Assembly: GCA_019347945.1 (NCBI GenBank)
Contig: JAHWKK010000003.1
Coordinates: 95,059-159,058, forward strand
Direction of reading: 5' to 3'
Length of the DNA stretch: 64,000 bases
Origin: Acidobacteriota bacterium
GTDB lineage: Bacteria; Acidobacteriota; Thermoanaerobaculia; Gp7-AA8; JAHWKK01
Shown: one piece after another, positions 1-64,000 of the stretch
How the letters are laid out: each line of letters begins with the position of its first letter
How positions within the stretch are numbered: position 1 is the first letter of the stretch
Program-made: the position numbers and the translations under genes
The notes under the pieces: generated by a model
The model's input: the letters and a program-made list of their open reading frames with translations, nothing else
What the model was told of the DNA's origin: nothing
Database searches by the model: none

Positions 1-69
1 CCATCGCCTTCAATCCACGCTCGAATCATGACTCCGGAGATCACTCGTCCGTCGGGAAGTGTGCCAGCA

Positions 70-258
70 TCAGCTTTCGCGAGCCACGCAGTTGCAGTCG
101 GCCCGCCCTGTGTAAGGGGTAGCGGTCGGGCCCACGCTCGCGGCACGAGCACCGTCGTGTCGGCTCAAAATGACGTGATTCGTTGTGGGCGACTGATGGT
201 GGGAGCAGCCGGCGAGCTGCAGCGCCGAAAGCGCGAGACCCAGTACGAGCATTCTCAT
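70..258 (-). CDS. Small lipoprotein, probably frameshifted
   Basis: This encodes 62 residues beginning with a lipoprotein signal peptide (hydrophobic residues 3-15, lipobox L-A-G-C with Cys18). A strong ribosome site (GAGGAGG, about 6 nt before the ATG) supports the start. After a CNC motif the frame stops at 70. However, the +1 frame continues open to the window edge and reads LAKADAGTLPDGRVISGVMI and onwards, which looks like real protein. The gene may therefore be a longer lipoprotein broken by one indel or sequencing error, and cut by the window edge. I do not recognise the family. It points away from the permease at 476. Confidence 0.45.
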   Translation of the reverse strand: MRMLVLGLALSALQLAGCSHHQSPTTNHVILSRHDGARAASVGPTATPYTGRADCNCVARES

Positions 259-475
259 CTTGACCTCCTCGGGTTTATGACGACTTGCCGAGCGCCAAGG
301 TCACCTGTTCGCGGCTGACGGCTTGCCGCTCACCTGCCTGTGCGCGCCCTGGATACTGTCGAGATCGAGTAGCGGTAGCGCGTGAATCACTCCTTCCGAT
401 TGTTCAGCCAACCATCCCCGGTGATCTCCTCCGGCGACCGCTTCACCGGCACGATTTCTTCAAGCGCTCCGGAAC

Positions 476-1591
476 ATGGAATCGCTGGGCGAAGCTCTGT
501 ACACGGGCGCCGGTATGCTGTGGAAGGCGCTTTGGGCGCTCGCCTTCGGGTATCTCATCTCCGCCGGTATCCAGGTCATCGTCAGTCGTGCGCAGATGGG
601 GAGGGCGCTCGGTGAACGAGGACTGAAAGAGGGGGCGATGGCCGGCTTTTTCGGCTTCGTATCGTCGTCATGCTCGTTTGCGGCGCTCGCGGCCTCGCGC
701 ACCGTCCTCGTCAAGGGCGCCCACCCTTCGAACTCCATGGCGTTTCTCATCGCGTCTACCAATCTCGTCATCGAGCTCGGCATCGTCCTGTACGTTCTCC
801 TCGGCTGGAGGTTCGTGCTCGGCAACTTTGCTCTGGGGCTGCTCATGATGCTCTATGCGTATCTCCTCACGAGGATATGGCTCCCACAGGATGCAGTTGA
901 TGAAGCAAGGGAGCAGGGGGAAAAGGCGACGCAGGAGGAGGAAGAACACGGCCAGCAGGAGGGATTGCACTGGCGCGACGCCCTCGGCAGCTCCGACGGG
1001 TGGAGACGAATCGCCCGCTCGTTCGTCATGGAGTGGAAAATGGTGTGGAAGGAGATCCTGTTCGGTTTCACCATCGCCGGATTCATCTCCGTCTACATTC
1101 CGCAGTCGTTCTGGAACGCAATTTTTCTGAGCGAAGGCGAGCCCTCTTTCTTCGTCGTTCTCGAGAATGCACTGGTCGCTCCGGTCGTGGCCTTTTTCAC
1201 GTTCATTGGCTCGATGGGCAATGTTCCTCTGGCGGCCATGCTGTGGTCCAAGCAGACTTCGTTCGGCGGTGTCATGAGCTTCCTCGGGGCTGATCTCGTC
1301 GCCGCCACCGTTGTCTGGATCCACGTCAAGTACTACGGCTGGAAGTTTGCGCTCTACCTTTCAGGCCTGCTCTACGTATCGATGGTCGCCGCCGGTGTCA
1401 GTGTCCACTATCTCTTTGCCGCGATGAATCTGTTGCCGGAGAAAAGACCAGCGGTCGAGGAGATGATCGCATTCGAGATCGACTACACCTTCTGGCTCAA
1501 CCTCGTGTTCATCCTCATCAGCGCCTCGATGGTCTGGCTGCACACCTCGGGAAAGCAGCAGAATGATGCCTCGGCGGGTCATGAGAATTGA
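476..1591 (+). CDS. Predicted permease, ArsP/DUF318 family
   Basis: This 371-residue inner-membrane protein has about eight to ten hydrophobic segments. It carries the signature of the PF03773 permease family: a GFxSSSCSFAALAASR block near residues 58-72 followed by KGAHPSNSMAFLIAST, and a second related half (GSMGNVPLAAMLW near 240). An acidic/Gln-rich cytoplasmic loop (residues about 140-165) joins the halves. Family members include ArsP, which exports trivalent organoarsenicals, but many homologues have unknown substrates. The conserved Cys in SSSCSF fits a thiophilic substrate. It is convergent with the VKOR-type protein downstream. The family call is secure; the substrate is not. Confidence 0.85.
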   Translation: MESLGEALYTGAGMLWKALWALAFGYLISAGIQVIVSRAQMGRALGERGLKEGAMAGFFGFVSSSCSFAALAASRTVLVKGAHPSNSMAFLIASTNLVIELGIVLYVLLGWRFVLGNFALGLLMMLYAYLLTRIWLPQDAVDEAREQGEKATQEEEEHGQQEGLHWRDALGSSDGWRRIARSFVMEWKMVWKEILFGFTIAGFISVYIPQSFWNAIFLSEGEPSFFVVLENALVAPVVAFFTFIGSMGNVPLAAMLWSKQTSFGGVMSFLGADLVAATVVWIHVKYYGWKFALYLSGLLYVSMVAAGVSVHYLFAAMNLLPEKRPAVEEMIAFEIDYTFWLNLVFILISASMVWLHTSGKQQNDASAGHEN

Positions 1592-1744
1592 GAGCTCTGC
1601 GCACGCCGAGGTGGACAACAACGCCGGCACGGAGCGCATGTATGGGTGATGCACGGTAGCGATGGGACGGTACGGTACGCGCTACACCTCCACCCCAGCC
1701 CGCCGACAGAAATGTTCGAATCGTGGGCTATGGAGCCGGTCGTC

Positions 1745-3187
1745 TCAACGGACGAATCTGTTCCAGCTCCCGTATGACTCGCGGATCGATCCCCGAGGAA
1801 TCGCCAGAAGGGCAATCGCGGCACCGGTCACCGTGGCGAGCACGGCGACGATGAGAGGGGTTGCGGTCATCCAGGGGAGGACGGCCAGCCCGAGTCCGGT
1901 CGGAACATTCAGCCACCGCACGAGCCGAACCGGTTCTCCCATGGCGACCACCGCGATCACGAAGACGATAGGCCCTCCAAGGTGAAAGAGGTGAGCCGGC
2001 GGGCCTGATAGAGCGAAGGCCGCCGGCAGGAACATCAGCGCAAGTCCGGCAAGAGCCGAGGTGGTGAGGCTCCAGGGTGCCGTCAATCCCCACAGCGATG
2101 AGGCGGCCACCGATGCGGGCCGTTCGGTAATCTCGAGCATTTGCGGCGTCCGCTCGTCGGTTACGCTGCTCTCGGCAGGCCCTCCTTTCCAGAATGCAAC
2201 CCAGACGGATTCGCCGCGTTCGCGCGCCTCCCGCAGGTTCTGCGCCATCGCGATCACCTCGTCCACCTGTAGCGGAATCATCGGAAGCATCAGAAGTGCG
2301 GCGGCGAGGCAGAACGTGCACCACGCACCGACGACGACAGGCTGCGAGATCACCAGCACGATGTGTACGAGCCCGAGCGGGATGACAAGAATTCCGAAGA
2401 ACGTCACCATCCACGGCATCGTCCGCCAGCGGGCGGTCCCTCCCATCCAGGCCATGAGAAATTCGATTGTGTAGGCGAATGCACCCAGTGCCGCGTCGGA
2501 GATCGGCCATGAGTGGGACATGTCCGAATCGAGGACGCGACGGCTCCCATCGCCGAAGAAAGGCTCAATGGGCTGGTCGACATATCCGAGCTGGTACGCC
2601 GCGAGGTGCCGCGAGAAGATCCACCCTCCGAATGCAAGCACGATCAGAACTGCCCGCTGCGGCCAGCTCGACGGGTTGTAGCTCCATTCCGGCGGTTGAT
2701 CCCCTCCCATGCGCATGAACGACACCATGCCGGGCATGCCGGGAATCAGGACCGTCAGCGCAATCACGAGAGCACCGACGAGCGTCCCATTCGCATAGAG
2801 AGCCGCAGAAGGCGCCCAGAACACAATTGGCGCCATCGTCAGCCAGATGCCGACGAAACAACAGATCCACGCGCTGATCGGACGGGCTGGCCGCAGGGCT
2901 CTCCAGCCGAACACGACGAGCAGAAGCCCGCTCAGGGCGTCGCTCCAGCGCATCGCTGCGACGCGGCCTTCCAGCGAGAGCCAGACCTCTCGTCCACCGC
3001 TCGGTTCCACGACGGCACTGGCGCCGAGGCTCCAGGACGCGGACATCATCCAGAATCCCAGAATGATCACCGTCCACCACACCCACTGTGTCCGGCGTTG
3101 ATGCTCCTCGAGCATCGCCCGGGTATCGACCTGGGCCTCACCACTCCGGCCATTCATCTCAGGACGGCCGTTTCCGCGAGTGCTCAT
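1745..3187 (-). CDS. SPW-repeat / vitamin K epoxide reductase-like membrane protein
   Basis: This polytopic membrane protein of about 480 residues has two modules. Residues about 80-160 match the SPW repeat (W-S-D-ALSGLLLVVFG, then a second hydrophobic hairpin). Residues about 165-315 form a VKOR-like core with the redox motif W-C-T-F-C (Cys 290 and 293), which in this family re-oxidises disulfide carriers using quinone. The C-terminal third adds about four more spans. I chose the ATG at 3187, which follows AGGAAGG; a GTG lies two codons upstream. No DsbA-like partner is adjacent. It could serve oxidative folding of the neighbouring secreted metal-binding proteins (inference). Confidence 0.75.
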   Translation of the reverse strand: MSTRGNGRPEMNGRSGEAQVDTRAMLEEHQRRTQWVWWTVIILGFWMMSASWSLGASAVVEPSGGREVWLSLEGRVAAMRWSDALSGLLLVVFGWRALRPARPISAWICCFVGIWLTMAPIVFWAPSAALYANGTLVGALVIALTVLIPGMPGMVSFMRMGGDQPPEWSYNPSSWPQRAVLIVLAFGGWIFSRHLAAYQLGYVDQPIEPFFGDGSRRVLDSDMSHSWPISDAALGAFAYTIEFLMAWMGGTARWRTMPWMVTFFGILVIPLGLVHIVLVISQPVVVGAWCTFCLAAALLMLPMIPLQVDEVIAMAQNLREARERGESVWVAFWKGGPAESSVTDERTPQMLEITERPASVAASSLWGLTAPWSLTTSALAGLALMFLPAAFALSGPPAHLFHLGGPIVFVIAVVAMGEPVRLVRWLNVPTGLGLAVLPWMTATPLIVAVLATVTGAAIALLAIPRGSIRESYGSWNRFVR

Positions 3188-3325
3188 GACCACCTTCCTC
3201 GTCCCGCTGCATCAGCAAATGCCGGCTCTCGTTAAGGGAAGCCCTCGACTTCACAGAAATTTTCCGCTTCACTGATTTTTCTTCGCCATTGCGTAGAGCG
3301 CGCGCTCCACCACTCTCACATGATC

Positions 3326-3985
3326 CTATTCCGCGTAACCTTCAGGCAGCGGTGTGGACCGCATCGCCCGAGACATCCCTTCGTCGACGAACTCACTGAC
3401 GGCGCGGTGGGCATGCTGGCGGATCAGAAGGACGATCTGCGGGTCGTCTGAGGTTTCACGAACTCGGACACCACCCGGAATCTCTTCGATCTCCATCCGG
3501 AGCTTTCCGTGATTCTCAAAGAGTTCGCGGAAGACGGGATCCATCATCCGGATAGGCTGACCTTCCTCCACCCGCTCTTTCATCTGATGGACATGCCGGC
3601 GGATCGCCGCAGTGATCTCGGGGTCGTCGCTTCTCGTAACGGTCACCACACCGTCCGGAACGTCGGTCACCTCACGCTCGATACTCTCGTGATTCACGAG
3701 AAGCGTGTGGATCGACTGCATGTCCTCCATCATCCCGCTACCCATTCCCCCACCCATCTCACCACTCATCATCCAGTCGGGCATCGAAGCGTCCGATGCC
3801 ATCATCCCGCCTCCCTCACGATCCATCATCGGCCCGTCCATCATCGAGTCGTCCATCATCGGGATTGAGCTCTGGTCCTGCTCCTCGGATGGGGGCGCCG
3901 GTGAATCGGCTCGACAGCCTGAAATCATCAGAAGGGCCAGGATCAACGGACAAAGAAGGAAGATGCGCATGACGATGATTGGCAT
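3326..3985 (-). CDS. Methionine-rich lipoprotein with duplicated domain
   Basis: This 219-residue exported lipoprotein has hydrophobic residues 6-20 and a lipobox I-S-G-C (Cys24). Residues 41-90 contain 16 Met, mostly as MM pairs next to Asp (MMDD, SMMDG, GPMMD), a composition typical of periplasmic Cu(I)-binding segments. Two copies of a roughly 48-residue unit follow (about 91-139 and 152-200). Each has the form NH-x-(4-6)-E-x-E...(D/E)-(V/I)-PGGV.V...SDDP(E/Q)I...IR.H.H. A second in-frame ATG (3970) directly precedes the signal peptide and may be the true start. I do not recognise the repeat as a named domain. A metal role is inferred. Confidence 0.7.
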   Translation of the reverse strand: MPIIVMRIFLLCPLILALLMISGCRADSPAPPSEEQDQSSIPMMDDSMMDGPMMDREGGGMMASDASMPDWMMSGEMGGGMGSGMMEDMQSIHTLLVNHESIEREVTDVPDGVVTVTRSDDPEITAAIRRHVHQMKERVEEGQPIRMMDPVFRELFENHGKLRMEIEEIPGGVRVRETSDDPQIVLLIRQHAHRAVSEFVDEGMSRAMRSTPLPEGYAE

Positions 3986-4252
3986 TCAACCGTGATGCCG
4001 CTCCCCCGCAACGACTCCGCTGAGAAGAGCGGCGCATGAGCGATCTCAGAGGCCGAGGCCGCTCTTCAGGTTAAAGAGAGGGCATCATCGCCTGGCTGCC
4101 CTGGCCAACACTCTCCGCTCAATTCGAGCCATAAAAGGTACGATTAAATACAAAAAACCGCCACTTCATCCGAAAGGGCGACAGCGTAGTGCGGATGGCG
4201 CGGACCAGCTGAGCACATTGCCGGAGCGTATCCCTGCTCGCGTTGTTTGCGC

Positions 4253-4804
4253 TCATTTTTTCTCGTCGCCGGTCAGTTTCTGCCAGCCCGTCCTGAAGGC
4301 GACGGCGATGATCAGGACGCCGATCAGCGTGCTGGTCGAGAAGCCCCCGGCGTAGATCAGAAGCGCTGCGAGGACCGCCGAGGCGAAACCGAAGAGGATT
4401 CCCGGCACGGGCGATGGCGGAGCCGGAACGTAGCCGCAACGGAGGCACTTCTCGGTCGCGATGCGCGCGGCGTCGGGCGACGATACGCGGGCGAGCGGAG
4501 TGGAGCAGCGGGGACACTCCGGATGGTCATCCCGCGTTCCCTGTTCGTCGTCTTCGACCGGCCCGGAGTCGAGCATCTCGCGCGCAGCTTCGACATCCTC
4601 CCGAGGAACCTGAACCTCGAATCCCGAACTGGCCGTGAGCACGTGAGCCAGATGCGGTTCCATCCGGAGCATCTCGGAGTCCGGGATGATCGCGTCGATC
4701 TCCCCCGAGCGAAGAAGCCCTTTCACGAGCTCTGCTTCCATCAGCGAGGGGACGCTGGCGATCGTGACGAACTGCCTCTCCGCCCCCTCAGATCTCGGCA
4801 CCAC
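4253..4804 (-). CDS. DUF2007 + zinc-ribbon membrane protein
   Basis: This encodes 183 residues from a GTG start. Residues about 10-80 match the DUF2007 'putative signal transducing' fold (FVTIASVPSLMEAELVKGLL, with V.VP.ED...A...L near the end). A zinc ribbon follows (C-P-R-C ... C-L-R-C, about residues 97-123), then two transmembrane helices (about 133-170). The start overlaps the last 17 nt of the K+ channel gene, so the pair is probably translationally coupled. DUF2007 proteins are small and poorly characterised. The last two genes of this run both encode zinc ribbons, which hints at a joint complex. Confidence 0.7.
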   Translation of the reverse strand: MVPRSEGAERQFVTIASVPSLMEAELVKGLLRSGEIDAIIPDSEMLRMEPHLAHVLTASSGFEVQVPREDVEAAREMLDSGPVEDDEQGTRDDHPECPRCSTPLARVSSPDAARIATEKCLRCGYVPAPPSPVPGILFGFASAVLAALLIYAGGFSTSTLIGVLIIAVAFRTGWQKLTGDEKK

Positions 4805-5594
4805 ATCCCCGGCAGTAAACCGCGTCGACCTGATGATCCGCGAGTCCGCAGCTGCCGCAGCGGAGGGAACGGAGCGTCGGCTGCAACCGGCTCATCTCGA
4901 CCGTCACGATCCCCGTCGGCACCGCGATGATTCCGTATCCCATGATCATCAGAACCGAAGCGAGAGCCTTGCCGAGGGTCGTGATCGGAGTGATGTCGCC
5001 GAAGCCGACAGTCGTCAGCGTGACGATCGCCCAGTAGATCCCGGTCGGAATGTTTACGAATCCCGCCTCCGGACCTTCGATCAGGTACATCATCGATCCG
5101 ACGATCACCACGATCGTGAGAACGACGAAGAGAAAAACGGTGATCTTGTGAATGCTCGCACGGAGCGCCCGCGCAAGAACCTCGGCGCCTCCGACGAACT
5201 GCACGAGCTTGAGGACCCGAAAGATCCTGAGCACGCGCAGAACCCGGATCGTTGCGAGGAACTGGGTGCCGGGCACCACGAGACTCAGCCATGTCGGCAG
5301 GATGGCGAGCAGATCGACGATGCCGAAGAAGCTGAAGACGTAGGCTCGCCTTCGGCCGGCGGACCAGATCCTGGCGATGTACTCGATGGTGAACAGAATG
5401 GTGAAAAACCATTCGGCGGCGACGAGAAAGTCGCCGGCTTCGCGATGGTAGCGCGCGACGCTGTCGACGCAGACCACGACGACGCTCAGAACGATGGCGA
5501 TGATGAGGCCGACGTCGAAGGCTCTCCCCGCCGGAGTGTCGTGCCCGAAGATGATCCGACGAACACGTTCGCGGGGCGTCTCGCTCACGAGCAT
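4788..5594 (-). CDS. Voltage-gated-type K+ channel with C-terminal zinc ribbon
   Basis: This 268-residue six-span cation channel has S1 near residues 20-40. S4 is seen as alternating basic residues (RVLRVLRIFRVLKLVQF). A pore helix precedes the K+ selectivity filter T-V-G-F-G-D and S6 follows. After S6 the protein ends with a short tail carrying C-G-S-C ... C-R-G-C, a zinc ribbon not usual in bacterial Kv-like channels. The start is taken at ATG 5594 (MLVSETPRERV), because upstream codons lie in the coaE side and lack channel-like sequence. It lies 67 nt after coaE in the same direction and overlaps the DUF2007 gene. Confidence 0.85.
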   Translation of the reverse strand: MLVSETPRERVRRIIFGHDTPAGRAFDVGLIIAIVLSVVVVCVDSVARYHREAGDFLVAAEWFFTILFTIEYIARIWSAGRRRAYVFSFFGIVDLLAILPTWLSLVVPGTQFLATIRVLRVLRIFRVLKLVQFVGGAEVLARALRASIHKITVFLFVVLTIVVIVGSMMYLIEGPEAGFVNIPTGIYWAIVTLTTVGFGDITPITTLGKALASVLMIMGYGIIAVPTGIVTVEMSRLQPTLRSLRCGSCGLADHQVDAVYCRGCGAEI

Positions 5595-5661
5595 AATGTT
5601 GCATGAAACTGAGGCCGGAGGCCAGAGATGGCGAAGAGGGGCGGCTCTCTCACAAAGTGAC

Positions 5662-6321
5662 TCAGGAGGAGCCCCGTTCCCTCGCTTCGAGCTCTTCTCC
5701 GCGGACGAGCCGTTCGAGATCGAGGGAGAGCATGGCGTGGACGCGGACGACCTCGCGCTCGAGCTCGACCATGTCGCCATCATTGTGGATCACGAAATCG
5801 GCCGCGGCGAGGCGATCCTCTCTCGCCATCTGGCGCGACATCCGCCGCTCGACGTCGGCTTTCCGCATGCCGCGCTCGCGAGCGCGCTTCAGCTGGATCT
5901 CCGGCCGGGCGTCCACGACGATGATCCGGTCGTAGCGCTCACGGCCTCCGGCTTCGATGAGAAGCGTGGCCTCGACCACGACGATCCGGTGGCTCTCCGG
6001 AAATCTCTCGATCTCGTCCTCGATGATCTTCTCCTCCCGGGCGATCACGAGAGGATGGATCAGCGAGTTGAGCCGGGCCGCTTCTTCGTTCGACGAGAAA
6101 GCGATCTTCGCGAGCTTCGCCCGGTCGAGCTCGCCCCGGGAGTCGAGAATGCCTCGGCCGTAATGCTCGACGACGACCGCGAACCCGGGAGCGCCCGGAC
6201 GATAGAGGTCGGAGACGATCCGGTCGGCATCGACGACGAAGCACCCGAGCCCGGCCAGAAGGCGGGCGACAGTCGTCTTGCCGGCTCCGATTCCCCCGGT
6301 CAGGCCGGTCCGGAGAATCAT
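5662..6321 (-). CDS. coaE: Dephospho-CoA kinase
   Basis: This 219-residue cytoplasmic kinase performs the last step of coenzyme A synthesis, phosphorylating the 3'-OH of dephospho-CoA with ATP. The P-loop TGGIGAGKTT lies at residues 8-17, followed by the DADRIV substrate-binding segment. The lid region has the expected R-rich stretch (RERGMRKADVERRMSRQM) and the usual AADFVIHNDGD near the C-terminus. Length is normal for the family. Its ATG overlaps the folD stop as ATGA (6318-6321), so translation is coupled in the menG-folD-coaE operon. Confidence 0.95.
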   Translation of the reverse strand: MILRTGLTGGIGAGKTTVARLLAGLGCFVVDADRIVSDLYRPGAPGFAVVVEHYGRGILDSRGELDRAKLAKIAFSSNEEAARLNSLIHPLVIAREEKIIEDEIERFPESHRIVVVEATLLIEAGGRERYDRIIVVDARPEIQLKRARERGMRKADVERRMSRQMAREDRLAAADFVIHNDGDMVELEREVVRVHAMLSLDLERLVRGEELEARERGSS

Positions 6322-7229
6322 CCCCGCCGTCCTTTAGCCGCTTCGACGGTGTTGCTCATCAGCATCGCGATCGTCATCGGCCCGACCCCTCCTGGAACGG
6401 GTGTGATCCATCCGGCGCGCTTCGCGGCCTGATCGAATTCGACGTCGCCGACGATCACCGAGCCCCGCTTTTCGAGCGCGGCACGCTTAGCGTCGCCCAG
6501 CCTTGCGGCGAGCGGATCGCTCGCCCCGATGCGGTTGATGCCGACGTCGATCACGATCGCCCCTTCCCGGATGGCCGACCCCGGAATCATGAACGGCCGG
6601 CCCACCGCGGCGACGACGATCTCTCCCCGCCCGATCACCTCTTCGAGATTCTTCGTTCGCGAATGACAGATCGTCACGGTTGCATGCTCGCGAAGGAGAA
6701 GCGCGGCGACCGGCTTGCCGACGATGTCGCTCCGGCCGACGACGACGGCATGCTTCCCCTCGATCGATTCGCCGGTCGAGTTGATGAGCCGAATGCAGCC
6801 CGCGGGTGTGCAGGGAACGAGCGACTTCCGTCCGAGCTGGAGGTTTCCGACGTTGATCGGATGAAAGCCGTCGACGTCCTTCGCCGGATCGATTCTTCGA
6901 AGAAGCGACTCGGAATCGAGATGGCCGGGAATCGGAAGCTGCAGAAGGATCCCGTCGACCTCGTCATTCTCGTTGAGCTCGTCGATCACGTTCTCGAGAT
7001 CTTTCTGACGGACGTCGCCCGGCAGGTGCTTCTGCTCTCCACGAATCCCGAGCTCCCGTGCTTTTGCCGCCTTGTTCCGAACGTAAATCTCGGATGCGGG
7101 ATCGTCTCCGACCCGGACCGCAACGAGTCCGGGAGTGATCTCCCGCCCCGCGAGCTCGCTCACCGCGGAGCGAACCTCGAGCTCGACCGTCTTCGCCACC
7201 TCTTTGCCGTCAATGGTCCGGCCCGTCAT
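6318..7229 (-). CDS. folD: Methylenetetrahydrofolate dehydrogenase/cyclohydrolase
   Basis: This 303-residue bifunctional enzyme interconverts 5,10-methylene-, methenyl- and 10-formyl-tetrahydrofolate with NADP. Visible family motifs are YVRNKAAKAREL with the catalytic Lys, DGILLQLPIPGHLD, the VVGRSDIVGKP nucleotide-binding segment, and the C-terminal PVPGGVGPMTIAML. The start is the ATG at 7229 (MTGRTIDGKEVA), overlapping the menG stop by ATGA. Its stop overlaps coaE in the same way, so the three genes form one transcript with coupled translation. Confidence 0.96.
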   Translation of the reverse strand: MTGRTIDGKEVAKTVELEVRSAVSELAGREITPGLVAVRVGDDPASEIYVRNKAAKARELGIRGEQKHLPGDVRQKDLENVIDELNENDEVDGILLQLPIPGHLDSESLLRRIDPAKDVDGFHPINVGNLQLGRKSLVPCTPAGCIRLINSTGESIEGKHAVVVGRSDIVGKPVAALLLREHATVTICHSRTKNLEEVIGRGEIVVAAVGRPFMIPGSAIREGAIVIDVGINRIGASDPLAARLGDAKRAALEKRGSVIVGDVEFDQAAKRAGWITPVPGGVGPMTIAMLMSNTVEAAKGRRG

Positions 7230-7906
7230 TTCACACCTCGATAGAAAGTGGCGATGCCACCGGACAATGGAGCTCTCTCGACTGACGAAAAGCCTGCTTC
7301 GCGCATCAACTCGACGAAGCGTTCTCCTTCGGGAAAGCCGTCGATCGAATCGACGAGATATTGGTAGGGAGCCCTCGAGCCGCTGATGAACCCGCCGAGC
7401 AGGGGAAGAACGTGGCGCATGTAGGGACGATAAACGAAACGGAGGGGAGTGTGGGGATGGGAGAACTCCAGGACACCACAGGCGCCCCCCTCGCGGAGGA
7501 CTCTGCGCATCTCCTGCAGTCCGGCGAGCGGATCGGCAAAGTTCCGGATGCCGAACGAAACGGTGACCCCGTCGAAGGTGTCGTCGGCGAACGGAAGCGC
7601 CAGCGCGTCGCCGGCGATCGGACTGATCCCGAACCGCTCGTACCGGGGGCGACCGGCATGCAGCATCTCGAATGTGAAGTCGGAAGCGACCACACGGTGG
7701 CCTCCGAATCGCAGCAGGTCGGCCGCGAGGTCGCCCGTCCCCGAGGCGACGTCGAGGACCCGGCCCGGGGAATCGAGGAGGCGTGCCGAAATACGCTTTC
7801 GCCATCCGACGTCCTGGCGCATCGAGAGGAGGCGGTTGGCCAGATCGTATCGTGGCGCAATTCGGGCGAACATCGCGCGGATGCTTCCCGGACGTTTGTC
7901 GAGCAC
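7226..7906 (-). CDS. menG: Menaquinone C-methyltransferase, UbiE/MenG type
   Basis: This 226-residue SAM-dependent methyltransferase has the UbiE/COQ5 signatures: YDLANRLLSMRQDVGWR near the N-terminus, SAM motif LDVASGTGDLA, then GDALALPFADDTFDGVTVSFGIRNF. It methylates demethylmenaquinone (or the ubiquinone precursor). No ubiquinone genes are seen here, so the menaquinone role is inferred. The start is GTG 7906; a TAGAAG box ends just 6 nt upstream, suggesting a leaderless mRNA. It is the first gene of the menG-folD-coaE operon. Confidence 0.88.
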   Translation of the reverse strand: MLDKRPGSIRAMFARIAPRYDLANRLLSMRQDVGWRKRISARLLDSPGRVLDVASGTGDLAADLLRFGGHRVVASDFTFEMLHAGRPRYERFGISPIAGDALALPFADDTFDGVTVSFGIRNFADPLAGLQEMRRVLREGGACGVLEFSHPHTPLRFVYRPYMRHVLPLLGGFISGSRAPYQYLVDSIDGFPEGERFVELMREAGFSSVERAPLSGGIATFYRGVK

Positions 7907-7912
7907 GGGGGG

Positions 7913-7918
7913 CTTCTA
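7913..7918 (-). promoter_or_regulatory. Putative leaderless -10 box of menG
   Basis: TAGAAG on the minus strand, separated by six C residues from GTG 7906. At this spacing transcription would begin at or within a base or two of the start codon. No Shine-Dalgarno sequence fits between them. Confidence 0.5.
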
Positions 7919-7923
7919 TCACG

Positions 7924-7959
7924 AGAAGAGTGAAGGGTGAAGAGTGAAGAGTGAAGGGG
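7924..7959. repeat. Heptamer tandem repeat (GTGAAGR)n
   Basis: About five near-perfect copies of the 7-bp unit GTGAAGA/GTGAAGG lie directly upstream of the menG promoter. They are non-coding, and copy number could vary by slippage. Confidence 0.8.
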
Positions 7960-8009
7960 TTCCACGCAGTTGATCCTTTCCAAGGGGGAAAAGAGCGTAC
8001 GGTCGGGCT

Positions 8010-8206
8010 CTTGCAGCGCTTCGCTTGGGCTGATGTCCCAACCTGCAAGGTCCTTCGCCTGCCCGCCCGACCGCCCGCTCAGGATGACGTTGGTTTGAGT
8101 ACGCGAGTTCGGTTGTTTCTGCACTCACGGGTGTCAGCGAAGCGCCGACTTTCAAGTTCATTTCCGTTTCACCGGCGCAGGCGCCGGTCACTTGCTCAGG
8201 ATGACG
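8010..8206 (-). repeat. Dispersed repeat family 1, copy A
   Basis: Read on the minus strand, this roughly 200-bp block carries in order: CATCCTGAGCAA, TGACCG, CGCCGGTGAAACGGAAATGAA, then ACTCAAACC, a GAGCGGGCGGTCGGG segment, CTTGCAGGTTGGGACATC and AGCCCAAGCGAAGCGCTGC. The same string recurs on the plus strand at 23458-23631. Short open frames across it are not conserved between copies. It fills most of the 506-bp gap between menG and rlmB; no gene is seen there. Confidence 0.8.
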
Positions 8207-8400
8207 AATGTGAATGGATCGCCAGGACGCGCGACGAGGAATGTGAAGTCCAGGTTCAGACGCGGAACCCTGCATAATTTGTAAATCAGATTTTCAATCT
8301 ATGCAGATTGCAGGCATTCTGGCGAAAACGATCGTGGCGATCTGATCTGTTCGGCCGGATCCGGGCAGAGGTCACGCTCTCTTCTCGCGCCGCTGTCCCG

Positions 8401-8406
8401 CATAAT
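8401..8406 (+). promoter_or_regulatory. Putative leaderless -10 box of rlmB
   Basis: CATAAT followed by a 6-nt spacer and GTG 8413. This supports the chosen GTG and an apparently leaderless transcript. No recognisable -35 hexamer at 17 bp. Confidence 0.5.
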
Positions 8407-8412
8407 GAAGCT

Positions 8413-9141
8413 GTGATCGTCTACGGCGTGAACCCCGTCCTCGAAGCGCTTCGAGCGAGCCCGGAGCGAATCCGGTGGATCGGGATTCGGAAGGGATCGA
8501 AGGAGCAGCGGCTCGGCCGGCTGGCCGAGGAGGCGAGAAAGGCCGGCGTACCGGTACGTCCGGTCGATGATGCCGCGATCCGCCGGCAGGTGCCGCGCGA
8601 TGCGGTTCATAACGGGGTGATCGCGGAGGTCGGTGAGGTCGCGCTGGTCGATCCCTGGCCGATCATCAAAGCCGAGTCGACATCGCTCATCGTGATCCTC
8701 GACCAGGTGAGCGATCCACACAACGTCGGCGCGATCATCCGGAACGCGGACGCGCTCGGTGCGGATCTGGTCGTGGTGCCGGAGCATCGGAGCGCTGCGC
8801 TCAACGCCGCCGTGGTCAAAAGCTCGGCGGGTGCTGCCTCATGGGTACCGGTCGCGCAGGTGACCAACCTGGCGAGACTGCTCGACGATCTGAAGGAGGA
8901 GGGATACTGGTCGTACGGGCTCGACGCCGAGGGGCACCCGATCGAGGAGGCGAGGTTCGGTGGCCGGGTCGTGATCGTTCTCGGGAGCGAGGGGAAGGGG
9001 CTCCGTCCGAATGTCCGGAAGCATTGTGACGCGGTGCTCTCGATTCCGATGTCGGGTCACGTCGACTCGCTCAACGTAGCCTCGGCGGCGGCGATCACTT
9101 TGTGGGAGGTTGCGCGGCAGCGCCGCTCGAGCTCTGCGTGA
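8413..9141 (+). CDS. rlmB: SpoU-family 23S rRNA 2'-O-methyltransferase (RlmB-like)
   Basis: This enzyme of about 242 residues is predicted to methylate the ribose of a 23S rRNA guanosine (G2251 in E. coli). A short N-terminal substrate-binding domain (VIVYGVNPVLEAL) precedes the SPOUT fold, with its three motifs visible: LDQVSDPHNVGAIIRNADALG, VLGSEGKGL and IPMSGHVDSLNVASAAAI. GTG 8413 is chosen because homology begins there and a -10-like box sits just upstream; the frame is open further upstream but non-homologous. The 3' end overlaps the convergent histidine kinase gene by 47 nt. Confidence 0.92.
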   Translation: MIVYGVNPVLEALRASPERIRWIGIRKGSKEQRLGRLAEEARKAGVPVRPVDDAAIRRQVPRDAVHNGVIAEVGEVALVDPWPIIKAESTSLIVILDQVSDPHNVGAIIRNADALGADLVVVPEHRSAALNAAVVKSSAGAASWVPVAQVTNLARLLDDLKEEGYWSYGLDAEGHPIEEARFGGRVVIVLGSEGKGLRPNVRKHCDAVLSIPMSGHVDSLNVASAAAITLWEVARQRRSSSA

Positions 9142-12100
9142 GATCGTGTACGTCGCGGGTCAGGTCGCCGGGATCGATCGGTTTCAGGTGGTAGCGATTG
9201 AAGCCCGCGGCCAGAATTGCGTCGCGATCATCGAGGCGTGCATAGGCTGTCAGAGCGATCGCGGGCAGGGCGGAGGCGTACGTCGGCATCTGCCGGATGC
9301 GACGAATCATCTCCTTGCCGTCCTGCTTCGGCATTGCGATGTCGCTGACGATGACGTCGAAGTCGCTCGTTTTTTCGAGCGCATCGATTGCCGCGGCTGC
9401 CGAATCGACGGCGACGACAGTGGCGCCGCACTGGCGTAAGAGGACGGCGACGAACGAGCGGACGTCCGGCTCGTCCTCGACGACCAGAACTTTTCTCCCC
9501 GTCAGGGGAACCAGATCGCCTTCGTCCTGCGATTCACTATCGGTGAGAATCGCGTCGCTTCGCGGAAGAGTGATCGAGAAGGTCGACCCGCGACCGCGAC
9601 CGGGGCTTTCCGCTTTCACCTTCCCCCCGTGCGTTTCGATGACGTACTCGACGATCGCGAGACCGAGTCCCAGACCTCCGAACGAACGCGTGGACGAAGC
9701 ATCGGCCTGGCGGAATCTTTCGAAAATGCGCGGCAGAACCTCCGGATCGATCCCCTCCCCCCAGTCCTGGATCTCGATCGTGACCGAGCTCGGAGTGACG
9801 ATGGATCGAACCTCGACCCGACCGTTCTCCGGCGAGAACTTGATCGCGTTGGAGAGAAGATTCCAGAATGCCTGCTGAAGTCTTGCCCGGTCGGCCGACA
9901 CGATGATCCCGTCGAGCGGCTCTGAATCGACGTCGATGGAGACGTCGTGGTGAGCAAACTGAGGAAGTATGGCATCGACAGCGTCCTCGAGAACCGAGCG
10001 AAGAGCGACAGGCTGCGGCTCGATCCGCAACTTTCCGCTCGTGATGCGAGAAACGTCGAGCAGGTCCTCGATCAGCTGCGCCTGAATTCTCGCGCTGCGC
10101 TGGATTGCCGAGACGGCTTCCTCATACTCTTCGCCTTCTATTCCGATCTCGAGCATTCGGACCCATCCGAGGATGGCAGTCATCGGAGTTCGCAGCTCGT
10201 GAGACAGACTCGCGAGGAAACTGTCCTTCGCTCGATTCGCTTCCTCGGCGACATTTCTTTCCCGTCGGGCTTCCTCGAAGAGGCGTGCATTGTCGATGGC
10301 GACCGCTGCCTGTGCAGCGAGCCCCCGAACGATCTGTTCCTCGCGGGAGCCGAATCGCGCGGGCTGCGGGTGCGCCAGGATCAGACCTCCGAGAATCTCC
10401 CCGGACCGGGAGATCAGCGGCACTCCGAGGTAACTGCGCACCGGGGGATCTTCACGAACAGGGAAGTGATGGGCCGCATCCTCCAGCCGTACGAGCTCGC
10501 CGGAGCTGACGGTTCGCCCCAGCGCAGAACCGGGATCGAACGGAAGCGATCCATGCGACAGATCCTCGAGAGACGAGCTCTCCGGATTCGGTATGAAAGC
10601 GCCCCAGCGCGCGCCGCAGAGCCTCGTGGATGCATCGACGACCGTCCGGATCACACCCTTCGACAGCAGTTCCGCCGAGATTTCCTGATTCACTCGGGTG
10701 ATGGTCTCGAGCGTCTCCTTCTCTTCCCGAAGCTCGAGCTCGATTCTCTTGAGCTCCTGAAGACCGAGCACGAACCCGACCCAATGGTTCTCGCTTTCCG
10801 GGAGCTGTGCGATTCCCATGAGGACAGGTACCGGAGTACCGTCGACGCGCAGCAGGGTTTTCTCCCACGGCCCGTACTGACCGGTTTTACGCATCAGCGA
10901 GAACGCGCGCCGGTCGGCGGGCAGCTGATCGGGGGGCGTCAGTTGTTCCATCGTCAGCGCGTCGGTGGTGTAGACGTCGAGCCCGATCAGATCGAAGAAT
11001 GCATCGTTGGCATCGATGATCTCCCCCTGTTCGTTTCCGAACGCGATTCCGATGATGTTCGCTTCGACCAATCGCCGCATGCGCCTCTCGCTTTGTTCGA
11101 GAAGCTCGTTGGCGTCGCGGAGATCGGAGGCGAGCTGTTCGGCGGAACGACGGGCCTGGGACTGGCTCCGGCTCAGAAGGTACAGAAGAAGGCTGATGAA
11201 GAGACCTCCCGCGAGGATCAGCGGTACCTGATCGCGAGGGGAATAGGCGATGAAGGCGAGAGATGGAACGAACTCGAGGATCCAGGTTCTCCCCTCGACC
11301 TCGAGAGGCATCGTCGTCCGAAGCGCCTCCGCCCTCGAATCCGCAGCGGACCGTTCCCATTGCGGTGACTGGTAAATCAGTTGTTCGTCTTCGATCGAGC
11401 CGTCGTAAACGCGGAAGGCCACCTGCGGACGGATCTCGGTTCCGAAAACGCCGCGGAGAAGATCGGTCACCCGAAAGGGGCTGTGGACGAATCCCTGGAG
11501 ATTCTCCCTCCGCTCTTCCACTGTTTCCGATGTTCTTTCGCCCGCGTAGACGGGGACGTAAATGAGGAAGCCGGACTGAACGTCATCGTCGATCTCCTGC
11601 ACGAGCGTGACGCGGCCAGAGGCCGTCGGCTGTCCCGTGTCGCGGGCGCGAACCATCGCGGCTCGCCTGGTGGACTCGCTGAACATGTCGTACCCGATCG
11701 CCGCCCGGTTCCGTTCGTCGAGAGGCTCGAGAAAGAGAATCGCATGAAATTCGGGAGCGTCGGTGGCTGGCCAGAACTCGATGTCGCTCAGCCGGGAATG
11801 GACGACATTGCCGATATCGAGCTCCTCTCCCTTTCGGATTCTCGCCGAATATCCGACGCCTTGGACTCCGGGGTGCCGGGTTTCCAGGTTGAGTCGCTCG
11901 ACGTACGACCTGAAGTCCTCCTCGGTGACCTGATCATTCGACGCAAACAGCCCCGCGGTGCCCAGGAGGAGATTCACATGCAGCTCGATTCTGTCCTGAA
12001 TGCTGTCACGGACGCCCTCGGCTGCATTCCTGATCCGTCTCTGGTCCCGATCCCGGTTGGTCGAGGAGACGTACCACGCGGTGAGCCCGGTTGCGACGAG

Positions 12101-12229
12101 CGAGGTGATCAGAATGATCGCCGGGATGAACCCCCGGCGCCTGGTATTCGGGCGTTTGTCGTTCTTCTGCATCAGGAAAACCGGGGTTTTGGACAGCAAA
12201 TTATTGGCCACGGCGGCGAATGAGCCCAT
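9095..12229 (-). CDS. Hybrid sensor histidine kinase: CHASE-PAS-GAF-HisKA-HATPase-REC
   Basis: This 1044-residue inner-membrane sensor has TM1 near residues 33-53, an extracytoplasmic CHASE domain (about 60-300; GYSARI, E.RNRAAIGYD), and TM2 near 335-355. PAS (about 385-500), GAF (about 520-665), HisKA with S-H-E-L-R-T-P and HATPase_c with NLLSNAIKFSPE and GLGLGLAI follow, then a C-terminal receiver (VLVVEDEPDV, phospho-acceptor in VSDIAMP, Lys in LKP). CHASE ligands include cytokinin-like and other small molecules; the ligand here is unknown. No partner regulator is adjacent. The start at 12229 overlaps the APP1 gene by 29 nt; ATG 12172 (MQKNDKRPN) is a credible alternative. Confidence 0.9.
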   Translation of the reverse strand: MGSFAAVANNLLSKTPVFLMQKNDKRPNTRRRGFIPAIILITSLVATGLTAWYVSSTNRDRDQRRIRNAAEGVRDSIQDRIELHVNLLLGTAGLFASNDQVTEEDFRSYVERLNLETRHPGVQGVGYSARIRKGEELDIGNVVHSRLSDIEFWPATDAPEFHAILFLEPLDERNRAAIGYDMFSESTRRAAMVRARDTGQPTASGRVTLVQEIDDDVQSGFLIYVPVYAGERTSETVEERRENLQGFVHSPFRVTDLLRGVFGTEIRPQVAFRVYDGSIEDEQLIYQSPQWERSAADSRAEALRTTMPLEVEGRTWILEFVPSLAFIAYSPRDQVPLILAGGLFISLLLYLLSRSQSQARRSAEQLASDLRDANELLEQSERRMRRLVEANIIGIAFGNEQGEIIDANDAFFDLIGLDVYTTDALTMEQLTPPDQLPADRRAFSLMRKTGQYGPWEKTLLRVDGTPVPVLMGIAQLPESENHWVGFVLGLQELKRIELELREEKETLETITRVNQEISAELLSKGVIRTVVDASTRLCGARWGAFIPNPESSSLEDLSHGSLPFDPGSALGRTVSSGELVRLEDAAHHFPVREDPPVRSYLGVPLISRSGEILGGLILAHPQPARFGSREEQIVRGLAAQAAVAIDNARLFEEARRERNVAEEANRAKDSFLASLSHELRTPMTAILGWVRMLEIGIEGEEYEEAVSAIQRSARIQAQLIEDLLDVSRITSGKLRIEPQPVALRSVLEDAVDAILPQFAHHDVSIDVDSEPLDGIIVSADRARLQQAFWNLLSNAIKFSPENGRVEVRSIVTPSSVTIEIQDWGEGIDPEVLPRIFERFRQADASSTRSFGGLGLGLAIVEYVIETHGGKVKAESPGRGRGSTFSITLPRSDAILTDSESQDEGDLVPLTGRKVLVVEDEPDVRSFVAVLLRQCGATVVAVDSAAAAIDALEKTSDFDVIVSDIAMPKQDGKEMIRRIRQMPTYASALPAIALTAYARLDDRDAILAAGFNRYHLKPIDPGDLTRDVHDLTQSSSGAAAQPPTK

Positions 12230-13265
12230 CGCGTTCGGCCAGATTTCGAGCCTGCTCCGTCGTACTCACAAGGTGAAGCTCGACGCCCAGAGACCGCGTG
12301 GCTTCCCCCAGTGAACGGACTTCCTCGTCCCGGGCCGCTGCAGAGACGTCGCGAATGAAGATCGCACGGACCCGGTCCGGATGAGCGCGAACGACCGATT
12401 CGTAGATTTCCGGATCCGCCTGACCGGAATCCCCGATCAGAACGAACGGAAGATCCGGATAGGTCCCGAAGATCCCCTCGATCTGCTCGAGCTTGTGAGC
12501 ATGATGGTCGGCGTGAATCAGCTTCTCGGAATCGAGTCCATAGTCCTGAAGCAGGATCGGTCCCTGCGGAATGCGGTTCAGAAGAAGAAAGTCGTCGAGC
12601 ACGTCGTAGAAGTTCCATGGTCCGCTCGAGACGTAAAAGAGGGGATTGACCGCCCTCGTCGATGAAGAACCGTGGCTCAGCTCCACGTAAAAGTCGCCGA
12701 CGTGCTCGAATGGTGTTCGGGTGCGCGCATTGTGAAAAACCACGCTGCGGAACATCCGGATGTAGCTGGCGGCTCCCGTTTTGACGATGGTGTCGTCGAT
12801 GTCGCTGATCACACCGAACTCCGCGGAAGGATCGGGAACCAGACATTCCGCGAAGGAGACGGTCTCCTGCGGGGGATGCGGCTCGAGAAGGGTGAGGCGA
12901 ACAGGCACCCATGGGCCGTGCCGTTCCGACGGACATGGCAGTTCGGCGTCGATGTATCCCTCGTCGTCGGAGCGGACGCGCAGCGTTGCAGGGCCGGCTG
13001 ATAACTCGACGACCGCTTCCGGAACCTCTGCGCTGGAGACCCGTCGCCATGTTTCGCGCAGGTTTCCGAGCGAGGTTGCTGGCTTCAAACCTCTGGTAAT
13101 GCTCGGATCGCGGATGACCCGCGCCATGACCCGGATCGTTTCGGTCGTGCCGTAGCCGCGATAGGGGAGAATCATGGGACGGCCCCTCGTGCGACCGGCA
13201 AATCGGGCTTCGCTGCTGAGCAGCCTCTCCGCTGCCAGTGCGGTTCGGTGAAGCGTCTTCCGCAA
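12201..13265 (-). CDS. APP1-domain (DUF2183) phosphatidate phosphatase-like protein
   Basis: This protein of about 354 residues matches the APP1 family: an N-terminal beta domain with ILPYRGYGT, then a HAD-like catalytic domain with ISDIDDTIVKTGAAS, LFYVSSGPWN and VLIGDSGQADPEIY. Yeast App1 dephosphorylates phosphatidate; bacterial members probably act on phospholipid-like substrates. Family members carry 20-40 residues before PYRGYG, so I place the start at TTG 13265, six nt after the epimerase stop; the ATG at 13175 is the conservative alternative. It is co-directional with the epimerase and the kinase, and probably in one operon. Confidence 0.8.
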   Translation of the reverse strand: MRKTLHRTALAAERLLSSEARFAGRTRGRPMILPYRGYGTTETIRVMARVIRDPSITRGLKPATSLGNLRETWRRVSSAEVPEAVVELSAGPATLRVRSDDEGYIDAELPCPSERHGPWVPVRLTLLEPHPPQETVSFAECLVPDPSAEFGVISDIDDTIVKTGAASYIRMFRSVVFHNARTRTPFEHVGDFYVELSHGSSSTRAVNPLFYVSSGPWNFYDVLDDFLLLNRIPQGPILLQDYGLDSEKLIHADHHAHKLEQIEGIFGTYPDLPFVLIGDSGQADPEIYESVVRAHPDRVRAIFIRDVSAAARDEEVRSLGEATRSLGVELHLVSTTEQARNLAERDGLIRRRGQ

Positions 13266-13270
13266 CCGGG

Positions 13271-14164
13271 TCAGATACGAGCCTCCCGCCACTCGTGCCA
13301 GAGCCGCTCCGTGACCTTTTCCAGCGAATCGATCTCGGGTGGCCAGCCGGTCCGCACCCGAGTGACCTCGCTCGATACCTGCTGATCGACCATGAGGGCC
13401 TCTCCGAACCCTCCCATCGACTGCATCACCTCGAAATGCGGGGTGTGGCGGGTCTCCACATCCTTTCCCAGTGGCTTGCCCAGCTCGACGGCCATCTCGT
13501 TGAGCGACAGATGCGTCGAGTCGGTACCATGAAAAATACCTTCGAGCCGCTGCTCCGCGACGGCCGCGTAGAGTCGCGCGAGATCGTCGAGGTGAACCAT
13601 CGCCCAATGGTTCTCTCCGTCTCCGGCGATCTCCACCGGTTTGCCATTCTCGATCGACTCGAACCAGCCGCGAAGAAGACTTTCTTCGTGGCCGTACACG
13701 CAACCTGGGCGGATCACGGCTCCCGTGATTCCTTCGCGGCTCATCTGCAGGACGAGTGACTCGTGTCCCGGCCGCCAGTAAACGATCGGCAGGGGATCGA
13801 GCGGCGAGGCCTCGTCGGCGACGTTCTCGCCGGTCGAACCGAAGACCCAGACCCCGGAGGTGTAGATGACATGGCGCTCGTTATCGCCCGCGAGCAGGCC
13901 GTCGATCGCTCGCAGGTCGAGATCGATGGCATCGTCGCCGTGAGCTGCCGCCATGTGGATCGCGGTCGGGTGCTCGTCGACGATGTCGCTCAGGCCGGGG
14001 AGGTCGGATAAATCCCCTCGCAGGATCGTCGCGCCCATCCGCTCCAGCCGGGAGGCGTCCGTTCCTTCCCGGACCAGCGGGGTGACGGCGTGCCCCCTCC
14101 CGATCAGTTCTCTCGTCACGGCGCTTCCGATATAGCCGGTCGACCCTGTCGTCAGAATCTTCAT
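13271..14164 (-). CDS. NAD-dependent epimerase/dehydratase family protein
   Basis: This 297-residue extended short-chain dehydrogenase has the Rossmann motif TTGSTGYIGSAV at residues 5-16, an acidic GDLSD turn, the catalytic-type segment YTSGVWVFG, and the PGCVYG block after it. The active-site YxxxK is not obvious: a Tyr in VYWRPGH precedes no clear Lys, so this may be an atypical (non-catalytic or divergent) member. The substrate is unknown. The start ATG sits 6 nt after a TAGAAT box. Confidence 0.82.
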   Translation of the reverse strand: MKILTTGSTGYIGSAVTRELIGRGHAVTPLVREGTDASRLERMGATILRGDLSDLPGLSDIVDEHPTAIHMAAAHGDDAIDLDLRAIDGLLAGDNERHVIYTSGVWVFGSTGENVADEASPLDPLPIVYWRPGHESLVLQMSREGITGAVIRPGCVYGHEESLLRGWFESIENGKPVEIAGDGENHWAMVHLDDLARLYAAVAEQRLEGIFHGTDSTHLSLNEMAVELGKPLGKDVETRHTPHFEVMQSMGGFGEALMVDQQVSSEVTRVRTGWPPEIDSLEKVTERLWHEWREARI

Positions 14165-14170
14165 GGCCCG

Positions 14171-14176
14171 ATTCTA
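14171..14176 (-). promoter_or_regulatory. Putative leaderless -10 box of the epimerase gene
   Basis: TAGAAT on the minus strand with a 6-nt spacer (CGGGCC) before ATG 14164. It is identical in box and spacing to several other genes in the window. Confidence 0.55.
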
Positions 14177-14240
14177 TCCACCAAGCATGCCCGCACGGGA
14201 TCGCGGTTGGTCGGGAATGTAGAGTGGAGACGTGACCAGC

Positions 14241-14333
14241 GGGGACCGGTGAGAACTTCGCGAACTTCACTCCGAATGCGTCCCAGGTTCGCCACATCGC
14301 GCCGTGAAGTTCGCGAAGTTCTCACCTGTCCCC
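14241..14333. repeat. REP/MITE-like long hairpin
   Basis: Two 30-nt arms (14241-14270 and 14304-14333) are reverse complements with one mismatch and are separated by 33 nt. The outer ends read GGGGAC, a motif common at the ends of short palindromic elements linked elsewhere to REP-associated transposases (general knowledge). It lies in the 249-bp gap between the divergent epimerase and xseA. No transposase is present in the window. Confidence 0.8.
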
Positions 14334-14413
14334 GCTTCCCTGTATGGGCAACAGCTCCCGGAGATGTGACCAGCTCGCGTGCAGGAGAGCAGTCGCGATA
14401 TCCTCGGATTCAA

Positions 14414-15892
14414 ATGGATGGCGCAGCTCCAGGCCACGCCGTGCTGAGCGTCAGTCAGCTGGTCCGGCTCATCAACGTCGATCTCGGTTCGCGGTACGGC
14501 ACAGTGGCGGTCGAAGGGGAGATCTCGAACTTCACCAGGTCCGGCGCCGGTCATCTTTACTTCACCATCAAGGATCGCGATGCCCAGCTGAGCGTCGTCA
14601 TGTTCGCGCGCGAGGCGCAGGCGCTCAAATTCGCACCGGAGCAGGGTCTTGCGGTCGTGGTGCGCGGAAGGCTGGGGATTTATGCGCAACGGGGATCGTT
14701 CCAGCTCAATGCGATCGCGGTCGAGCCCGTCGGGCTCGGCGCGTTGCAACTCGCCTTCGAGCAGCTGCGGAAGAGACTCTCCGAGGAGGGGCTTTTCGAT
14801 TCGGCGAGAAAGCTCCCGATTCCGATGCTCCCGTCCAGGATCGTGGTCGTTACGAGTCCGGTTGGTGCGGCGATCCGCGATGTCCTCAACGTACTGGGCC
14901 GGCGCTTCCGCGGCATCCACATTCAGATCTATCCGGTTCGCGTTCAGGGAGAGGCGGCTGCAGCCGAGATTGCGGCTGCCATTCGTCATCTTTCCACATG
15001 GAAGCGGCATGACGTCATCCTCCTCTGCCGCGGCGGCGGATCACTCGAAGACCTCTGGGCATTCAACGAGGAAGTCGTCGCCCGCGCGATCGCGGACTGT
15101 ACGATTCCGACGATTTCCGGAATCGGGCACGAGGTCGACTTCACGATCGCCGACTTCGTCGCGGATGTGCGTGCGGCGACACCATCGGCAGCGGCGGAGC
15201 TCGTGGTGGGAACGCGTGAAGAGATTCAGCTTCGAATCGATCATGCGAGAAGACGGATCGAGCACGTCGTCACGCGCCGGATGGGATCGCTCAGACGCAC
15301 AGTCGACTCGCTCAGCCTGGAAGGGCGCCTCGGTTCGTTTCCACTTCGCATTCGCGCGATCAGCTCGCGGCTTCAGCGGCGTCAGGCGAGTCTCTACACG
15401 CTTCTCGAGAAAGAGGCCCGGACGCTCCGTGCACGACTGGCACGGCTCGATCGCCCTCTCACCGAGTGGCCGTCGAGGGTAGCGCTGCGCGAAAAATGCG
15501 GAAGGGTCGATCACCTCACCGAAAGACTTTCGACCAGAATCAGAATCGTCGCGTCCCGGAGACAGCAGGCAGTCGCGGCGCTCGTTGCAACTCTGGAGGC
15601 GGTGTCGCCGTTGTCGGTCCTCGCGCGCGGGTATGCGCTGGCGTTCACCAGTCGCGAGGGACGTCGAAAGATCCTGAAGGGCCCGGAGGAGGTCGAGATC
15701 GGTGAGCAGATCACCGTACAGCTGAGTCGTGGAAGCCTCGATTGCGCCGTCGAAGGAAAGACGCTCGGAGTCGAGGCGGTGATGCCCGCCGCAGAGCCGG
15801 GGATCGACCGGGCCGGGCGGCGCCGCGGCGCTCGAAAGCGAAACAAGGGTGAGCGTTCCATCCAGCAGAAGCTTCCGATCGGAGAGAGATGA
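14414..15892 (+). CDS. xseA: Exodeoxyribonuclease VII large subunit
   Basis: This 492-residue subunit of the single-strand-specific exonuclease acts in mismatch repair and DNA turnover. An N-terminal OB fold (LSVSQLVRLINVDL; VEGEISNFTRSGAGHLYFTIKD) is followed by the catalytic core (VVVTSPVGAAIRDVL, ILLCRGGGSLEDLWAFN, PTISGIGHEVDFTIADFVAD, RAATPSAAAEL). A long coiled-coil region (about residues 275-400) and a short basic C-terminal extension complete it. The start at ATG 14414 is chosen by homology; the frame is open upstream but crosses the hairpin repeat. Its stop overlaps xseB as ATGA. Confidence 0.95.
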   Translation: MDGAAPGHAVLSVSQLVRLINVDLGSRYGTVAVEGEISNFTRSGAGHLYFTIKDRDAQLSVVMFAREAQALKFAPEQGLAVVVRGRLGIYAQRGSFQLNAIAVEPVGLGALQLAFEQLRKRLSEEGLFDSARKLPIPMLPSRIVVVTSPVGAAIRDVLNVLGRRFRGIHIQIYPVRVQGEAAAAEIAAAIRHLSTWKRHDVILLCRGGGSLEDLWAFNEEVVARAIADCTIPTISGIGHEVDFTIADFVADVRAATPSAAAELVVGTREEIQLRIDHARRRIEHVVTRRMGSLRRTVDSLSLEGRLGSFPLRIRAISSRLQRRQASLYTLLEKEARTLRARLARLDRPLTEWPSRVALREKCGRVDHLTERLSTRIRIVASRRQQAVAALVATLEAVSPLSVLARGYALAFTSREGRRKILKGPEEVEIGEQITVQLSRGSLDCAVEGKTLGVEAVMPAAEPGIDRAGRRRGARKRNKGERSIQQKLPIGER

Positions 15893-16152
15893 AAGAAGAA
15901 AACAATCACAAGTTCGAGGAGTCCTTCAGAGAGCTGGAGGACATCGTCACACGTCTGGAGGGTGAAGAGCTCTCGCTCGACGAATCGCTCGCCCTTTTCG
16001 AAAAGGGCATTCGACTCAGCCGTTTCTGTCACGAAAAACTCGAGCAGGTGGAGAAGAAGATCGAGCTCATCCTCGCCGACGCCAGAGGCGAACCGAAGAT
16101 CGAGCCTTTTCCTTCGGAAAGCGACACCACCGGCGGTAATGACCGGAACTGA
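15889..16152 (+). CDS. xseB: Exodeoxyribonuclease VII small subunit
   Basis: This 87-residue helical protein binds XseA in multiple copies. It has the family core FEESFRELEDIVTRLEGEELSLDESLALFEKGIRL, then a second helix with C.EKLEQVEKKIELI, and a disordered acidic tail. It overlaps xseA by 4 nt (ATGA) and ispA by 14 nt, giving a coupled xseA-xseB-ispA operon, a common bacterial arrangement. Confidence 0.95.
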   Translation: MKEENNHKFEESFRELEDIVTRLEGEELSLDESLALFEKGIRLSRFCHEKLEQVEKKIELILADARGEPKIEPFPSESDTTGGNDRN

Positions 16153-17062
16153 AAGAGCGACGGATCCGACGGAAGCCTGGATTCGAGCGCGGCGTGAAGC
16201 GGTCGATCGCTTGCTCGATCGCGAGCTTCGCCCCGAGGCCGAAGTTCCGGCATCTCTCCATTCGGCGATGCGATATGCCGTCATGGGAGGGGGAAAGCGA
16301 ATCCGCCCGATTCTCGCGATCGCCGCCTGCGAAGTCCTCGGGGAGGATCCGAAGCCTCGAATGCGGGCCTTCGCTGCGCTCGAGCTGATTCACACGTATT
16401 CGCTCGTTCACGATGACCTTCCCGCTCTGGATGACGACACTCTTCGCCGGGGACGCGAAACGACCCACGTCGTTTTCGGCGAAGCCGCTGCGATCCTCAC
16501 GGGCGATGCGCTGCTGACTGAGGCCTTCCGCTGGCTCGGGACTCCCGTGAGCGGAGTCGATCCGGAGAGACAACTCCGCGCGGTCCGGATCGTCGCCGAC
16601 GCCATCGACTCGACCGGGATGATCGGAGGTCAGGTCCTCGATCTGGAGAGCGTGAACGCGGGCGAAATGGCGGAAGCGGCCGCGCTCGATCTTCTGGAGT
16701 CGATCCACCTCGCCAAGACGGGGAAGCTGATCGTCGCGGCAGTGCTTCTGGGTGGGGTGCTCGGTGGTGCGAATGACGCCGAGCTCGGGGCCCTTCGAAA
16801 ATACGGCGAGGCAATCGGACTCGCCTTTCAGATCCGGGACGATATTCTCGACGAGGTCGGAAGCACCGAACAGCTCGGAAAAACAGCCGGAAAGGACCGC
16901 GAGCAGCGCAAGCTGACCTATCCGGCGCTGCTGGGAATCGAGGGCGCGCGGGAACGGCTCGCGAAGGCGACCGAGAACGCATATGCTGCCGCCAGCGAGC
17001 TCGAGCAGCCCGATGGCCCGCTGCACGGCCTCGCCGAACTGATTGCCAGCCGCGAAAACTGA
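16139..17062 (+). CDS. ispA: Polyprenyl synthetase (farnesyl diphosphate synthase type)
   Basis: This 307-residue trans-prenyltransferase condenses IPP with allylic diphosphates to make C15 or C20 products. The first Asp-rich motif is DDLPALDDD (within VHDDLPALDDDTLRRG) and the second is QIRDDILDE; GGGKRIRP near residues 50-57 binds IPP. The insert of two residues in the first motif (DDxxxxD) is typical of bacterial short-chain synthases. ATG 16139 overlaps xseB. Together with dxs at 21.4 kb and uppS at 55.8 kb it outlines the isoprenoid route. Chain length is not provable from sequence alone. Confidence 0.93.
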   Translation: MTGTERATDPTEAWIRARREAVDRLLDRELRPEAEVPASLHSAMRYAVMGGGKRIRPILAIAACEVLGEDPKPRMRAFAALELIHTYSLVHDDLPALDDDTLRRGRETTHVVFGEAAAILTGDALLTEAFRWLGTPVSGVDPERQLRAVRIVADAIDSTGMIGGQVLDLESVNAGEMAEAAALDLLESIHLAKTGKLIVAAVLLGGVLGGANDAELGALRKYGEAIGLAFQIRDDILDEVGSTEQLGKTAGKDREQRKLTYPALLGIEGARERLAKATENAYAAASELEQPDGPLHGLAELIASREN

Positions 17063-17095
17063 AATGGAGCGAGCTGGTCGCCTGAGTTGAGCTCT

Positions 17096-17776
17096 ATGGA
17101 ACCGTCGAAAACGTCGTCGAGAAAAACCTCCGGAAAACCGATCGAAGTCGAGTTCGTCGTCCTTCACTACACGGCGGAGACCCTCGAAGCGACGCTCCAG
17201 ATTTTCTCCAGCGCGGATCCGAAAACCGGAGCGCATCTGGTCATCGCTCCCGACGGGCGGGTCTTCGAGACGACCGCATGCTGGGATGGCGACGCGATCG
17301 CGGCGCCTCACGCCGGGCGGAGCCGCTGGAACGACGGAGCGAGGCTCTGGGAGGAGTTCAACGATTTCTCCCTCGGGATCGAGATCGTCAACAGCAACGG
17401 CAACATCCTCGAGTACACCGACGCGCAGTACGAAGCGCTGGCCGCCGTGCTGCGTCATCTCGGCGAGGCCTATCCGGCGCTCCGCGACCCGGGACGGATC
17501 GTCGGCCACGAACAGATCGCCGGCTGGCGCGGGAAGGCCGATCCCGGCGCGAAGTTCGACTGGGGCCGGCTCTACTCCGCAGTGTACGGCGAGTCGCCGC
17601 AGCCCGAACGGCGAGCGTCGACACCGCCGGCTCTCGTGGATGCACTCGCGGTCTTCGAGGGGGCGGCACCGCGCGCTCCCCAGGAAAACGCCGGCTACTG
17701 GCGGGCCGTCAACTATGTCCTCGAAAAGTCGGTCGCTCTGCTCCACCAGGCGGATCCCGACAAGCCGGCGGCTTGA
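17096..17776 (+). CDS. N-acetylmuramoyl-L-alanine amidase (AmpD-like, Amidase_2)
   Basis: This protein of about 226 residues has a zinc amidase fold: VVLHYTAET supplies the first zinc His, followed by APDGRVFETTACWDGDAIAAPHAG, the LGIEIVNSNG strand, and GHEQIAGWRGKADPGAKFDW with the second His and the catalytic Lys/Asp. Such enzymes cleave the amide between MurNAc and the stem peptide. No signal peptide is visible, which suggests a cytoplasmic recycling role. The C-terminal 50 residues are family-unspecific. ATG 17096 is preferred over the TTG three codons earlier. It starts 33 nt after ispA. Confidence 0.85.
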   Translation: MEPSKTSSRKTSGKPIEVEFVVLHYTAETLEATLQIFSSADPKTGAHLVIAPDGRVFETTACWDGDAIAAPHAGRSRWNDGARLWEEFNDFSLGIEIVNSNGNILEYTDAQYEALAAVLRHLGEAYPALRDPGRIVGHEQIAGWRGKADPGAKFDWGRLYSAVYGESPQPERRASTPPALVDALAVFEGAAPRAPQENAGYWRAVNYVLEKSVALLHQADPDKPAA

Positions 17777-17780
17777 CGGC

Positions 17781-19409
17781 TCAATCTCCCGCAGGATGAG
17801 CTGAATCTCCGTGGCCCGGCCAGGCGGGAGGAGGCAGCTGACGCTCCATCTCGTGGCGACGGATCAGTCCCGGCGGCAGCGGAGTATCGGGAAACTCCCG
17901 AGTCATGGCTCCAGGCTGATCGAAGTAGGTCTGCTCGATGTAGGCGGCCTCGAGGCGCTGGAGCGGATTGAGCGGCCTCGAGTTGAAGATCGCCATCGGA
18001 GTTGCGATCCAGACGGCTGCGCCGAACGCCATCCAGGCGAGATGCCGGGCTCTGCGCCGCCGCGGCGTGGTCCCGAACGCCACCGCGACCAGAAGCGCGA
18101 GGACGATCATCCTTCCGACCAGAGGCGGAGCGATCAGATCGGTCCAGACCGGCACGGAGAGGTCCCGCAGAAGGAGACGCCCCGAGAGACTCACCCACGG
18201 GAAGGGAATCTCCGGCGGAACGAATGAGAACCCGAACGTCGTGATCGTGACGGCCGCGGCCGAAGCGCCGATGAGCGCCGTCTCGAGCCGGTTGAAGGGG
18301 GAGTAGACCATCGGAAAGACGAGGAGCGGGATCACCGGAACCAGATACCTGAGGCCGACGCCCCAGCCGCCGTGCCAGTTCGGGTAGCCGGAAAGTACGA
18401 GCAGCAGGAGTACCGGCGCAACCAGAAGCGTGACGATCGCGGCTCCCGGCAGCCGGCGCCGCGCGCGGGTAATCCAGAGCGGCAGCATCAGCAGAAAGGG
18501 CGACATCAGGAGGAGTCCGCGCGACGGGCTGAGAAGCTCGGCGACGAGATTCGAGGCCGATGGAAATCCGATACCGAAAAAGCCCGACTCCGCCAGCTCC
18601 CTGAACTGATCGAAGCGTTCGTGACCGGAGGAGACGGCGACGAAGCTTCCGAACGTCAGTTTCTGATAGAGGGCGAGGATGATCGCGAAGGGAGCTCCTC
18701 CGGCGATGACCGTGGCGGCACGCCTCCACTCCCCGGTCACGAGGAGCCCCGCGAGAAAGACGGCGATCGGAACCGCGGTCGTGTACTCGTTGAGAACAGC
18801 GACTCCGCAAAGAGCTCCCGCACCGAGTGCACGCCAGAGCGAGCCTTTCCACGCCGGGAGATAGAGGAGAGCCCACGCCCCGAAGACGCAAAGGGCCGAG
18901 AGGGCGTGCGAAAAGAAGAGCAGCCCATAGGCGAACAGCGGGGTCGCGAAGAGCAGGGCTGCCACGGTCAGGGCAATCCGACGTGGCCTCGCTCCGGTTT
19001 TTCCGGCGGCATACGCCAGCAGCGCGCCGAGAAGAAGAAGAGGAATGGTCGAGGTCCAGATGCGGCAGAGAAACAGAGAGGTACGGAGGGTCGCCGGACC
19101 GGGTGGTCCGATCATCGCGTGCGCGAGTGCGTATGCAGGGATGGCGAAGAAAGAACCGCCCGGCGCCTTGTTGGAGTAGCGGCGGCCGTCGATCTCCGAG
19201 ATGTCCTCGAGCCTGGGACCGAGAAGCGGCAGAAGCCAGGAGATCTCGGGCGAGCCGCGCTCGACGATCGAGCTCGTTGCGGCCCATCGGCTGAATTCGT
19301 TTGGCGAGACGAAATGAGGATAGACCGGCACGACGAGCAGTGCGATGAGCGCGTAGCATGCGACGCTCAGAAGCCCCGCGGCTAGACCGAGCCGTACGTT
19401 TCGCGTCAT
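17781..19409 (-). CDS. Multi-span membrane protein, GT-C-like
   Basis: This 542-residue integral membrane protein has about ten to twelve hydrophobic helices, starting with an N-terminal one at residues 8-27. A periplasmic loop after TM1 holds R-W-A-A and Y-S-N-K-A-P-G, typical of lipid-linked sugar transferases of the GT-C superfamily (compare YSNKAPG/F in PMT-like proteins). There is no clear DxD or ExD pair, so the enzyme class is tentative. It overlaps the second membrane protein by ATGA at 19406-19409. The pair may act in cell-surface glycosylation (inference). Confidence 0.6.
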   Translation of the reverse strand: MTRNVRLGLAAGLLSVACYALIALLVVPVYPHFVSPNEFSRWAATSSIVERGSPEISWLLPLLGPRLEDISEIDGRRYSNKAPGGSFFAIPAYALAHAMIGPPGPATLRTSLFLCRIWTSTIPLLLLGALLAYAAGKTGARPRRIALTVAALLFATPLFAYGLLFFSHALSALCVFGAWALLYLPAWKGSLWRALGAGALCGVAVLNEYTTAVPIAVFLAGLLVTGEWRRAATVIAGGAPFAIILALYQKLTFGSFVAVSSGHERFDQFRELAESGFFGIGFPSASNLVAELLSPSRGLLLMSPFLLMLPLWITRARRRLPGAAIVTLLVAPVLLLLVLSGYPNWHGGWGVGLRYLVPVIPLLVFPMVYSPFNRLETALIGASAAAVTITTFGFSFVPPEIPFPWVSLSGRLLLRDLSVPVWTDLIAPPLVGRMIVLALLVAVAFGTTPRRRRARHLAWMAFGAAVWIATPMAIFNSRPLNPLQRLEAAYIEQTYFDQPGAMTREFPDTPLPPGLIRRHEMERQLPPPAWPGHGDSAHPAGD

Positions 19410-21223
19410 TGATCTCGCCTCCCGCGCGAGCTCGCGCCAAGTCTTCTCAGCGCCTCGGTTCGCTCCCGGCGGAGGTTTTCGAGCTCCCGCTCGACACGCG
19501 CGGACTCTTCATGCCGCCCGCTCCTGGTCAGGTACTCGATCTCATCACGCAGAAGCCCCTCGCGAAACTCGACTCCTCCCGGGAGAAGTGCGAGCGGCTG
19601 GTTGCGGGCGATGAGATCGCGGTACTGCTCGCGCCCGTCGAGCGAGTTCGCTCCGCAGACATAGACGAGTCCGGTGACGAGAAGGAACCAGACCGAAATG
19701 ACCGGCGCGGCGGCCGCAGGCCGATCGAGAATCCGGAGGAGTGAGAACGCGAGAAGAGAGAGTCCGATCAGGGTGACGACCAGGAAAGTGACGACGGTCA
19801 GACGGAAATCGGGAGGAACGGACGCGAGGGGTGCGAATTTCCCGGGAAGAGCGAGAAGCGCCTGCTTCTGCATCGTCCACAGCTCGGAGGGGGTGTAATA
19901 GCGGGCGAGCGAAATGCGATCCGTTGCGAAGAAGAGCGTCATCGTCCAGAACGTGCAGACTGCCACGATCGGGACGGAGATCGGGCGTCGCACTCTCGAA
20001 AGGAAAACGGCGAGGCCGATCACGACGAAGACCGTGCTGTTGAGAAAGCGTCTCTGCCCGAACGCAGTTGAACCCCAGAAGGTTCGTTCCATCGTGGCGT
20101 TGATGAACCATTGCGCCGCGAAGAAATAGAGCGCCGCGAGCGCCAGACGGCGGTCGTCCCGGAAAAGAAGAATCAGCCCGATGATCGCCACGAGGACGAC
20201 AGGCGCCCACGGCACGAGGCCGTGATACCAGGAGAAGAGTGGCTCCCAGGTCCACACTTTCTCGAAAGCGGCGAAAGGTGCCGCCCGGCTCCCGCCCGTC
20301 AGAAATCCGGCGGGTGTTCCGTAAATGAACCAGCTCGCGACCAGCTGGGGGAGAGCCGCGAGGAGAGCTCCGGCTGGCAGCAGAAGCGACAACCGGAGCA
20401 TGAGCGACCTGGAGATCCACGGAATGAGAATGAACGGTACGAGGGCGATCGCGAGGTTCTGGGGCCGCACGATGAAAGCGAATCCGATTGCCAGCCCGGC
20501 GAGAAAGATCCTGGACCTGCGGGAGTCTTCTCTCAGTGAAAGGGCGGCAGCCACGGCCAGAGCGCAGGCGAGCGCCGAGACGGCGTGAGACATGGTCGAG
20601 TGGCGAAGCGAGTACCAGAGCAGAGGCGTACCGAACCAGGTCGCAATGGCGGCCGCGCCCGCCGCTTCTCCGGAGCTGAATCTCGCCGCGATCCGGACAC
20701 TCACCAGAAGGGCGAGCAGGCCGGCGAACGCCGAGGCCGTCACGACCCCAACGTTGTAGGGGAGGGAGAATCCATCGCGCGGAAACGATCCCGCCCCGAG
20801 TCCTCGCACTCCGTCGGCCAGTGCCATGGAGGGGAGCCAGTAGACCGCCGTCCCGATCGTCCAGTGATTTCCGAGAAAACCGGTGGAGGTCACCTCTTTG
20901 TGGAGGATCCGTCCCTCGACGATCATTCCGAGACGATCCCATTCGTCGTAGAAGAGGAGGTCGCGATCGACCCACATCGAAGGGAGATAGCTGTAGTAGC
21001 CGGCACCGTCGGGCAGGACGAGGCCGGGCGTCAGCCAGATCAGCGAGAGCAGCCAGGTCAGCGCCACGACGGCGCCGGCCCGGGCGAGCCGGAACCTCGA
21101 AGTGGTCCGGGCACGGGCGCGCCCTCCTTTCGGGCGCCGGCTTTCGACGGGATCGGGCAATGAAGTTCTCCGCGCGAAGTGTATAGGTGTGCAGGGGTAC
21201 GGCGATGTAGTGCAGTTAGTCAC
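19406..21223 (-). CDS. Multi-span membrane protein, GT-C-like, paired with the next gene
   Basis: This protein of up to 605 residues has about twelve hydrophobic segments beginning near residue 50, with a first periplasmic loop (DGAGYYSYLPSMWVDRDL) and a Y-N-V-G-V-V block. It ends in a charged, coiled-coil-like cytoplasmic tail (about 540-600). The layout resembles that of the partner gene although direct identity is low by eye. The start is uncertain: GTG 21223 opens the frame, but the first 45 residues are not membrane-like, and TTG near 21162 (LPDPVES) is possible. It is divergent from dxs. Confidence 0.6.
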   Translation of the reverse strand: MTNCTTSPYPCTPIHFARRTSLPDPVESRRPKGGRARARTTSRFRLARAGAVVALTWLLSLIWLTPGLVLPDGAGYYSYLPSMWVDRDLLFYDEWDRLGMIVEGRILHKEVTSTGFLGNHWTIGTAVYWLPSMALADGVRGLGAGSFPRDGFSLPYNVGVVTASAFAGLLALLVSVRIAARFSSGEAAGAAAIATWFGTPLLWYSLRHSTMSHAVSALACALAVAAALSLREDSRRSRIFLAGLAIGFAFIVRPQNLAIALVPFILIPWISRSLMLRLSLLLPAGALLAALPQLVASWFIYGTPAGFLTGGSRAAPFAAFEKVWTWEPLFSWYHGLVPWAPVVLVAIIGLILLFRDDRRLALAALYFFAAQWFINATMERTFWGSTAFGQRRFLNSTVFVVIGLAVFLSRVRRPISVPIVAVCTFWTMTLFFATDRISLARYYTPSELWTMQKQALLALPGKFAPLASVPPDFRLTVVTFLVVTLIGLSLLAFSLLRILDRPAAAAPVISVWFLLVTGLVYVCGANSLDGREQYRDLIARNQPLALLPGGVEFREGLLRDEIEYLTRSGRHEESARVERELENLRRERTEALRRLGASSRGRRDQ

Positions 21224-21370
21224 GCGGGCATGACTCCTGGATCGCTCCAGCCCTCGTTCTCCCAGGGTGGAACATCCCGCGGAGCATCTCCGTTGTCGCT
21301 TTTCACTCCAACAAGTGTCGGTTCATCTGATACTTCCGACACCGAGGTGAACAGCGTGGCAAACAGGAAA

Positions 21371-23287
21371 ATGGCGAACATTCTCGATACGATTCATTCA
21401 CCGGCCGACATCCGGATGCTGAATCTCCGGCAGCTCGAACAGCTGGCCGGGGAGATCCGCGAGCGAATCGTCGATGTCGTTTCCGAAAAGGGCGGACATT
21501 TCGGCGGCAATCTCGGAGTGGTCGAGCTGACGCTCGCCCTTCACTACGTCTTCGATACGCCGCGGGACCAGCTCGTGTTCGATACGGGACACCAGAGCTA
21601 TCCTCACAAGCTGATCACGGGGCGGCGCGAGCGATTCCACACGATCCGCCAGCACGAAGGGATCTCGGGTTTCTGCAAGCGCGAGGAGTCGATCTACGAC
21701 GTGTTCAACGCCGGGCATGCTTCGACTTCGATCTCGGCGTCGCTCGGAATCGCGGTTGCGCGCGATTTCCGGAACGAGGATTACCGGGTCGCCGCGGTCG
21801 TCGGTGATGGAGCGCTGTCCGGAGGGCTGGCATTCGAGGGCTTGAATCAGGCGGGACATCTGAAGCGGAAACTTTTCCTGGTTCTCAACGACAACGACCT
21901 CTCGATCTCGACCAACGTCGGCGCGATCTCGGGCTATCTCAATCAGATCATCAAGGGACAGAAGTACAACGCGCTCAAGGACCTGGCCAAGGGCGTCATG
22001 GACCGGATCCCGCTGGTCGGCGATCGAATCCACGGGCTCGCCTCCGACATGGAGGAGGTCCTCAAGAACATGACGGTTCCCGGGCTGCTCTTCGAGGAGC
22101 TGGGCTTCAAGTACATCGGGCCGTACGACGGCCACGATCTCAAGCTGCTGATCGACATCTTCGAAAAGCACAAAGACTACGACGGGCCGATCATCTGCCA
22201 CGTGATCACGATGAAGGGAAAGGGCTACGAGCCGGCGGAGGTCAAGCCGATCTGGTCGCATGGCGTCACTCCTTTCGACAAGGCTTCGGGCGTGGTTCAC
22301 AAGTCGACCAATCCGGCGCCGCCGAAATACACCGGAGTCTTCGCGGAGACGCTCATCGAGCTCGCATCGAAGGATCCGAAGATCGTCGCCGTCACGGCAG
22401 CGATGCCGGAGGGGACAGGGCTCGACAAGTTCTCAAAGGAGTATCCCGATCGAACATTCGACGTCGGAATCGCGGAGGAGCACGCCGTGACCTTCTGCGG
22501 AGGAATGGCGACGCAGGGGATGAAGCCGGTCGCCGCGATCTATTCGACATTTCTGCAGAGAGCGTTCGATCAGACCTTTCACGACGTCGCGATCATGGAC
22601 CTTCCCGTCGTGTTCGCGATGGACAGAGCCGGAATCGTCGGAGCCGACGGCCCGACCCATCACGGAATCTACGACATGGCATATCTCCGGATTCTTCCGA
22701 ACATGATCTGCATGGCGCCGCGCGATGAGAACGAGCTGAGACACATGCTCAAGACCGCGCTCGAGACGGGGCATCCGACCTCGCTTCGCTACCCCCGCGG
22801 AGAGGGTGTCGGGGTGGAGATGGACGCCGAGCTCCGGTCGCTGCCGATCGGCAAGGGCGAGGTGATGAGAGAGGGCTCGGCGGCCACGATTTTCGCAATC
22901 GGCGCGGAGGTGTGGCCGGCGATGGAGGCGGCCGACCTGTTGTCTCGCGAAGGAATCGAGGTCACGGTCATCGACGCGAAATTCATCAAACCGCTCGATG
23001 AAGAGCTGATTCGTCGTTACTGCATCCCCGGTGCGAAGGTAGTGACGGTCGAAGAGGGCTCACTCGCCGGAGGATTCGGTTCCGCGGTCATGGAGAAGAT
23101 TCAGGAGCTCGGCATTCACGGGGTGGAGATCGACAGAATCGGGGTGCCCGACGAGATCGTCCATCACGGATCGCAGGGGGTCTTGCGCGCGCAGTTCGAT
23201 CTGCATCCCGAGGGAATCGCGAGCCATGTCCGGGACCTCCTCGATCGCGAAACGAGCCAGCCTCGGCCGCGCGTCGCGAACGACTGA
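21371..23287 (+). CDS. dxs: 1-deoxy-D-xylulose-5-phosphate synthase
   Basis: This 638-residue thiamine-diphosphate enzyme makes DXP from pyruvate and glyceraldehyde-3-phosphate, the entry to the MEP isoprenoid pathway. Visible are the GHQSYPHK region, the ThDP motif VVGDGALSGG with NDN, the pyrimidine-domain IAEEHAVTFCGGMA, and the transketolase C-terminal domain (VIDAKFIKPLDEELI). ATG 21371 (MANILDTIHSP) is the homology start; the open frame reaches 21179 but is unlike family N-termini. The upstream gap of 147 nt separates it from the divergent membrane protein gene. Confidence 0.97.
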   Translation: MANILDTIHSPADIRMLNLRQLEQLAGEIRERIVDVVSEKGGHFGGNLGVVELTLALHYVFDTPRDQLVFDTGHQSYPHKLITGRRERFHTIRQHEGISGFCKREESIYDVFNAGHASTSISASLGIAVARDFRNEDYRVAAVVGDGALSGGLAFEGLNQAGHLKRKLFLVLNDNDLSISTNVGAISGYLNQIIKGQKYNALKDLAKGVMDRIPLVGDRIHGLASDMEEVLKNMTVPGLLFEELGFKYIGPYDGHDLKLLIDIFEKHKDYDGPIICHVITMKGKGYEPAEVKPIWSHGVTPFDKASGVVHKSTNPAPPKYTGVFAETLIELASKDPKIVAVTAAMPEGTGLDKFSKEYPDRTFDVGIAEEHAVTFCGGMATQGMKPVAAIYSTFLQRAFDQTFHDVAIMDLPVVFAMDRAGIVGADGPTHHGIYDMAYLRILPNMICMAPRDENELRHMLKTALETGHPTSLRYPRGEGVGVEMDAELRSLPIGKGEVMREGSAATIFAIGAEVWPAMEAADLLSREGIEVTVIDAKFIKPLDEELIRRYCIPGAKVVTVEEGSLAGGFGSAVMEKIQELGIHGVEIDRIGVPDEIVHHGSQGVLRAQFDLHPEGIASHVRDLLDRETSQPRPRVAND

Positions 23288-23457
23288 CGCGAATGGATGG
23301 GGGCTCGTGAACGAAGAGGCGCGCGAGCGCATGACGTCAATAACGGCCAACCGCCAGATTCTTCGCCCGCGCTCTGCCGGGCTCAGAATGACGAATGTTG
23401 TGTTTGCGCGAAGCGACGATCATGGACGAATGTTTGCTCTCGCGAACCCACGCCCTC

Positions 23458-23631
23458 GTCATCCTGAGCAATTGACCGACGCTACGCGCCGGTGAAGCGG
23501 AAATGAAAATCGGAGCCCGCAAAACTCCGCACCCCATACTCAAACCGGCGTCGTCCCGAGCGGGCGGTCGGGTGGGCAAGCGAGGGATCTTGCAGGTTGG
23601 GACATCAGCCCAAGCGAAGCGCTGCAAAAGG
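23458..23631 (+). repeat. Dispersed repeat family 1, copy B
   Basis: Plus-strand copy of the element at 8010-8206, sharing in order CATCCTGAGCAA, TGACCG, CGCCGGTGAA, CGGAAATGAA, ACTCAAACC, GAGCGGGCGGTCGGG, CTTGCAGGTTGGGACATCA and AGCCCAAGCGAAGCGCTGC. It lies in the 831-bp gap between dxs and the CDF gene, in which no gene is seen. Confidence 0.8.
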
Positions 23632-23707
23632 TCGAAGTCCACGCATTTCGTGGTCGTTTCATTAGGAGCAATTGACCGACGCTACGCGCCGGTGAAGCGG
23701 AAATGAA
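23466..23707. repeat. 42-bp direct repeat, exactly 200 bp apart
   Basis: The 42 bases at 23466-23507 recur at 23666-23707 (start GAGCAATTGACCGACGCTAC). The second copy restarts family 1 immediately after copy B, so part of the element is duplicated in tandem. Confidence 0.85.
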
Positions 23708-23875
23708 CATGGGGGAGCACCGGAGAAAGGGCGATGTTGGGTCGGCGCTTCGCTTGGATTCACTGTACTCGCTCTGGAGGTCCCTCGCCTGCCCGCCCGC
23801 AGGTACGCCGAATCAAACCGATCCGCAAGTTCGCCGCCCGCTCGGGACGACGGGGCGGGGAGAGGGGTTTGTCGA

Positions 23876-24060
23876 GGCTTCAATCCGGCGTCTGGTCCGG
23901 CGTAATCTGCGGCATTCGAAGCCATACGCCGGGACGATGCAGTCACGTCACAATGCCTCCTCCGCCCCGGTCGTCCCGCGCCGGTGGTCGGGCGGGAAAG
24001 CGAGGGACCTCTCATGAAAGTACAGTCAGACCAAGCGGAGCGCCCATCGAACCGGCAGTT
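23876..24060 (+). repeat. Dispersed repeat family 2, copy C
   Basis: This block has GCGTCTGGTCCGGCGTAAT, TGCGGCATTCGAA, a GGTCGGGCGGGAAAGCGAGG-type segment, then TCTCATGAAAGTACAGTCA and ACCAAGCGGAGCG. It matches, in reverse orientation, 39172-39350. It shares the CGGGCGGTCGGGCGGG-like core with family 1 but different flanks. Confidence 0.7.
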
Positions 24061-24118
24061 CATCAGGAGCCGCCGAAGGACGGCGAAGGATCCGGGGAAG
24101 GCTCGTGAGTCAGGTCGA

Positions 24119-25042
24119 TCAGGAAGTGATTACCTGAACTTCCGACGTGATGCAGTGGGGGTCGTCGTCGGGACAACCGGTGTCGTGCTCGAACTGGATG
24201 GTCGTGTGAGTGATCCCGTACTCCGCCTGCAGTAGCGTGGTTGCCCGTTCGAGAATGGAGGCTGTGCTCGCCAGCGAAACGTCTCCCAGCTTCAGGTGAC
24301 ACGACAGCGCCGGTCGGGTCGGCGCGATCGCCCAGATGTGAACGTGATGGACATCGAGCACGCCCGGCTGCGAAGCGAGCCGCGTCGTGATCTCGTCGGG
24401 ATCGATTCCATCCGGAGTCCCCTCGAGGAGAAGGTTGATCGTCTCTTTCAGAATGCCCCAGGCGCTCCAGAAAATGAGGATTGCGATGAGGCCGGTCACG
24501 ATCGGATCGAAAATCGAGTTGCCGGTGAACCGGATCAGGAGTGCAGCGACGATCACTCCTGCCGAAGAGAGGGTATCGCCGAAGAGATGGACGGTCGCGG
24601 CGCGGATGTTGATGTCGTCTGCACTCTCCTTCCGCAGCCACAGCGTGATCGCGACATTCAGCAGGATGCCGATTGCGGCCACCCAGATCATCGTGAAGCT
24701 GTCGATCGCCTCCGGCTGCCGGAAGCGATGCCACGCCTCGACCAGGAGGTAAATCGTGAATGCGACCAGGAATCCTGCGTTGACGAAGGCGGCGAGAATT
24801 CCGGCGCGCTGGTAACCGAACGTTTTCGACTGGCTCCGCGGAAGCACCTCGAGCCAGACGACGAAGAGCGCGAGCAGCAGAGCGACCGAGTCGGTGAGGT
24901 TGTGAAGAGCGTCTCCGACCAGCGCGAGTGCATTCGCCAGAATGCCGGCAACCAGCTCCACGACGACGAAGAGCACCGTCGCGAGAGCAGACACTTTCAG
25001 CTTGAGGCTGACCGTCGTCGGATGATGATGATGTCGAGGCAT
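24119..25042 (-). CDS. Cation diffusion facilitator (Zn/Cd/Co efflux)
   Basis: This 307-residue CDF transporter has six spans and exports divalent metal in exchange for protons. The metal site is visible as H-N-L-T-D in TM2 (GDALHNLTDS) and H-L-F-G-D in TM5 (VHLFGDTLSS), the HxxxD/HxxxD pattern of Zn-type members. The N-terminus carries an HHHH run and the cytoplasmic C-terminal domain has VHHVHIWAI and a final acidic/His/Cys segment (CPDDDPHC). Start ATG 25042 follows GAGGG. Confidence 0.92.
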   Translation of the reverse strand: MPRHHHHPTTVSLKLKVSALATVLFVVVELVAGILANALALVGDALHNLTDSVALLLALFVVWLEVLPRSQSKTFGYQRAGILAAFVNAGFLVAFTIYLLVEAWHRFRQPEAIDSFTMIWVAAIGILLNVAITLWLRKESADDINIRAATVHLFGDTLSSAGVIVAALLIRFTGNSIFDPIVTGLIAILIFWSAWGILKETINLLLEGTPDGIDPDEITTRLASQPGVLDVHHVHIWAIAPTRPALSCHLKLGDVSLASTASILERATTLLQAEYGITHTTIQFEHDTGCPDDDPHCITSEVQVITS

Positions 25043-25072
25043 CTCCCTCGGTTAATCCGGGAGGTGATTCGA

Positions 25073-26359
25073 TTATTCGCCCGCCGCCTTCTTTCGCATC
25101 TCCATCGCGCGGTAGCCGATGTCTTTACGGTAAACCGCGCCGTCGAATTTGACGGCGGCAGCGGCCTTGTAGGCTTTCGTCAGAGCTTCCGACATTGTAG
25201 CGCCACGACCGCAGGCGGTGATGACACGGCCGGCGACGTTGATGAAGTTGCCGTCATCATCCTTTCCGGTGGCGGAGTGAAAGTACTCGATACTCGGATC
25301 CTCGAGATTCGGGACCGTGACCGGAACGCCGTTCGGCGCCGGACCGGGATAGCCGGACATTGCGACGACGACTCCTGCTGCCGCCTCCTTCTTCCAGCTG
25401 AGTTTGGTATCGCCGAGATTCCCGTCCGCCACCTTCACCATCACTTCGGCAAGATCGCTTTCGAGCCGCATCATCTGCACCTGTGTTTCCGGATCACCGA
25501 ACCTGCAGTTGAACTCGAGGACCTTCGGTCCGGCGGGGGTGAGCATGATGCCCGCGTAGAGGCATCCCGTGTACGGCCGGCCTTCTTCCGCCATCGCCTG
25601 AACGGTCGGAATCATGACCGTCTTCATGATCTCGGCCGCGAGCTCGCCCGGCAGAATGATCGCCGGTGAATGAGCGCCCATACCCCCGGTATTGGGACCC
25701 TCGTCGCCGTCGAGCGCCTTCTTGTAATCCTTGGCGGGAGAGAGGGGAACGAGTTTCTTTCCGTCGGTGAGCACCATGAAGGAGAGCTCTTCCCCCTCGA
25801 GAAACTCTTCCACGACGAGCCGGCTGCCGGCGTTGCCGAACTTCCGTTCGTCGAATACGACCTTCGCGTAGGCCTCGGCTTCCTTTTTGTCATTGACGAT
25901 CGCGACGCCCTTGCCACCGGCGAGTCCGTCGACCTTCATGACCAGCGGAAACTTCTTTCCGATTCCGTCCATGGTCTCATCCACCGAGGAGTAGACATGC
26001 GATGCCGCGGTGGGGATGCCGTACTTGACCATGAACTCCTTGGAGAAGACCTTCGAGCCTTCGATCTCGGCCGCGAGCTTGGTCGGGCCGAAGATGCGGA
26101 GATCCCGCTTGTGAAACTCGTCGACGATCCCGAGCGTCAGTGGAAGCTCCGGTCCCACCACGGTCAGATCGATCTTCAGCTTCTCGGCGAAGTCGAGAAG
26201 GTCCACCACGTCGGCCACACCGATCGGGACGCAGTCGGCGATCTCGGCGATACCCGCGTTTCCGGGTGCGACGAAGATCTCGTCCACCAGCGGGCTCTGG
26301 CGAAGTTTCCAGGTGAGAGCATGCTCGCGCCCTCCGTTACCGACGACGAGAACACGCAT
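25073..26359 (-). CDS. purD: Phosphoribosylamine-glycine ligase
   Basis: This 428-residue ATP-grasp enzyme of purine synthesis joins phosphoribosylamine with glycine. The N-terminus MRVLVVGNGGREHALTWKL and VGPELPLTLGIVD are diagnostic; the ATP-grasp core has KVDGLAGGKGV, EEFLEGEELSFMVLTDG and the DEGPNTGGMGAHSP block; NCRFGDPETQ holds metal ligands. ATG 26359 has GGAGG seven bases upstream; a TTG two codons earlier is less likely. It is 30 nt before the CDF gene in the same direction. Confidence 0.97.
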   Translation of the reverse strand: MRVLVVGNGGREHALTWKLRQSPLVDEIFVAPGNAGIAEIADCVPIGVADVVDLLDFAEKLKIDLTVVGPELPLTLGIVDEFHKRDLRIFGPTKLAAEIEGSKVFSKEFMVKYGIPTAASHVYSSVDETMDGIGKKFPLVMKVDGLAGGKGVAIVNDKKEAEAYAKVVFDERKFGNAGSRLVVEEFLEGEELSFMVLTDGKKLVPLSPAKDYKKALDGDEGPNTGGMGAHSPAIILPGELAAEIMKTVMIPTVQAMAEEGRPYTGCLYAGIMLTPAGPKVLEFNCRFGDPETQVQMMRLESDLAEVMVKVADGNLGDTKLSWKKEAAAGVVVAMSGYPGPAPNGVPVTVPNLEDPSIEYFHSATGKDDDGNFINVAGRVITACGRGATMSEALTKAYKAAAAVKFDGAVYRKDIGYRAMEMRKKAAGE

Positions 26360-26451
26360 CGACAATCCTCCAGTGACAGCGGTGGAACAACCCTGAAAGT
26401 TTAATCGAACGGGCCCGGATCGTACAAATTAACGTGAGTCATTATTGTCAG

Positions 26452-26653
26452 GAGACAGGATTCAGGAGACAGGATTCAGGATCCAGGAGCCGGGACCGAC
26501 CGGGGGCGCGAGGAGCCGGGATTCAGGAGCCGTGCGGAAACGGTCCGAATCCTGAATTCTGTCTCCTGAGTCCTGTCTCCTGATCCTGTCTCCTGAATCC
26601 TGTCTCCTGAATCCTGTCTCCTGAATCCTGTCTCCTGAATCCTGTCTCCTGCA
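26452..26653. repeat. 15-bp tandem repeats in inverted arms
   Basis: The unit GAATCCTGTCTCCTG is repeated about six times at 26553-26653, and its reverse complement occurs about twice at 26452-26480, so the block can fold into a large hairpin. The gap between purD and the dioxygenase gene contains only this. The array abuts the stop codon of the dioxygenase gene. Confidence 0.85.
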
Positions 26654-26655
26654 CA

Positions 26656-27651
26656 TCAGCGGCTGCGAAGGGCCGAATCGATCAGCCGGTCCCATTTCGA
26701 CTTGAGCTCCCGCACCTGGCGTCGAAGGCCGGCGACCCCGCCCTGGGGCGGTGCAGGGAAATCGAGCGCGAGAACGGGGCTGTCGTATTGGGCAACCGAC
26801 GCGACGGGCTGCCCGTTGCGGATGTCGACGATGTTGCGGCTCGTGATTTTTCCGAGGCTGACGTCGCTGAGAAGAGGGGTGTAATAGAAGCATCCTTCGA
26901 AGTAGAAGTGCGTCACCTGGCTCCATCGCGACCGGCCCCGTTCCAGGATCCGCTCTCCCCCGTGGAAGAGATTTGCCGACCAGATCAGTGCCTGTCCTCT
27001 TTTCACGTTCAGAGTCTTCCGCTCCAGTCCGGACGAGAGCATCAGTTCCGCGACGAACTGCTCGTAAAGCGGATAGTGCTCGTATTGCTGCTGTTGGGTG
27101 CTGGCCCTCAGACCGAGGTCTTCGAGTGTATAGAAGGGGAGCTCCTGGCTTCGCGGATAGTAATGAAGCGGCCCGTTGCCGCCATCGATGTCCTCGAGGG
27201 CGACCCAGACGCCGCACATGAATCCGGGGGGGAAGGAGTGAAAATGGATGGTATCGCTGTGAGTCGCCTGCTCGGAGCCCTTGCAGAAGTTGAGCGTCTG
27301 AAAGGGGATGGGGCGACGCTCGTAGAAGATCTCCAGAAGGTCGACCACACGCTTCGATGCGGCAATTCTGCGGATCCGCTCGTTGACGGTCCAGCCGTCC
27401 TGGATCCGGGTCTCATCCGAGAAATAGGGACCGGTGTCGTAGGCGAAACGGGGCGCGATCTCGACGGGGAGCGCCTCGAGGTCGTTGGGATCGAGTATCG
27501 GGTCGATGACGACGTAGCCGTCGGCCCGGTAGTCGCGAACCAGGCGCTCGGTCTCCGGGTCGAGGTTCTTCGCTGCGAGCTGCTGCTCGAAGTCGGGTCC
27601 CTCGAACCACGGGCGCACCGGGCCGAGCTGTTCTGCTGTGAGGGGACTCAC
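26656..27651 (-). CDS. Phytanoyl-CoA dioxygenase (PhyH) family protein
   Basis: This protein of about 331 residues is an Fe(II)/2-oxoglutarate-dependent oxygenase of the PhyH family. Metal ligands are the HSD of ATHSDTIHFHSFP and the His of NLFHGGE, with a downstream Arg (RSRWSQVTH) for 2-oxoglutarate. YRADGYVVIDPIL near residue 42 is the typical N-terminal segment, and LEDIDGGNGPLHYYPRSQ precedes the distal His. A C-terminal extension of about 50 residues lacks a known domain. The start is set at GTG 27651, where homology begins; the frame stays open far upstream. The substrate is unknown. Confidence 0.83.
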   Translation of the reverse strand: MSPLTAEQLGPVRPWFEGPDFEQQLAAKNLDPETERLVRDYRADGYVVIDPILDPNDLEALPVEIAPRFAYDTGPYFSDETRIQDGWTVNERIRRIAASKRVVDLLEIFYERRPIPFQTLNFCKGSEQATHSDTIHFHSFPPGFMCGVWVALEDIDGGNGPLHYYPRSQELPFYTLEDLGLRASTQQQQYEHYPLYEQFVAELMLSSGLERKTLNVKRGQALIWSANLFHGGERILERGRSRWSQVTHFYFEGCFYYTPLLSDVSLGKITSRNIVDIRNGQPVASVAQYDSPVLALDFPAPPQGGVAGLRRQVRELKSKWDRLIDSALRSR

Positions 27652-27831
27652 GCCGGGTACAAACCGGCCGCAGGCCGGGAGGATTTCTTTCCGGACTGTC
27701 GGGATCTCGGTGGCTTTTTCGCGGTCCGGCCGTTGATAGAGGTCACAATGGGATAACGTCCGACGCCGGAAAGCCCGATCCGCAGAGGCGGTTGTAACAT
27801 TTCGGGGGCTGATCGACTCTGTCTGAATGTC

Positions 27832-28518
27832 ATGGGTGAAGCCGAACCAAAGCGGGAGTTTCAGGAAGACCATGAGAGCGCCATGGCGGATGAAGAGGTC
27901 GTCGCGGCGGTTCTCTCCGGAAACACTCCGCTGTATGAGCTTCTGATGCGGCGGTACAACCAGCGGATCTACCGGACGGTTCTCGGAATCATCGGACGGC
28001 CGGAGGACGCTGAGGACGCCGTCCAGCATGCCTGGCTCGAGGCATGGCGGAATCTCGGATCGTTCGAGCGAAGATCCTCCTTCCCGACCTGGGTCACCCG
28101 GATCGCCGTGAACTCCGCGTTCGGGCGGATCAGGCGGGAGGGGAGGGCGATCGAGCTGGCGACTCCCGATCGGAGCCGCCCTGAATCCGAATCCACGACA
28201 CCGGAGGTGTTGGCGATGTCTTCTCAGATGCGAGAGATTCTCGAGAGGGAGATTCTCGGCCTCCCACGCGACTACAGAATCGTCCTCGCACTGCGCGATG
28301 TCGAAGGGATGTCGACCGCGGAATGTGCGGAGGCGCTCGATGTGACGGAGGGCGTCGTCCGGACCCGCCTCCACCGTGCGCGGGCGATGCTGCGCGAGCG
28401 ACTCGAGAAGCTCGGAACCTGTGAGATGGCCGCGCTCATGGCGTTCGCAGGGCATCGCTGCGACAGAGCTGTGACCAGCGTGCTGAACGCAATCAGCAGT
28501 GAATCGAAAACGCGTTGA
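27832..28518 (+). CDS. ECF-family sigma-70 factor
   Basis: This 228-residue alternative sigma factor has region 2 (YELLMRRYNQRIYRTVLGIIGRPEDAEDAVQHAWLEAWRNL) and region 4 with the helix-turn-helix GMSTAECAEALDVTEGVVRTRLHRARAML. Residues after 200 hold F-A-G-H-R-C-D-R-A-V, a Cys-bearing tail seen in one large ECF group. No anti-sigma gene is adjacent; the next gene is a DoxX-like membrane protein 37 nt downstream, which may be its target or co-regulated. ATG 27832 or the internal ATG 27883 (MADEEVV) could be the start. Confidence 0.9.
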   Translation: MGEAEPKREFQEDHESAMADEEVVAAVLSGNTPLYELLMRRYNQRIYRTVLGIIGRPEDAEDAVQHAWLEAWRNLGSFERRSSFPTWVTRIAVNSAFGRIRREGRAIELATPDRSRPESESTTPEVLAMSSQMREILEREILGLPRDYRIVLALRDVEGMSTAECAEALDVTEGVVRTRLHRARAMLRERLEKLGTCEMAALMAFAGHRCDRAVTSVLNAISSESKTR

Positions 28519-28555
28519 TACTCAACCGTCGACCAACACAAGGAGGAGATTCGAA

Positions 28556-28954
28556 ATGAATGATCATATGAGCCGTCAGGCGTTCCAGCTTCTGCGATTC
28601 GGTTTCATCGTTGCGCCGCTCGTTGCGGGACTCGACAAGTTCTTCAATGTGCTGACCGACTGGGAAAAATACCTCGCACCTTTCATTCCTTCGATGACGG
28701 GCCTCTCCCCGTCGGCGTTCATGACGATCGTCGGTGTGGTCGAGATCGTCGCCGCCATCGTCGTCGCAGTGAAGCCGAAACTCGGAGGCCTTCTCGTCGC
28801 GGGCTGGCTCCTCGGAATCATCGTGAACCTCATCGCGGTCGGCGGATATCTCGACATCGCCCTTCGCGACGTCGGCCTGATGATCGGAGCGCTCGCGCTG
28901 TACCTCCTCGCTCGCGCCTCGGAGACGCAGGCTCCGGCCGAAGCGCGGCACTGA
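28556..28954 (+). CDS. DoxX-like four-span membrane protein
   Basis: This 132-residue membrane protein has four predicted helices (LLRFGFIVAPLVAGLDKFF; FMTIVGVVEIVAAIVVAV; GGLLVAGWLLGIIVNLIA; DVGLMIGALALYLLARA). The motif R-F-G...L-D-K-F and the GVVEI second helix are typical of DoxX-like proteins, which handle small redox metabolites or quinone-linked functions. The strong AGGAGGA ribosome site upstream fixes the start. The position right after the sigma gene suggests co-transcription. Confidence 0.75.
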   Translation: MNDHMSRQAFQLLRFGFIVAPLVAGLDKFFNVLTDWEKYLAPFIPSMTGLSPSAFMTIVGVVEIVAAIVVAVKPKLGGLLVAGWLLGIIVNLIAVGGYLDIALRDVGLMIGALALYLLARASETQAPAEARH

Positions 28955-29000
28955 TCGGAGCGCACGAGTCGAATCCAGCAGGCAGATCACTCTCGGAGGA

Positions 29001-29006
29001 TAGAAT
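29001..29006 (+). promoter_or_regulatory. Putative -10 box of rnhA
   Basis: TAGAAT with an 8-nt spacer before GTG 29015, consistent with a leaderless or nearly leaderless transcript. Confidence 0.5.
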
Positions 29007-29014
29007 CGGCTTTC

Positions 29015-29452
29015 GTGAGCCCCGGAACGAGAGTGATGATGTATACCGATGGAGCGTGCAGCGGAAACCCCGGACCGGGAGGGTGGGCAGCGCTGCTGCG
29101 ATGGAACGATCACGAGAAGCTCGTCTCGGGAGGCGATCCCTCCACGACCAACAACCGGATGGAGCTGCTCGCCGTGATCCAGGGATTGCGCAGCCTCAAA
29201 AGGGGCTGCTCGGTCCGGATCGTGACCGATTCGCGCTATGTGATGGACGGAATGACGAAGTGGCTCGCCGGCTGGCGCCGGCGAGGATGGAAGACCGCTT
29301 CGAAGGCGCCGGTCAAGAATCAGGATCTCTGGGAGAGTCTCGATCGGGAGATTTCGCTGCACGAGGTCGAATGGGAGTGGGTGCGAGGTCACTCGGGCCA
29401 TGAAGAAAACGCGCGGGTGGATGAGGCCGCGCGTGCGGCCATTCCGTTTTGA
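29015..29452 (+). CDS. rnhA: Ribonuclease HI
   Basis: This 145-residue RNase HI degrades RNA in RNA-DNA hybrids. Catalytic acids are visible: Asp12 in [14 protein letters not shown], Glu50 in NNRMEL, Asp72 in TDSRYV, and the late Asp in ARVDEAA, with the catalytic-loop His in RGHSGHEEN. The start is GTG 29015, though ATG at 29036 (MMYTDG) would also keep the fold. It lies alone between the sigma/DoxX pair and ptsN. Confidence 0.95.
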
Positions 29453-29568
29453 GAGTCGGGTAAAGCTGGAACCGGAATGAGGCGTGCACCACTGCTGACG
29501 CGCATGACGTAGAATGACCGGCGCTCCGGGTGCTGGCTGCTCGACGGCGTGCATTTCGACGACCCGAC

Positions 29569-30036
29569 ATGAAAATTGGTGAAATGATCAGGGAGGATCT
29601 GATCCTCCCGGAAGTTCGTTCGTCCCGCAAAGATGACGTGATCCGCGAGCTGGCCGGTTTTCTCGCGTCGAGCGACGACCGCGTAACAGCAGCCGATGTG
29701 ACGCGGGTGCTTCTCGAGCGGGAAAAGCAGGGCTCGACCGCGCTCGGAGAGGGAATTGCCGTTCCCCACGGAAAGCTCAGCTCGGTCGACGAGTTGGTCG
29801 CATGCCTCGGAAGATCGCGCCGCGGGGTCGACTTCGGAGCCGCCGACGGGAAGCCCACACACTTCTTCTTCGTCATCGTCGCACCTCCCAGCTCGGCCGG
29901 TGACCATCTGAAAGCTCTCGCGCGCATCAGCCGGGTCTTCCGGGATGGTTCGATTCGCGACCGGCTGATGGAAGCAGAGACCGCGGAAGAGATGCGGAAC
30001 GTGATTGGAGAGGCCGAGGGCGACGGGTCACGGTAG
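29569..30036 (+). CDS. ptsN: PTS EIIA-Ntr-like protein
   Basis: This 155-residue EIIA domain of the fructose/mannitol superfamily has the phosphorylatable His in AVPHGKLSSV (near residue 68), after STALGEGI, and the C-terminal helix FRDGSIRDRLMEAETAEE. EIIA-Ntr proteins are regulatory; in E. coli the unphosphorylated form binds TrkA and lowers K+ uptake. Here the gene sits 26 nt before trkH-trkA in the same direction, supporting a role in K+ control. No other PTS genes are in the window. Confidence 0.88.
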   Translation: MKIGEMIREDLILPEVRSSRKDDVIRELAGFLASSDDRVTAADVTRVLLEREKQGSTALGEGIAVPHGKLSSVDELVACLGRSRRGVDFGAADGKPTHFFFVIVAPPSSAGDHLKALARISRVFRDGSIRDRLMEAETAEEMRNVIGEAEGDGSR

Positions 30037-30062
30037 TCCCGTCACGCAGCGGCCCCATACGG

Positions 30063-31664
30063 ATGGCGAGACGCGCGGAATGGCAGCCGGGGGATGCCCG
30101 GCACCAGTCCACGTGGCGGCTTGTGGCCCGCGACGTCGGAGCGCTCCAGGTTCTGATCGGGCTCGGCATGCTTCTGCCGGCGCTGGTGGCCCTCATCTAT
30201 GGTGAGATTCATACCGCGATCGCCTGTGCGCTGGCGTCGGCTCTGACCGCCGGCTGCGGCGCGCTCGCCGCACGCAAATGGCGCGACGTCGGAGATCCGG
30301 AGCGCCGGCACGCGATGATCATCGCGGGTCTCGGGTGGCTCGTCAGCGCAATATTCGGGGCGATTCCTCTGACGCTCACGGCGTGGATCACACCGGATTC
30401 GGTGGCGCAGTCGTTCGTTCCCCCGGGAGAGACGTATCGTTCGAGCCTCCTGATCTTCCGTAACCCTCTTCACGCCCTTTTCGAAAGCATGAGCGGTTTC
30501 ACGACCACGGGATTCACGATGACCGTTCACGAGCCGTCGATCGGCCGCGGTCTTCTCTTCTACAGATCTCTGATGCAGTGGATCGGTGGAGTCGGAGTGA
30601 TCGTCCTTTCTCTGGCGGTGACGCCGCGTCCTCGTGCGGTCGGCGAGCTCGAGCTCTATCACTCGGAAACCGCTGGTATGAAGCTGCGGCCGACCATCCT
30701 CGGAACTGCGCGTGCCATCTGGAAGATCTACGCCGCGATGACGCTGCTGGTGTTCGTATGGCTGTTCGTGTCGACGCTGCTGATTCTTCCCGGCTACGGG
30801 CTCGAGCCGACTCTGTTCAATTCCGTGAACCACGCGATGACCGGCATCGCCACCGGAGGCTTCAGTACGCTGGATCGCAGCATTGCGGATTACGAGTCTC
30901 CGGCGATGGAGATGGTCCACATGGTGCCGATGATCCTCGGCGTCATCGCGTTTCCGTTGTACTACGCCTTTGTACGTCGCCGGCGTCTGCTCGTCTTCTG
31001 GAAGGATCCGCAGTTTCGCCTGATGGTCATGATTCTCGCCGTGATGATTCCGACTGGATTTGTCCTTCTGGTGGGCGCGCCGGCAGTCGACGCGCCCGCG
31101 CGCACCGCAGCGTTTCAGATGGTGAGCGCGTTGTCGGGCACCGGATGGTCGACCTCCGACCTTCAGCAATGGAGCGCTCCTGCGCTGCTTCTGATGGCGC
31201 TCGGAACGATGGTTGTTGGCGGTGCTGCCGGGTCGACGTCGGGAGGGCTCAAGCTGATTCGCGCCTACGTTCTGCTCCGCGCAGCCATGTGGCGCGTCCG
31301 GAAAGTGTTTCTCCCTGCAGAGGCGGTTATTCCGTTCCGCGTGGGAGAAAAGAATATGACGTCTCAGGCAATGCAGCGGGAGGTCGCCGATGCGGCCGTG
31401 TTGTCGTTTCTCTATCTCGTGATGATGGCAATCTCGATGGTCACCACGGTTGCGCTTGCAGGTCCCGAGTTCACGACCGCCGAGGCGATCTTCGACAGCG
31501 TGTCGGCGCAGGGAACCGTCGGTCTCTCCACCGGAGTCGCCAATCCCGACATGCATGTGGTTCTCGAAGTAATGTACATCCTGCAGATGTGGACCGGCCG
31601 GCTCGAGATTTTCCCCGTCATCATCCTGTTCGGCGCTCTGGTTTCCAGAGCAATGAGGCGCTGA
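30063..31664 (+). CDS. trkH: TrkH-type potassium uptake transmembrane subunit
   Basis: This 533-residue channel-like subunit has about ten spans. The four P-loop filters with their conserved Gly are visible in order: SMSGFTTTGFT, HAMTGIATGGFST, SALSGTGWSTS and SAQGTVGLSTG, with the MQWIGGVGVIVL motif after the first. AGSTSGGLKLIR precedes the last repeat. It works with a cytoplasmic RCK gating protein, here trkA, whose start is 3 nt after this stop. Confidence 0.95.
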   Translation: MARRAEWQPGDARHQSTWRLVARDVGALQVLIGLGMLLPALVALIYGEIHTAIACALASALTAGCGALAARKWRDVGDPERRHAMIIAGLGWLVSAIFGAIPLTLTAWITPDSVAQSFVPPGETYRSSLLIFRNPLHALFESMSGFTTTGFTMTVHEPSIGRGLLFYRSLMQWIGGVGVIVLSLAVTPRPRAVGELELYHSETAGMKLRPTILGTARAIWKIYAAMTLLVFVWLFVSTLLILPGYGLEPTLFNSVNHAMTGIATGGFSTLDRSIADYESPAMEMVHMVPMILGVIAFPLYYAFVRRRRLLVFWKDPQFRLMVMILAVMIPTGFVLLVGAPAVDAPARTAAFQMVSALSGTGWSTSDLQQWSAPALLLMALGTMVVGGAAGSTSGGLKLIRAYVLLRAAMWRVRKVFLPAEAVIPFRVGEKNMTSQAMQREVADAAVLSFLYLVMMAISMVTTVALAGPEFTTAEAIFDSVSAQGTVGLSTGVANPDMHVVLEVMYILQMWTGRLEIFPVIILFGALVSRAMRR

Positions 31665-31667
31665 GCG

Positions 31668-33023
31668 ATGTATGTGATCATCGTAGGAGCGGGAGAAGTC
31701 GGTAGAACTATCGCGCGGCTTCTCGTCGAGGAGGGACACGAGGTCGCCGTCGTCGAGCTCGACGAAGAGCTCGCTCGCAGACTCGATTCGTCGCTGAATG
31801 CACTGGTGGTTCAGGGATCAGGGATCAGCTCGTCGATTCTGCAGCATGCCGGTGTCGAGCGTGCCGATCTGCTGCTTGCCGTAACGAGTACGGACGAAGT
31901 GAATCTCATCGCATGCATGACCGCTCGCAAGTACGGAAGCGAGCGGCTGCGCGTCGTCGCTCGAGTACGGGAATCACGCGACGTGGTGGGTGAGCTGGCA
32001 CTGAGCGCCGAGGATCTGGGACTCGATGCTCTCATCAGCCCGGAGCAGGCCATCACCACCGCCACCATCGAGGATCTCGAATACGCCGGCGGCGGGGAGA
32101 TGCGAGAGCTCGGCGGCGGCCGTCTGATGCTGGTCGGGATGATGCTGTCGGAGGACTCGCCGCTCGTTCACGAAACTCTCGAGGAGCTGAGGGAGGACTT
32201 TCCGGGTGAATTTCTCGTCGTCGGAGTCCAGGGAGAGGATGGCCGGATCCCGAGCGGCTCCGACCGTCTGCGTCCAGCAGACCGCGCTTTCGTCCTGGCG
32301 CCTCCGGGCTACCTGACCGAGCTCGCGATTCTCTCCGGAACTCCGTGGTACCACGTCCGGCGGGTACTGATCGTCGGATGTGGCAATACCGGTCTCGCGC
32401 TCGCCCGTGTGCTCGAGGAGAGAGAATACGAGACGACCATCATCGAAAAAGACGGGGATCGTGCCGAGCATCTCTCGCACGTGCTGGCGGACGCGCTCGT
32501 GCTTCAGGGCGACGGAAGCGATCCGGAGTTCATGCGAAGTCGAATCGAGCGCGGCCGCATCGATGCGGTCGTCGTGCTCCTCAAGGATCCCGAAAAGTCG
32601 GTGCTCATCGGTATATTCGCAAAGTCCCTCGGTGCGAGAAAAGTGATCGTTCGCTGCGATAAGCCCGCCTATGCGCGTCTCGCAGGAAACCTCGGGATTG
32701 ATGCGGTCATCAGTCCAAAACGGGCCATGACCGATGCCATTCTCCGTTACGTCCGAAGCGGCCGGATCGAAGCGACGCTGCTGCTCGGCGAACAGGTTGC
32801 CGAGATCATCAGGTACACCGTGGCGGAAAAACCGAAAAACAGGGAAATCCTCGAGAAGCCGCTGCGCGCGCTCACTTTCCCGGAAGGATCCCTCGTCGGA
32901 GCCGTGATCCGGGAGGGGCAGATGTTTCTCGGATCCGGCGACACCGTTCTGCGCGCGGGCGACGAGCTGTTCATGGTCACCCTGCGCGACGTTCTCGGCG
33001 AAGTGGAACGGTTTCTCGCCTGA
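31668..33023 (+). CDS. trkA: Trk system NAD-binding subunit TrkA
   Basis: This 451-residue cytoplasmic gating protein has two RCK_N/RCK_C repeats. The first nucleotide-binding motif is [13 protein letters not shown] (residues 3-15) and the second is [13 protein letters not shown] (about 230). Each is followed by a TrkA-C domain (about 135-215 and 365-450). Two full RCK units match TrkA rather than the single-domain KtrA. It follows trkH by 3 nt. Confidence 0.95.
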
Positions 33024-33082
33024 CCGCGCTCTCGGAGACGGCACGGCGGTTTTGACTAAACTGATCGGCGGAACGCGATCAG

Positions 33083-33913
33083 ATGGAGAGCCCGATGCCT
33101 GTTGACAATGAATTCAGTGAGGCCGTGAACAGACTCTCGAGGACGTTTCTGGAGTCCGTGACGACATATCTGCCGCAGCTGCTGGGTGGACTGCTCGTGC
33201 TCGTCGTCGGCGTACTGCTGGCGTGGCTGCTGCGCGCGATCGTCGTCCGCCTGTCGGGCGGGCTCCACCGATGGCTTCCTCAGACATTGCGCCGCTCGGG
33301 TGAGCCCGGACGCCTGGCGAAGCTCATCGGCGCGATCATCTTCTGGGTCGTTCTGCTGCTCTTCGTGACGGCGGCCATCCACATCTGGGGGCTCACGATC
33401 GTGGCGGACTGGCTTGCCCGCATCGTCGCCCATCTTCCCTCCATTGCCGCGGCGGCCCTGATCGTCGTTCTGGGCGTGCTGCTCGGACGCTTTGTTCGCG
33501 ACCTCACGCTCGGTGCTGCGTCGAAGCTCGAGTACCGCGCGCTCCTCGCCCGGGTGGCACAGGCGGGTGTCTGGGCGGTGGCCGCAGTCGTTGCGATCGA
33601 TCTGATCGGCCTCGACATCACGTTCATCGTCGTTCTCGCCGGGATCGTTCTCGGTGCCCTCGCAGGGGGCGTCGCGCTGGCATTCGGTATCGGGGCAGGG
33701 CCCTTCGTTCGAGATTCGCTCGCGGTGCGCGATGTCCGCGCGCGATACCGCCTCGGCGACGAAATCCGGCTGGGAGATCTCGAGGGACGCATTGTCGAGA
33801 TGTCTGCTCGAAGCGTCATCCTGGAAACCGTGGACGGGAAGCTCGCCGTCCCCGGCCGCTTCTTTGCCGAACAGCCGTGCACCATGATCATCCGGGAGGA
33901 ATCCGATGGCTGA
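33083..33913 (+). CDS. Mechanosensitive-channel-like membrane protein
   Basis: This 276-residue protein has a long amphipathic start and four to five helices. The blocks LPQLLGGLLVLVVGVLLAWLLRAIV and LPSIAAAALIVVLGVLLGRFVRDL are the 'conserved TM helix' repeat found in MscS relatives. The third GLDITFIVVLAGIVLGALAGGVALAFGIG resembles the pore-lining TM3 of MscS. A short soluble tail of about 50 residues forms a single beta-like domain (RLGDEIRLGDLEGRIVEM) rather than a full MscS vestibule. It overlaps the next gene by 8 nt. Confidence 0.8.
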   Translation: MESPMPVDNEFSEAVNRLSRTFLESVTTYLPQLLGGLLVLVVGVLLAWLLRAIVVRLSGGLHRWLPQTLRRSGEPGRLAKLIGAIIFWVVLLLFVTAAIHIWGLTIVADWLARIVAHLPSIAAAALIVVLGVLLGRFVRDLTLGAASKLEYRALLARVAQAGVWAVAAVVAIDLIGLDITFIVVLAGIVLGALAGGVALAFGIGAGPFVRDSLAVRDVRARYRLGDEIRLGDLEGRIVEMSARSVILETVDGKLAVPGRFFAEQPCTMIIREESDG

Positions 33914-34766
33914 CGGAGCGAAGCAGTTGACCATGGGCTTTCTCGCGCGGCATCCCGATGCTGCCGCGGCCGTTCTCGAAGAGCAGCCGGTCGACGTCGC
34001 GGCGGCCTTCCTCGCGGAGATTCCGGCTCGTCTCGGCGGTCCGGTTCTCGGGCTGATGATGCCCTTTCAGGCGTCCCGCTGCCTGCTCGAGGTGGATCCC
34101 GAGGCGGCAGCGGGGCTTCTGAGAGAAATGCCTCACGCGATCGCCGCAACGAATCTGCGGCGATGGCCCGCGTCGAAACGGGATCATCTTCTCGGTCTCC
34201 TCCCCAGCCGCCTGGCATTCACCATCCGGCTTCTCCTCGGTTATCCCGCTACCACCGTCGGTGCCTGGATGGACCCGCAGCCGGCGCTGCTTCCGAGAGA
34301 GGGAGATGTCGGAAGCGCGCTCGCCCGCCTCGGCGAGGAGGACGGCGAAGTCGAGCGGATCGTCTTCGTGACCGATCGGGAGCAGCGTCTCGAAGGACAG
34401 GTGCGCATCGGTGCGCTGTTGCGGGCGACTGAGCGGACGCCGCTCTCCGCTCTTCTCGAGCCAGTGCCGGCGCCGGTTCAGGCTCGGGCCGACCTCATCG
34501 AGCTCCGCGATCACTCCGTCTGGGACGAGCCCGATCCGGTTCCGGTGCTGTCGCGCGAGGGCCGCGTGGTGGGTGTGCTGCGCCACTCGGACCTTCGCCG
34601 CGGTCTGGTCGGCTCGCGTACCGACTCGAGAGATGCTCCCGGCAACAGCCTCGTCAATCTCGCCGGCGGCTCGTGGCTCGGGATGGCGCGGGTTCTCGAG
34701 AGCGCCCTCGGCATGCTTCCGCCGGCCCGGCCACCGCAGCCAGCGCCGAAGGAGCAGACGAAGTGA
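33906..34766 (+). CDS. Soluble MgtE N-domain + CBS protein
   Basis: This 286-residue protein has no membrane helix. Residues 1-120 form an MgtE_N-like superhelix (repeats such as LARHPDAAAAVLEEQPVDVAAAFLAEIPA), and residues about 125-255 contain a CBS pair (VGAWMDPQPALLPREGDVGSALARL ... VPVLSREGRVVGVLRHSDL). In MgtE channels these cytosolic parts sense Mg2+ and gate the pore. Here they form a stand-alone protein directly before a complete mgtE, with a GTGA overlap. It is probably a regulatory subunit (inference). Confidence 0.78.
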   Translation: MADGAKQLTMGFLARHPDAAAAVLEEQPVDVAAAFLAEIPARLGGPVLGLMMPFQASRCLLEVDPEAAAGLLREMPHAIAATNLRRWPASKRDHLLGLLPSRLAFTIRLLLGYPATTVGAWMDPQPALLPREGDVGSALARLGEEDGEVERIVFVTDREQRLEGQVRIGALLRATERTPLSALLEPVPAPVQARADLIELRDHSVWDEPDPVPVLSREGRVVGVLRHSDLRRGLVGSRTDSRDAPGNSLVNLAGGSWLGMARVLESALGMLPPARPPQPAPKEQTK

Positions 34767-36076
34767 CCGTTCAGGCCGCACCCGCCATTGAAGCGTTCAC
34801 CCACCGCTTTCTCCGGGATTATCCGCGCGAAGCGGCGCGGGAAATCGAGAAGCTCGAGCCCGAAGTTGCGGCGCCGGTACTCGCGCGCGAGCCGCTTCAC
34901 GTCCTGCTCGCGGTCTGGAACCATCTTGCGCCGGCTGTGGCCGATCCGCTGCTTCGGGCCCTTCCCGAGGAGACGGCTGCCGGGCTGCTGCGGGAGCTCG
35001 ATCCCGGGTGGGCGGCATCGGCACTTCGTCGGATGGACGAGGACGACCGCAAACACTATCTGGAGCTGTTGGGCCAGAATGTCGCCGACGATCTCCTTCG
35101 CATGATCGAGTATTCTCCCGACCGGGCGGGCGCCCTTATGGATGCGCGGGTCCTGGCGTACCACGGCGAGGCGACCGCGGGCGAAGTGCTCTCCCGGATG
35201 CGAGCCGGCTCCCGCCATCAGCAGAAAGCCGTCTTTCTTCTGGACGACGCGCAACGCTTTCATGCGGTCGTGGACATTCAGGACATTGCGCTGGCGGATC
35301 CGGAAACGCGGCTCGAGGAGCTCGCTCATCCGCCGGGGGCCGCGGTCTCGGCAATCGACCCGAGGGAGACCATCGTCGAGCTGCTCGAGCGGCAATGGAT
35401 CGACGAGCTCCCGGTACTCGACGTCCACAACAGACTCCTCGGGGTGATTCGCGCGAATGAGCTGATGCGGGCACTTCAGGAGTCGACGAGTGCCGACCTG
35501 CAGACGATGGTCGGTGTCGGGAAAGAGGAGCGGGCACTCTCTTCCGTCGGCTTTGCCGTGAGGAAGAGACTGCTCTGGATGAACATCAACCTCGTGACCG
35601 CTTTCCTGGCCGCCGCGGTCGTCGGCCTGTTCGAATCGACCATCGCCCAGTTCACGGCGCTCGCCGTGCTCCTGCCGGTGGTTGCGGGGCAGTCGGGCAA
35701 CGCCGGAGCTCAGGCGCTCGCCGTGACGATGCGCGGTCTCGCGCTTCGCGAGATCGGGCTGCGCCAATGGGTGCGTATTCTGATGAAGGAGCTGCGCGTG
35801 GGAATGGTCAACGGCGTGGCGATCGCATTGGTCACGGCTGCCGGCGTCTATGTCTGGAGCCGGAGCGAGGGCCTCGCGCTCGTCATCGCGCTCTCCATGG
35901 TCATCTCGATGACCATCGCGTGCGTCGCGGGCGCGATGGTTCCGCTCGCTCTCACCCGCGCGGGGCAGGATCCGGCGCAGTCGTCGTCCATCCTCCTCAC
36001 GACCGTGACCGATGTCGCCGGCTTCATGTCGTTCCTCGGCACGGCAACACTCCTCTCCGGAATGCTCGTCGAGTGA
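34763..36076 (+). CDS. mgtE: MgtE-family magnesium transporter
   Basis: This protein of about 437 residues has an N-terminal MgtE_N domain (10-125), a CBS pair (about 130-255; VVDIQDIALADPETRLEEL and ELPVLDVHNRLLGVIRANELMRALQ), then five membrane spans from about 290. The pore motif is visible in PVVAGQSGNAGAQALAVTMRGLA. GTG 34763 lies in the GTGA overlap with the preceding gene, with GGAG upstream. It closes the ion-homeostasis run that starts with ptsN. Confidence 0.93.
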   Translation: MTVQAAPAIEAFTHRFLRDYPREAAREIEKLEPEVAAPVLAREPLHVLLAVWNHLAPAVADPLLRALPEETAAGLLRELDPGWAASALRRMDEDDRKHYLELLGQNVADDLLRMIEYSPDRAGALMDARVLAYHGEATAGEVLSRMRAGSRHQQKAVFLLDDAQRFHAVVDIQDIALADPETRLEELAHPPGAAVSAIDPRETIVELLERQWIDELPVLDVHNRLLGVIRANELMRALQESTSADLQTMVGVGKEERALSSVGFAVRKRLLWMNINLVTAFLAAAVVGLFESTIAQFTALAVLLPVVAGQSGNAGAQALAVTMRGLALREIGLRQWVRILMKELRVGMVNGVAIALVTAAGVYVWSRSEGLALVIALSMVISMTIACVAGAMVPLALTRAGQDPAQSSSILLTTVTDVAGFMSFLGTATLLSGMLVE

Positions 36077-36154
36077 GACTGTCGGGAGTCACATCTGGCG
36101 CCCGGGAAGGATGAGACGCGCACTGCGGGTTTGCTCTACGAAGAGGACCTCGGA

Positions 36155-38356
36155 ATGAAACGTCCCGTCTGGATCGCCCTTGTCGTTCTTGCGTCGTCGG
36201 TCTCCGCCGTCGCCCAGCCGCGTTTGATCTCCCCGCCGCCACCGCAGGAGGGCTGGTGCGCAACGAGTCCGGCGATGACGGAGGCGCTGAAGGAGCGTCA
36301 CGAGTGGCGAATGGCGACGCGGATCGGGCTGATGGCAGAGCAGCCGGATCGCGTCATCGAGCGCGATGGCGTCTTCATCGTTCAGGCTGACGAATCGATC
36401 CTGGTCAATGACGATCCGCTCGATCTGACCGGTCGTTCGGTTCGATTCATCCCCGAGGACTCGGGTTACGTCATCGAAACGCTTCCTCTCGACTATGAAA
36501 AGAATATTGGGGATCTGCTCGTCGACTTCGGCACCGCGTCGGTGACGAGCAGGCGCATCGATCTTCCCTTCGGGTTTCCGTTCCATGGCACGACGTATCA
36601 TCAGGCTTACCTGACCAGCCGGAACGGCATTCATTTCGAGCCTCCGGTTCCGGCCGCGCTGACGCAGTACGAAGCATTCGATGCGGCGGCGATCGACCAG
36701 GCCGTCATCTCTCCATTGCTTCTCGGAGCCGTTCCCAGGACGTTCGTATCGCCGGCCGTGTACGTCAGCGGCTCGCCCGAAGAGGCCGTCGTGACCTGGC
36801 GCACCGATTCGACCGACTTTGCCTACGATGTGCAGGCAGTCCTATCCGCCGACGGGACGATCACCCTCTCGTGGCGGTCGGCGAGAGACGTGAGCTGGGG
36901 CGCTGTGGTCGTGACGCCGGGCATCGACCGGGCGGAGATGTCGAGGCAGCCGGTCGTGACGGTCGAGGATGTCCTCCAAGACGGCCCGCCTACGCGTCCG
37001 GATCAGGATTTCAGCAGAGTGGTGATCGAGCGACTCGATGGCTCCGATCTGCTGGAAGTCCGGATCGAACTTCAGGGCGATGTTCGGATGAGCTCGATCG
37101 CACCGGGCGAGTTCGTCCAGTATGCGATCGAAACGAGAGCCGGTAACACGAGCCGGATCGTTGTCCATCTGACGCGCGACGCGCGATGGATGCTTCTTCC
37201 GGGAAGAGGCTGGATCTCGAATCCGGGAAGCCTCCGGATCGAATCGAGCTCGATCCGTTTCTTCGTGAACGACCGCGATCTCGAGCGGGGAGATTCGATC
37301 GGTCTCAATGCCTGGATCTGGGATACCGCGGCCGGCCGAAGCGTCGACTCGGTCAACGGAACGTACGCGCACGGATACTCGGAGGATTCCTTCGAGCTGG
37401 ATCTCGGCGCGGCTTCGGGGCGGTCGGCCCGAAGACCGATCGTCGAGTCCTTCACGCTTCCCGACATGGACCCGTACGCGGTATGGGATCTGGTCGCCCG
37501 GGAGTATGGGCTCAGAGCCTTCGACACGGACGCGCTCGCCATCTATCAGGATTTCTTCACGGACCTCGTCCTGTACGCCGGGGCGTACTCGACCGTTGGA
37601 AATCCCGGTGTCGACGGCGTTGCGTCGAGGGGCGGGTACGGCAGCTACGCCCCGCTGTCTCCGGCGCTCCTTCACATGAGCCGTCTCGGGTACCGCTACA
37701 ACACGACCGACGAGCTCTCGACGCACGTGCTCAATCACGAGTTCGGACATCGCTGGCTCTACTTTTTCGAAATTACGGAGAATGGCGAATCGACGCATTC
37801 GCTCAATCCCACGGGAGCACATCCCGCGCAGTTCGTCCACACGCCCGCGGCCTTCGACGTTCGAGGATCGCGAAACTCGTCCGCGATGGGCGGCTCCTGG
37901 TTCGAGGACCGGGGCGATGGGACGTTCATGGCGAGGGAAGAGCTCGCATCCTATGGCTACTCGTGGCATGAGCTCTACCTTATGGGTCTCGCCCGGGCGG
38001 ACGAGGTCGAGCCGTGGTTCTACATCGCGGAGTCGGACCCGCGACTCGGGGACGCCTATTACCCGCCGGACGGGATCGTCGTGAACGGAACGCGCCGCGA
38101 CGTTTCGATCGATCAGCTGGTCGAATCGATGGGAGAGCGCTCGCCGGATCACGATCGAAGCCGTAAGCGGTTCTCGACGTATTTCGTGCTGCTCGTGCGC
38201 GATCTCGAGGGTCTCTCGCCAGCGAAAGTCGACGATCTTCATTACCGGCGCCGGCTTCTGCACGAGGCGATTCCGCTGGCGACAGGCGGGCGAGCCATAC
38301 TCGATACGTTGTACGAGCCGCCGGGACCGCGTCGCCGCGGGGTGCAGAGACGCTGA
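36155..38356 (+). CDS. Secreted zinc metalloprotease-like protein
   Basis: This 733-residue exported protein has a signal peptide (MKRPVWIALVVLASSVSAVAQ, predicted cleavage after about residue 21). The N-terminal half is beta-rich. Near residues 530-535 it carries LNHEFGHRW, an HExxH-type zinc site (H-E-F-G-H), followed by a His-rich stretch and a Glu (AREEL) about 70 residues on, which could be the third ligand. No named peptidase family is recognised by eye. GAGG before ATG 36155 fixes the start. It begins 78 nt after mgtE. Confidence 0.7.
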   Translation: MKRPVWIALVVLASSVSAVAQPRLISPPPPQEGWCATSPAMTEALKERHEWRMATRIGLMAEQPDRVIERDGVFIVQADESILVNDDPLDLTGRSVRFIPEDSGYVIETLPLDYEKNIGDLLVDFGTASVTSRRIDLPFGFPFHGTTYHQAYLTSRNGIHFEPPVPAALTQYEAFDAAAIDQAVISPLLLGAVPRTFVSPAVYVSGSPEEAVVTWRTDSTDFAYDVQAVLSADGTITLSWRSARDVSWGAVVVTPGIDRAEMSRQPVVTVEDVLQDGPPTRPDQDFSRVVIERLDGSDLLEVRIELQGDVRMSSIAPGEFVQYAIETRAGNTSRIVVHLTRDARWMLLPGRGWISNPGSLRIESSSIRFFVNDRDLERGDSIGLNAWIWDTAAGRSVDSVNGTYAHGYSEDSFELDLGAASGRSARRPIVESFTLPDMDPYAVWDLVAREYGLRAFDTDALAIYQDFFTDLVLYAGAYSTVGNPGVDGVASRGGYGSYAPLSPALLHMSRLGYRYNTTDELSTHVLNHEFGHRWLYFFEITENGESTHSLNPTGAHPAQFVHTPAAFDVRGSRNSSAMGGSWFEDRGDGTFMAREELASYGYSWHELYLMGLARADEVEPWFYIAESDPRLGDAYYPPDGIVVNGTRRDVSIDQLVESMGERSPDHDRSRKRFSTYFVLLVRDLEGLSPAKVDDLHYRRRLLHEAIPLATGGRAILDTLYEPPGPRRRGVQRR

Positions 38357-38399
38357 GCTGCGCCGGTCGCGAGGCGATGCGCGTGCTGCGGTCCCGCCG

Positions 38400-39041
38400 C
38401 TACGGACGGGGCTCCGGCGTTTCGCTCGAGCTCTCGCTCTCCACGACCTGCCAGCGCGACTGAAGCGCCACACCGCTGACCTCGCATCCGAGCTCCCGCA
38501 GCCAGGCGGCGACCTTTCGGTTCGAGCTGTTGATCAGCGTGTAGGGCTCCGGGTAGTCGACGAACTCGAGACGGGGAGACGGGTTGAAAAGACGCGAGTC
38601 TCGATTGGCATTGAAGAGATCCTGGAGGCGCCGTTCGAGTCGCACCGCTGCTTCCCGCTCGACCGTGATCGGCAAAATTTTTCGGACACCGATTCCGATC
38701 CGCCGCAGAACTTCTTCGGTCGTTTCCGGAGCCGGCTCGATCATCTGGCGGCCGAGCGCCGACCTCGTCGGCCACAGCACAGCGATCAGGGCGTTCCTCC
38801 AGCTCGTCTGGTTCAGTGCGTAGTAACGCCAGTCGCCGAACGCCCATCGCGAAGCATGATCGTCATTTCCGGGCAGGACGAGTGAAGAGCTCTTACCGTG
38901 CTCGAGCAGATAGACCGTCGCCGGTGTCTCGGGATGCGCGGGAGGACGAATCGTCGTCGTACACGACGCCGTGGCGATGATCATCGCCGCCGCGCAGATC
39001 ACGGATGCTGCCAGCAGCAGAAAGCCGTGGCGTTTCGACAT
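38400..39041 (-). CDS. DUF2459-like lipoprotein
   Basis: This protein of about 213 residues starts with a signal peptide and a lipobox-like ATASC (Cys27). The core TVYLLEHGKSSSLVLPGNDDHASRWAFGDWRYYALNQ matches the DUF2459 pattern (V...HG.H..l..p......W.YGDW.fY), in which the second His is here replaced by Ser. Such proteins resemble peptidase-like, membrane-anchored hydrolases of unknown role. The start ATG 39041 precedes the hydrophobic core; other upstream codons fall in repeat sequence. It faces away from the MBOAT gene. Confidence 0.65.
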   Translation of the reverse strand: MSKRHGFLLLAASVICAAAMIIATASCTTTIRPPAHPETPATVYLLEHGKSSSLVLPGNDDHASRWAFGDWRYYALNQTSWRNALIAVLWPTRSALGRQMIEPAPETTEEVLRRIGIGVRKILPITVEREAAVRLERRLQDLFNANRDSRLFNPSPRLEFVDYPEPYTLINSSNRKVAAWLRELGCEVSGVALQSRWQVVESESSSETPEPRP

Positions 39042-39171
39042 CAAGCGATGGTCAGGCAAGAATCGCACCTTTGCGGCTCGAGTCTCGATGCAACCCGCTT
39101 CGTCATCTACAATCCGGGCATGAGCATCCGAGCGGGAAGTGGTCAGATTCATCCTCGAAGCAATCCGCTCC

Positions 39172-39350
39172 GGCTTCCAATGAACTGGCAGTACGGTCAT
39201 CGCTCCGCTTGGTATGACTGTACTTCCATGAGAGATCCCTTCGGTTCCCCCCACCCCTCGCCCCTCAGGGCAGGCTCCTCGCCCACCGCCCGACCGCGCG
39301 CTCGGGATGGTTTCGAATGCCGCAATATTACGATGGACCAGACGCCGCAA
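39172..39350 (-). repeat. Dispersed repeat family 2, copy D
   Basis: Reverse-strand copy of 23876-24060 with shared strings GCGTCTGGTCC, TGCGGCATTCGAA, a GCGCGGTCGGGCGG-like core, CTCATGGAAGTACAGTCA and ACCAAGCGGAGCG. It contains an insertion of about 30 bp relative to copy C. It fills most of the 379-bp gap between the DUF2459-like gene and the MBOAT gene; nothing else is seen there. Confidence 0.7.
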
Positions 39351-39420
39351 TTGACGCTTTGCCAGACACTTCTCCGCCCCGGGCGTCCCTCCATCGGACG
39401 TCGTCATCCTGTCCGCTGAA

Positions 39421-40377
39421 ATGATTGATCATCTGCTTCCGGGCATCGCGCTCGCGCTGGGCATGACGTTTATTGCGGCCGCCGCTTTTTTCCCGGTGAT
39501 CCGTCTCGGAAGGTACGCACGCCTGGGCGTCCTCATCCTCCTCGCAATTCCGATTCTTCTGTCTCCGCTCGCGATTCCAGCGAGCGAGACGCTCGCCCGC
39601 GCGCTCGTCGCAATGATCGCGGTGTTCGTCTTTTTCAAGATGTTCGACGTCCATGTCGGCGCCGGATACGGCGGCGTCCCGGATCTTCGAACCTATCTGC
39701 GCTGGCTTCCGAACCTTCTCACACTCGTGTTGCGGAAGCTCCACCTGGAACCGCGACCGACGCAGCGCGAAAACGGATTACGCCTCCTTCGGGTCTCGAT
39801 CGTCATCGCGGCAGCGCTCGCCGCGGTTGCCGGACTGCGGATGGTCGAGTGGACCGATTATCCGTTCGCACTGGAGCACGCGCTCAAGGCGCTCGTCATT
39901 TTTGTCGGCTATACCGCGAGCTTCGGCTTCATCATCCACACCCTTCGACTCGCCGGCGTTCAGTCCCGGGACTTCACGATGTCGCTGTGGCGGGCGCGGA
40001 CGCCGGCCGACTTCTGGAACCGCTATAACCGGAACATCAGTCAGTTCCTTTTCGAGGACGTCTTCAGACCCGTGCGCCGGTTCGGCTCACGGACAACCGC
40101 CGTATTGGCCGCGTTCGCTGTTTCCGGCATCGCGCACGAGTACATCTTCAGCATCGCGATCGGAAGAGTTGAGGGCTACCAGACCGCGTTCTTTCTGCTT
40201 CAGGGTCTGGCAGTTGCCGCGACCGCCGGATGGAAGCCGGCCGGATGGCAGGTCGTCCCCGCCGCCCTGGGAACCCTCCTCTTCCTTCTGGTCTCCTCGG
40301 TTCTCTTCTTCGCGAGCTTCCATGCCGTGGTGCCCATCTACATGGACGGGCCGCCGCACTGGCTGCCGGGACAATGA
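39421..40377 (+). CDS. MBOAT-like membrane acyltransferase (wax-synthase type)
   Basis: This 318-residue protein has about eight spans. The MBOAT signature is visible: F-W-N-R-Y-N-R-N-I-S-Q-F and, about 35 residues later, the catalytic-type His in VSGIAHEYIF. The short length and FWNRYNR motif are closer to the wax-synthase (MBOAT_2) branch than to alginate O-acetylases. The acceptor is unknown. It lies 72 nt before an exported M20 peptidase, reading the same way. Confidence 0.75.
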   Translation: MIDHLLPGIALALGMTFIAAAAFFPVIRLGRYARLGVLILLAIPILLSPLAIPASETLARALVAMIAVFVFFKMFDVHVGAGYGGVPDLRTYLRWLPNLLTLVLRKLHLEPRPTQRENGLRLLRVSIVIAAALAAVAGLRMVEWTDYPFALEHALKALVIFVGYTASFGFIIHTLRLAGVQSRDFTMSLWRARTPADFWNRYNRNISQFLFEDVFRPVRRFGSRTTAVLAAFAVSGIAHEYIFSIAIGRVEGYQTAFFLLQGLAVAATAGWKPAGWQVVPAALGTLLFLLVSSVLFFASFHAVVPIYMDGPPHWLPGQ

Positions 40378-40449
40378 GACGTAATGCCCTTGCAAAGCCG
40401 GTTCGGAATGTTCCCGGCGGCTGATATTCTGAGGAGATGGAGGATTCTC

Positions 40450-41988
40450 ATGCGCCGGAGCTCGAGTCTTTGCCTGATCCTGATTGTCCTCACGTCGCCA
40501 TCCGCGATCCACGCGCAGGAGCAGGCGACCGATCCGGTGGAAGCCGCACGCGGTTGGCGTGGGGCGCACGCGGCGCGCATCCTCGAGGACTACGCTTCGC
40601 TTCTCGCGATTCCCAACGTCGCATCGGATGCGGAAAACATCCGGCGGAACGCTGCGGTCATCCGGGATCTGTTCGCACGACGGGGAGCGACGATGGAGCT
40701 TCTTACCCTCGACGGCGCTCCGCCGATCGTTTTCGGACGGCTCGAAGCGCCCGGCGCCACCAGGACGCTCGGCATCTACGTCCACTACGACGGTCAGCCG
40801 GCCGAGCCCTCCCGGTGGACCAACGACCCCTGGACGCCGACCCTCTACACCGCTTCGATGGAGGATGGAGGCTCGCCGATTCCATTTCCTGCGGCAGGGG
40901 AGCCCGTCGACCCGGAGTGGCGGATTTACGCGCGCGCCGCCGGTGACGACAAGGCCCCCATTCCCGCGCTTCTCGCGGCGCTCGACGCGCTCGGAAATGC
41001 GGGCATCGGACGCACCTCGAACCTCGTCTTTTTCTTCGAGGGAGAGGAAGAAGCCGGCTCTCCGCATCTCGGTGAGTATCTCGATCGTTACGCCGATCGC
41101 CTCGACGGGATCGACGCCTGGCTGATCTTCGACGGCCCGGTTCATCAGAGCCGGCGTCCCCAGCTCGTCTTCGGCGTTCGCGGCGTCACCGGAATGGAGA
41201 TCACCCTCTACGGCGCCAGCCGCCAACTCCACAGCGGCCACTACGGCAACTGGGCACCGAACCCGGCAATGATGCTCGCCCGGCTTCTCGCGAGCATGAA
41301 GGACGATGAGGGGAACGTCACGATTGCCGGCTTCTACGACACGGTCGTGCCGGTCGGTGAAGCGGAAGCGGCTGCTCTCGCGAGCGTCCCCGATCCGGAT
41401 GAATCGTTGCGGCGGGAGCTCGGCCTCGTCCGCACGGAGGGAGGGAACACGCCGCTCAAACAGCGACTCCTCCTTCCCTCGCTCAACATACGAGGGCTCG
41501 AGAGCGCGAACGTCGGCGACGCAGCGCGAAATGTCATTCCGTCGACGGCGACCGCCGCGATCGACATCAGGCTCGTGAAGGGGAACGAGCCGGACGAGAT
41601 GATGAATCTCGTCGAGGCGCACATCCGCAGCCAGGGTTACCACATCGTTCGGGAAGATCCGGCGATGGAGACGAGGCTCGCGCACGAGCGGATCGCGAAG
41701 GTGACTCGTAGTCGCGGTTACGTTGCCGCACGGACCGACATGAACGATCCGATCGTTGCAGATCTCTCGAGGGCCGCGGAACGAGCCGCCGGCGAGCCGG
41801 TCATCCTCGTCCCGGGCCTCGGCGGATCTCTTCCGCTGTATCTCTTCACTGAACGTTTCGACGTACCGCTGGCGATCGTTCCGATCGCGAACCACGACAA
41901 CAATCAGCACGGCGACGACGAGAATCTCCGCCTGGCGAACCTCTGGTACGGCATCGATCTGGCGGCCGCGATCCTCACGATGGAGTAG
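40450..41988 (+). CDS. Exported M20-family metallopeptidase
   Basis: This protein of about 512 residues has a signal peptide (MRRSSSLCLILIVLTSPSAIHA). M20 zinc-site motifs appear in order: YVHYDGQP (His, Asp), ARAAGDDKAP (bridging Asp), FFEGEEEAGSP (catalytic Glu pair), and the final His in NHDNNQHGDDENLRL. The dimerisation-domain His appears in RQLHSGHYGN. The family includes carnosinase-like dipeptidases and deacylases. ATG 40450 follows GGAGG at good spacing. Confidence 0.88.
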   Translation: MRRSSSLCLILIVLTSPSAIHAQEQATDPVEAARGWRGAHAARILEDYASLLAIPNVASDAENIRRNAAVIRDLFARRGATMELLTLDGAPPIVFGRLEAPGATRTLGIYVHYDGQPAEPSRWTNDPWTPTLYTASMEDGGSPIPFPAAGEPVDPEWRIYARAAGDDKAPIPALLAALDALGNAGIGRTSNLVFFFEGEEEAGSPHLGEYLDRYADRLDGIDAWLIFDGPVHQSRRPQLVFGVRGVTGMEITLYGASRQLHSGHYGNWAPNPAMMLARLLASMKDDEGNVTIAGFYDTVVPVGEAEAAALASVPDPDESLRRELGLVRTEGGNTPLKQRLLLPSLNIRGLESANVGDAARNVIPSTATAAIDIRLVKGNEPDEMMNLVEAHIRSQGYHIVREDPAMETRLAHERIAKVTRSRGYVAARTDMNDPIVADLSRAAERAAGEPVILVPGLGGSLPLYLFTERFDVPLAIVPIANHDNNQHGDDENLRLANLWYGIDLAAAILTME

Positions 41989-42012
41989 CGGTGGGATCGT
42001 GAGGTTTCAGGA

Positions 42013-42540
42013 TTACGTCGCGGACTCGACGAAGGCCTCGACACGCCGCCTCAGCGATGGCAGATCGACCGCGGGGTAGCGGTGGAACTGGTCTTCGATC
42101 TCCGAGAGCCAGCGAAGTAGACGAACGGGCTCGATCAGTCCGCGCCGGGCCATCTCTCCGGCGTCGACGAGATCGCGATCGTGACCCCGCTCGATCTTGG
42201 CGAGCGCCTGCGAGTCGTAATCGTAGTGAAAGAAATCGATCGAGCCGAAACGTCCAATCGACTCCGACCGGGACTTCCAGTGCGGTAAAGGGGGAAGGAA
42301 GTGGTGAGGAGCGGCGAGCTCGACGTTGACGCAGATCTCGTCCTTCAATGCTGCTATCCGTCGGAGCACGTCATCCGACTCGTTCTCGACGTGAAGATCG
42401 ATGTCGATGGTGGATTCCCTCCAGCCGTGCAGCACAGCGGTCGCGCCACCGGTGAAATAAATCTGGGCATGCGAGCGGGAGGTTCGCCCGAGCTCGCTCA
42501 TGAATGCCTCGAGACTTGCACGATCTATCGGCTCGCGCAT
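42013..42540 (-). CDS. DUF6036-like nucleotidyltransferase
   Basis: This 175-residue protein has the minimal nucleotidyltransferase look: FTGGATAVLHGWRESTIDIDLHV, where G-G...T-x-D-I-D-L replaces the usual GS-x10-DxD. A strand with SIDFFHYDYDS and a helical C-terminus (RLLRWLSEIEDQFHRYPAVDLPSLRRRV) follow. Such proteins are related to AbiEii-type NTases. Its start overlaps by 16 nt the stop of a 92-residue gene, so the pair is translationally coupled. Target and activity are unknown. Confidence 0.72.
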   Translation of the reverse strand: MREPIDRASLEAFMSELGRTSRSHAQIYFTGGATAVLHGWRESTIDIDLHVENESDDVLRRIAALKDEICVNVELAAPHHFLPPLPHWKSRSESIGRFGSIDFFHYDYDSQALAKIERGHDRDLVDAGEMARRGLIEPVRLLRWLSEIEDQFHRYPAVDLPSLRRRVEAFVESAT

Positions 42541-42803
42541 TCCGCCGCCCTCTCGAAGCTCACGAGTCTCCGGATCAGTGCGTTGTAACTCGAGTGGGCT
42601 CCGTCTCCATCACTTTCGACCAGCCGTTCGTAAAGATTGCGCTCGGGATGATCAGTCAGCTTCTCGCCGACGTCCAGACCGATTGCACGCAGTCTCGCCG
42701 CCCCGATCATCACCAGCAGCGACTCGTTCGAGACGATGCCCGAGTCGAGATCTCTCAAACCCTTTCCGATCAGCTCGCCTCCCGGAAATGTGCTGATGTC
42801 CAC
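42525..42803 (-). CDS. Small protein upstream of an NTase
   Basis: This 92-residue soluble protein has no named domain that I recognise. The start is GTG 42803, 6 nt after a TAGAAT box. A hydrophobic centre (ESLLVMIGAARLRAIGLDV) and a C-terminal region with R-N-L-Y-E-R-L...Y-N-A-L-I-R-R-L suggest a small helical fold. It overlaps the NTase gene, the usual layout of antitoxin/toxin or adaptor/enzyme pairs. A toxin-antitoxin role is only a hypothesis. Confidence 0.6.
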   Translation of the reverse strand: MDISTFPGGELIGKGLRDLDSGIVSNESLLVMIGAARLRAIGLDVGEKLTDHPERNLYERLVESDGDGAHSSYNALIRRLVSFERAAECASR

Positions 42804-42809
42804 CGCCCA

Positions 42810-42815
42810 ATTCTA
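42810..42815 (-). promoter_or_regulatory. Putative leaderless -10 box of the NTase pair
   Basis: TAGAAT with a 6-nt spacer before GTG 42803. It sits in the 16-nt gap after the serine hydrolase stop, so the pair can be transcribed apart from the upstream gene. Confidence 0.55.
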
Positions 42816-42819
42816 CCGG

Positions 42820-44511
42820 TCAGCGTTTCCTGCCGTGAGTGACTCTGCCGTTCTGGATCCTCATGATCGTCCCCCTCTCTTCGTCGATTGCGAAGGCGAC
42901 ATTCTGGTCGCCGGCGATGAACCGGTCGGAACGGATCGCGATCAACGGCACATCTTTCATCGTCGAGCCATTTGCCACGAGTCCTTCGCCGGCGATGCTG
43001 ATGACGACGAGATCGTCGCCGAGGTCGTAGGTTCCCGCAACCGTGGGGAGGACGTCCTTCGAGAGCGGTAGACCGCTTTGCAGCCTCTCGAGCATCAGCT
43101 TTCCATTCCGGGAGTCGGGTGCCAGATCGAGAGACTTTTCGTACGCCTCAATTGCATCGGCACGCCGGCCGGACATCGCAAGCGACTCGCCGAACGAATC
43201 CCATGCGTTTGAAGACTCCGGATGGCGCTCGGTCGCGAGACGGAACACATGTTTCGCTGCGTTGTAGCGGTCCGCCCGCAACAGAGAATAGCCGAGAGAA
43301 TTGAGGGCCTTTTCGTCGAGAGCAGAGTCATCGAGGGTCGGAAACCGGTCCTCGCCGCTGGTGAGGATCTCGTGAAGAGCGACCTTTCGAGGTGAATCCC
43401 ATCGTTCGTAACTGAGCCATTCGAGAGGCCGCAGCGGCGCCTGATCTCCGAGGGCCTCTGCGGCGATGTCGCCCGCGATCGCGAGGCCACCCGATCCGTT
43501 GGTCAGGATTGCGACTCCGGTGTCATTGGCGTCGTCGCCGAACAGATACGCCTTGAAGTCGCCGTTGTCTCCCCAGTGCCAGAAATACCGGTGGGACGGA
43601 TTCTCGAGCAGTCCGTAGCCGAGCCCCCAGGAGAGATCTTCGCTGTCGGGTCCCGGATCCACGGAGGGATTGCAGACGGCGCAGTTCGAGGGAACGGTTG
43701 ACGCGGTGCTCAGCATCGCGTGCACCGATTCTTCAGAAATGGTCGTTCGCTCAAACATTCCGAGCAGGAACCTGCCGAGATCCGTCGCGGTCGTATGCAA
43801 GGTGGCGGCGGCGAGCGCCTGTCCAGGCTTCCTCCGATCCTGCACGCGTCCCGTTTCGTCGTGACCGAAGGCCTTGGTCGCGTCGTACTCCTCTTTCCAG
43901 GTGAAGCTGGTGGCGCTCATGCCGAGCGGCTTGAAAACGAGCCGCGACGCGAGTTGTTCGAGCGACTCTCCCGTGGCTGTTTCGATCGCCTTCTGAAGAT
44001 AGACGTACCCCTCGCCGGAGTAGCTGAAACGGGAGTCAGGATCGTACAGAAGGGCGAGCGGTTCTCCTCGAGGACGCCAGTTGGGCAGTCCGCTGCGATG
44101 GCTCAGAACCATTCGGGGAGTCACGTTCCTGGCCCTCGGATCAGCGAAGTACGGTTGGGGCATGTAACTCGCGAGAGACTGGTCGAGCTCGATCACACCC
44201 TCCTCCACGAGCGTCATGACGAGCATCGCGAAGACCGGTTTGCCCAGCGATGCGGCTTCGAAGATCGTCGATCCGGTGATCGTCTCTCCGCTGTCGGTAT
44301 TCGCATAGCCCGAGCTCCAGCTCGAAACCTTTCCATCACGCACGACGGCCACCGCCATTCCGGGGACCTGAGCGCGCTCCATGAGCTTCGGCGCACCCGC
44401 TTCGAACCCCGCATCTCGTTTCGCGGATGGCGCGGCCTTCTCGTCCGATCCGCAGGCGACGGTCAGAAAAATGAGTCCGGTGAGGATGGCGGATGGGACC
44501 TTCATGATCAT
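42820..44511 (-). CDS. Serine hydrolase (beta-lactamase/S12 type) lipoprotein with C-terminal TPR-like region
   Basis: This protein of about 563 residues starts with a lipoprotein signal (lipobox T-V-A-C). The S12/class C domain shows S-L-G-K (nucleophile Ser, general base Lys) in EAASLGKPVFAM, the second motif YSGEGYVYL with Gly where most members have Asn, and an H-W-G third motif in WHWGDNGDF. From about residue 390 the chain has TPR-like helices (LNSLGYSLLRADRYNAAKHVFRLATERHPES) and a beta-rich end. The function may be D-amino peptidase or esterase. I use ATG 44511; it follows the secreted protein gene with an 8-nt gap. Confidence 0.82.
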   Translation of the reverse strand: MIMKVPSAILTGLIFLTVACGSDEKAAPSAKRDAGFEAGAPKLMERAQVPGMAVAVVRDGKVSSWSSGYANTDSGETITGSTIFEAASLGKPVFAMLVMTLVEEGVIELDQSLASYMPQPYFADPRARNVTPRMVLSHRSGLPNWRPRGEPLALLYDPDSRFSYSGEGYVYLQKAIETATGESLEQLASRLVFKPLGMSATSFTWKEEYDATKAFGHDETGRVQDRRKPGQALAAATLHTTATDLGRFLLGMFERTTISEESVHAMLSTASTVPSNCAVCNPSVDPGPDSEDLSWGLGYGLLENPSHRYFWHWGDNGDFKAYLFGDDANDTGVAILTNGSGGLAIAGDIAAEALGDQAPLRPLEWLSYERWDSPRKVALHEILTSGEDRFPTLDDSALDEKALNSLGYSLLRADRYNAAKHVFRLATERHPESSNAWDSFGESLAMSGRRADAIEAYEKSLDLAPDSRNGKLMLERLQSGLPLSKDVLPTVAGTYDLGDDLVVISIAGEGLVANGSTMKDVPLIAIRSDRFIAGDQNVAFAIDEERGTIMRIQNGRVTHGRKR

Positions 44512-44518
44512 TTCGGAA

Positions 44519-45247
44519 TCAGTCCAGCTGGAAAGTCGCCCAGCGGCTTTCGCCCGCACTCTTACCGAGCCCGGAACCTTCGGTGTGAGTTTCCAGCCGG
44601 GTGACGACGAGGCGATTTCCCGATCGTGTAAACGTTCTCGATTCCTGGCGCGTGCCCTGGAAGCTGATCAGGAGAAACCGACCCCGGGCGGTCGAGCTCT
44701 GTTCCGAAGCGATTGGTACGTGGTCGGGGCCGATCCACAACTTCATCGATGCCTCGGAGCTCCTGATTCGCTTTCTTGCCTCCTCCGAGAGGCGTACCGG
44801 AAGCTCGATCTCGAGAAGCCTCACCTCGCGCCCGTTTAACCGGGTGACGCTTTCATTCGTGATCTTCGCCCCCGTCAGGTCGCTCAGCAGATAGGGAGCG
44901 TAATCGACGATCTCGGCCACCTCCGACGCCTCGATGCTTCGGAGCGCACGAATGGCGGGACGGTTGCGGTCCGGGTTCGGATCCAGCGCCTCCGCCTTCG
45001 CGTCCTCGAGCGCCGAAAGAGGATGCCGGATCGAGAGACCGCTCGCATCGGCCGTCACATGCGCCCGCGTTCGCCCATCCTCGGCCGGCCGGTCCTCAGT
45101 CGTTCCCACGACCCGGAAGTCGAGCGCTCCGGAAACCGGCGTGGTCGCCGGCATTGCCTCGAGCTTCGACCGGACGAGATCGAGAGTATCGGCAGACGCC
45201 GGAAGCGCCGTGCCGATCGCGATTGCGAATGCCAGTGCGTTTCTCAT
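44519..45247 (-). CDS. Exported protein of unknown function
   Basis: This 242-residue protein has a clear signal peptide (MRNALAFAIAIGTALPASA). The mature part is beta-rich, with V-E-IVDYAPYLLSDLTGAKI and a later ESRTFTRSGNRLVVTRLETHTEG. The layout resembles outer-membrane lipoprotein-sorting or RseB-like beta folds, but no motif proves it. GGGAAGG upstream supports the start. It overlaps no gene and probably shares a transcript with the serine hydrolase. Confidence 0.7.
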   Translation of the reverse strand: MRNALAFAIAIGTALPASADTLDLVRSKLEAMPATTPVSGALDFRVVGTTEDRPAEDGRTRAHVTADASGLSIRHPLSALEDAKAEALDPNPDRNRPAIRALRSIEASEVAEIVDYAPYLLSDLTGAKITNESVTRLNGREVRLLEIELPVRLSEEARKRIRSSEASMKLWIGPDHVPIASEQSSTARGRFLLISFQGTRQESRTFTRSGNRLVVTRLETHTEGSGLGKSAGESRWATFQLD

Positions 45248-45310
45248 GATGTGGACCTTCCCTTGATCAGACGCGAGCGGAGAGGAAGAGTTATCCGCGT
45301 CCGGGCGAGC

Positions 45311-46450
45311 TCAGTTCTTCTTCGGCGACTTTGCCTTGATCGTTTCCGGCTCCTCGACCGGTGCCCGGCGGATCTGCTGGGAGATGTCGGGGCGGTCTTT
45401 CGGTTCGTCGAGCTTCAGCCCGATCGCCCGCCCGTTCGACCGGATCGACTTCTCGATTCCCTCGATGATCTGCACGTCGATCAATCCTTCGTATCCGGAA
45501 GGCTCGGGACGGCTCCCGTCGAGAACACAGCTCGAGAAGTGGAGGATCTCGGGGGCGAACTGATCGCGTTTCGCATAGGTCGTTTCCTTCGTACTCTTCC
45601 CCACAGTCAGTTCATGTCGCAGCTCGCCCGCGTAGGCGTAGGCCGGATCGAGGCGCAGATCCCCTTTCGTTCCGATGAGCCGATACGAGCCGGTGCTCGC
45701 CGCGCCGAAGCTGATCGTGAACGACGCGAGACGCGAGCGGGGGAAGCGGAGCGTCGCGGCGATCATTTCCGGTACCTCATCGAAGCGCGAATCATCCGCC
45801 GATTCCGCGATCGCGCTCACCTCGACCGGTTCGTCCCGAAAAAGATACCGCGCGGCATTGATGCAGTAGATGCCGATGTCGTTTGCCGGCCCGCCGCCGA
45901 GATCCCGCCTGAGACGGACGTCTCCCTCGCGAACGTTCATCGTGAACGCGGACGTGAAGATCTTCGATTCGCCGATCTTTCCGGAAGCGACGACCTCCGC
46001 CGCGCGCATGTTCGCGCGCTCGAAGTGGAGCCGGTAGGCAATCATGAGTCTGACGTCGTTCTTCTCCGCAGCTCGGATCATCGCCCGGCATTCCGAGGAG
46101 GTGACCGCCATCGGCTTCTCGCAGAGGACGTGGATGCCGGCATTCGCAGCGCGGACCGAGAACTCCCTGTGCATCGAGTTCGGCAGAGCGATGTAGACGG
46201 CGTCGATCTCCCCGCTCTCGAGCAGCGCGTCGTACTCGTCATACGAAGCGAGGTGGTCGACGCCGTACTTCCGGCCGAGCTTCCGGAGCTTGCGGGAGTC
46301 GCTCGAAACGAGCGCCGCGAGCGCCGAGTTTTTCTTCGCGTGCTCGAACGCCGGGAGCACCGCAACCTGTGCGATGTGCCCGAGACCGGCCACCGCGTAC
46401 CGTACCTTGCGCTTTGACGAGCTTGCAGTCATGAGCTCACTCTGAGGCAT
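45311..46450 (-). CDS. Gfo/Idh/MocA-family oxidoreductase
   Basis: This 379-residue NAD(P)-dependent oxidoreductase of the glucose-fructose oxidoreductase family has the Rossmann start VRYAVAGLGHIAQVAVLPAF, with ALPNSMHREFSVRAANAGIHVLCEKPMAVTSSE containing the catalytic E-K-P. The C-terminal domain has DLGGGPANDIGIYCINAARYLF. Sugar substrates are typical; the substrate here is unknown. No signal peptide. Start ATG 46450, or 46432 (MTASSS). Confidence 0.9.
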   Translation of the reverse strand: MPQSELMTASSSKRKVRYAVAGLGHIAQVAVLPAFEHAKKNSALAALVSSDSRKLRKLGRKYGVDHLASYDEYDALLESGEIDAVYIALPNSMHREFSVRAANAGIHVLCEKPMAVTSSECRAMIRAAEKNDVRLMIAYRLHFERANMRAAEVVASGKIGESKIFTSAFTMNVREGDVRLRRDLGGGPANDIGIYCINAARYLFRDEPVEVSAIAESADDSRFDEVPEMIAATLRFPRSRLASFTISFGAASTGSYRLIGTKGDLRLDPAYAYAGELRHELTVGKSTKETTYAKRDQFAPEILHFSSCVLDGSRPEPSGYEGLIDVQIIEGIEKSIRSNGRAIGLKLDEPKDRPDISQQIRRAPVEEPETIKAKSPKKN

Positions 46451-46477
46451 CTCCGTCTGCCATGCGCGTGCCGATCG

Positions 46478-47539
46478 TCAGAAGCCCCTGAATCCGACCA
46501 GCCCGTCGCCGAAACCGAGCAGCAGCTCTTCTTCGGCCGGGGTTCCGTCGGGCGCGAGGCCGGAGAGCCGGTATCGGAGTGTTGCGGTGGTCTCGTCCAC
46601 CCCGATCAGTGCCGCGGAAACCGTCGATGGGTCGAATCGACTCCGGATCGCGGCGATGACCTCGTCGGCGGTCGTGCGGGAGACGTCCTCGTCGTCCGCC
46701 GTCAGCGCTCGCTGCATCCGCTCGGTGTCGTTGGCGACGGCGGCAGCCAGAATCACACGAACGCGCGAATCGGCGCGCGCCGTGTAGTCGAGCACGGGGG
46801 AGTGGAGAAGCGTGAGGTCCCCGGTGATCAGAGTCGCGGAAAGGGTGGTTCCGCCGACGCCGTGAAGTGTCCAGTTCGACCGTCGGGGCTCTCCTCCGGC
46901 GTAGGAGATCCGCTCGATGTGGCCGAGGATGCGGCGGTGGGCGTCGATCGCGGGCCAGAGCGTCTCGGAGAGCCCCGGTACGTAGAGAGCGAGCTCGTCG
47001 ACCGCCGAGCGATCCATCGAATTGACGGCCCTCCCGAGCAGCCCGACGATCCGTTCCGCCTCCGAGTTGATCGGGACCGAGGCGCGTGGAAGCTGGATGC
47101 GGACTTCGGCACGGTTGCGATCCGTTTCCGCGCTCGAAAAGAAAACCGGCACCGACTGCCGCTGCTCGACGTTTCCGGCGGCCGCGTCGATCACGACACA
47201 TCCGAGGAATGCGGGTCCGGCGCCGCCGGCCAGGGTTGCTTCGAATTCTCCGTTCCAGCCGCTCGTGACAGTGATCGGATCGGTCGGGGAGGAACAGCCG
47301 GCATCCGCGCGCCGCAGCGTCACCCGTGATCCGGTAACGACGACGCCCCGGGCATCGGTGACGACTCCTTCGATGTGAGCGACGTTGGGAGGCCGTTCCG
47401 GAAGGAGCGGGTCGGTTGCGTCCCGATCCGCGGAGTGCATGCAGCCGGTCCCGATCAGAAGGCTGGCGGCGATGAAGTGGAGAGCGAGGGATCTGATCAC
47501 GAGGCGATGGAATGCATCTCCCGTGCTGACGGCGGTCAC
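46478..47539 (-). CDS. Putative lipoprotein with carboxypeptidase-regulatory-like N-domain
   Basis: This 353-residue exported protein has a lipoprotein signal (SLALHFIAASLLIGTGC, Cys33). Residues about 50-140 look like a carboxypeptidase-regulatory beta fold (IEGVVTDARGVVVTGSRVTLRRADAGC ... WNGEFEATL), common in secreted proteins of this lineage. The C-terminal half is helical with no named domain. The GTG start at 47539 overlaps the SUI1 stop as GTGA, so it is coupled to a translation factor gene, an unexpected pairing. Confidence 0.65.
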   Translation of the reverse strand: MTAVSTGDAFHRLVIRSLALHFIAASLLIGTGCMHSADRDATDPLLPERPPNVAHIEGVVTDARGVVVTGSRVTLRRADAGCSSPTDPITVTSGWNGEFEATLAGGAGPAFLGCVVIDAAAGNVEQRQSVPVFFSSAETDRNRAEVRIQLPRASVPINSEAERIVGLLGRAVNSMDRSAVDELALYVPGLSETLWPAIDAHRRILGHIERISYAGGEPRRSNWTLHGVGGTTLSATLITGDLTLLHSPVLDYTARADSRVRVILAAAVANDTERMQRALTADDEDVSRTTADEVIAAIRSRFDPSTVSAALIGVDETTATLRYRLSGLAPDGTPAEEELLLGFGDGLVGFRGF

Positions 47540-47868
47540 GCGACCCGGAAACCTTTCGAGCGGAGCGTCTCGCGGATTGATTCGACGTGATCTCCCTGGA
47601 TCTCGATCTCGCCCCCGGCCGCCTTTCCGCCGGCTCCGCAGCGCTTCTTGAGCTCCTTCGCGAGATTTTCGAGAGTGGCCGGCGTGAGCTCGAAGCCGCT
47701 GGCGACGGTGACCGTTTTACCGCGCCGCCGTTTGCGGTCGAGCGAGATGCGGATCGTCTGTTTCCCGGCGGGAACGTCGGTACCCTCGGGCATCTCTCCC
47801 GATTCGCGAAGCCGTCTCGCCTCGGCCGGATCGGTCGTGTAGATCAGTTTGGAGTTGCGACCGGACAC
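47536..47868 (-). CDS. SUI1/YciH-family translation initiation factor-like protein
   Basis: This 110-residue protein has the eIF1/SUI1 fold: IRISLDRKRRRGKTVTVASGFELTPATLENLAKELKKRCGAGGKAAGGEIEIQGDH. Bacterial YciH-like proteins bind the 30S and affect start-codon choice. The start is GTG, 6 nt after TAAAAT, so this factor may itself be made from a leaderless mRNA. It is divergent from the methyltransferase at 47936 (67-bp gap). Confidence 0.88.
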   Translation of the reverse strand: MSGRNSKLIYTTDPAEARRLRESGEMPEGTDVPAGKQTIRISLDRKRRRGKTVTVASGFELTPATLENLAKELKKRCGAGGKAAGGEIEIQGDHVESIRETLRSKGFRVA

Positions 47869-47874
47869 GGTCTG

Positions 47875-47880
47875 ATTTTA
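47875..47880 (-). promoter_or_regulatory. Putative leaderless -10 box of the SUI1 gene
   Basis: TAAAAT on the minus strand, 6 nt before GTG 47868. Confidence 0.55.
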
Positions 47881-47919
47881 ACTCGCGCTCAACTCCCGCC
47901 CCTCTCCTCTCACCCGGAC

Positions 47920-47925
47920 TACAAT
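47920..47925 (+). promoter_or_regulatory. Putative -10 box of the second UbiE-like gene
   Basis: TACAAT with a 10-nt spacer before ATG 47936. An ATG at 47924 overlaps the box itself, so the downstream ATG is preferred. It is back-to-back with the SUI1 promoter. Confidence 0.5.
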
Positions 47926-47935
47926 GGCGCCGACG

Positions 47936-48676
47936 ATGACGAAACCACCGATTGCGCCCCATCCCGATCTGGAGCGTTACTACGATTCTCCGGGGGAGCG
48001 CCCCGGATTCGTGCGGGAGATCTTCGACTCCACGGCCCGCTGGTACGACTTCTCGACGGGGATTCTCGCGCTCGGAACGGGCTCGTGGTACCGGTCGAAG
48101 GCGTTGCTTCGCGCGGGGCTCGAGCCGGGAATGCGGCTTCTCGACCTGGCGACCGGGACAGGTGCAGTCGCGGCCGCGGCGAGGGATGCGGCGGAGGGAC
48201 TCGAGATCATCGGCGCGGATCTCAGCGCGGGAATGCTGATGGAAGTGAAGCGGAAGCGGATCGTCGCGCCGGTGCAGGCGACCGGCGGAAGTCTGCCGTT
48301 CCGCGACGCGTCATTCGACATGGTGTCGGTGGGCTTCGCCATGCGGCATTTCTCCGATCTCCGGACGACCTTCGAAGAGATTCATCGAGTGCTTCGGCCC
48401 GGTGGCCGCGTTCTGATTCTGGAGGTGACTCCTCCAGAGGGCTGGATCGCGCGGAAGCTGCTTGAGATCCACATGAAGCGTGTGATTCCGCTGATTGCGA
48501 GGATCCGAAGCGGGGACGAGCGCGTGCGGAAGATGCTCGAATACTACTGGGACACGACGGAGCAGTGCGTTCCGCCGGAGACGATCGTCGGAGCGCTCCG
48601 GGATGCTGGATTCTCGGAAGCGAAGCGCCACCTCGAATTCTTTTTCAACAGCGAGTACACCGGCACCGCCGGCTGA
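47936..48676 (+). CDS. UbiE/COQ5-like methyltransferase
   Basis: This protein of about 246 residues is a SAM methyltransferase. FDSTARWYDFSTGILALGTGSWYRSKAL resembles the UbiE N-terminal helix, SAM motif LDLATGTGAVA is followed by GADLSAGML and GGSLPFRDASFDMVSVGFAMRHF. It is clearly paralogous to menG at 7.2 kb but divergent; its substrate may be another quinone or lipid. I chose ATG 47936 because it follows the -10 box at a workable distance. Confidence 0.85.
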   Translation: MTKPPIAPHPDLERYYDSPGERPGFVREIFDSTARWYDFSTGILALGTGSWYRSKALLRAGLEPGMRLLDLATGTGAVAAAARDAAEGLEIIGADLSAGMLMEVKRKRIVAPVQATGGSLPFRDASFDMVSVGFAMRHFSDLRTTFEEIHRVLRPGGRVLILEVTPPEGWIARKLLEIHMKRVIPLIARIRSGDERVRKMLEYYWDTTEQCVPPETIVGALRDAGFSEAKRHLEFFFNSEYTGTAG

Positions 48677-48856
48677 TCGTTGCCGGTTGCCCGCCGACGT
48701 AGCGCGGGCTTTGGCCAAGGTAGCGCCGGTTTCCAACCGGCGACGTAACGCGCATGTCGGGTGATCGTTCCCCTCCGGCCCCACCAGTCACCATTCAGTA
48801 TCGAATTTCCACGGCAACACCTTCCCGGGCCTACGATCCTCGCGGAGGTTTCGAAA

Positions 48857-49439
48857 ATGATAGGGAACGGTTCGCTTCTCTTCCTTCTCGCTCTCTCGCT
48901 CGCAACTCTGGGATGTTCACACGGCACCACCGCCCCGCACGCCGCCGCGGGTGGTGCGCATCATTCATCCTACGCCTCGGAGGCCTACGATCCGGAGTCG
49001 GGGCTTTCGACCGCTGAGATCGAGGAGCTTCGCATCGGAGCGGGGATGGGCCTCGCGCGGCCGGCGGAGCTCAACAGTTATCCCGGACCGCTTCATGTGA
49101 TCGACATGAGCGACGAGCTCGCACTGACCGACGAGCAGGAGGCGCGAACCAGCCGCCTGTTCGACTCGATGCGGGCGACGGCGCTCGATCTCGGGCGGCA
49201 GATCATCGAGCAGGAGACGATGCTCGCCCGACGCTTCCGGCACGGCCACATCGACGATGCGACGCTTGAACAGCTCACGAGCGGGATCGCGAAGCTGAGG
49301 GGAGAGCTGCGCCGCTCATCTCAAAGCACATCTCCGGATGAAGGAGATCCTGACGCCGGAGCAGATTCGAAAGTACGACGAGCTGAGAGGCTACGGAAGC
49401 TCCGCGCATCAGACTCACGAGCACTCGCCGCAATCGTAG
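48857..49439 (+). pseudogene. Spy/CpxP-like lipoprotein gene with a 1-nt frameshift
   Basis: The start ATG 48857 has GCGGAGG upstream, a signal peptide and the lipobox T-L-G-C. The mature protein has a helical metal-sensor/chaperone-like layout (LHVIDMSDELALTDEQEARTSRL ... LARRFRHGHIDDATLEQL). At the G4 run 49299-49302 the frame breaks. Removing one G restores reading through HLKAHLRMKEILTPEQIRKY and DELRGYG to a stop at 49437-49439, with the LTPEQ motif and a His-rich end typical of heavy-metal-resistance proteins. Uncorrected, the frame runs on to 49618 into non-homologous sequence. A sequencing error or recent inactivation are both possible. Confidence 0.78.
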
Positions 49440-49618
49440 ACCGCGGGCGGGCGAAACCATTGAATCCGCGGGGTCCATCCCAATCCACTTACGGTCGGTG
49501 CAGAAGGTTGAAATCACGACTGAAGAGGCCCGGCGTTTCCACCCGACACGGCGGAATAGTGTCCGGGAGGACCTCGTTGTCAAAAGTCCCGGGCGTGGAG
49601 AAATGCGCACGGCAGTGA

Positions 49619-49696
<78 letters not shown>

Positions 49697-49708
49697 ATCA
49701 ATTCTTCA

Positions 49709-49744
49709 GGCCGCCGAGATGAAAATCTCGGCGGCCTTTTTCTT
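49709..49744 (+). terminator. Rho-independent terminator after tRNA-fMet
   Basis: A perfect 12-bp stem (49709-49720 with 49725-49736, loop GAAA) is followed by TTTTTCTTT. It lies 13 nt after the tRNA 3' end. Confidence 0.95.
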
Positions 49745-49769
49745 TGTCCGCTGAAAAGGAGCTGATGCG

Positions 49770-50060
49770 ATGATCGAACATGAGCTCGTCGACGCCGTCG
49801 AATCGCTGACGATCGATCCCGCGGCTTTCGATCACGAGACCCATATCCGTTTTGCCTGGACGCTGCTCCGCGATGACCCCGACGGAGCCCGCGAGCGGAT
49901 CAGCATCGGGATCCGGCGCCTCGCCGCGCACGCCGACGCCCCGAAGAAGTACGACGAGGCGCTGACCCTGAACTGGATCTCGCGGATCTCCGAGCACCTC
50001 CGGCCAGACGAGGACTGGTCGAGCTTCCGACGTCGAGCCGAAGACCTCTTCGCCAAGTAA
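49770..50060 (+). CDS. Small conserved-type protein of unknown function
   Basis: This 96-residue soluble helical protein contains F-D-H-E-T-H-I-R-F-A-W, R-I-S-I-G-I-R-R-L-A-A-H and K-K-Y-D-E-A-L-T-L-N-W-I. The pattern H.THIR.AW...A..RI..GI..L.....KY.E.LT..W matches a small family I know only as hypothetical. AAAGGAG before ATG 49770 fixes the start. It stands alone between the terminator and the operator-flanked HTH gene. Confidence 0.7.
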   Translation: MIEHELVDAVESLTIDPAAFDHETHIRFAWTLLRDDPDGARERISIGIRRLAAHADAPKKYDEALTLNWISRISEHLRPDEDWSSFRRRAEDLFAK

Positions 50061-50190
50061 CTCGTTGTTGTCACCTCGCAAGAAAGATCGTTCTCAAAGG
50101 AAACATCCGCAATCAGATCGATGGCGATCTGGTTCACCAGGCGGAGGTTGCCGCGGATGCGGGAGAGGAAAGCCGGCTCTGCTTGTGAGC

Positions 50191-50226
50191 TGCCCAGTTC
50201 GGGCATTAGAATGCCCAATATGGGCA
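50191..50226 (+). promoter_or_regulatory. Tandem palindromic operators flanking a -10 box
   Basis: Two 15-bp palindromes, TGCCCAGTTCGGGCA (50191-50205, one mismatch) and TGCCCAATATGGGCA (50212-50226, perfect), lie 21 bp centre to centre and bracket the -10 box TAGAAT (50207-50212). The second includes ATG 50220. This is the typical layout of autorepression by the encoded wHTH (inference). Confidence 0.7.
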
Positions 50227-50462
50227 CTCAGCGAAGAACCCGGAGAGGGATGGCTGGGCTGGGAAATGCGCTGTTCACCCGGACCCAGCAGCGCGTTCTG
50301 TCGCTCCTTTTCGGACAGCCCGACAGAGCCTTCCTTCAGAAAGAGGTGATCGACCTGGGCGAAGCGGGATCGGGCGCCGTCCGCAGGGAGCTCGACCGAC
50401 TCGTCGCGAGCGGCCTTGTCACCATGGAGCGCGTCGGTGCGCAGAACCAGGTGAATCCTTAG
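50220..50462 (+). pseudogene. Truncated winged-helix regulator
   Basis: About 80 residues remain: a basic start, then NALFTRTQQRVLSLLFGQPD, then FLQKEVIDL, and SGAVRRELDRLVASGLVTMERV, a wHTH found in regulators that continue with a nucleotidyltransferase-like or other C-terminal domain. The frame ends abruptly at NQVNP after the wing, where family members continue, and is followed at once by a piece of an unrelated gene. ATG 50220 follows TAGAAT by 7 nt. DNA binding may persist although the rest is lost. Confidence 0.65.
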
Positions 50463-50463
50463 A

Positions 50464-50764
50464 GCTCGGACCGATTCCCGAAAACTCGCAGGCAGTGGCC
50501 TCGGCGCTCGGAGATGCCGCGATCGTCGTGTGGGAACAGGAGGGAGACCTGGTTGGTCGGTTGATCGAACAGAGCGGTTCGCCGGGCCCGGTGACGGCAC
50601 TGGCGAGCTCGCCTCTTCCCGAAACGTCTCCCCAGCTCGTCGTGGTGGAGGGAACCACTTATCTCCTTTACGAGAGGATCGATGAAGAGGCAGGCGGTGT
50701 TCCCAGGATCTTCATGCGGTCGCTGTTCCTGAACGATCGAAGGCCGGCAGTCCGCCGGCGGTGA
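50464..50764 (+). pseudogene. 3' remnant of a secreted repeat (beta-propeller-like) protein
   Basis: About 100 codons with no start of their own. AAIVVWEQEGDLVGRLIEQSG and TTYLLYERIDEEAGGVPRIFMRSLF resemble the last blades of large secreted proteins with repeated xxxVVWE / YLLVYE units, which often end in GGVPRIFLR. The 5' part is absent, and the piece abuts the truncated wHTH, indicating a deletion junction near 50463. Confidence 0.5.
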
Positions 50765-51013
50765 ACGGCGCCGCCGGTTTTCAAGCGTGAGCGCTTCCTG
50801 GCGCCCACGCCTCGACCTCCGGCCGGATCTCAGTCAGAGCTGCCATAACCTTTCGACCGAGGGGGACTCCGCCGCCGGCCACCGCGCTCTCGAACGAGAT
50901 CATCGGCTACCTGACGGGAGCCGAGACCGCCTGCGAGTGAGTCGTAGCCGCGAATCTCCACCAGACTGACCGGGGGTGAACTGCCAGAGCCGGAGATGAT
51001 CGGAGAGGCGGAT

Positions 51014-51019
51014 TAGAAT
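51014..51019 (+). promoter_or_regulatory. Putative leaderless -10 box
   Basis: TAGAAT with a 6-nt spacer before ATG 51026. Confidence 0.55.
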
Positions 51020-51025
51020 CGCCGG

Positions 51026-51874
51026 ATGCGGACGGTGATCGGAAGGCTGGGTGAGCTGTTCATCTACACGCTGATCTTCATCTTCGGGCGGCGTCATCGG
51101 CGGGATCAGGTCGAATGGCTCGTCGGTCCGATGGGGGAGGAACAGATCGGTGACCGGCCATACGAGAAGATCGCGAGGGACGAAAATCTGACGCTCGAGC
51201 GCGCGGCCCGGCGAGGGGGGCTGATTCCGGACCTGGAGACGCTTCGGAGCAAAAGCTTCGATCCGGATCAGGTCGATTGGCGAATCCGCGATTTTTACGA
51301 GAACACCGCTTCGTACCAGCTCGACACCTGGGCAACGACGCACTTTCCCGCTCGCATCGCGCTCTGGCTGCTCGTGACGACGATCAGCGCGCGGGTCGAT
51401 CAGCTCAACTTCCCGCTCGATGGACTCGACACCGCACGCGGGATGACGAGCGAGATCATCCTCCTGCGGGACGAAAAGGGAAAGGTGCGGTATACGGGAT
51501 GGTACCGGCGACTCGTTCGGCTCGATCGCGCGATCTACACCGGCTTCTACATGATCCAGCCGATCCCCGCAGGGGACCAGCCCTGCGTCAAAGTCGTCTT
51601 TCCGATGCCGCGAGGCAACGCCACGGTCCTGCTGCGGCCGGAGAATGAGGGTGCGGAGCTCAGGCTGATCTCGGCTGGCAGCTACTTCGGTGATGCGGGC
51701 TTCTATCGGGTGCAGCAGGCGGGGGACCGGCTTCGGATCTGGCGGGTTCCGACACTCCGTGAGCGATTCCATCTGTATATCGATTCCGAGGATCTGGTCC
51801 GTTGCGACCACACGGTGCGCTTTCTCGGGATGCCAGTGCTGACGCTGCACTATCGGATCCGTCCGGGTGCATGA
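51026..51874 (+). CDS. Hypothetical protein
   Basis: This 282-residue protein has one possible N-terminal membrane helix (LGELFIYTLIFIFG), then a soluble region with D-T-W-A-T-T-H-F-P and repeated Arg/Tyr-rich strands (GKVRYTGWYRRLVRLDRAIYTGFYMIQPI; RVPTLRERFHLYIDSEDLVRCDH). I do not recognise a domain. The ATG is supported by the -10 box 6 nt upstream. It is isolated between two decayed/repeat zones. Confidence 0.7.
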   Translation: MRTVIGRLGELFIYTLIFIFGRRHRRDQVEWLVGPMGEEQIGDRPYEKIARDENLTLERAARRGGLIPDLETLRSKSFDPDQVDWRIRDFYENTASYQLDTWATTHFPARIALWLLVTTISARVDQLNFPLDGLDTARGMTSEIILLRDEKGKVRYTGWYRRLVRLDRAIYTGFYMIQPIPAGDQPCVKVVFPMPRGNATVLLRPENEGAELRLISAGSYFGDAGFYRVQQAGDRLRIWRVPTLRERFHLYIDSEDLVRCDHTVRFLGMPVLTLHYRIRPGA

Positions 51875-51894
51875 TTCTTCGCGGACATGCTTGC

Positions 51895-51974
51895 GGGGGC
51901 TGGAGCCCCGCCCCCCTCTTGTCGAATGGGGGTCGGCTCTCCAGAGCCGACTCTCGGGGGGCTCCAGCCCCCCG
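51895..51974. repeat. Palindrome within an inverted repeat
   Basis: The outer arm GGGGGCTGGAGCCCC (from 51895) is matched by its reverse complement near 51958-51972. The centre holds an 18-bp perfect palindrome TCGGCTCTCCAGAGCCGA (51933-51950). It follows the hypothetical gene and faces a convergent gene, so it could terminate both. Confidence 0.8.
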
Positions 51975-52019
51975 AAAGGCCAGTGGACGAAAACTGGTGG
52001 CGACCGGGATCGACCGCGT

Positions 52020-52682
52020 CTATTCGCGGGCGCGAACGACGATCATCAGCGCGCGACCGGCATCCGGCTGGCGTGCGGCACCGAGCACTACCGTCTGGCC
52101 GACCCGCAGATTGAGCGAGGTCTCGAGCAGCGTCCGCCCCTCCGCGTCGCCATCGACACGGTCGAGCCGGAACTGTTCGATCCGGAGGCTTCCGGAAACC
52201 GGATCGTACTCGCCGAAGTCGAATGCCGCACGATGCCCGTCGAAGGTCAGCACCGATGAGTCACCCTCACGTCCGGTCACCGTCGACCCGCCGATCCTCC
52301 GGAAACTGTTGAACCGGAGGACGCCCGACAGCTTTTCGCTCAACTCGCGAAGCTCGCGCGGAACCGCCTGCGGAGAAGTTTCACGACCTGCCGAAACGAG
52401 AACGAGCTCGATCGAGTAGAGCCGCGGAGGCGCGTCAAACTCTTCGATGACGGCCGCGATCCGCTCGAGGACGTCCTTCCGGTCGGTGATCACCAGCGAC
52501 TCTTTGCCCGGCTGAATAGAGAACGATCCCTCCGCAGTCATCAGCGATTTCACGACAGCCGCCGCAGCCTCGGGACTCTTGTGCTTCAGGGTGAAAGATC
52601 GAGCCGAGATCGATTCCTGCGCGGCGCCGGTCCAGGCCAGCGTCAAAAGGATGAGTGTCGTCGTGAGGGTCAGTTTCTTCAT
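52020..52682 (-). CDS. Exported secretin N-domain-like protein
   Basis: This 220-residue protein has a signal peptide (MKKLTLTTTLILLTLAWTGAA). Residues about 25-85 match a secretin N0/N1-type short domain (FTLKHKSPEAAAAVVKSLMTAEGSFSIQPGKESLVITDRKDVLERIAAVIEEFDAPPR). The rest is beta-rich with V-I-V-V-R-A-R-E at the end. There is no outer-membrane pore domain. It lies one nt after the anti-sigma gene in the same direction, so it is a likely output or sensor of that sigma system. Confidence 0.72.
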   Translation of the reverse strand: MKKLTLTTTLILLTLAWTGAAQESISARSFTLKHKSPEAAAAVVKSLMTAEGSFSIQPGKESLVITDRKDVLERIAAVIEEFDAPPRLYSIELVLVSAGRETSPQAVPRELRELSEKLSGVLRFNSFRRIGGSTVTGREGDSSVLTFDGHRAAFDFGEYDPVSGSLRIEQFRLDRVDGDAEGRTLLETSLNLRVGQTVVLGAARQPDAGRALMIVVRARE

Positions 52683-52683
52683 G

Positions 52684-53208
52684 TCAAAGGTCCTGCGGAA
52701 GTGTCTCGTCGAAAATCATGACGATTCTGATGTCATCGGTCGTTTCCGCCGGGAGCTCGACGATCATCGCGTTGTTGTTCGAATACCCCTCGACGACGGG
52801 GAGCGTGGAAGAAAAAGTCTCGGCGTTTGCCGGTGCCGTCGCATCCGCCGGGATTGATGCTTCGAGCGGAGCCGTCGCCACCACGTTACGGTCCTGAATG
52901 AACAGGCCGCCGGCGATCGCGGCGAGAATTGCGGCGACCATCGCGAGCCCGACCCATCGGGGAGTCTCGGCCGGTTCCTCGACCGTCTTTTCCGTCTCCC
53001 GCAGCCGGATCTCACCGACGACGTCCGCGACGAACTCGTCGAACTCGCTTTTCGGGACTGCAGGAGTCTTCTCGATTGTCCGGAAGAGGTTGATGCTGTC
53101 GGTCGCGATCGCGGCCGCCGCGCAATCGGCACAAGACCGCGCGTGGGCGCGCCCACCGGAGGTCGTCATCGCGGTGTCGATGCCGGCGAGAAAGTCGGTG
53201 CAGTTCAT
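52684..53208 (-). CDS. Zinc-binding anti-sigma factor (ZAS type)
   Basis: This 174-residue single-span protein has the ZAS motif H-A-R-S-C-A-D-C (HxxxCxxC) at residues about 21-28, a helical linker, a transmembrane segment (VGLAMVAAILAAIAGGLFI) and an extracytoplasmic tail. Such proteins hold a sigma factor until a signal arrives. The ATG overlaps the sigma stop by 4 nt (53205-53208), which sets the partner. Confidence 0.8.
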   Translation of the reverse strand: MNCTDFLAGIDTAMTTSGGRAHARSCADCAAAAIATDSINLFRTIEKTPAVPKSEFDEFVADVVGEIRLRETEKTVEEPAETPRWVGLAMVAAILAAIAGGLFIQDRNVVATAPLEASIPADATAPANAETFSSTLPVVEGYSNNNAMIVELPAETTDDIRIVMIFDETLPQDL

Positions 53209-53834
53209 GAGCGTCCTCCTTCGCGCGCGTACTCCGGATACTTCGTGGCGAGCTCCCTCTGGAGCGTCTTCCGGGCGTTGAAGAGATGGTTGCGCACGGT
53301 CGACTCGCGACAACCGAGGATCTCGGCGACCTCGGGGGAGGTCATCTGCTCGATCTCGCGCATGACGAACACCTGCTTCTGGAGCGGTGTGAGGGCTTTG
53401 GAGCATTCGGCGAAGATCGAGTCGACCTCTGCGTGCTGGAGGTTGACCGTCTGGCTGGGGCGGGAGGAGTCGCGGACGAGCCGGAGCGGCGAGTTGACCG
53501 CGTTGTCGCGGGTCTGGCGGCTGCGGAGGAAGTCGATCGTGACGTTGCTGACGACCCGGTAGAGCCAGGTGTCGAACTGCCATGAGGAATCGTAGGTGTC
53601 GAGCTTCTCCCAGAGCCGGATGAAGACGAGCTGGGCGATGTCGCGGGCTTCCTCCCGGTCGGCGATCATTCTGCGGCAATGCGCGAGGACCCGGGGGCTT
53701 TTCAGGCGTACGAGGTCTTCGAAGGCGGCGGAGTCACCGGCAACGGCCCGCTCGACGAGCTTCCGGTCATCGACTTCGCCCGCATCCGGACTTTCGTACT
53801 CGTTCATCGTGAATTTGTAGACTGTCGCCCCCAT
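53205..53834 (-). CDS. ECF sigma factor, cognate to the ZAS anti-sigma
   Basis: This 209-residue sigma-70 family protein has region 2 (FEDLVRLKSPRVLAHCRRMIADREEARDIAQLVFIRLWEKL; YDSSWQFDTWLYRVVSNVTIDFLR) and region 4 (LTPLQKQVFVMREIEQMTSPEVAEILGCRESTVRNHLFNARKTLQ). It overlaps the anti-sigma gene. Starts at 53834 or 53807 (MNEYESP) are equally supported: both have a weak -10-like box about 6 nt upstream. Confidence 0.9.
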   Translation of the reverse strand: MGATVYKFTMNEYESPDAGEVDDRKLVERAVAGDSAAFEDLVRLKSPRVLAHCRRMIADREEARDIAQLVFIRLWEKLDTYDSSWQFDTWLYRVVSNVTIDFLRSRQTRDNAVNSPLRLVRDSSRPSQTVNLQHAEVDSIFAECSKALTPLQKQVFVMREIEQMTSPEVAEILGCRESTVRNHLFNARKTLQRELATKYPEYAREGGRS

Positions 53835-53950
53835 GCGTACCTGATACGGTTCGGCGCCCGAGACCGTCCAAGCGCCAGAACCGGCGGGTACCGGGAGTCA
53901 TTCTGCCCGATCCTGCCCCCGATGTGTCACTCGACGCGTCTCGAGGCCGC

Positions 53951-54535
53951 TCAATCCCGTCTCAGGGGCGGGACTCTTCGGCCGGTCGCCGAGTCGGTGA
54001 TGAGCTGGTCGAGCCGGCGCTGGCGGGTCGCGTCCCGTTTTGCGCTGAGAATCCAGGAGTTGACGGCGCGCCGGTACCAGGGAGGCTGCGACTGATAGAA
54101 CTTCCATGCGGCGTCGTTCCGCTTCAACTGTGATTGATATTCGGAGGGGAGGATCTCGGGCCGCTCTTCATAGGAGTAAATTCCGGACTTGTCTTCGCGG
54201 CGCGCCTCGTACGCCTCCCGGCCCGGAGGCTCGACACGGCCCTCCTCGTCCAGCTTCTGGTAGCGGTCGATGTTGCGTCTGCTCCAGATGCTGCCCGGGC
54301 GGCGGGGAGTGAAGCGGATGGCGTAGGACTCGTCGTCGACCTTCTTCCGGACGCCGTCAATCCAGCCGAAACAGAGTGCCTCGTCGACCGACTCCGGCCA
54401 GGTGATACTCGCCCTGCCGGACTCCTTCCTGTCGAAACCGACCCACAGCTCCTCCCGCTCGCCGTGGTGCTTCGAAAGCCAGCGGCGGAACGCGGCGGGC
54501 GAGTCGAAGAAAGTGAGGGCGGAGATCTGCGGCAC
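53951..54535 (-). CDS. YdeI/OmpD-associated family protein
   Basis: This protein of about 194 residues has LTFFDSPAAFRRWLSKHHGEREELWVGFDRKESG, then SITWPESVDEALCFGWIDGVRKKVDDESYAIRFTPRRPGSIWSRRNI, which is characteristic of the YdeI/OmpD-associated family. The C-terminus has the WKFYQSQPPWYRRAVNSWI motif. The function is uncertain; relatives are linked to antimicrobial-peptide tolerance. The GTG start at 54535 is 9 nt after TAAGAT. It lies after the flavoprotein gene on the same strand. Confidence 0.85.
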   Translation of the reverse strand: MPQISALTFFDSPAAFRRWLSKHHGEREELWVGFDRKESGRASITWPESVDEALCFGWIDGVRKKVDDESYAIRFTPRRPGSIWSRRNIDRYQKLDEEGRVEPPGREAYEARREDKSGIYSYEERPEILPSEYQSQLKRNDAAWKFYQSQPPWYRRAVNSWILSAKRDATRQRRLDQLITDSATGRRVPPLRRD

Positions 54536-54630
54536 CGGGAGGAAATCTTATCGAATGGGCAGATCTCTCGGTCTCCCCGGGGATCCCGGGGATTTCGCGA
54601 ATTCGTGATTTCCTGGCGCTTCTTGTGAGC

Positions 54631-55785
54631 TCAGCCGGCGGAGCGCCATTGATTCAGCGGTCGGCGATCGGGCTCGGGAAAGGATCCCCGTCCGAAGAAG
54701 ACGTGCCGTGTGAGCTCGCTGAGCGGCCGCGTGCGGAGGAGTGCGCAGCCGAGCTCGACCAGCAGCGGCGACCTCACCGCGGCGATCGCCCGCCGCATCC
54801 ATCGCCGCGAAATGAATCGTGTTCCGAGTCCCCGGCCGGGGTAAAGCGAAAGCGATTTCGGGGAGCTCTGCTTCACCGCCAGGGTGAGGACCTCTGCGGC
54901 GTATCGGGAGAGACGCATCGCTCCGTCGAGGCCTCCCGCCGTAAGCGGTGAGACTGCACCGGCGGAGTCACCGATCACGAGTCCGCGCTCGCATGAGATC
55001 CGCGGAAGGATGCCGCCGACCGGGATGAGGCCGCCCCGACGCTCGACGACCCGCCCGCTCTCCAGATCGCAGATGCCGCCGATCCTGCTGCGGAGCGCGA
55101 TCAGCGCGGCGCCGGGATCGAACGAGCTCGCGTATCCACCCACGCCGACGTGGACCTCCTGCCCGTCGTCGGCAAGCCAGCCGATGTAGCCGGGAGCGAG
55201 TCGGGGATCGAGAAAGCAGTGGAGCGCGGGCGTTCGCGTGCCGCCGACGCCGTGCAGCACCTCTTCGACGCCGACGATGAGCTCGTCATTGCGGCTGAGT
55301 CCGAGAGCGGCGGCGACTCTCGATCGTGCCCCGTCCGCACCGACGATGAACCGGGTCGCCACCTTCTCGACCCCGTGCGCACCTCGTAACCACACGATCG
55401 TCCCCCCGTCCGGCGCGCGATCGACGCCGATGAACGACGTCGAGGGTCGCCACTCCGCCCCGTTCCTGGTCGCCTCCCTCAGCATGCCGGTGTAGATCGT
55501 CTCCATCCGCCCGATCCGGAACTCCGGGACCGAGCTCTCGAGCGTCTGTTCTCGCCCCGCGGGAGAGTGAAGCACCACCCGTCGAACGACGGGTCCCAGC
55601 GATCCTTCCGGCAGATCGAAATCTTCGAACGACTTCCGGACGAAGATTCCGGTCGTGCGGACCGCGGTTCGGACGTTGGCTTTCCTCTCGACGAGAAGGA
55701 CCGATACTCCTTCCGCGGCGAGATGTCGGGCGCACTGCAACCCCGCAAGTCCGGCGCCGATCACGGTGACGTCGTACCGTTTCAC
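54631..55785 (-). CDS. Geranylgeranyl reductase-type FAD flavoprotein
   Basis: This protein of about 384 residues has a GR2-type FAD-binding start ([20 protein letters not shown]), an acidic second strand (LLVERK), and [36 protein letters not shown]. This is the pattern of geranylgeranyl reductase/CrtI-like oxidoreductases that hydrogenate prenyl chains. GTG 55785 overlaps the uppS stop by 4 nt (55782-55785). Co-transcription with a cis-prenyltransferase suggests saturation of a polyprenyl product (inference). Confidence 0.85.
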
Positions 55786-56516
55786 GATAGCGCCGCCTCC
55801 GCGGAGATCGGGGCGTCGATGCGTGCTGGCCCGGGCAACCCGCCGAACCGGCGGTTCCGCCCGTGAAACGTCTCGACCGCGTCGCGAAGGTCTTCGCCAG
55901 TGAAATCCGGCCAGAGGACCTCGGAGAAGAGGAGCTCCGCGTAGGCGCTCTCCCACAGCAGAAAATCGCTCAGCCTCTGTTCCCGGCCGGTCCGGATGAG
56001 CAGATCGACGTCGGGCGTGCCGGCATCGCCATGCTGCGACTGCGCGAGAAGCCGGTGAAAGCGATCACGGGTCAGCGCTTCTCCCGCGGCGAGCCCGGCC
56101 GCCCGGACGATCGCATCCCGCGCGGAGTAATCGACGGCAAGACGAAGGTGGAGAACGTCTCCTGCTTCGGTCGCCGACTCCGCCTCTTCGATCGTGGCGA
56201 CCAGCGACGATGGAAGCCGGTCGCGCCTCCCGATCACGCTGAGTCGCACTCCTTCGCGCCGGCAGTTCGGAGTTTCCGCCTCGAGGAAGGTGCGGAAGAG
56301 CGCCATCAGAACGGCGACTTCCCGAGCGGGCCGGCGCCAGTTGTCGGAAGAGAAGGCGTAGAGAGTGAGCGTGGCGATTCCGAGGCCAGGCGCCGATTCG
56401 ACTGTCCGGCGGACGGCCTCGGCGCCGGCGCGATGTCCTCGTGTTCGCGGCCAGCCGCGCTCTTCGGCCCAGCGGCCGTTTCCATCCATGATGATGGCGA
56501 CGTGCATACGGTACAT
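55782..56516 (-). CDS. uppS: Polyprenyl diphosphate synthase (UppS/cis-prenyltransferase)
   Basis: This 244-residue enzyme adds IPP units in cis to make the C55 (or similar) undecaprenyl carrier. [14 protein letters not shown] (catalytic Asp), [31 protein letters not shown] and [20 protein letters not shown] are all present. ATG 56516 is preceded by TTGGAG; ATG 56507 also fits. It is followed by the flavoprotein with a 4-nt overlap. Its promoter carries an inverted repeat also found upstream of the wHTH operon. Confidence 0.95.
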
Positions 56517-56527
56517 GACTGCATCTC

Positions 56528-56551
56528 CAAGTACTTTATATTGCAAAGTCA
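56528..56551. promoter_or_regulatory. Putative operator 1 (uppS promoter)
   Basis: CAAGTACTTT-N7-AAAGTCA, with the perfect half-sites ACTTT (56533-56537) and AAAGT (56545-56549). It overlaps a minus-strand -10-like TATAAA (56535-56540) about 18 nt before ATG 56516. The same string with the same N7 spacing occurs at 57585-57608. Confidence 0.65.
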
Positions 56552-56586
56552 TTGCCACCAATGTTCTGTCGGGTGCCCTCGCATGA

Positions 56587-56961
56587 TCAGCTTCCTGCGC
56601 GGGTGGCGGCGATCAGCGCTTCCATGTGGTCGAGGTAGCGCTGGAGCGCCCGGCGACCTTTGGCGGTGAGCCGGTAGTCGGTGTGCGGGACTCTTCCCCG
56701 AAACGACTTGCGGCAGGCGAGGTAATCGGCGTCTTCGAGTTTACGGGCGTGAACGCTGAGGTTGCCGTCGGAGGTATTGAGAAGGTCTCTGAGCTCGGTG
56801 AAGCTGAGGCTCTCGTTGACGGCGAGAGCGCTGAGAATTCCGAGCCGGAGCCGGTCGTGAATGAGGCGGTCGAGCTCGGTCGTCCTTTCCACCGCGCCCT
56901 CGATCGCAACGAGCCCCGTATCCGTCGTACCCGGTTTCGTTTTCGCTGCCTTTCTAGCCAC
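56587..56961 (-). CDS. Winged-helix transcriptional regulator
   Basis: This 124-residue protein has a w[60 protein letters not shown], then a wing ending [21 protein letters not shown]. This is the ArsR/MarR-like 'DNA-binding' type usually paired with a small membrane protein. Its gene overlaps the membrane protein gene by 8 nt, so they form one operon headed by an operator-bearing promoter (57559-57608). It probably binds its own promoter and that of uppS (inference). Confidence 0.82.
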
Positions 56962-57550
56962 CGTACCTCCTCGCGATGATCGCTCCGAAAACGATGTGGA
57001 GAGCCCCGAATCCGACTCCGAGGCATAAATTGCCGACGAGGGGAGAGCTGAAGAGGGCGATCGTTCCGAGAAAGAGGAAGAGAAGTCCCATCAGCGGGAT
57101 GATCCGGACGGAGAATGTACCGCCGGCGACGACGGCTGCGCCGTAGAGGAGAAGCCACACCCCTGGAAGGAGCGAATGAAGCCCGGCGCGGGCGAGCACC
57201 GCGGTGAGGAGCGCTCCGGCGAGAATGGCGGGGGAAAAGCTGAGAGCGAACTGGCGCGCGGGGCGCGAAAAGAACGGCACGCCGGCGTCGCGCGCCTTGA
57301 GCATCACCGCGACCAGACCGACGGCGAGTGCGACCCCCGCCGCCACGAGCCAGGTGGCGAGCCACGCCTGCGGGGTTTCCTGTCCCGCGGCGACGATCGC
57401 GGCGGCGAGTCCGGTGAGTCCCATGATCACGCCACCCCAGCCCGGAACGGCCGTGAACGAGCCGGCGCGCTCCATCGCATCGCGGATGAAGACGAGGTTC
57501 TCGGCCGCGTGCTCGTAGATGCTCGGGGGCTCGTCGGTGCGACGGTTCAT
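56954..57550 (-). CDS. Membrane protein paired with a wHTH regulator
   Basis: This 198-residue protein has a short cytoplasmic start (PPSIYEHAAENLVFIRDAMERAGSFTAVPGWG) and six helices in two hairpin sets. The pattern of an N-terminal HAAENL..IR..ME....FT.VPG segment followed by six spans recurs in proteins encoded next to such wHTH regulators, but no activity is known. A canonical -35/-10 promoter ends 8 nt before its ATG. Confidence 0.72.
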   Translation of the reverse strand: MNRRTDEPPSIYEHAAENLVFIRDAMERAGSFTAVPGWGGVIMGLTGLAAAIVAAGQETPQAWLATWLVAAGVALAVGLVAVMLKARDAGVPFFSRPARQFALSFSPAILAGALLTAVLARAGLHSLLPGVWLLLYGAAVVAGGTFSVRIIPLMGLLFLFLGTIALFSSPLVGNLCLGVGFGALHIVFGAIIARRYGG

Positions 57551-57558
57551 TGAGGATA

Positions 57559-57608
57559 AAGATAGGGTGTCGTTCGCATAGTGTCAAGTACTTTGAGTGA
57601 TAAAGTCA
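57559..57608 (-). promoter_or_regulatory. Sigma-70 promoter with overlapping operator 2
   Basis: TTGACA (57582-57587, minus strand), a 17-bp spacer, TATCTT (57559-57564) and 8 nt to ATG 57550. The inverted repeat CAAGTACTTT-N7-AAAGTCA (57585-57608) covers the -35 upstream edge. A regulator bound here would block polymerase. Confidence 0.72.
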
Positions 57609-57786
57609 CGTGCGGCAGAAACTCTGGTTTGCTCCAGCCGAAGGCGAGACTAGAGGCGCCTTCAATCAGGGTAGATTTCGATTCGAAACGCGCCGCCAGC
57701 AATAAACAGTACATTTCATCAAATCGTTAGTACATTCAATGCAATGAACTGACACAAACGCACGCCTGGTGGCATCGAAGATACGC

Positions 57787-57966
57787 ACGGCACCGTTGAG
57801 CCGGGCAAGACTGCGGATCTCGGTTGAGCCGGGCAAGACGGCGGATCTCGTGATACTCACCTCAGATCCGTCCGATGACATCTCCGCGCTGCAGCAAATA
57901 GAGGCCGTGGTCAAAGCCGGCAGGATTCCGAGGCAGGAATACGATGAACCGTTGGCAGAAGAATAA
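57787..57966 (+). pseudogene. Amidohydrolase C-terminal remnant with a tandem duplication
   Basis: The frame at 57823 onwards reads VEPGKTADLVILTSDPSDDI, then EAVVKAGRI, the typical C-terminal end of imidazolonepropionase-like amidohydrolases (G-x-I-x-x-G-K-x-A-D-L-V-...-V-V-K-x-G). A 28-bp tandem duplication (57795-57822 and 57823-57850, one mismatch) shifts the frame. The preceding 150 bp are AT-richer than the rest of the window. It is a decayed fragment. Confidence 0.75.
57795..57850. repeat. 28-bp tandem duplication in a pseudogene
   Basis: Two adjacent 28-bp copies with one mismatch, starting GTTGAGCCGGGCAAGAC. 28 is not a multiple of three, so one copy is out of frame with the other. 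It is the likely cause of the broken amidohydrolase frame. Confidence 0.85.
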
Positions 57967-58098
57967 GAGCACCTGCTGACCCCAGTCTGATGCCTTCGTC
58001 GCGTTGCGTGCTTCGGTCGAGGATTGGTAGAGGTCCCGGGTTACCTCCTGTCGACAGGGATTGAGTGTAGCGTTCCGTGTCCCGACACTCCCGCCGTG

Positions 58099-58104
58099 TA
58101 GAAT
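58099..58104 (+). promoter_or_regulatory. Putative -10 box of the rimB-rimK operon
   Basis: TAGAAT with an 8-nt spacer before GTG 58113. Confidence 0.5.
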
Positions 58105-58112
58105 CTGGCGAC

Positions 58113-58577
58113 GTGACCGATTTTCCACAAATGATTCTCGGATGGCGGGAGTGGGTCGCGCTCCCCGACCTCGGTGTCGGCGCGGTTCACGCCAAGCTCG
58201 ACACCGGGGCGCGAACCTCCGCGCTCCACGTGGTCGAGATCGACATCTACCGGCGCGCGGGCCGGAAATGGGTCCGGTTCAAGGTCGACCCCGACCCGAA
58301 ACGGCCCAACCGGCTGATCGAGACGGCAGCCCCGCTGATCGACGAGCGCGTCGTCAAGAGCTCGAGCGGTGTCGGCGAGCTCCGTGCAGTCGTCGAAACG
58401 CGGATCGCGGTCGGCGGCCGCGAATGGCCGATCGAGGTGAGCCTGACGTCCCGGGACGAGATGAGATTCCGCATGCTGATCGGCCGGGCCGCGCTGGCGG
58501 GGAGGGTCGTGATCGACCCGAAACGTTCGAACGTCGCCGGCACACCTCGGAGGCCGCGCAGAAAGGTGGTCAAGTGA
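58113..58577 (+). CDS. RimB-like ATP-dependent zinc protease family protein
   Basis: This protein of about 154 residues is of the retropepsin-like RimB family (PF05618): [31 protein letters not shown] holds the aspartic-type D-T-G-A, and [17 protein letters not shown] is the C-terminal conserved end. In Pseudomonas and other bacteria RimB modulates RimK-made poly-glutamate tails on ribosomal protein S6. It overlaps rimK by GTGA. GTG 58113 is supported by the -10 box; ATG 58131 is an alternative. Confidence 0.85.
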
Positions 58578-59479
58578 AGATCTTCGTATTGTCGAGAAAG
58601 TCGAGCCTCTACTCGACGCGGCAGCTGGTCGAAGCGGCGAAACGGCGCGGCCACGAGGTCCGCGTGATCGACTATCTCCGCTGTTACATGAACATCACGT
58701 CGCACCGCCCCGAGGTGATCTTCCAGGGCGAAAAGCTCGAAGGGGCTGACGCGATCATCCCGCGGATCGGGGCAACCTACACGTTCTACGGAACGGCGGT
58801 CGTCCGGCAGTTCGAGATGCAGGGCGTCTTCTGTGTCGCGGAATCGCAGGCGATCAGCCGCTCGCGCGACAAGCTCCGCTCGCTCCAGCTGCTCGCGCGC
58901 GAGGGAATCGGGCTTCCCGTGACCGGCTTCGCGCACTCCACCAAGGACGTCGAAGGGCTGATTCAGATCGCCGGGGGCGCGCCGCTCGTGATCAAGCTCC
59001 TGGAAGGGACCCAGGGAATCGGCGTGGTCCTCGCCGAGACCAAGCAGGCGGCGGAGTCGGTCATCGAGGCATTCCGGGGACTCGAGGCGAACATACTCGT
59101 GCAGGAGTTCATCAAGGAAGCGGGAGGAGCGGACATCCGGGCGTTCGTCGTCGGCGGAAGGGTCGTTGCGGCGATGAAGCGGATGGCGAAGGAAGGGGAG
59201 TTCCGGTCGAATCTCCACCGCGGTGGCAACGCGTCGAAGATCAAGCTCACCCCGGAGGAGCGCTCGACGGCGGTCCGGTCGGCGAAGGCGATGGGGCTCA
59301 ACGTTGCCGGCGTCGACATGCTGCGATCGAATCACGGGCCGGTCGTGATGGAGGTCAACTCTTCCCCGGGTCTCGAAGGAATCGAAAAGGCAACCGGCGT
59401 CGACGTCGCGGGGAAGGTGATCGAGTTCATCGAAAAGAACGCCGCACCGAACAAGACGCGAGACCGCATTCAGCAATGA
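58574..59479 (+). CDS. rimK: RimK-type ATP-grasp glutamate ligase
   Basis: This 301-residue ATP-grasp ligase adds glutamate residues to ribosomal protein S6 or related targets. [58 protein letters not shown] and [20 protein letters not shown] are all RimK signatures, with [12 protein letters not shown] at the end carrying metal ligands. GTG 58574 lies in the GTGA overlap with the rimB-like gene, and its stop overlaps the next ATG (ATGA). Confidence 0.95.
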
Positions 59480-60438
59480 CGTCTGACCGAGGCACCGAGC
59501 TCGTCGTCGGAGGGGAGACGGTCGAACCGGGAACCCGGAAGCGCGTCGACATTCCGATCGCGAGATTGCCCTCCGGGACGAGTGTCTCGCTCCCCGTCAT
59601 CGTGCTGCGCGGTCGCCGCGAAGGCCCGGGCGTCTTTCTCAACGCGGCGATTCACGGCGACGAGATCGACGGGCTCGAGGTGATCCTCGAGGTTCTCGAA
59701 CGAATCAACGTGAAGTCGATTCGCGGAACGATCATCGCGGTTCCGGTGGTCAACGTGTTCGGCTTCATCACTGCGTCGCGCTATCTTCCCGACCGGCGCG
59801 ATCTCAACCGGAGCTTTCCGGGAAGCGAGACCGGCTCGCTCGCCGCGAGACTCGCGAATCTCTTCATGCAGAACGTCGTCCTGCACTGCAACTACGGGAT
59901 CGATTTTCACGCCGGCTCGCACCACCGGACCAACCTTCCGCAAATCCGCGCCGATCTGACCGATCCCGAAACGCTCCGGCTTGCGGAAGCCTTCGGGCCG
60001 CGAATCATTCTGGATGCGCCGCTGCGGCCGGGTTCGCTTCGCCAGGCTGCCGGATCGAGGGGGATCCGGACGCTCGTGTACGAAGCGGGAGAGCCGAGCC
60101 GGTTCGACCCCGTCTCGGGGACCGAGGCGGTCGAGGGGACGCTGAGAGTTCTTCATGCGGTCGGGCTTCTCGACCAGCCGGTCGACCCCTCCCCCTATGA
60201 GCCCTTCAGAATCGGACGCTCCCGATGGGTCAGGGCCAGCCGCAGCGGAATCCTCCGCCCCTCGGTGCGTCTCGGACAACTCGTGCGAAACAAGGAAAAG
60301 CTCGGCGTCGTCTCCGACATTTACGGCGAACAGAAGGCGCCGGTGAGAGCCGCGTTCGCCGGCATCGTCCTCGGCCTTCAGCTCAACCCGCTCGTTCATC
60401 GTGGCGATGCGCTGGTGCACATCGGCGAACCGGAGTGA
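59476..60438 (+). CDS. Succinylglutamate desuccinylase/aspartoacylase-family protein
   Basis: This 320-residue zinc carboxypeptidase-like enzyme has [11 protein letters not shown] (zinc His and Glu), IDFHAGS (second zinc His) and VYEAGEP (catalytic Glu). A C-terminal beta domain ends in [12 protein letters not shown]. The three-gene rimB-rimK-aspartoacylase order recurs in many genomes, so the protein may trim or process the glutamate tail or a similar product (inference). It overlaps rimK by 4 nt. Confidence 0.88.
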
Positions 60439-60450
60439 TAGAAGCGGTGG

Positions 60451-60528
60451 CCGGTTGCCGGTTGCCGGTTGCCGGTTGCCGGTTGCCGGTTGCCGGTCGC
60501 CGGTTACCGGTTGCCAGTTGTCAGTTGC
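60451..60528. repeat. Heptamer tandem repeat (GGTTGCC)n
   Basis: About ten units of GGTTGCC, the last ones degenerate (GGTCGCC, GGTTACC, AGTTGTC). It begins 13 nt after the aspartoacylase-like stop. Confidence 0.85.
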
Positions 60529-60678
60529 GGGCTTCCAGCGCGCGCACCCCTCGAAAACTTTCGGCTGCCAGTCTTTGGTGGACGCGCTGCAGGCTCGCAA
60601 AACACTCGCGGGCGCGTCAGCGGGGCGACTGGACATTAGTCGTCGAGGGTGGCCCCGCGAGGAGGATCGTTCTGAGCA

Positions 60679-61051
60679 AGCCCGCGCCAGCGGGCGAAAG
60701 GGCTTAGCCCCCGGCTTCAGCCGGGGGGCCGAGACCCTGCTAGAGGTAGTGTGAGCCCGCTTCAGCGGGCGGCAGGTGCGCGATTTTTCGTTATACGGAC
60801 CGAACTCGAAGAAGCTGCCGTTGAAAACTGTAAAACGATCCTTGAGCCAGACCTGCATTCGTAAATCGCAATCGGTTCTGTCGCCCGCTGAAGCGGGCTC
60901 GACCTCATTTGTAAACCCGTCACTCGCCCCCGGCTGAAGCCGGGGGCTAAGATCTGTCGCCGCCTTCGGCGGCTTCCTCGGGTTTAATAGATTTCATCGG
61001 GACTCGAGATCACCGATCATTGACTGGTCCTGTCGCCCGCTGGCGCGGGCT
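60679..61051. repeat. Nested palindrome: three palindromes repeated in mirrored order
   Basis: Left side: a 60679-60696, b 60706-60728, c 60753-60771. Right side: c' 60882-60900, b' 60927-60948, a' 61034-61051. Each is itself palindromic, and a/a' (18 bp), b/b' (22 bp) and c/c' (19 bp) are exact reverse complements in mirrored order. A seventh hairpin (60959-60973) sits between b' and a'. The centre (about 110 bp) is ordinary sequence. The 755-bp gap before the sulfatase gene holds this and the heptamer array; no gene is seen. Confidence 0.85.
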
Positions 61052-61193
61052 GAGCCGAACTGCCAACAACTTTCTTCACCTTCGATGAGACGTTCAACAC
61101 ATCTGGTCCCTTGCGCGGGCTGTCTATACTGGCAACAGGCCAATGCTTATGTCGCTGCATCCTCTAGAAAGAGAGAATGTCCTGAGACGAGCA

Positions 61194-63206
61194 ATGAAAC
61201 GCAAAGGTGCGCGGCTCTCGCGGGTCTGCGCGGTCATCGCACTTCTTCTGATCGTCCTCGGCGGGTGCCGGGATGAGACGGAGGGCGTCGTCGAGGCTGC
61301 ACCTCCCTCGATCCTTCTCGTGACGCTCGACACGACGCGTTACGATTCGATCGGTCCCGCCGCCGCCGTCGAGACCCCGGCGTTCAATGCGCTGGTCGAG
61401 CGGGGAGTCGTGTTCAACAGCGCCTGGGCGACGGCGCCCCAGACGCTCCCGTCGCACGCGTCGATGCTCAGCGGGCTCCATCCGGCAGGCCACGGCGTTC
61501 ACCAGAACGCGCGCCGCCTCGGCGACGACATCGAGCTCGTTCAGGAACAGCTGCGATCGAAGGGCTACCGCACCGGAGCGTTCGTGTCGGCGCTTCCACT
61601 GGCGCGGAAGTTCGGTCTCGAACGAGGCTTCGAGGTCTATGGGGACGAGATGGATGGAGAAGAGAGAAGCGCGATCGAAACCGCATCCGAAGCGATGGCG
61701 TGGCTGAAGACGACGGGGTCGGGTCCGGTCTTTCTCTGGGTGCATTTCTTCGAGCCGCACTATCCGTATGCACCTCCGGAGGGAATCGCGGCACCGACTC
61801 CCTATCTGGGAGAGATCGTCGCTGTCGACAATGCGCTCGGTGATCTGGTCCGGGAGTTCGAGGCGAGGAGGCCAGCGGGGGCGATCATCGTTGCAGGCGA
61901 TCACGGCGAGGGGCTCGGCGAACATGGAGAGGCGCAGCACGGAATGCTCGCTTACCGGTCGACCATGCAGGTGCCGCTCGTGATTCGCGTCGAGGGCGAG
62001 AGCCCTCGAGCCGTCGAGACTCCGGTGAGCATCCGGAGGATCTTCCACACGGTGCGGGCGATCGCTGGGGAGGAGGATGAGCTGAGCCTGCTGGGGAACG
62101 CCGGCGAGATCGTCGTCGGCGAGGCGATGCAGCCGTACCTCGCCTACGGATGGCAGCCTCAGGTGATGGCGACGTGGGACGATCATCAGGCGATCTTTGC
62201 GGGCGTGCTCGAAGCGTACGACCTCCAGGCGGATCCTGCGCAGTCGAACGACCTCGGTTCACAGGCCGAGATCCCGCGGCCGGTTCGCGCGGCGCTCACC
62301 TCCTATCCGATTCCGTCGATCTCCGGCGGCCGCGACAACGTCGAGCTCTCCGACGAGGAGCGGCGGCAGCTCGCGAGCCTCGGATACGTCACGGGTGGTC
62401 CGGCTCCGGCAATCCGGGAGGATGCCCCGAGACCGGTGGAAATGGCGGATCTGTTCGACGAGCTCGACCGCGCGTCCGGCGCGTTCGCAGCGCAGCGATG
62501 GGAGGAAGCGATCCCGATTCTCCGGGAGATCCTCGCGCTGGACGAGTCGAATCTGATGGCGGCGCTGCGGCTCGCTGCGGCGTACTCCGCGACGGGCGAC
62601 GACGAGAAGGCGATGGAAGCGTTTCGCCGTGCGCGGGAGATTGCTCCCGACTCCCCGGACGTCGATCACTACGAGGGGTTGCATCATGCGAGACAGAGAG
62701 ACTGGGAACGTGCCGTTCCGCTGCTGGAGGAGTCGCTCCGCAACGAGCCGGGCAGGCTGGCTGCGATCGAGGCGCTCGCGAGGCAGAGGGCTTCCGAGGG
62801 GCGGTTCCGCGAGGCGCTCGATCTGTGGGAGCGGGCCGATGCGATCGAGCCGCTGAGCGCGGATCAGTCGCGAATGGCGGGAGCGGCGGCGATGAGGCTC
62901 GGCGACACGCCGCTCGCTCTGAAGTATCTGGAGCGCGCGCGATCGATCCTGGGCGCGCGATTCGAGAACGATCTCGAGCTCGGTGTTCTCTATCTCGAGA
63001 CTAGGCGATTTCGAGAAGCGAGAGCGGCCCTCGACAGGGCGGTTCAAAGAGACCCTGAGAACCCGATGGCGCTGTTCAAGCGGGCGCAGCTCAGCGTTCT
63101 GCTGGGGGAGCCGGAGGCATCGCAGTGGATCGCAAAGGCGAGACGTGCGGCGGATGCGGTCACCGCTCCGCTCATCGACAAAGAGCGTCTTTTCGAGGGC
63201 TACTGA
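61194..63206 (+). CDS. Sulfatase-like lipoprotein with C-terminal TPR
   Basis: This 670-residue protein starts with a lipoprotein signal (SRVCAVIALLLIVLGGC). An alkaline-phosphatase-superfamily domain follows: ILLVTLDTTRYDSIG (metal site), APQTLPSHASMLSGLHPAGHGVHQN, WVHFFEPHYPYAPP and IIVAGDHGEGLGEHGE. The nucleophile position is T-L-P-S-H, not the C/S-x-P-S-R of formylglycine sulfatases. Residues from about 425 are TPR helices (six or so). ATG 61194 precedes the signal peptide. The stop overlaps the convergent acyl-CoA dehydrogenase gene by 7 nt. Confidence 0.85.
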   Translation: MKRKGARLSRVCAVIALLLIVLGGCRDETEGVVEAAPPSILLVTLDTTRYDSIGPAAAVETPAFNALVERGVVFNSAWATAPQTLPSHASMLSGLHPAGHGVHQNARRLGDDIELVQEQLRSKGYRTGAFVSALPLARKFGLERGFEVYGDEMDGEERSAIETASEAMAWLKTTGSGPVFLWVHFFEPHYPYAPPEGIAAPTPYLGEIVAVDNALGDLVREFEARRPAGAIIVAGDHGEGLGEHGEAQHGMLAYRSTMQVPLVIRVEGESPRAVETPVSIRRIFHTVRAIAGEEDELSLLGNAGEIVVGEAMQPYLAYGWQPQVMATWDDHQAIFAGVLEAYDLQADPAQSNDLGSQAEIPRPVRAALTSYPIPSISGGRDNVELSDEERRQLASLGYVTGGPAPAIREDAPRPVEMADLFDELDRASGAFAAQRWEEAIPILREILALDESNLMAALRLAAAYSATGDDEKAMEAFRRAREIAPDSPDVDHYEGLHHARQRDWERAVPLLEESLRNEPGRLAAIEALARQRASEGRFREALDLWERADAIEPLSADQSRMAGAAAMRLGDTPLALKYLERARSILGARFENDLELGVLYLETRRFREARAALDRAVQRDPENPMALFKRAQLSVLLGEPEASQWIAKARRAADAVTAPLIDKERLFEGY

Positions 63207-64000
63207 GCCATCTCGGCGATCGCCTCTTCGACTTTTTCGGGCGTCGAATGGACGAACTCGACCATACGTCCTTCGAACCACTCGTAATCACCTTCGAGGA
63301 ACGACTTCACCAGCTTGTATTCCTTCTTGTCGTGATTCGAGAAGAGCTGGTCGAACGTCTGGTCAATCCGTACGCGTGCCTGATTGCAGAATGCCTCGGC
63401 CAGGTCGATCGCGTTGTGTCGCCCCTTGTTCTTCGAGAGATGAGTCGCGTAGGTGACTGTGGCGCTCATCGCGAAGAGGTCGACGCCGATGTCGACGATC
63501 CTGAAGAGAATGCGCTGTTTCTTCTCGAGCTTCTGCTGGTAGCGCGACATCGCGTGAAAGATGCCTCTCGCGAGACGCCGCGAAGTCTTCTCGACCCACT
63601 TCATCTGGCCGCTCAGTGAGCCCAGCTGATCGTAGTCGCCCTGGCGTTTGGGGACGAAGAGTTTCGGGTACCAGGTGGCGTAGTGAGCACCCGCCTTGGC
63701 CGCGCCCTTTGCGAGCTCTCCGAAGCTCGGGTCCTTCTGCATCATGAACTGCGCGTACTCCATGTGTGGGTCGACCGCTTCGCGCGCGATGAACAGATGC
63801 TGGATCTCGCTGGTCCCCTCGAAGATCCGGTTGATCCGCGAGTCGCGAAGCATGCGCTCGACCGGCCATGGCTTTTCGCCGCGATCGTGGAGCGACTTTT
63901 CGGTCTCGTAGCCGCGGCCGCCCCGGATCTGAACGAGATCATCGATGAGACCCCAGGTGACCTCGGTGTTGAAGAGTTTCGCCATCGCCGCTTCGATCCG
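63200..64000 (-). CDS. Acyl-CoA dehydrogenase, C-terminal part (cut by window)
   Basis: The last 266 codons of a flavoprotein dehydrogenase of the ACAD family. Visible are LIDDLVQIRGGRGYETEKSL (the RGGRGY helix), RDSRINRIFEGTSEIQHLFIARE (FAD/active-site region) and a long C-terminal helical domain (about 150 residues more than short-chain ACADs), as in very-long-chain type enzymes. The reading frame is open through 64000 and continues beyond. It is convergent with the sulfatase gene. Confidence 0.93.
   Translation of the reverse strand, partial: RIEAAMAKLFNTEVTWGLIDDLVQIRGGRGYETEKSLHDRGEKPWPVERMLRDSRINRIFEGTSEIQHLFIAREAVDPHMEYAQFMMQKDPSFGELAKGAAKAGAHYATWYPKLFVPKRQGDYDQLGSLSGQMKWVEKTSRRLARGIFHAMSRYQQKLEKKQRILFRIVDIGVDLFAMSATVTYATHLSKNKGRHNAIDLAEAFCNQARVRIDQTFDQLFSNHDKKEYKLVKSFLEGDYEWFEGRMVEFVHSTPEKVEEAIAEMAQ

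Follow-up and report, generated by a model that had tools for sequence, protein, structure and literature searches.

A predicted winged-helix autorepressor with a second operator before a non-canonical undecaprenyl-type diphosphate synthase gene

Introduction

The 64,000-nucleotide stretch of Acidobacteriota DNA analysed here (the window; contig JAHWKK010000003.1, positions 95,059 to 159,058) carries a minus-strand gene series that encodes, in coding order, a membrane protein (mem), a winged-helix regulator (wHTH), a cis-prenyl diphosphate synthase (uppS2) and a flavoprotein. One predicted operator lies before mem (site A) and a second lies within the 70-nt gap before uppS2 (site B) (Table 1). 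We consider it probable that wHTH is an autorepressor that would block initiation at A and elongation into uppS2 at B, where the roadblock would hold the polymerase on a U-tract. This reading is drawn from features of the sequence, namely the two conserved sites themselves, a promoter that accompanies A but not B, the exact spacing of a T run before B, and the presence of a second UppS.

Table 1. Features of the mem-wHTH-uppS2 module, in positions of the window
Feature	Position	Strand	Details
Operator A, predicted: TGACTTTATCACTCAAAGTACTTG	57585..57608	-	palindrome core 57590-57606; abuts -35; exact match; conserved position in relatives
Promoter of mem-wHTH operon, TTGACA-N17-TATCTT	57559..57587	-	TTGACA 57587-57582, 17 bp, TATCTT 57564-57559
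mem, 198-aa membrane protein	56954..57550	-	N-terminal helix and six long predicted helices
wHTH, 124-aa winged-helix regulator, PF13601 HTH_34	56587..56961	-	overlaps mem by 8 bases
Operator B, predicted: TGACTTTGCAATATAAAGTACTTG	56528..56551	-	palindrome core 56533-56549; between wHTH and uppS2; touches uppS2 ribosome-binding site
uppS2, second cis-prenyl (undecaprenyl-type) diphosphate synthase, NF011412/PRK14839 subfamily	55782..56516	-	profile matches
FAD flavoprotein, geranylgeranyl-reductase superfamily	54631..55785	-	overlaps uppS2 stop by 4 bases

The operator pair in the window and the genome

An earlier note on this DNA described two sites of the same form and judged such a pair unlikely to arise by chance. 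Both sites are indeed present, each without a mismatch to CAAGTACTTT-N7-AAAGTCA, and the judgement is borne out: with up to 3 mismatches allowed, chance alone would give 0.02 matches in the window, and two matches occurred in none of 100 shuffles. Across the genome (3,724,673 bases, or 3.72 Mb; 99.65% complete) the 24-bp pattern is not common, sites A and B being the sole matches at up to 2 mismatches, and the reversed control pattern has no match at the same tolerance. The two sites read best on the minus strand, which is the coding strand, as TGACTTT-N7-AAAGTACTTG. Comparison with relatives shows that their conserved core is the palindrome ACTTTG-N5-CAAAGT, whose half-sites are 11 bp apart; this spacing of one helical turn fits a winged-helix dimer.

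A search of the genome with the shorter pattern ACTTT-N7-AAAGTACTT, again with up to 2 mismatches, returned two more places (C4:51615 and C22:4250) besides overlapping strand-reversed readings. The first of these is a third, weaker site, ACTTTACGATACAAAGTCCTT (G000 contig C4:51615-51635; L115:1501), which is intergenic, with a membrane-protein-like gene on one side and an exported-protein-like gene on the other. It is possibly an extra target or a chance match.

Genes of the module

The membrane protein has no match to Pfam or NCBIfam in profile searches. Its structure model (pLDDT 90.6) consists of the N-terminal helix followed by the six long helices and has no match in the PDB at E <= 0.001, the best hint being a succinate-acetate permease (E 0.5). 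The wHTH protein matches HTH_34 (PF13601) over profile positions 1-80 of 80 at 94.1 bits (cut-off 27) and is the sole HTH_34 protein above the cut-off in the genome. The fold of its structure model (pLDDT 86) matches 1UB9 and MarR, PadR and ArsR types, and the protein falls below the cut-off of the ArsR/SmtB metalloregulator profile NF033788 (28.2 bits, cut-off 55). The recognition-helix residues D65, G66, N67, S69 and H71 are invariant among relatives, with overall identity between phylum groups down to about 30-37%.

The module UppS is a second, non-canonical copy that belongs to a distinct subfamily. It matches PF01255 (239 bits, cut-off 27) and NF011412 (343 bits, cut-off 334) and fails the canonical UppS profile NF011405 (239.7 bits, cut-off 304), to which the canonical UppS of the genome, encoded on another contig (C39), scores 315.5 bits. 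NF011412 is likewise the best profile for nine module UppS copies of other lineages, of which two fall slightly below its cut-off. A canonical UppS is also encoded in most relatives' genomes: at least two synthase matches are present in 36 of 42 relatives' genomes, and the module copy stands alone in the other six, which incomplete assemblies may explain. In two Methylobacterium isolates (G074 and G081; loci L058 and L069) the module UppS was found and the canonical copy was not, reflecting either an assembly gap or a real replacement.

The flavoprotein gene is likely cotranscribed with uppS2. Its product scores 128 bits against the geranylgeranyl reductase profile TIGR02032, below the cut-off of 158.8, and is related to this enzyme at the superfamily level only. 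Outside the window, only two near relatives (L004/L072 and L022) have this gene after uppS2, and it is thus a local addition. The earlier note had proposed a regulator of itself, of lipid-carrier synthesis and of the flavoprotein. The core of that proposal stands and gains support from the conservation of the sites at both places across phyla, with two corrections: the synthase is not the canonical one, and the flavoprotein is not a shared member of the module.

Conservation of the two sites across relatives

We fetched 80 loci by the UppS query alone, with neither the motif nor wHTH used for the fetch. A wHTH relative lies directly upstream of uppS in 75 of them. BLAST detects mem in 43 of these 75, and the gene at its place in Alphaproteobacteria is a divergent mem homologue with about 25% identity and invariant residues in common. 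Scored against a palindrome consensus that derives from these very loci, which are kin by descent and so do not count as independent events, site A precedes mem at 9 or more of 12 positions in 72 of 73 loci (shuffles 5%), and site B occupies the wHTH-uppS interval in 55 of 75 (shuffles 4%). At 10 or more of 12 positions, A is found in 89% of the 73 loci vs 0.46% of shuffles and B in 65% of the 75 vs 0.38%.

The consensus was checked by loci chosen by wHTH and by whole-genome scans. Among 28 Acidobacteriota loci picked by the wHTH profile alone, 26 carry A and 7 carry B; uppS is next door in 7 of the 28, and B is present in 4 of those 7. As mem-wHTH occurs without an adjoining uppS in the other 21, uppS is a frequent partner and not an obligate one. 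Genome-wide, the exact palindrome is confined solely or almost solely to the module locus in several Bradyrhizobium, Rhodopseudomonas and Methylobacterium genomes, with 2 of 2 occurrences there in G083, G095 and G099 and 2 of 3 in G077 and G070. The third exact palindrome of G070 (contig C111:562-578) precedes, by about 46 bp, another uppS match, which is itself in two pieces.

The record titles place the loci in Acidobacteriota, Gemmatimonadota and Alphaproteobacteria, together with Planctomycetota, Latescibacterota and Sericytochromatia, each of these last represented by one metagenome bin for which a binning error is possible. Conservation of the site at both places spans at least three phyla, and homologues carry the pattern upstream of both the wHTH/membrane genes and uppS, in agreement with the earlier note.

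Repeats in direct orientation around a 1-kb gene pair, and a gene pair that precedes different genes in different genomes, are also what one would see if the repeats were target duplications or element ends flanking a mobile mem-wHTH cassette. We find this reading highly implausible, given that the 7-base spacers differ between the two sites, that the motif is palindromic and at A keeps a constant offset from the promoter, and that cross-phylum conservation is confined to the half-sites.

Site A and the mem-wHTH promoter

Site A abuts a good promoter (Table 1), as the earlier note held when it placed this site at the -35 of the wHTH/membrane operon. The -35 in the window begins 19 bp from the start of the palindrome, and most Acidobacteriota and Gemmatimonadota loci have a TTGACA-N17-TATAAT-like promoter at the same fixed offset of 19 after the palindrome. 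In Alphaproteobacteria, site A overlaps the -10 of the promoter (GTATACTTTG). These two geometries, one abutting the -35 and the other overlapping the -10, fit repression and not activation, since an activator would call for one fixed upstream position. The predicted action of a repressor at A is read from this geometry, with which it is consistent.

Site B and the start of uppS

In the window, site B lies 11 nt before the probable uppS2 start (ATG at 56516) and touches the ribosome-binding GGAG. Among the 55 loci with B, the uppS start codon lies inside the operator in 52, and the second half-site is translated as Gln-Ser or similar. The codons used there are CAA in 46 of 52 and AGT in 36 of 52, while the bodies of the same uppS genes use CAA for 32 of 216 Gln and AGT for 20 of 577 Ser. 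This difference in codon choice places the constraint on the nucleotides; a constraint on the MxQS start at the level of the peptide is ruled out by it.

Two-promoter regulation, in which each site would be the operator over its own promoter and a uppS promoter would lie under B, is the view closest to the earlier note, which had B overlapping the uppS -10. A TATAAA is present inside site B of the window, and autoregulators that also control a neighbouring gene are common. However, promoter-like pairs around B in relatives do not rise above background (4% and 0% at 9 or more of 12 positions vs 9% and 2% in shuffles), whereas those at A stand out, and a start codon within the operator in 52 of 55 loci leaves little room for the leader of a promoter. 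The overlap with a -10 thus lacks support, and we regard separate promoters as unlikely. Site B instead lies between genes of the same direction, inside a predicted transcription unit and with no promoter of its own above background, which is the position of a roadblock-repressor operator. It likely acts on elongation or on the start of translation. In the 20 of 75 wHTH-uppS loci that lack B, expression of uppS may be set by A alone.

A T run at a fixed distance from site B

A run of 5-8 T residues precedes B in 45 of the 55 loci with B and in 0 of the 20 loci without it (p = 4e-11, kinship ignored), and a T run is found at 1 of 72 A sites. In 42 of the 45 loci the run ends exactly 8 nt before B (at -9). 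The two phylum groups share this gap, whether the start codon is at +5 or +8 and the Shine-Dalgarno sequence at about -8 or -4; it recurs at B sites before genes other than uppS (L010, L011, L024, L145, L149 and L165), and it persists even in loci whose start codon lies a long way downstream. In an unbiased scan of 300 genomes for the composite T6-N8-RCTTT-N7-AAAGY, the 199 Acidobacteriota genomes yielded 20 hits and the 101 alphaproteobacterial genomes 6, compared to 14 and 3, respectively, with the reversed pattern as control. A mem-wHTH pair directly precedes 14 of the 20 Acidobacteriota hits and all 6 alphaproteobacterial ones (20 of 26 in total). One acidobacterial genome carries, behind a mem-wHTH pair of alphaproteobacterial type, a tandem pair of operator copies, each after T-rich sequence (L180:1501-1571).

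The T run could also close an ordinary intrinsic terminator of the mem-wHTH pair, with B merely the next element along, and hairpins of about -13 to -24 kcal/mol do adjoin the run in six loci (L045, L060, L076, L084, L088 and L110). Overall, stable hairpins adjacent to the run are not enriched, with a mean of -5.1 kcal/mol vs -5.2 kcal/mol in shuffles, and a stable hairpin directly before the run is found in only about 6 of 45 loci. Together with the fixed distance between the run and B, and the absence of the run from all 20 loci without B, this makes an ordinary terminator improbable.

It has also to be considered that B acts in the mRNA, where the palindrome would fold into a hairpin over the uppS start codon and so mask it, and the U run would be a ribosome-binding enhancer. 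ACUUUGC-AAU-GCAAAGU is able to pair across the start codon, and the overlap of B with start codons in 52 of 55 loci is as this would require. In Acidobacteriota, however, the same motif at A is upstream of the -35 and is not transcribed from that promoter, and the distance from T run to operator is constant while the start codon and Shine-Dalgarno sequence shift or the start codon lies far downstream. A purely RNA-based role for B is therefore very unlikely in our estimation.

Both operators are kept in the window, where the T run is missing, and it is missing too from ten of the 55 relatives with B. In the genome of the window the U-tract step may therefore play no part, and a plain roadblock or a block of translation start is as probable there as repressor-dependent termination.

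Proposed mechanism

We propose that wHTH is a dedicated local repressor that would bind ACTTTG-N5-CAAAGT. At A, it would block the mem-wHTH promoter and thus repress its own synthesis; at B, it would block RNA polymerase and/or the start of translation. In this arrangement uppS2 would be held off more tightly, with mem and wHTH kept at a low, autoregulated level. The membrane protein probably senses the state of the membrane lipids and releases wHTH, a role suggested solely by its constant pairing with wHTH in one operon. Binding, repression, roadblock with termination, signal and the role of mem are what we infer from the sites and their surroundings.

A DNA-bound protein stops polymerase some 10-18 nt upstream, as in EcoRI and LacI roadblocks. 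A stop at this distance from B would place the RNA end on the T run, such that in most relatives a polymerase halted by the repressor at B would have its RNA 3' end there, and the weak rU:dA hybrid would favour release. The result would be a hairpinless, repressor-dependent terminator, and it is this predicted stop on the T run, along with the documented repressor roadblocks described below, that leads us to propose repressor-dependent termination at B. More tentatively, at somewhat short of an even chance, the composite of T5-8, 8-nt gap and operator may be a conserved hairpinless terminator, with bound repressor as the pausing element that holds polymerase exactly on the U-tract and a membrane-controlled wHTH switching termination before a payload gene.

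Relation to known systems

Repressor roadblocks are established for ArsR, PurR, GalR and LacI in E. coli, for CcpA and CodY in B. subtilis, and for C.Kpn2I (PMC10310618; PMC6237814), and a role of Mfd in removing polymerase stopped at such roadblocks is documented (PMC10310618; PMC4132739). The module resembles these systems in that a repressor bound inside the transcription unit would stop elongating polymerase, and ArsR is likewise a winged-helix autorepressor. What sets it apart is its internal operator, which overlies the target's start codon and in many lineages has a T run before it at a constant 8-nt spacing; roadblocking by the module is, moreover, only proposed. An autorepressor with an internal operator is thus of a known kind, and the fixed T-run element is new.

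Other HTH_34 (PF13601) regulators, including the solved relative 1UB9 (PH1061), share the domain and fold of wHTH; what the module adds is a proposed palindrome and a proposed membrane partner. In the literature searched, we found neither an operator nor a partner for the HTH_34 family, and nothing that directly addresses PF13601, this palindrome or a regulated second uppS. For HTH_34 with a six-helix membrane partner, an uncharacterised regulator type, the module provides predictions of operator, target and logic that extend over Acidobacteriota, Gemmatimonadota and Alphaproteobacteria, and it singles out a second UppS that is predicted to be regulated. SigM and anti-SigM, which control undecaprenyl phosphate use in B. 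subtilis (PMC11081497), also tie a membrane partner and a transcription factor to the lipid carrier. These are sigma and anti-sigma factors with many targets, unlike the module, which has a predicted repressor with few targets or one beyond itself.

A possible signal comes from B. diazoefficiens, a soybean symbiont, in which uppS is reported to be the most upregulated gene upon hopanoid (shc) depletion; the main text of that report does not specify the uppS copy and proposes no regulator for uppS (PMC11005386). A B. diazoefficiens strain carries the module with both operators (L080), which makes wHTH a candidate controller of this induction. With the paralogue unnamed in the main text (PMC11005386), hopanoid loss as the signal of the module is a lead and not evidence. 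The fixed T-run spacing also offers a concrete and cheap test of repressors as switchable terminators that use no RNA hairpin.

Neighbouring genes

No common pathway was found among the genes downstream of uppS, which are variable and include thymidylate kinase, CoaBC, a BchE-like radical SAM protein and others. The BchE-like B12 radical SAM protein, which scores above the BchE equivalog cut-off, is encoded directly after uppS2 (L037:3721-5244, L100:3716-5242 and L103:3716-5293); this arrangement occurs in Bradyrhizobium, Rhodopseudomonas and Methylobacterium. In some loci the place of uppS behind mem-wHTH and operator B is taken by a gene whose product is membrane-anchored and carries the conserved motif KYFCE[IV]DCH (L010:729-1427, L011:1813-2529, L024:616-1482 and L174:783-1427).

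Elsewhere in the window, the genes at 58077-60438, as read by eye, include one for a RimK-type ATP-grasp ligase, preceded by a small gene of protease-like type and followed by one that resembles succinylglutamate desuccinylase. Behind them, at 60450-60520 and 60680-61060, lies a tandem GCCGGTTGCC repeat array along with repeated palindromes of the CCGCTTCAGCGGG type.
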